This document shows positions 1 through 12,458 of a stretch of 12,458 nucleotides of DNA, one piece after another. Origin of the DNA: Mycobacterium sp. GTDB lineage: Bacteria > Actinomycetota > Actinomycetes > Mycobacteriales > Mycobacteriaceae. The stretch is taken from NCBI GenBank assembly GCA_023264755.1, contig JAHFVB010000076.1, positions 1 to 12,458 on the forward strand, in the 5' to 3' direction. The position numbers and the translations under genes are program-made. The notes below the pieces were generated by a model that was not told the origin of the DNA, did no database searches, and saw only the letters and a list, made by a program, of their open reading frames with translations. How positions within the stretch are numbered: position 1 is the first letter of the stretch; each line of letters starts with the position of its first letter.

Positions 1-438
1 GCCGACCTGGGTGCGCGCACCATTCGCGAGGAGATCGACGCGATGCGGGTGCTCGGCATCGACGCGATTCACCGCCTGGTGGTGCCCCGCGTATTGGCGT
101 CGACCCTGGTCGCGCTGCTGCTCAACGGCCTGGTGTGCGCGATCGGCATCTCCGGTGGATACGTCTTCTCGGTGTTCCTGCAAGGAGTCAACCCGGGAGC
201 CTTCATCAACGGGCTCACGGTGCTGACCGGACTGCCCGAACTCATCCTGGCCGAGATCAAGGCGCTGTTGTTCGGAGTGATGGCCGGACTCGTCGGGTGT
301 TACCGCGGATTGACCGTGCAGGGCGGCCCCAAGGGCGTCGGCGTCGCAGTCAACGAAACCGTGGTCTATGCCTTCATCTGCCTGTTCGTCATCAACGTGA
401 TCATGACGGCGATCGGCGTGAGAGTGCTGGCCCGCTAG
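1..438 (+). CDS. yrbE4A: YrbE4A, Mce4 ABC-type permease subunit (5'-truncated by window edge)
   Basis: This is the last 145 residues of a MlaE/YrbE-family permease; the open frame runs in from base 1, so the start lies left of the window. The family is about 250 residues long (M. tuberculosis YrbE4A is about 254). The fragment begins just before the family signature EEIDAMRVLGIDA (codons 10-22). This is the cytoplasmic coupling segment thought to contact the ATPase MceG/Mkl. At least three hydrophobic segments follow, then the conserved GGPKGVGVAVNETVV stretch and a hydrophobic C-terminus. With YrbE4B it should form the inner-membrane heterodimer that drives lipid uptake through the Mce4 tunnel. 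Its TAG stop overlaps the GTG start of yrbE4B by one base (TAGTG), which suggests translational coupling. The family call is very secure; the '4' comes from the neighbourhood. Confidence 0.95.
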   Translation, partial: ADLGARTIREEIDAMRVLGIDAIHRLVVPRVLASTLVALLLNGLVCAIGISGGYVFSVFLQGVNPGAFINGLTVLTGLPELILAEIKALLFGVMAGLVGCYRGLTVQGGPKGVGVAVNETVVYAFICLFVINVIMTAIGVRVLAR

Positions 439-1280
439 TGAGTTACGATGCCACTATTCGGATCCGTCGTTTCTTCCGTGGCGTGCCTAGGGCCGTCGAC
501 ACGGTGGGCGAGCAAGCTCTGTTCTACGGCGAGTCGATCCGCTACATCCCGAACGCGCTGACTCGGTACCGCAAGGAGACCGTTCGGCTGATCGCCGAGA
601 TGACCATGGGCGCCGGCGCATTGGTGATGATCGGCGGCACCGTCGGCGTCGCCGCATTCCTCACCTTGGCCTCTGGCGGCGTCATCGCCGTGCAGGGCTA
701 CTCGTCACTCGGCAACATCGGCATCGAGGCCCTGACCGGCTTCCTGTCGGCCTTCCTGAACGTTCGCATCGTCGCTCCGGTGATCGCGGGCATCGCGCTG
801 GCGGCGACCATCGGCGCCGGTACCACCGCCCAACTCGGTGCGATGCGCGTGGCCGAGGAGATCGACGCCGTGGAGGCGATGGCGGTGCACTCGGTGTCCT
901 ACCTGGTGTCCACGCGGATCATCGCCGGCCTGATCGCGATCATCCCGCTGTACTCGCTGTCGGTGCTGGCGGCCTTCTTCGCCGCGCGGTTCACCACCGT
1001 CTTCATCAACGGACAGTCGTCCGGGCTGTACGACCACTACTTCAATACGTTCCTGGTGCCGACCGACCTGTTGTGGTCGTTCCTGCAGGCGATCGTGATG
1101 TCGGTCGCGGTCATGCTGGTGCACACCTACTACGGCTACAACGCCTCCGGCGGACCCGTCGGGGTCGGCATCGCCGTGGGTCAAGCGGTCCGGACGTCGC
1201 TGATCGTGGTCGTCACCATCACCTTGTTCATCTCCCTGGCCGTGTACGGCGCGTCGGGCAACTTCAACCTCTCCGGATAG
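438..1280 (+). CDS. yrbE4B: YrbE4B, Mce4 ABC-type permease subunit
   Basis: Complete 280-residue MlaE/YrbE-family membrane protein, the same length as M. tuberculosis YrbE4B, and the sequence matches my memory of that protein closely over most of its length. A polar N-terminus (MSYDATIRIRRFF) is followed by about five or six hydrophobic segments. The coupling motif, with M136 and the acidic pair E140-E141 (MRVAEEIDAVEAMAV), lies in the usual cytoplasmic loop, and a GGPVGVGIAVGQAVR stretch precedes the last membrane helix. The GTG start at 438 is chosen because it overlaps the yrbE4A stop and yields the family N-terminus; no good Shine-Dalgarno sequence is visible, so coupled re-initiation is likely. 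It pairs with YrbE4A in the inner membrane; no ATPase gene is in the window, as is normal for mycobacterial mce operons. Confidence 0.96.
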   Translation: MSYDATIRIRRFFRGVPRAVDTVGEQALFYGESIRYIPNALTRYRKETVRLIAEMTMGAGALVMIGGTVGVAAFLTLASGGVIAVQGYSSLGNIGIEALTGFLSAFLNVRIVAPVIAGIALAATIGAGTTAQLGAMRVAEEIDAVEAMAVHSVSYLVSTRIIAGLIAIIPLYSLSVLAAFFAARFTTVFINGQSSGLYDHYFNTFLVPTDLLWSFLQAIVMSVAVMLVHTYYGYNASGGPVGVGIAVGQAVRTSLIVVVTITLFISLAVYGASGNFNLSG

Positions 1281-1282
1281 GC

Positions 1283-1287
1283 GGGAG
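1283..1287 (+). promoter_or_regulatory. Ribosome binding site of mce4A
   Basis: GGGAG ends five bases before the ATG at 1293, in the 12-base gap after yrbE4B. This is the widest gap in the operon and the clearest independent Shine-Dalgarno site, so mce4A can probably initiate translation without coupling. Confidence 0.6.
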
Positions 1288-1292
1288 TTCCG

Positions 1293-2492
1293 ATGGCCGG
1301 TGACGCCAAGCGCAGCCATGTGCGGATCGCTGCGGCGATCCTCGCCGCCGTGCTGCTGGCCGCCACCGTCTTCACCTACCTCTCCTATACGGCCTTCTTC
1401 ACCTCGGTCGACACGGTGACGGTGTTCTCCCAGCGGGCCGGCCTGGTCATGGAACGGGACGCCAAGGTCAAGTACCGCGGCATCCAGATCGGCCAGGTCA
1501 AGGACATCGCCTACACCGGCGACGCCGCCAAGCTGACGCTGGCGATCGACAGCAGCCAGCTCTCCTACATCCCGTCGAATGCCACCGTCCGGATCGGTGG
1601 CACCACGGTCTTCGGGGCCAAGTCGGTGGAGTTCCTGCCCCCCGACAAGCCCTCGGGCGACTCGCTGAGGCCGGGTGCGCAGGTGCAGGCCGGCTCGGTG
1701 CAGCTCGAGGTCAACACGCTCTTCCAGACCCTGCAGGACGTGTTTAAGAAGGTCGACCCCATCAACCTCAACGCGACCATCACGGCCTTGGCCGACGGGC
1801 TGCGGGGCAACGGCGACAACCTCGGTACGACGCTCGCGGGGCTGAACTACTACCTGCAGCAACTCAATCCGAAGCTGCCCACCCTGCAGCAGGACTTCCA
1901 GAAGACCGCGGCCGTAGCCGCCATCTACGCCGACGCGGCGCCAGACCTGGCCACGGTCTTCGACAACGCGCCGACGATCAGCAAGACGGTCGTGGATCAA
2001 CAGGACAACCTGAACGCGACCTTGCTGGCCGCGACGGGGCTGGCCAACAACGGCACCGCGACCCTGGCGCCCGCGGCCGACGATCTGATCGCGGCCATCC
2101 AGCGGTTCCGGGCGCCCTTGAAGGTGCTTGGCGACTACTCACCCGAATACGGGTGCCTGCTCAAGGGCATCAAGACCGCGCTCGACACGTTCGCGCCCGT
2201 GCTCGGTGGCATCCGGCCCGGGCTGTTCACGTCGTCGAACTTCATTCCCGGCGCTCCGGCCTACACCTACCCGGAGAGCTTGCCGCTCGTGAACGCCTCC
2301 GGCGGGCCGAACTGCCGCGGGCTGCCCAACGTGCCGACCAAGCAATACGGCGGATCCTGGTACCACACGCCGTTCCTGGTCACCGACAACGCCTACGTGC
2401 CGTTCCAGCCGAATACCGAACTTCAATTCGACGCGCCCTCTACGCTGCAGTTCCTGTTCAACGGGGCCTACGCGGAACGGGACGATTTCTGA
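1293..2492 (+). CDS. mce4A: Mce4A, MCE-family lipid-binding tunnel protein
   Basis: Protein of 399 residues (M. tuberculosis Mce4A has 400). One N-terminal membrane anchor (about residues 11-33) is followed by an MCE/MlaD domain (about 38-115). The domain shows typical features such as VKYRGIQIGQV, and an SVEFLPP end. A long helical region rich in Asn, Leu and Gln (about 130-285) follows; it belongs to the Mce4_CUP1-type domain that packs into the tunnel of the hexamer. A Gly/Pro/Tyr-rich C-terminal domain contains Cys288 and Cys341, which could form a disulfide outside the membrane. By family knowledge, six different Mce subunits assemble into one tube carrying sterol or other lipid from the outer envelope to YrbE4A/B. 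The TGA stop overlaps the mce4B start (TGATG). The gene is intact. Confidence 0.95.
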   Translation: MAGDAKRSHVRIAAAILAAVLLAATVFTYLSYTAFFTSVDTVTVFSQRAGLVMERDAKVKYRGIQIGQVKDIAYTGDAAKLTLAIDSSQLSYIPSNATVRIGGTTVFGAKSVEFLPPDKPSGDSLRPGAQVQAGSVQLEVNTLFQTLQDVFKKVDPINLNATITALADGLRGNGDNLGTTLAGLNYYLQQLNPKLPTLQQDFQKTAAVAAIYADAAPDLATVFDNAPTISKTVVDQQDNLNATLLAATGLANNGTATLAPAADDLIAAIQRFRAPLKVLGDYSPEYGCLLKGIKTALDTFAPVLGGIRPGLFTSSNFIPGAPAYTYPESLPLVNASGGPNCRGLPNVPTKQYGGSWYHTPFLVTDNAYVPFQPNTELQFDAPSTLQFLFNGAYAERDDF

Positions 2493-3526
2493 TGGGCAAG
2501 AACGCGACCCTGATCAAGGTCGGCATCTTCACCCTCGTCATGGTGTTGGTGGCGGCCGGGCTGGTCATCGTCTTCGGCCAGTTCCGCTTTGCCTCGGGCA
2601 ACACGTTCCACGCCAATTTCGCCGAGGCCTCGCGACTGAAGGCGGGCCAGGACGTCCGGATCGCCGGCGTGCCGGTCGGTTCGGTACAGAAGGTCAAGCT
2701 CAACCCGGACAACAGCGTCGACGTCACCTTCGACGTGAACAGCCGCTACCAGCTGTACACCTCCACCAGGGCCGTGGTGCGCTACCAGAACCTCGTCGGT
2801 GATCGATACCTCGAAATCACCTCGGGTCCAGGCGAACTGCGCAAGCTGCCGCCCGGGAGCACCATCGTCCGGCAGAACACCCAACCCGCGCTGGACCTCG
2901 ACGCCCTGCTCGGCGGGCTCAAGCCCGTCCTGAAGGGCCTGGACGGCAACAAGGTCAACGAGGTCAGCAACGCGGTCATCGAACTGCTGCAGGGCCAGGG
3001 CGGCGCGCTGAGCAACATGCTCACCAGCACCAGTGCCTTCACCTCCGACCTGGCCGCCCGCGACCAGCTGATCGGCGACGTCATCAACAACCTCAACACG
3101 GTGCTCGCCACCGTCGATGACAAGGGCGCGCAGTTCAACGCCAGCGTCGACCAACTTCAGCAGCTGATCACCGGACTGGCGCAGAATCGGGACCCCATTG
3201 CGGGAGCCATTCCGCCGCTGGCCTCGGCCACCAACGAGCTGACGAACCTGCTCCAGACCAGCCGGCGACCGGTGCAGGGAGTCATCGAGAATCTGCGGCC
3301 ATTGGTCCAACGGGTGGACGAGCGCAAGGGCGACATCAACCCGATGATCGAATCGCTGGCCGAGAACTATCTGCGGCTCAACGCACTCGGCGCCTACGGC
3401 TCGTTCTTCAACATCTACTACTGCTCGATCCGGATGAAGATCAACGGCCCCGCGGGCAGTGACATCCTCATCCCGTTCGGTGGTCCGCCCGATCCGTCGA
3501 AGGGAAGGTGCTCGGAGAATGGCTAG
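2492..3526 (+). CDS. mce4B: Mce4B, MCE-family lipid-binding tunnel protein
   Basis: Protein of 344 residues (M. tuberculosis Mce4B about 350). Start ATG at 2492 overlaps the mce4A stop by one base and gives a short polar N-terminus (MGKNATLIK) before a single membrane anchor (about residues 8-29). The MCE/MlaD domain spans about 35-114, with VRIAGVPVGSVQKV and LVGDRYLEI as clear family marks. Residues 125-290 form the long helical tunnel region, containing repeated Asn/Gln/Leu heptad-like stretches. The C-terminal part (LGAYGSFFNIYYC) holds Cys311, with Cys340 close to the end, a pattern I expect for MceB-type subunits. The frame could be extended upstream to 2153, but that stretch lies inside mce4A and has shadow composition. 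The end overlaps mce4C by eight bases. Confidence 0.95.
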   Translation: MGKNATLIKVGIFTLVMVLVAAGLVIVFGQFRFASGNTFHANFAEASRLKAGQDVRIAGVPVGSVQKVKLNPDNSVDVTFDVNSRYQLYTSTRAVVRYQNLVGDRYLEITSGPGELRKLPPGSTIVRQNTQPALDLDALLGGLKPVLKGLDGNKVNEVSNAVIELLQGQGGALSNMLTSTSAFTSDLAARDQLIGDVINNLNTVLATVDDKGAQFNASVDQLQQLITGLAQNRDPIAGAIPPLASATNELTNLLQTSRRPVQGVIENLRPLVQRVDERKGDINPMIESLAENYLRLNALGAYGSFFNIYYCSIRMKINGPAGSDILIPFGGPPDPSKGRCSENG

Positions 3527-4577
3527 GCCAGGCGAGGGAAACCCCTTGCGCACCGGGATCTTCGGCATCGTCATCGTGACGGCGCTGGTGCTGGTGTCCT
3601 TCGGGTACACGGGCTTGCCGTTCTGGCCGCAGGGCAAGAACTACGAGGCCTTCTTCACCGACGCAGGCGGCATCACGCCGGGCAACGACGTCAGCGTCTC
3701 CGGCATCAAGGTCGGCAAGGTGTCCGCGGTGGAGCTCGCCGGAGCCTCGGCCAAGGTCACCTTCACCGTCGACCGCCACATCAAGGTCGGCGACCAATCC
3801 CTGGTGGCCATCAAGACCGACACCGTGCTTGGCGAGAAGTCGCTGCGCGTCACCCCGAAGGGGAGTGGCAACGTGACGTCGATTCCGTTGGGCCGGACCA
3901 CCACTCCGTACACGCTCAACACGGCCCTACAGGATCTTGGCCGCAGCGCCAGCGACCTCGACAAGCCCAAGCTCGAAACCGCCCTGAACACGTTGACCGA
4001 CACCCTCAAGGAGGCGACGCCCCAGTTGCGCGGCGCGCTCGACGGGGTCGCGAATCTGTCTCGCAGCCTCAACGCTCGCGACGAGGCCCTCGAACAGCTG
4101 CTGATGCACGCCAAGCGGGTATCGGACACGCTGGCCCAACGGGCGGGTCAGGTGAACCAGCTCGTCACCGACGGCAACCTGCTGTTCGCCGCGCTCGACG
4201 AACGGCGCCAGGCGTTGAGCACGTTGATAGGCGGCATTCAGGAGTTGTCGCACCAGCTTTCGGGCTTCGTCGCCGACAACCGCCGCGAGTTCGCGCCACT
4301 ACTGCAGCGGCTCAACGCGGTGATGGACAATCTGCTGGAGCGCAAGGACCACATCGGAGAAGCGTTGCGCAGGCTGCCCCCGTACGCGACGGCGCTCGGC
4401 GAAGTCGTCGGCTCCGGTCCCGGCTTCCAGATCAACCTGTACGGCCTGCCGCCCGCCAGCTTGTCGGAGGTGCTGCTCGACACGTACTTCCAACCGGGCA
4501 AGCTACCGGACAGCCTCGCCGACTACCTGCGCGGATTCATCTCCGAGCGGATGATCATTAGGCCGAAGTCGCCATGA
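3519..4577 (+). CDS. mce4C: Mce4C, MCE-family lipid-binding tunnel protein
   Basis: Protein of 352 residues (M. tuberculosis Mce4C about 357). I place the start at ATG 3519, eight bases inside mce4B, because it gives a short basic N-terminus (MARPGEGNPLRTG) directly before the membrane anchor (about 12-33). A purine-rich GAAGGGAAGG stretch lies about ten bases upstream and GGAG directly before it. The MCE/MlaD domain covers about 39-117 (VSVSGIKVGKV, DTVLGEKSLRV). A long alpha-helical region follows (about 130-300), rich in Leu, Arg and Gln, with an ERKDHIGEALRRL segment near its end. I see no cysteine, unlike subunits A, B, D and F. The in-frame ATG at 3459 would add a basic 20-residue stretch inside mce4B and is less likely. 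ATGA overlaps the start of mce4D. Confidence 0.94.
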   Translation: MARPGEGNPLRTGIFGIVIVTALVLVSFGYTGLPFWPQGKNYEAFFTDAGGITPGNDVSVSGIKVGKVSAVELAGASAKVTFTVDRHIKVGDQSLVAIKTDTVLGEKSLRVTPKGSGNVTSIPLGRTTTPYTLNTALQDLGRSASDLDKPKLETALNTLTDTLKEATPQLRGALDGVANLSRSLNARDEALEQLLMHAKRVSDTLAQRAGQVNQLVTDGNLLFAALDERRQALSTLIGGIQELSHQLSGFVADNRREFAPLLQRLNAVMDNLLERKDHIGEALRRLPPYATALGEVVGSGPGFQINLYGLPPASLSEVLLDTYFQPGKLPDSLADYLRGFISERMIIRPKSP

Positions 4578-5980
4578 CACCAGGGAATTCGACGATCTTG
4601 CGCTCGCGTTGGCTGCGCTTCGCCGCCGCCGCCGTACTGGTGGTCGCCTTGATCGGCGGCATCTACACGGTGTGGCCGTCGCGGCAGGGCAAGCGGGTGG
4701 TCGCCTACTTCACCACGGCCGTGGGGCTCTACCCGGGCGACGAGGTCCGGGTGGTCGGGGTGCCGGTCGGGACCATCGAGTCCATCCAGCCGCGCGCCAC
4801 CGACGTCAAGGTCACCATGAAGGTGGACGACGACGTCAAGCTGCCTGCCGACGCCCGCGCCATCGTCATCGCGCCGAACCTGGTCTCGGCCAGATTCGTT
4901 CAGTTCACCCCGGCCTATACCGGCGGTCCGGTGATGGCCGACGGCGCCGAAGTCGGGCTCGATCGCACCGGAGTGCCGGTGGAATGGGATGAGGTCAAAG
5001 AACAGCTCACCCAGCTGAGTGCTCAACTCGGACCGCAGGTGAATTCCGTGCAGGGCCCGCTCAGCGCGTTCGTCAACCAGGCCGCCGACACGTTCGACGG
5101 CAATGGGGACTCATTCCGCAACGCACTGCGGGAGCTGTCCCAAACCGCTGGCCGACTGGGAGATTCGCGCACCGACCTGTTCGGCACGGTGCGCAACCTT
5201 CAAGTCCTGGTCAACGCGCTGTCGAACAGCAATGAGCAGATCGTGCAGTTCGCGAACCACGTCGCCTCGGTATCGCAGGTGCTCGCCGACAGTTCCAAGG
5301 ACCTGGATCAAACCCTCGGCGCACTCAACCAGGCGCTCGGTGACGTGAAGGGCTTCCTCGATCAGAACAACTCGGCGCTGATCGCCCAGATCGGCAAGCT
5401 GACCGACTTCACCTCGCTGCTCAGCTCTCACAGCGATGACATCGAGCAGATCCTGCACATCCTGCCCAACGGACTGGCGAACTTCTACAACATCTACAAC
5501 CCGGCCCAGGGCACCGTCGGCGGTCTGCTCTCGCTGCCCAACTTCGCCAATCCGGTCCAATTCATCTGCGGCGGTACGTTCGACGTCGGAGCCTCCCCGG
5601 ACAACTACAAGCGCGCGGAGATCTGTCGCGAACGGATGGGCCCGGTGCTCAAGCGCATCGCGATGAACTACCCGCCGGTGCTGTTCCACCCGATCAACAG
5701 CATCACGGCCTACAAGGGCCAGATCATCTACGACACCCCGGAGACCGAAGCCAAGGCTCAGACCCCACTGCCGTATCTGCAGTGGCAGGCCGCGCCCGGC
5801 GTCACGCCGCCGACGCCCCAGCCGGACGGCACGCTCAGCGACATGATCCTGCCGCCACCAGCCGTGCAGGGCCAGATTTCGCCGGCCGGCCCCGTACCCG
5901 CAGCGCCACCGATGGGCGCCGGACCGCTACCGGGACCGCCGCCAGGGCCGCCGCTGCCGGCAGAATCGGGGGGTGGCTGA
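4574..5980 (+). CDS. mce4D: Mce4D, MCE-family lipid-binding tunnel protein with Pro-rich tail
   Basis: Protein of 468 residues; M. tuberculosis Mce4D is about 451, so this one is slightly longer. ATG overlaps the mce4C stop (ATGA). The N-terminal anchor lies at about 13-35 and the MCE/MlaD domain at about 39-117 (EVRVVGVPVGTIESI, NLVSARFVQF). A helical tunnel region (about 135-300) follows, with many Asn, Gln and Leu residues. The segment ILPNGLANFYNIYNP and the pair Cys332/Cys351, a probable disulfide, mark the C-terminal globular part. Residues 411-468 are a proline-rich, low-complexity tail ending in GGG, probably disordered and lying in the periplasm or facing the outer envelope. The extra length relative to the M. 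tuberculosis protein probably lies in this tail. Its stop overlaps the mce4E start (TGATG). Confidence 0.94.
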   Translation: MTPGNSTILRSRWLRFAAAAVLVVALIGGIYTVWPSRQGKRVVAYFTTAVGLYPGDEVRVVGVPVGTIESIQPRATDVKVTMKVDDDVKLPADARAIVIAPNLVSARFVQFTPAYTGGPVMADGAEVGLDRTGVPVEWDEVKEQLTQLSAQLGPQVNSVQGPLSAFVNQAADTFDGNGDSFRNALRELSQTAGRLGDSRTDLFGTVRNLQVLVNALSNSNEQIVQFANHVASVSQVLADSSKDLDQTLGALNQALGDVKGFLDQNNSALIAQIGKLTDFTSLLSSHSDDIEQILHILPNGLANFYNIYNPAQGTVGGLLSLPNFANPVQFICGGTFDVGASPDNYKRAEICRERMGPVLKRIAMNYPPVLFHPINSITAYKGQIIYDTPETEAKAQTPLPYLQWQAAPGVTPPTPQPDGTLSDMILPPPAVQGQISPAGPVPAAPPMGAGPLPGPPPGPPLPAESGGG

Positions 5981-7179
5981 TGTCCACGCGAAAGACCCTG
6001 CGCACCAAGGCTTTGCGGTCCGGTCGTCACGCCGTGGCGCTCGGCTCGGGCGTAGTACTGATGGCTGGGTGCTCATTCGGCGGCCTGAACTCGGTGGACA
6101 TGCCGGGAACCGCCGGACATGGCAGCGGCTCATTCACCATCACCGTCGAGTTGCCCGACGTGACGACGCTGCCCCAGAACTCACCGGTGATGATCGACGA
6201 CGTCACCGTGGGCAGCGTGTCGGGCATCGAGGCCCTGCAGCGGCCCGACGGCACGTTCGCCGCCGCGGTGAAGCTGTCGCTGGACAAGGACGTCAACCTG
6301 CCGGAGAACTCGACCGCGACGGTCGCGCAGACGTCCCTGCTCGGCTCGCAGCACGTCGAATTGAAGCCTCCCGCAGATCAGCCCGGTCAGGGCCGACTGC
6401 GGGAGAACTCCTTGATCCCGGAGTCGCAAACCAGTCGATACCCCAGCACCGAAGAGGTGTTGTCATCGCTTGGCGTAGTGGTCAACAAGGGCAATCTCGG
6501 TGCGCTGCAGGACATCACCGACGAGGCCTACGCCGCCGTCGCCGGGCGGGCCGGCAGTTTCGCCGGGCTGATCCCGCGCCTGGCCGAGCTGACCGGTTCG
6601 CTGCAGCAACAGACCACGGACATCATCGCCGCGGCCGACGGACTGAACCGCTTTGCGGCGACGCTGGCGCGCAGCAAGGACGGCCTCGGGCGGACGCTGG
6701 ACTCGCTGCCCGGCGCGCTGAAGGTGCTCAACGCCAACAGATCCAACCTCGTCGACGCGTTCACCGCGCTTCGGCAGTTCGCCCTGGTCGCGTCCCGCGT
6801 GCTCACGGGGATAAAGACCGACTTCGCCGCCGACTTCAAGGATCTGTATCCGGTCATCAAGGCGCTCAACGACAATGCCGACGACTTCATCTCCGACCTG
6901 GACCTGCTGCCGACGTTCCCCTTCGACTACAAGTACATCAAGAACGCCGTGCGCGGTGACTACCTGAACGTCTTCGTCACGTTCGACCTGACGGTGCGAC
7001 GCTTGGGTGAAACGGTCTTCACGACGTCGAAGGGGCTCGACCCGAACATGAAACACATGAGCGACGTCATCAACCCGCCCGACTTCCTGACCGGAGCCAT
7101 GTCGAACCTGTCCGGTCAGGCCGCCGATCCCTTCAAGATCCCGCCTGGCACCGCCACCGAGCACCCGAAGGCGCCGTAG
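5980..7179 (+). CDS. mce4E: Mce4E (LprN-like), lipoprotein subunit of the Mce4 importer
   Basis: Protein of 399 residues (M. tuberculosis Mce4E/LprN about 384). Unlike the other five subunits it has a basic N-region and a lipoprotein signal peptide ending in the lipobox LMAGC, with the acylated cysteine at Cys31. This is typical of MceE proteins, annotated Lpr in M. tuberculosis. The MCE/MlaD domain runs from about 51 to 133 (SPVMIDDVTVGSV, TSLLGSQHVEL). A helical region follows (about 150-330), then a PTFPFDYKYIKNAVRGDY segment characteristic of MceE C-termini. After secretion it should be lipid-anchored by Cys31 and form one of the six tunnel walls. ATG at 5980 overlaps the mce4D stop by one base. 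The stop TAG directly abuts the mce4F ATG. Confidence 0.95.
   Translation: MSTRKTLRTKALRSGRHAVALGSGVVLMAGCSFGGLNSVDMPGTAGHGSGSFTITVELPDVTTLPQNSPVMIDDVTVGSVSGIEALQRPDGTFAAAVKLSLDKDVNLPENSTATVAQTSLLGSQHVELKPPADQPGQGRLRENSLIPESQTSRYPSTEEVLSSLGVVVNKGNLGALQDITDEAYAAVAGRAGSFAGLIPRLAELTGSLQQQTTDIIAAADGLNRFAATLARSKDGLGRTLDSLPGALKVLNANRSNLVDAFTALRQFALVASRVLTGIKTDFAADFKDLYPVIKALNDNADDFISDLDLLPTFPFDYKYIKNAVRGDYLNVFVTFDLTVRRLGETVFTTSKGLDPNMKHMSDVINPPDFLTGAMSNLSGQAADPFKIPPGTATEHPKAP
7167..7171 (+). promoter_or_regulatory. Ribosome binding site of mce4F
   Basis: GAAGG within the last codons of mce4E ends eight bases before the ATG at 7180. The ATG follows the mce4E stop with no gap, and this site supports it over any upstream start. 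Confidence 0.5.
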
Positions 7180-8904
7180 ATGATCGATCGGCTTACTCGC
7201 GTGCAGTTGACGATCTTCGCGATCGTCACCGTCGTGTGCGTCGGCGCCATGTCGACGCTCTACCTGCACCTGCCTTCGGCGGTGGGGCTCGGTTCCTACC
7301 GGATCACCGCCGACTTCAAGGCCGGTGGCGGGCTCTACGAGAACGCCAACGTGACCTATCGCGGAGTCACCATCGGGCGGGTCGAATCGGTGGGACTGAC
7401 CAAGACCGGCGTCGTGGCCGACATGCGGTTGAACTCGAATACGCCCGTCCCGGACAACGTCACCGCAACCGTCAAGAGCGTCTCGGCGATCGGCGAGCAG
7501 TACGTCGACCTGGTGCCGCCGGCCGGGAACGAGCCGGCGTCGAAGGGCTTCTTGCGCGACGGCTCGAACATCGGCGTCGAGCACACCGCCGTCGGTCAGG
7601 ACATCGCCGGGATGCTGGCTGCGGCCGACCAGCTGGTCAACAGCGTCGGGAACAGCCGGATCCAGGACCTGCTGCGCGAAACGTTCAAGGCGTTCAACGG
7701 CTCCGGGCCCGAACTGGCCCGGCTGATCCAGTCGTCACGGCTGCTGGTGGACGAGGCCAACTCGAACTACGGGCAGACCACGCAGCTGATCGACCAGGCC
7801 GGCCCTTTCCTCGACTCGCAGGTTCGCAGCGGCGACGACATCAAGTCACTGGCCGACGGGTTGGCTCGATTCACCAAGGAGGTCGCCCACGCCGATCCGC
7901 AGTTGCGGTCCGTGCTGCAGACCGTGCCCGGGGCGGTGCAGTCGGCCAACACGACCTTCGACGGCATCCGTCCGTCGTTTCCGATGCTGGCCGCGAATCT
8001 GGCCAACTTCGGCAGAATCGGCGTGATCTACCACAAGTCCATCGAGCAGGGGCTGGTCATCTTTCCGGCGCTGTTCGCGGCACTGCTGACCGTCGGCGGC
8101 GGGTTGCCCACCGACGAGGGCGGCAAGCTCGACTTCAAGGTCGACCTCGGGGATCCGCCACCGTGCTCGACCGGGTTCATCCCGGCTCCGCTGATCCGCA
8201 GCCCCGCCGACACCACGTTGCGCGACCTGCCGACCGACCTGTACTGCAAGACGGCCCAGAACGATCCCTCGGTGGTGCGCGGCGCCCGTAACTATCCGTG
8301 CCAGGAGTTCCCCGGCAAGCGGGCCCCCACCATCCAGTTGTGCCGCGACCCGGTGGGCTACGTGCCGATCGGGAGCAACCCGTGGCGCGGTCCGCCGATT
8401 CCGTACGGCACGCCGATGGGGCAGTCGGAAGACAACCACTACGAGCCCGACAGCCGGAACATCCTGCCGCCCAACAAGTTCCCGTTCATTCCGCCGGGCG
8501 CGGACTACGATCCTGGGGCCCCCGCCGTACAGCTGCCGCCCGGCGTGCCCGCCGGTCCTGGGCCGGCTCCCAACGCGCCGTTCCCGCTTCCGGTGCCGCC
8601 CAATGACAACGGACCGCCTCCGCCGCTGCCGTTCTACGCGCCACCGGACCAGGTGGTGCCGCCGTACGGCCGGACGCCGCCGGCGCCCCCCGCACCGGCA
8701 GCGCCGCCTGCGCCCGACGCACCTGCGCTGCCCGCCGAGGCGAACCCGCCGCAGGCCAGTGCACCCGCCACCACCACGTACGATTCGAGGACCGGTGTCT
8801 TCGTCGACCCAGCCGGCGGCACCGGGATCTTCGCCGGGGGGCTTGCCAACGGAGTCTCCGCGGAGAATTGGGTTGACCTAATGCTGGATCCACGGAAGGT
8901 GTGA
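7180..8904 (+). CDS. mce4F: Mce4F, MCE-family tunnel protein with long Pro-rich tail
   Basis: The longest subunit, 574 residues (M. tuberculosis Mce4F about 564). A single N-terminal anchor (about 6-29) leads into the MCE/MlaD domain (about 38-115: VTYRGVTIGRVESV, SAIGEQYVDLVPP). The helical tunnel region lies at about 130-280. A cysteine-rich globular part follows, with Cys329, Cys356, Cys374 and Cys388, enough for two disulfides. Residues 438-530 are strongly enriched in Pro, Ala and Gly and look disordered. The protein closes with a more ordered stretch ending GGLANGVSAENWVDLMLDP, so the Pro-rich part is a linker, not a free tail. In the family the F subunit is always last of the six and completes the hexamer. 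Its TGA overlaps the next gene. Confidence 0.95.
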   Translation: MIDRLTRVQLTIFAIVTVVCVGAMSTLYLHLPSAVGLGSYRITADFKAGGGLYENANVTYRGVTIGRVESVGLTKTGVVADMRLNSNTPVPDNVTATVKSVSAIGEQYVDLVPPAGNEPASKGFLRDGSNIGVEHTAVGQDIAGMLAAADQLVNSVGNSRIQDLLRETFKAFNGSGPELARLIQSSRLLVDEANSNYGQTTQLIDQAGPFLDSQVRSGDDIKSLADGLARFTKEVAHADPQLRSVLQTVPGAVQSANTTFDGIRPSFPMLAANLANFGRIGVIYHKSIEQGLVIFPALFAALLTVGGGLPTDEGGKLDFKVDLGDPPPCSTGFIPAPLIRSPADTTLRDLPTDLYCKTAQNDPSVVRGARNYPCQEFPGKRAPTIQLCRDPVGYVPIGSNPWRGPPIPYGTPMGQSEDNHYEPDSRNILPPNKFPFIPPGADYDPGAPAVQLPPGVPAGPGPAPNAPFPLPVPPNDNGPPPPLPFYAPPDQVVPPYGRTPPAPPAPAAPPAPDAPALPAEANPPQASAPATTTYDSRTGVFVDPAGGTGIFAGGLANGVSAENWVDLMLDPRKV

Positions 8905-9689
8905 TGGGGCCGGACGACACGACCGAAGTGACGGAACCGTCGGCAAGCGACGAGCCCACTTCCCGAACTGCGACCGACGAGACGGCCAAACCGCAAGGTA
9001 GGGCTGCCTCGCGTCGGCGTGCTTCCCGGCCCGCCGGCCCGGTCGCCGACCTCGACGCAGTACCCGCCGGTGACGGCGCCATCGTCGCCATACCCGTCGC
9101 CAGTTCGGTCGCCACGCCCAGCGCCACCAAGGTCCGGGTCGCCGGCCCGGTCGGTCCGCCGCCACGCCGCCAGCCGAACCGGACTCCGGTGCTGGTCATC
9201 GGGGTGGCCGTGCTCGCCGTGCTGGTCCTGGTACTCGGCATCGTGGTGGCACTGGTCACCGACCACCAACGCAAGGTCGACGCCGAGCAAGCCCGTAATC
9301 AGCGGTTCGTCGACACCGCCTCGCAGACCGTGGTCAACATGTTCAGCTACACCCAGAACACCATCGACGAAAGCGTCAACCGCTTCATCGACGGCATCAG
9401 CGGCCCGTTGCGCGACATGATGAGCCAGGGCAAGAACGTCGACAATCTCAAGGCCATCTTCCGCGACACCCAGGCCAACTCCGAGGCCGTCGTCAACGGC
9501 GCGGCGCTGGAGAAGGTCGACGAAGTCGCCAAGAATGCCGCCGTGCTGGTGGCAGTCCGGGTCACCGTCACCGATCTCAACGGGTTGAATGCGCCGTCCA
9601 AGCCGTACCGGCTGCGCGTGATCGTCCACGAGGACGACAGCGGACGCATGACCGGTTACGACCTCAAGTACCCCGAAGGCGGCAACTGA
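8904..9689 (+). CDS. Mas4A, Mce-associated membrane protein (Rv3493c-like)
   Basis: Protein of 261 residues (M. tuberculosis Rv3493c is about 242). An N-terminal cytoplasmic part of about 94 residues is rich in Thr, Ser, Ala, Arg and Pro and looks disordered. One membrane helix (about 95-118) follows, then an exported domain of about 140 residues of the Mce-associated type, a fold related to NTF2/VirB8-like modules. The end (VTVTDLNGLNAPSKPYRLRVIVHED) shows the closing beta-strand pattern of the family. I chose ATG at 8904 because GGAAGG (8894-8899) lies four bases upstream; the GTG at 8901 adds only one residue. Family knowledge suggests a role in stability or assembly of the Mce4 complex, not in lipid binding. 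It overlaps both neighbours by one base. Confidence 0.88.
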   Translation: MGPDDTTEVTEPSASDEPTSRTATDETAKPQGRAASRRRASRPAGPVADLDAVPAGDGAIVAIPVASSVATPSATKVRVAGPVGPPPRRQPNRTPVLVIGVAVLAVLVLVLGIVVALVTDHQRKVDAEQARNQRFVDTASQTVVNMFSYTQNTIDESVNRFIDGISGPLRDMMSQGKNVDNLKAIFRDTQANSEAVVNGAALEKVDEVAKNAAVLVAVRVTVTDLNGLNAPSKPYRLRVIVHEDDSGRMTGYDLKYPEGGN

Positions 9690-10033
9690 TGAGCCGACTG
9701 GCCACCAGGCTGGTGACGCTGCTGGCCGTCGTGGCCGCGCTAGCCTTCGTGGCACTGGCCGCCGCCGGTGGCTACGCCTACTGGAATCGAGTCGAAACCA
9801 ACGCCGAGGCACAGGCGCGGCAGGAGCTTCCGAAGCTGGCGTCCGACCAGCTGCCCCGCATCTTCGGCTACGACTACCAGACCGTCGAGCGCAGTCTCGG
9901 CGACGTCTACCCGATGCTCACCGACGACTTCCGGGAGCGCTTCTCCGAGCAGGTCACCAAGACGGTGATCCCCGAGGCCCGCAAGCGCCAGCTCGTCGTC
10001 CAGGTGAACGTCGTCGGAGCGGGAATGCTTGAC

Positions 10034-10051
10034 GCACATCGCACATCGCAC
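10034..10051 (+). repeat. 7-bp tandem duplication causing the mas4B frameshift
   Basis: The tract gcacatcgcacatcgcac is two perfect copies of GCACATC plus GCAC of a third. With a single full copy the codons read Asp-Ala-His-Arg-Thr-Ser-Gly-Ser-Val, joining the upstream and downstream family-like segments exactly. Slipped-strand replication is the simplest origin, and loss of one unit would restore the frame. Confidence 0.85.
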
Positions 10052-10186
10052 TTCGGGCTCGGTGCTGGTGTTCATGAACCTGACCTACACGGACCAATCC
10101 AAGCAGCCCGTGTACGAGGGCAGCCGGGTCCGCGTGGACTATCAGAGGGTCGGCGGCGCCTGGAAGATGCAGGCCATCAACCCGAT

Positions 10187-10190
10187 CTAG
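10187..10190. other. Shared CTAG palindrome carrying both convergent stop codons
   Basis: TAG at 10188-10190 on the + strand is the stop of the unshifted mas4B frame, and TAG at 10189-10187 on the - strand is the stop of otsA. The two convergent genes therefore overlap tail to tail by four bases. There is no intergenic space and no visible hairpin terminator, so the two transcription units probably end inside each other's coding sequence. Confidence 0.85.
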
Positions 10191-11671
10191 CCGGCGTCGG
10201 TGGGCCGCGTCGATGCCAGTGCTTCGAGGAACGCCCTGGCCCAGCGATCCACGTCGTGAGCCAACACCTGGCGGCGCAGCGCGCGCATCCGGCGGCGACC
10301 CTCTTCGGGGGGCTGCGTGATGGCCGCCTCGATGGAGTCCTTCACCCCGTCTAGATGATGGGGATTGGTCAGGTAGGCCTGTCTGAGTTCGGCTGCCGCA
10401 CCGGTGAACTCGCTGAGCACCAGGGCGCCGCCGAGATCACTGCGGCAGGCCACGTACTCCTTGGCGACCAGGTTCATGCCGTCGCGCAACGGCGTCACCA
10501 GCATCACGTCAGCGGCCACGAAGAAGGCGATCAGCTCGTCGCGGGGTAGCGGTCGGTGGATGTAGTGCACCACCGGGTGGCCGACCTCGCCGAACTCGCC
10601 GTTGATGTGGCCGACTTGACGCTCGATGTCCTCGCGCATCTCGATGTAGCTCTCCACGCGTTCGCGGCTCGGCGTGGCCAACTGCACCAGCACGGTGTCG
10701 GTGGGGTCGACCCGACCTTCGACGAGCAGTTCGGAGAAGGCCTCCAGCCGGACGTTGATGCCCTTCGTGTAGTCGAGTCGGTCGACGCCGAGCAGCACCT
10801 TGCGCGGATTGCCCAACTCGGATCGAATCTGGCGGGCGCGCTGGCGCACGCTGCGGTTGCGCGCCTTGCCGTCGAGCTCGGCCGAATCGATCGAGATGGG
10901 AAAGGCGCCGACCTTCACCGTGCGAAAGCCGACCTGAATCTCGCCGAAGCGAGACCTCACCCCGACCGTCGCGCGCGAGGTGTTCGCACCGATCAATCGG
11001 CGGGCCAGGATCAGGAAGTTCTGAGCTCCGCCGGGCAGATGGAAGCCGACGAGGTCGGCGCCGAGCAGCCCCTCGATGATCTCGGTGCGCCACGGCATCT
11101 GCATGAACAGTTCGATCGGCGGAAACGGGATGTGCAGGAAGAACCCGATCGTGAGGTCCGGCCGCAACATCCGGAGCATCTTCGGGACCAGCTGCAGCTG
11201 GTAGTCCTGTACCCACACGGTGGCGCCGGGGGCCGCCGCCTTCGCCGTGGCTTCTGCGAAGCGTCGGTTGACGTCGACGTAGCGATCCCACCACTCGCGG
11301 TGATAGATCGGCTTGACGATGACGTCGTGGTACAGCGGCCACAGCGTGGCGTTGGAGAAGCCCTCGTAGTAGTCGGCGACGTCTTCGGCGGACAAGCTCA
11401 CCGGTCGCAGCAGGAGCTCCTCGGCGACGATCGGTTCCTCGTCGGCGTCGGTAACCCCTGGCCAGCCGATCCAGGCGCCGTGCTGACGGCGCAACAACGG
11501 CTCGAGCGCGGTGACGAGCCCGCCCGGACTGCGCTTCCACGTCGTGCTGCCGTCGGCCAGCCGCTCCATGTCGATGGGCAGTCGATTCGCCACGACGACG
11601 AAGTCGGACTCACCGACCGGAGCGGGCTGGCCTTCGGCGACATGGTCGGGCTGGGCGCCCTCCGGCGTCAT
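10187..11671 (-). CDS. otsA: Trehalose-6-phosphate synthase (alpha,alpha-trehalose-phosphate synthase), GT20
   Basis: OtsA joins a nucleotide-activated glucose (UDP- or ADP-glucose in mycobacteria) to glucose-6-phosphate, giving trehalose-6-phosphate in the cytoplasm; OtsB then makes trehalose. The 494-residue protein (M. tuberculosis about 500) carries all key GT20 residues: Arg30 (ANRLP), Gly50-Gly51, Tyr102 and Trp111 ([10 protein letters not shown]), Asp156 (VWVQDYQ), Arg298/Lys303 (DRLDYTKG), and Asp397/Glu405 ([13 protein letters not shown]). I chose ATG 11671 because it overlaps the stop of the upstream small gene (TAATG) and gives an N-terminus like that of M. tuberculosis OtsA. An in-frame ATG at 11722 would add 17 residues out of the upstream gene. 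Trehalose is essential for cell-wall mycolate carriers, which matches the envelope theme of the neighbourhood. The 3' end converges with mas4B. Confidence 0.97.
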
Positions 11672-11832
11672 TAAGCCTCGAGTTTCGGCCCGATACCTAG
11701 CATCGACAGGAAGGTGCGGCATTCGTCCGCATCGACGGCATAAGCGGCTACCACCTTGCGAGCTTGGCGCGCAGTGCTGTCAGCCAGCGGTTCGACGTCG
11801 CCTAGTTCGGCGGGATCAGATTTCGTAGCCAT
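11671..11832 (-). CDS. 53-residue protein upstream of otsA (Rv3489-like), function unknown
   Basis: A small gene reading [10 protein letters not shown] at the start and ending [11 protein letters not shown]. The acidic first 18 residues are followed by a basic helix ([14 protein letters not shown]) and a motif [16 protein letters not shown]. tuberculosis has a gene of nearly the same size (Rv3489, about 54 residues) just upstream of otsA. The DxxxCRxxLxMLGI-type ending resembles many short actinobacterial proteins of unknown function. The TAA overlaps the otsA ATG by one base, so it is in an operon with otsA and probably translationally coupled to it. No Shine-Dalgarno sequence precedes its ATG; a -10 element ends six bases before it, which fits a leaderless mRNA. 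I do not know its function. It could be a regulator or partner of OtsA, or act mainly as a leader cistron. Confidence 0.8.
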
Positions 11833-11838
11833 CACACC

Positions 11839-11844
11839 ACTGTA
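11839..11844 (-). promoter_or_regulatory. Putative -10 element (TACAGT) for a leaderless small gene-otsA transcript
   Basis: TACAGT fits the mycobacterial TANNNT -10 consensus. It ends six bases before the A of the ATG at 11832, so transcription would begin at or next to the start codon. No convincing -35 box is visible about 17 bases upstream, which is common in mycobacteria. The position in a 46-base gap between two co-directional genes supports a separate promoter for the otsA pair. Confidence 0.55.
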
Positions 11845-11878
11845 GGCGATTCACCGAGCCGCCTACCCCGGCCTGCGG

Positions 11879-12244
11879 TTATTCGGTGCCGTGGATGGTC
11901 GGATCGCTGCCGACGCTCGAGCTGGGCGGCACGTAATCCGGGGCGTCCTCCGCCAGGCCGATGCAGGCACCGGACGACCGGCCGCCCGTGCACGGGACGC
12001 CGTCGACCTCGGGGATGTCCGGGTTGGCCGCGTTGGTGGTGAACTCCGGCGAGTTGGGCACGGTGTGCGGGACGCAGTTTCCGGTGAAGGTGTCTTCCTC
12101 TTCGCCGTCGGCGCACGCCGCCGCGTGGGTTACCGGTGTGGTCGAGGGCACCGTGAAGGCAGCGACGGCGGGGGCCGCGGCGATCGCGAGCGCGAACCCG
12201 CCGGCAAGAACTAGACGTCGGGTTGTCGAATCGAAGGTCGCCAT
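11879..12244 (-). CDS. Small secreted Cys-rich mycobacterial protein (probably the family annotated 'intersectin-EH binding protein Ibp1')
   Basis: Protein of 121 residues with an N-terminal signal peptide. The n-region has an RR pair (STTRRLVLAGG), the hydrophobic core lies at about 11-24, and the likely cleavage site is Ala-Val-Ala after residue 28. The RR followed by Leu-Val-Leu makes Tat export possible, but Sec is equally plausible. The mature part contains Cys44, Cys57, Cys85 and Cys94, probably two disulfides, in the patterns GEEEDTFTGNC and NPDIPEVDGVPCTG. From memory this is a common mycobacterial family labelled Ibp1, a name that says little about its role in bacteria. ATG at 12244 is preferred over GTG at 12250, with a weak AGAAAG seven bases upstream. 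It is co-directional with the 53-codon gene and otsA but 46 bases away. Its function is unknown. Confidence 0.8.
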   Translation of the reverse strand: MATFDSTTRRLVLAGGFALAIAAAPAVAAFTVPSTTPVTHAAACADGEEEDTFTGNCVPHTVPNSPEFTTNAANPDIPEVDGVPCTGGRSSGACIGLAEDAPDYVPPSSSVGSDPTIHGTE

Positions 12245-12291
12245 CGTCACGCTTTCTGTCGTAGGTCGTTATTGACCGTGTAGTCGGGAGA

Positions 12292-12297
12292 AGTGTA
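12292..12297 (-). promoter_or_regulatory. Possible -10 element (TACACT) for the secreted-protein gene
   Basis: TACACT matches TANNNT and would start transcription near 12285, leaving a 5' leader of about 40 bases before the ATG at 12244. There is no good -35 box. The motif is short and could occur by chance. Confidence 0.3.
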
Positions 12298-12412
12298 TGG
12301 AAGCTGCGCCAAATCTGCACAGGTTCGACCAGTTCCCTGGCAACGTGTTGGAGTCGAGGTTTGCCACCTCAGGCCGCAGGACGCTGTCCGTGGGCTACGG
12401 GTGAACCGTTAC

Positions 12413-12442
12413 GGACCGAAACCGCTAGGACCGAAACCGCTA
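12413..12442 (+). repeat. Perfect 15-bp tandem repeat, two copies
   Basis: The unit GGACCGAAACCGCTA occurs twice without a gap (12413-12427 and 12428-12442). The preceding bases (about 12400-12412, GTGAACCGTTAC) resemble a degenerate third copy. It lies in non-coding sequence; its role is unknown, and the tract may continue beyond what can be seen here. Confidence 0.75.
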
Positions 12443-12458
12443 CGGGCTGGAACTGAAG

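What the first reader, a model, noticed from the sequence alone, without database searches (positions are those of the whole stretch)
9689..10190. Frame-breaking 7-bp tandem duplication in mas4B, in an otherwise intact mce4 operon
The sequence shows GCACATC twice in a row at 10034-10047. Reading through it turns the protein after residue 120 into shadow sequence. Deleting one unit restores a 164-residue Mce-associated protein with family-like C-terminal strands and a stop exactly at the operon end. A duplication of a whole 7-bp unit is less like a typical sequencing indel and more like slippage, and it is reversible. Either the last accessory protein has been lost, perhaps lowering Mce4 complex stability and sterol uptake, or the gene switches on and off.
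Basis: partly seen in the sequence, partly recalled or inferred. Interest (0 to 1): 0.7.

Follow-up and report, generated by a model that had tools for sequence, protein, structure and literature searches.

The report
Single-contig frameshift in mycobacterial mam4B
In one metagenome contig of an uncultured mycobacterium, a seven-base repeat has put a known sterol-import helper gene out of frame; intact copies of the same protein exist in the database, so this looks like a rare recent mutation or an assembly fault, not a new genetic switch.

Summary
GCACATC occurs twice in a row at 10034-10047 inside mas4B/mam4B, the last gene of an mce4 operon. The frame as it stands is a 221-residue ORF that follows the family for 120 residues, then becomes shadow sequence. 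Intact copies exist: a 164-residue database protein is identical to the window on both sides of the break (115/115 and 46/46 residues; cluster of 8 contigs). Among the 120 of 482 hits listed, the 221-residue form occurs once, on the window's own contig. In 36 of 36 relative loci with the motif the stop lies 60-61 residues on, in the window 117. The part beyond the break shows no decay, so the change is very recent or not biological. Two near relatives carry CGCAC twice, 7 bases apart, a plausible slippage seed; none of 29 distinct relative sequences has a 7-base tandem pair. I found no support for an on/off switch. A model puts the break at the strand 1/strand 2 turn of a VirB8-like NTF2 fold. 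Published deletion of this gene kept cholesterol uptake but cut its metabolism by 80%. Mutation versus assembly fault needs reads, which I could not see. Ordinary.

The parts
9689..10033 (+). mas4B/mam4B, upstream piece in frame with the start codon (115 residues: membrane helix, helical part, most of strand 1)
   Evidence: 115/115 identical to P0001 residues 1-115; elements from the model of P0001
10033..10051 (+). period-7 array (two GCACATC units at 10034-10047 plus partial flanking matches) where the frame is broken
10050..10190 (+). mas4B/mam4B, downstream piece in a different frame (46 residues and stop; strands 2-4 of the intact protein)
   Evidence: 46/46 identical to the C-terminus of P0001; strands from the model of P0001
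9689..10354 (+). 221-residue ORF as it stands; residues 121-221 are shadow sequence, partly antisense to otsA
   Evidence: modelled tail mostly pLDDT under 50
8901..9689 (+). mas4A/mam4A, open, overlapping the mas4B start by one base
438..8904 (+). yrbE4B and mce4A-mce4F, all open
   Evidence: mce4A-F; yrbE4B; MlaD domain and a sub-threshold Mce4_CUP1 match in Mce4F, MCE family model in Mce4A and Mce4D
10187..11722 (-). otsA (trehalose-phosphate synthase, glycosyltransferase family 20), convergent; its stop overlaps the stop of the mas4B downstream piece

Best explanation
A recent 7-base tandem duplication, most likely by strand slippage between two CGCAC copies lying 7 bases apart in this coding site, has shifted the frame of mam4B (Rv3492c ortholog) in one lineage of an uncultured mycobacterium. 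The product keeps the membrane helix, the helical part and the first beta strand, and loses strands 2-4 of a VirB8-like NTF2 domain, so it is most likely a non-functional Mce4 accessory protein. It is a rare loss-of-function allele, not a switch. Shown: the array, the frame break, intact copies with identical protein on both sides, lack of decay, no 7-base tandem pair in the relatives examined. Inferred: slippage as the mechanism, loss of function, presence in living cells rather than only in the assembly.
For: Intact 164-aa P0001 is identical to both pieces; its cluster stands for 8 contigs, the 221-aa form for 1 contig. 36 of 36 relative loci with the motif stop 60-61 residues after it, the window 117. 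dN/dS against the nearest named relative is alike on both sides of the break (0.161 and 0.147; 0.077 for the last 118 codons of mas4A) and the downstream piece has no change against P0001. The nearest relative L003 carries CGCAC twice, 7 bases apart (period-7 run 5), and L021 has a run of 6. Model of P0001: strands 103-116, 120-132, 138-152, 155-163, mean pLDDT 94, against a low-confidence tail in the 221-aa form.
Against: The genome is a fragmented assembly (636 contigs, 70% complete, 2.55% contamination) and no reads were available, so a fault of assembly or amplification is not excluded. A second odd form, P0009 (13 residues missing in frame, 1 contig of 1357 bases), may mean that assemblies of this population are noisy here. 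The slippage seed is not general: 27 of 29 distinct relative sequences have a period-7 run of only 1-4 at the site. The contig counts are the database's and not an allele frequency: the window's own Mas4A was not listed at full length in the parallel search.
Confidence: 0.6

Rival explanations
1. Assembly or amplification artefact: the cells carry only the intact gene and the extra unit entered through a faulty read or a wrong path in the assembly graph.
For: Fragmented, 70% complete assembly; only 1 contig is listed with the 221-aa form while the identical intact protein is in the database; another single-contig variant of the same protein exists (P0009); the other genes compared are intact.
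Against: A whole 7-base unit is not the usual short-read error, and the repeat is far shorter than a read (general knowledge, no call; that the assembly is short-read is inferred from its contig sizes). A repeat seed in near relatives makes a true mutation plausible.
Confidence: 0.28
2. Phase-variable switch: slippage of 7-base units turns Mam4B on and off.
For: The change is formally reversible; the array has a period-7 run of 12; frameshift indels that disrupt and restore genes are described in M. tuberculosis (PMC8339072: start of abstract in a listing, and passages).
Against: Only about two to three units; 0 of 29 distinct relative sequences have a period-7 run of 7 or more; the 19-base array is absent from the 20 other genomes searched for it; known contingency repeats usually have many more units (general knowledge, no call).
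Confidence: 0.05
3. The 221-residue frame is a real extended protein, or the ribosome shifts frame to make the normal protein.
For: The frame is open to 10354; GC3 in that frame is 0.70-0.80 from 10190 on, though otsA lies antisense there.
Against: Of 120 listed of 482 hits only the window's own exceeds 173 aa; the tail is modelled mostly with pLDDT under 50; it lies partly antisense to otsA; GC3 in this frame drops to 0.40-0.50 in the segments starting 10010-10130. Frame shifting by the ribosome was not tested directly.
Confidence: 0.02
4. Established pseudogene fixed in this species.
For: Mas genes are broken in other mycobacteria, for example a transposase-split mas3B in M. paratuberculosis (PMC1810536 passages).
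Against: An intact identical protein is in the database and the downstream piece shows no decay.
Confidence: 0.05

Closest known systems
Mam4B / Mas4B (Rv3492c), Mce-associated protein of the Mce4 cholesterol importer
   Same: Position at the end of mce4 after mas4A; N-terminal helix; about 160-166 residues and a helical part followed by four strands in intact relatives
   Different: The window copy is frame-broken at the strand 1/strand 2 turn
Frameshift indels and 'frameshift scars' in M. tuberculosis (PMC8339072)
   Same: A short indel silences a gene; indels there go with low-complexity sequence (passages)
   Different: Here one contig, a 7-base unit, no restoring second indel seen; the terms mce, Rv349, tandem, 7 bp and 7-bp each gave 0 occurrences in its main text
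Tandem-repeat copy-number variation in M. tuberculosis (PMC12817950)
   Same: Copy number of a tandem repeat changes
   Different: Those in the 12 passages shown are promoter repeats; the one unit size seen was 54-56 bases
VirB8 / DotI / TraM periplasmic NTF2-fold domains of type IV secretion
   Different: 9-16% identity in the top six rows; a shared fold shows no shared function

Membership tests
Mas4B/Mam4B (Mce-associated protein) | Last gene of an mce4 operon, directly after mas4A | tested here: met
   Gene order in the window and in three relatives
Mas4B/Mam4B (Mce-associated protein) | One continuous reading frame of about 160-166 residues | tested here: not met
   221-aa ORF with the family sequence split over two frames; family lengths 160-164 in the PMC1810536 table passage
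Mas4B/Mam4B (Mce-associated protein) | N-terminal membrane helix, helical part and four strands | tested here: not met
   The model of the window ORF has the long N-terminal helix, further helices and strand 103-113; strands 2-4 of the family are missing, and a strand at 187-196 in the tail has low confidence. The intact homolog P0001 is modelled with three helices and all four strands
Mas4B/Mam4B (Mce-associated protein) | Match to a curated family model | tested here: inconclusive
   No Pfam or NCBIfam match for the window form, but also none in NCBIfam for intact P0001, and no precomputed Pfam domain for it; P0001 itself was not scanned against Pfam
Phase-variable (contingency) locus | Multi-unit repeat kept at the site among relatives | tested here: not met
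   0 of 29 distinct relative sequences have a period-7 run of 7 or more
Phase-variable (contingency) locus | More than one copy-number state within a clonal population | not testable with these tools
   No reads available
VirB8-like / NTF2 fold (intact homolog P0001) | Fold similarity over most of the periplasmic domain | tested here: met
   [not shown]

The most novel reading that the evidence does not exclude
A living sub-population of this environmental mycobacterium carries a low-frequency, slippage-prone mam4B allele that uncouples sterol capture from import: the membrane helix that is reported to bind LucA is kept while the periplasmic VirB8-like domain is lost, and the allele arises and reverts often enough to act as a bet-hedging state.
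Probability: 0.04. Interest if true: 0.55.

Novelty: new member of a known kind. Interest (0 to 1): 0.15.

Why it matters
As it stands it matters little: one frame-broken allele of a known accessory gene in one contig. If reads confirm it, it is a natural loss-of-function allele of mam4B outside the laboratory, and its split (helix kept, beta domain lost) bears on which part of Mam4B the Mce4 complex needs. It also warns that a single metagenome contig should not be read as the state of a species.

Tried and rejected
Rejected: a conserved extended frame, a programmed ribosomal frameshift (no conserved break in relatives; not tested directly), a fixed pseudogene, a multi-unit contingency repeat. 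An RNA element: no Rfam match at gathering score in the window. A plasmid copy: no match in the plasmid collection (which may leave out records near the window's genome). In print: a search for papers with both mam4B and frameshift gave 0; Rv3492c gave 10 papers, of which I read passages of three (PMC5487216, PMC6429209, PMC1810536) and saw the other seven only as a listing. Searches on heptanucleotide phase variation, indel slippage, metagenome frameshifts and OmamC were used as listings only; PMC3812077 was seen as abstract and outline.

Limits: the genus-wide protein search (396 genomes, the own included, all with some match) prints only the best 150 rows (counted by eye). The 149 rows other than the window's own reach residue 161 or beyond, without stops; a broken distant copy would score lower and might not be printed, so this is no count of intact genes. 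In some searches the motif pattern found 36 of 50 other loci held (L002-L051; L002 is another place in the own genome); 14 were missed by the pattern and not examined, L049-L051 repeat the places of L021-L023, and L020 reads the same as L003 at the site. The alignments for the models hold 73 (A1) and 49 (A2) of the 120 listed proteins. The yrbE4B query was out of frame; its match there means nothing, and only openness was shown. Whether the rest of this assembly is rich in frameshifts was not tested.

Full report
What is there. The window is a whole contig, C442, of a fragmented genome (636 contigs, 4.75 Mb, 70% complete, 2.55% contamination). That it is a metagenome assembly is inferred from those figures; its nearest named relative is a MAG of Mycobacterium sp. 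(RYN_144, L003), and what reads the same at the site (L020, genome G144) is listed as same genus. The contig holds the end of yrbE4A, then yrbE4B, mce4A-F, mas4A and mas4B on the plus strand, and convergent otsA on the minus strand. Gene names are by order and homology to the M. tuberculosis mce4 locus; that order is recalled and agrees with the passages of PMC1810536 and PMC5487216.

The observation. GCACATC is repeated at 10034-10047, inside a period-7 array at 10033-10051. The ORF from 9689 is 221 residues. The intact database protein P0001 (164 aa) is identical to the upstream piece over 115 of 115 residues and to the downstream piece, read in its own frame, over 46 of 46. The ORF and P0001 part after residue 120 (by eye). 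GC3 is highest in the upstream frame in the segments starting 9710-9950 and in another frame in those starting 10010-10130.

Chance. Perfect 7-base tandem pairs are common: 2 in this window, 1.40 expected. The length of this array is less common (2 of 300 resamples for period 7), but some frame-breaking period gave a comparable run in 57 of 300. The repeat is therefore not remarkable by itself; its effect on a conserved gene is.

Who else has it. In the protein search 482 proteins matched the first 115 residues and 120 were listed. One is 221 aa, the window's own, on 1 contig; the other 119 are 131-173 aa. P0001, identical to both pieces, stands for 2 member sequences and 8 contigs. These counts are the database's own and may be incomplete: in a parallel search the window's Mas4A was not listed at full length with 100% identity (best full-length 94%; one 221-aa fragment 100%). 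A further form, P0009, lacks 13 residues in frame, is otherwise identical to P0001 by eye, and is known from 1 contig of 1357 bases. Among relative loci, 36 of 36 with the motif stop 60-61 residues after it, against 117 in the window; 14 of the 50 other loci held were missed by the motif pattern. In the genus search the 149 printed rows other than the window's own all reach residue 161 or beyond, without stops, but the list is cut at the best rows.

How it arose. In the 29 distinct relative sequences the period-7 run at the site is 1 to 4 in 27, 5 in the nearest relative L003 (CGCAC twice, 7 bases apart) and 6 in L021. A slip between such copies would give a tandem 7-base unit. This is inference; no call tests the mechanism. 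The two pieces are about equally constrained against L003 (dN/dS 0.161 and 0.147, from 115 and 46 codons; 0.077 for 118 codons of mas4A) and the downstream piece has not changed against P0001, so the break is very recent or is not in the cells.

Verdict. A switch is unlikely (0.05). The decisive data are the reads.

Noticed in passing
[not shown]
   Followed up: partly
P0009 (database protein, near-identical to P0001): A second odd form of the same protein, 13 residues missing in frame (residues 89-101 of P0001), on one 1357-base contig.
   Followed up: no
window 11671-11835 (-) and 11722: A 54-residue ORF, found in L003 as 53 residues, overlaps the listed otsA start; the true otsA start may lie further in.
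   Followed up: partly
L003 2290-2350: The otsA N-terminus of the nearest relative carries a short in-frame tandem repeat (EGAEPDHVA twice) where the window has one similar unit, another small tandem change in this lineage.
   Followed up: no
window 11879-12250 (-); L003 3075-3428 (-): Small probable secreted protein without a Pfam or NCBIfam match; L003 has a second similar copy beside it.
   Followed up: no
window 12404-12445: Tandem repeat of period 15, 2.7 copies, at the contig end.
   Followed up: no
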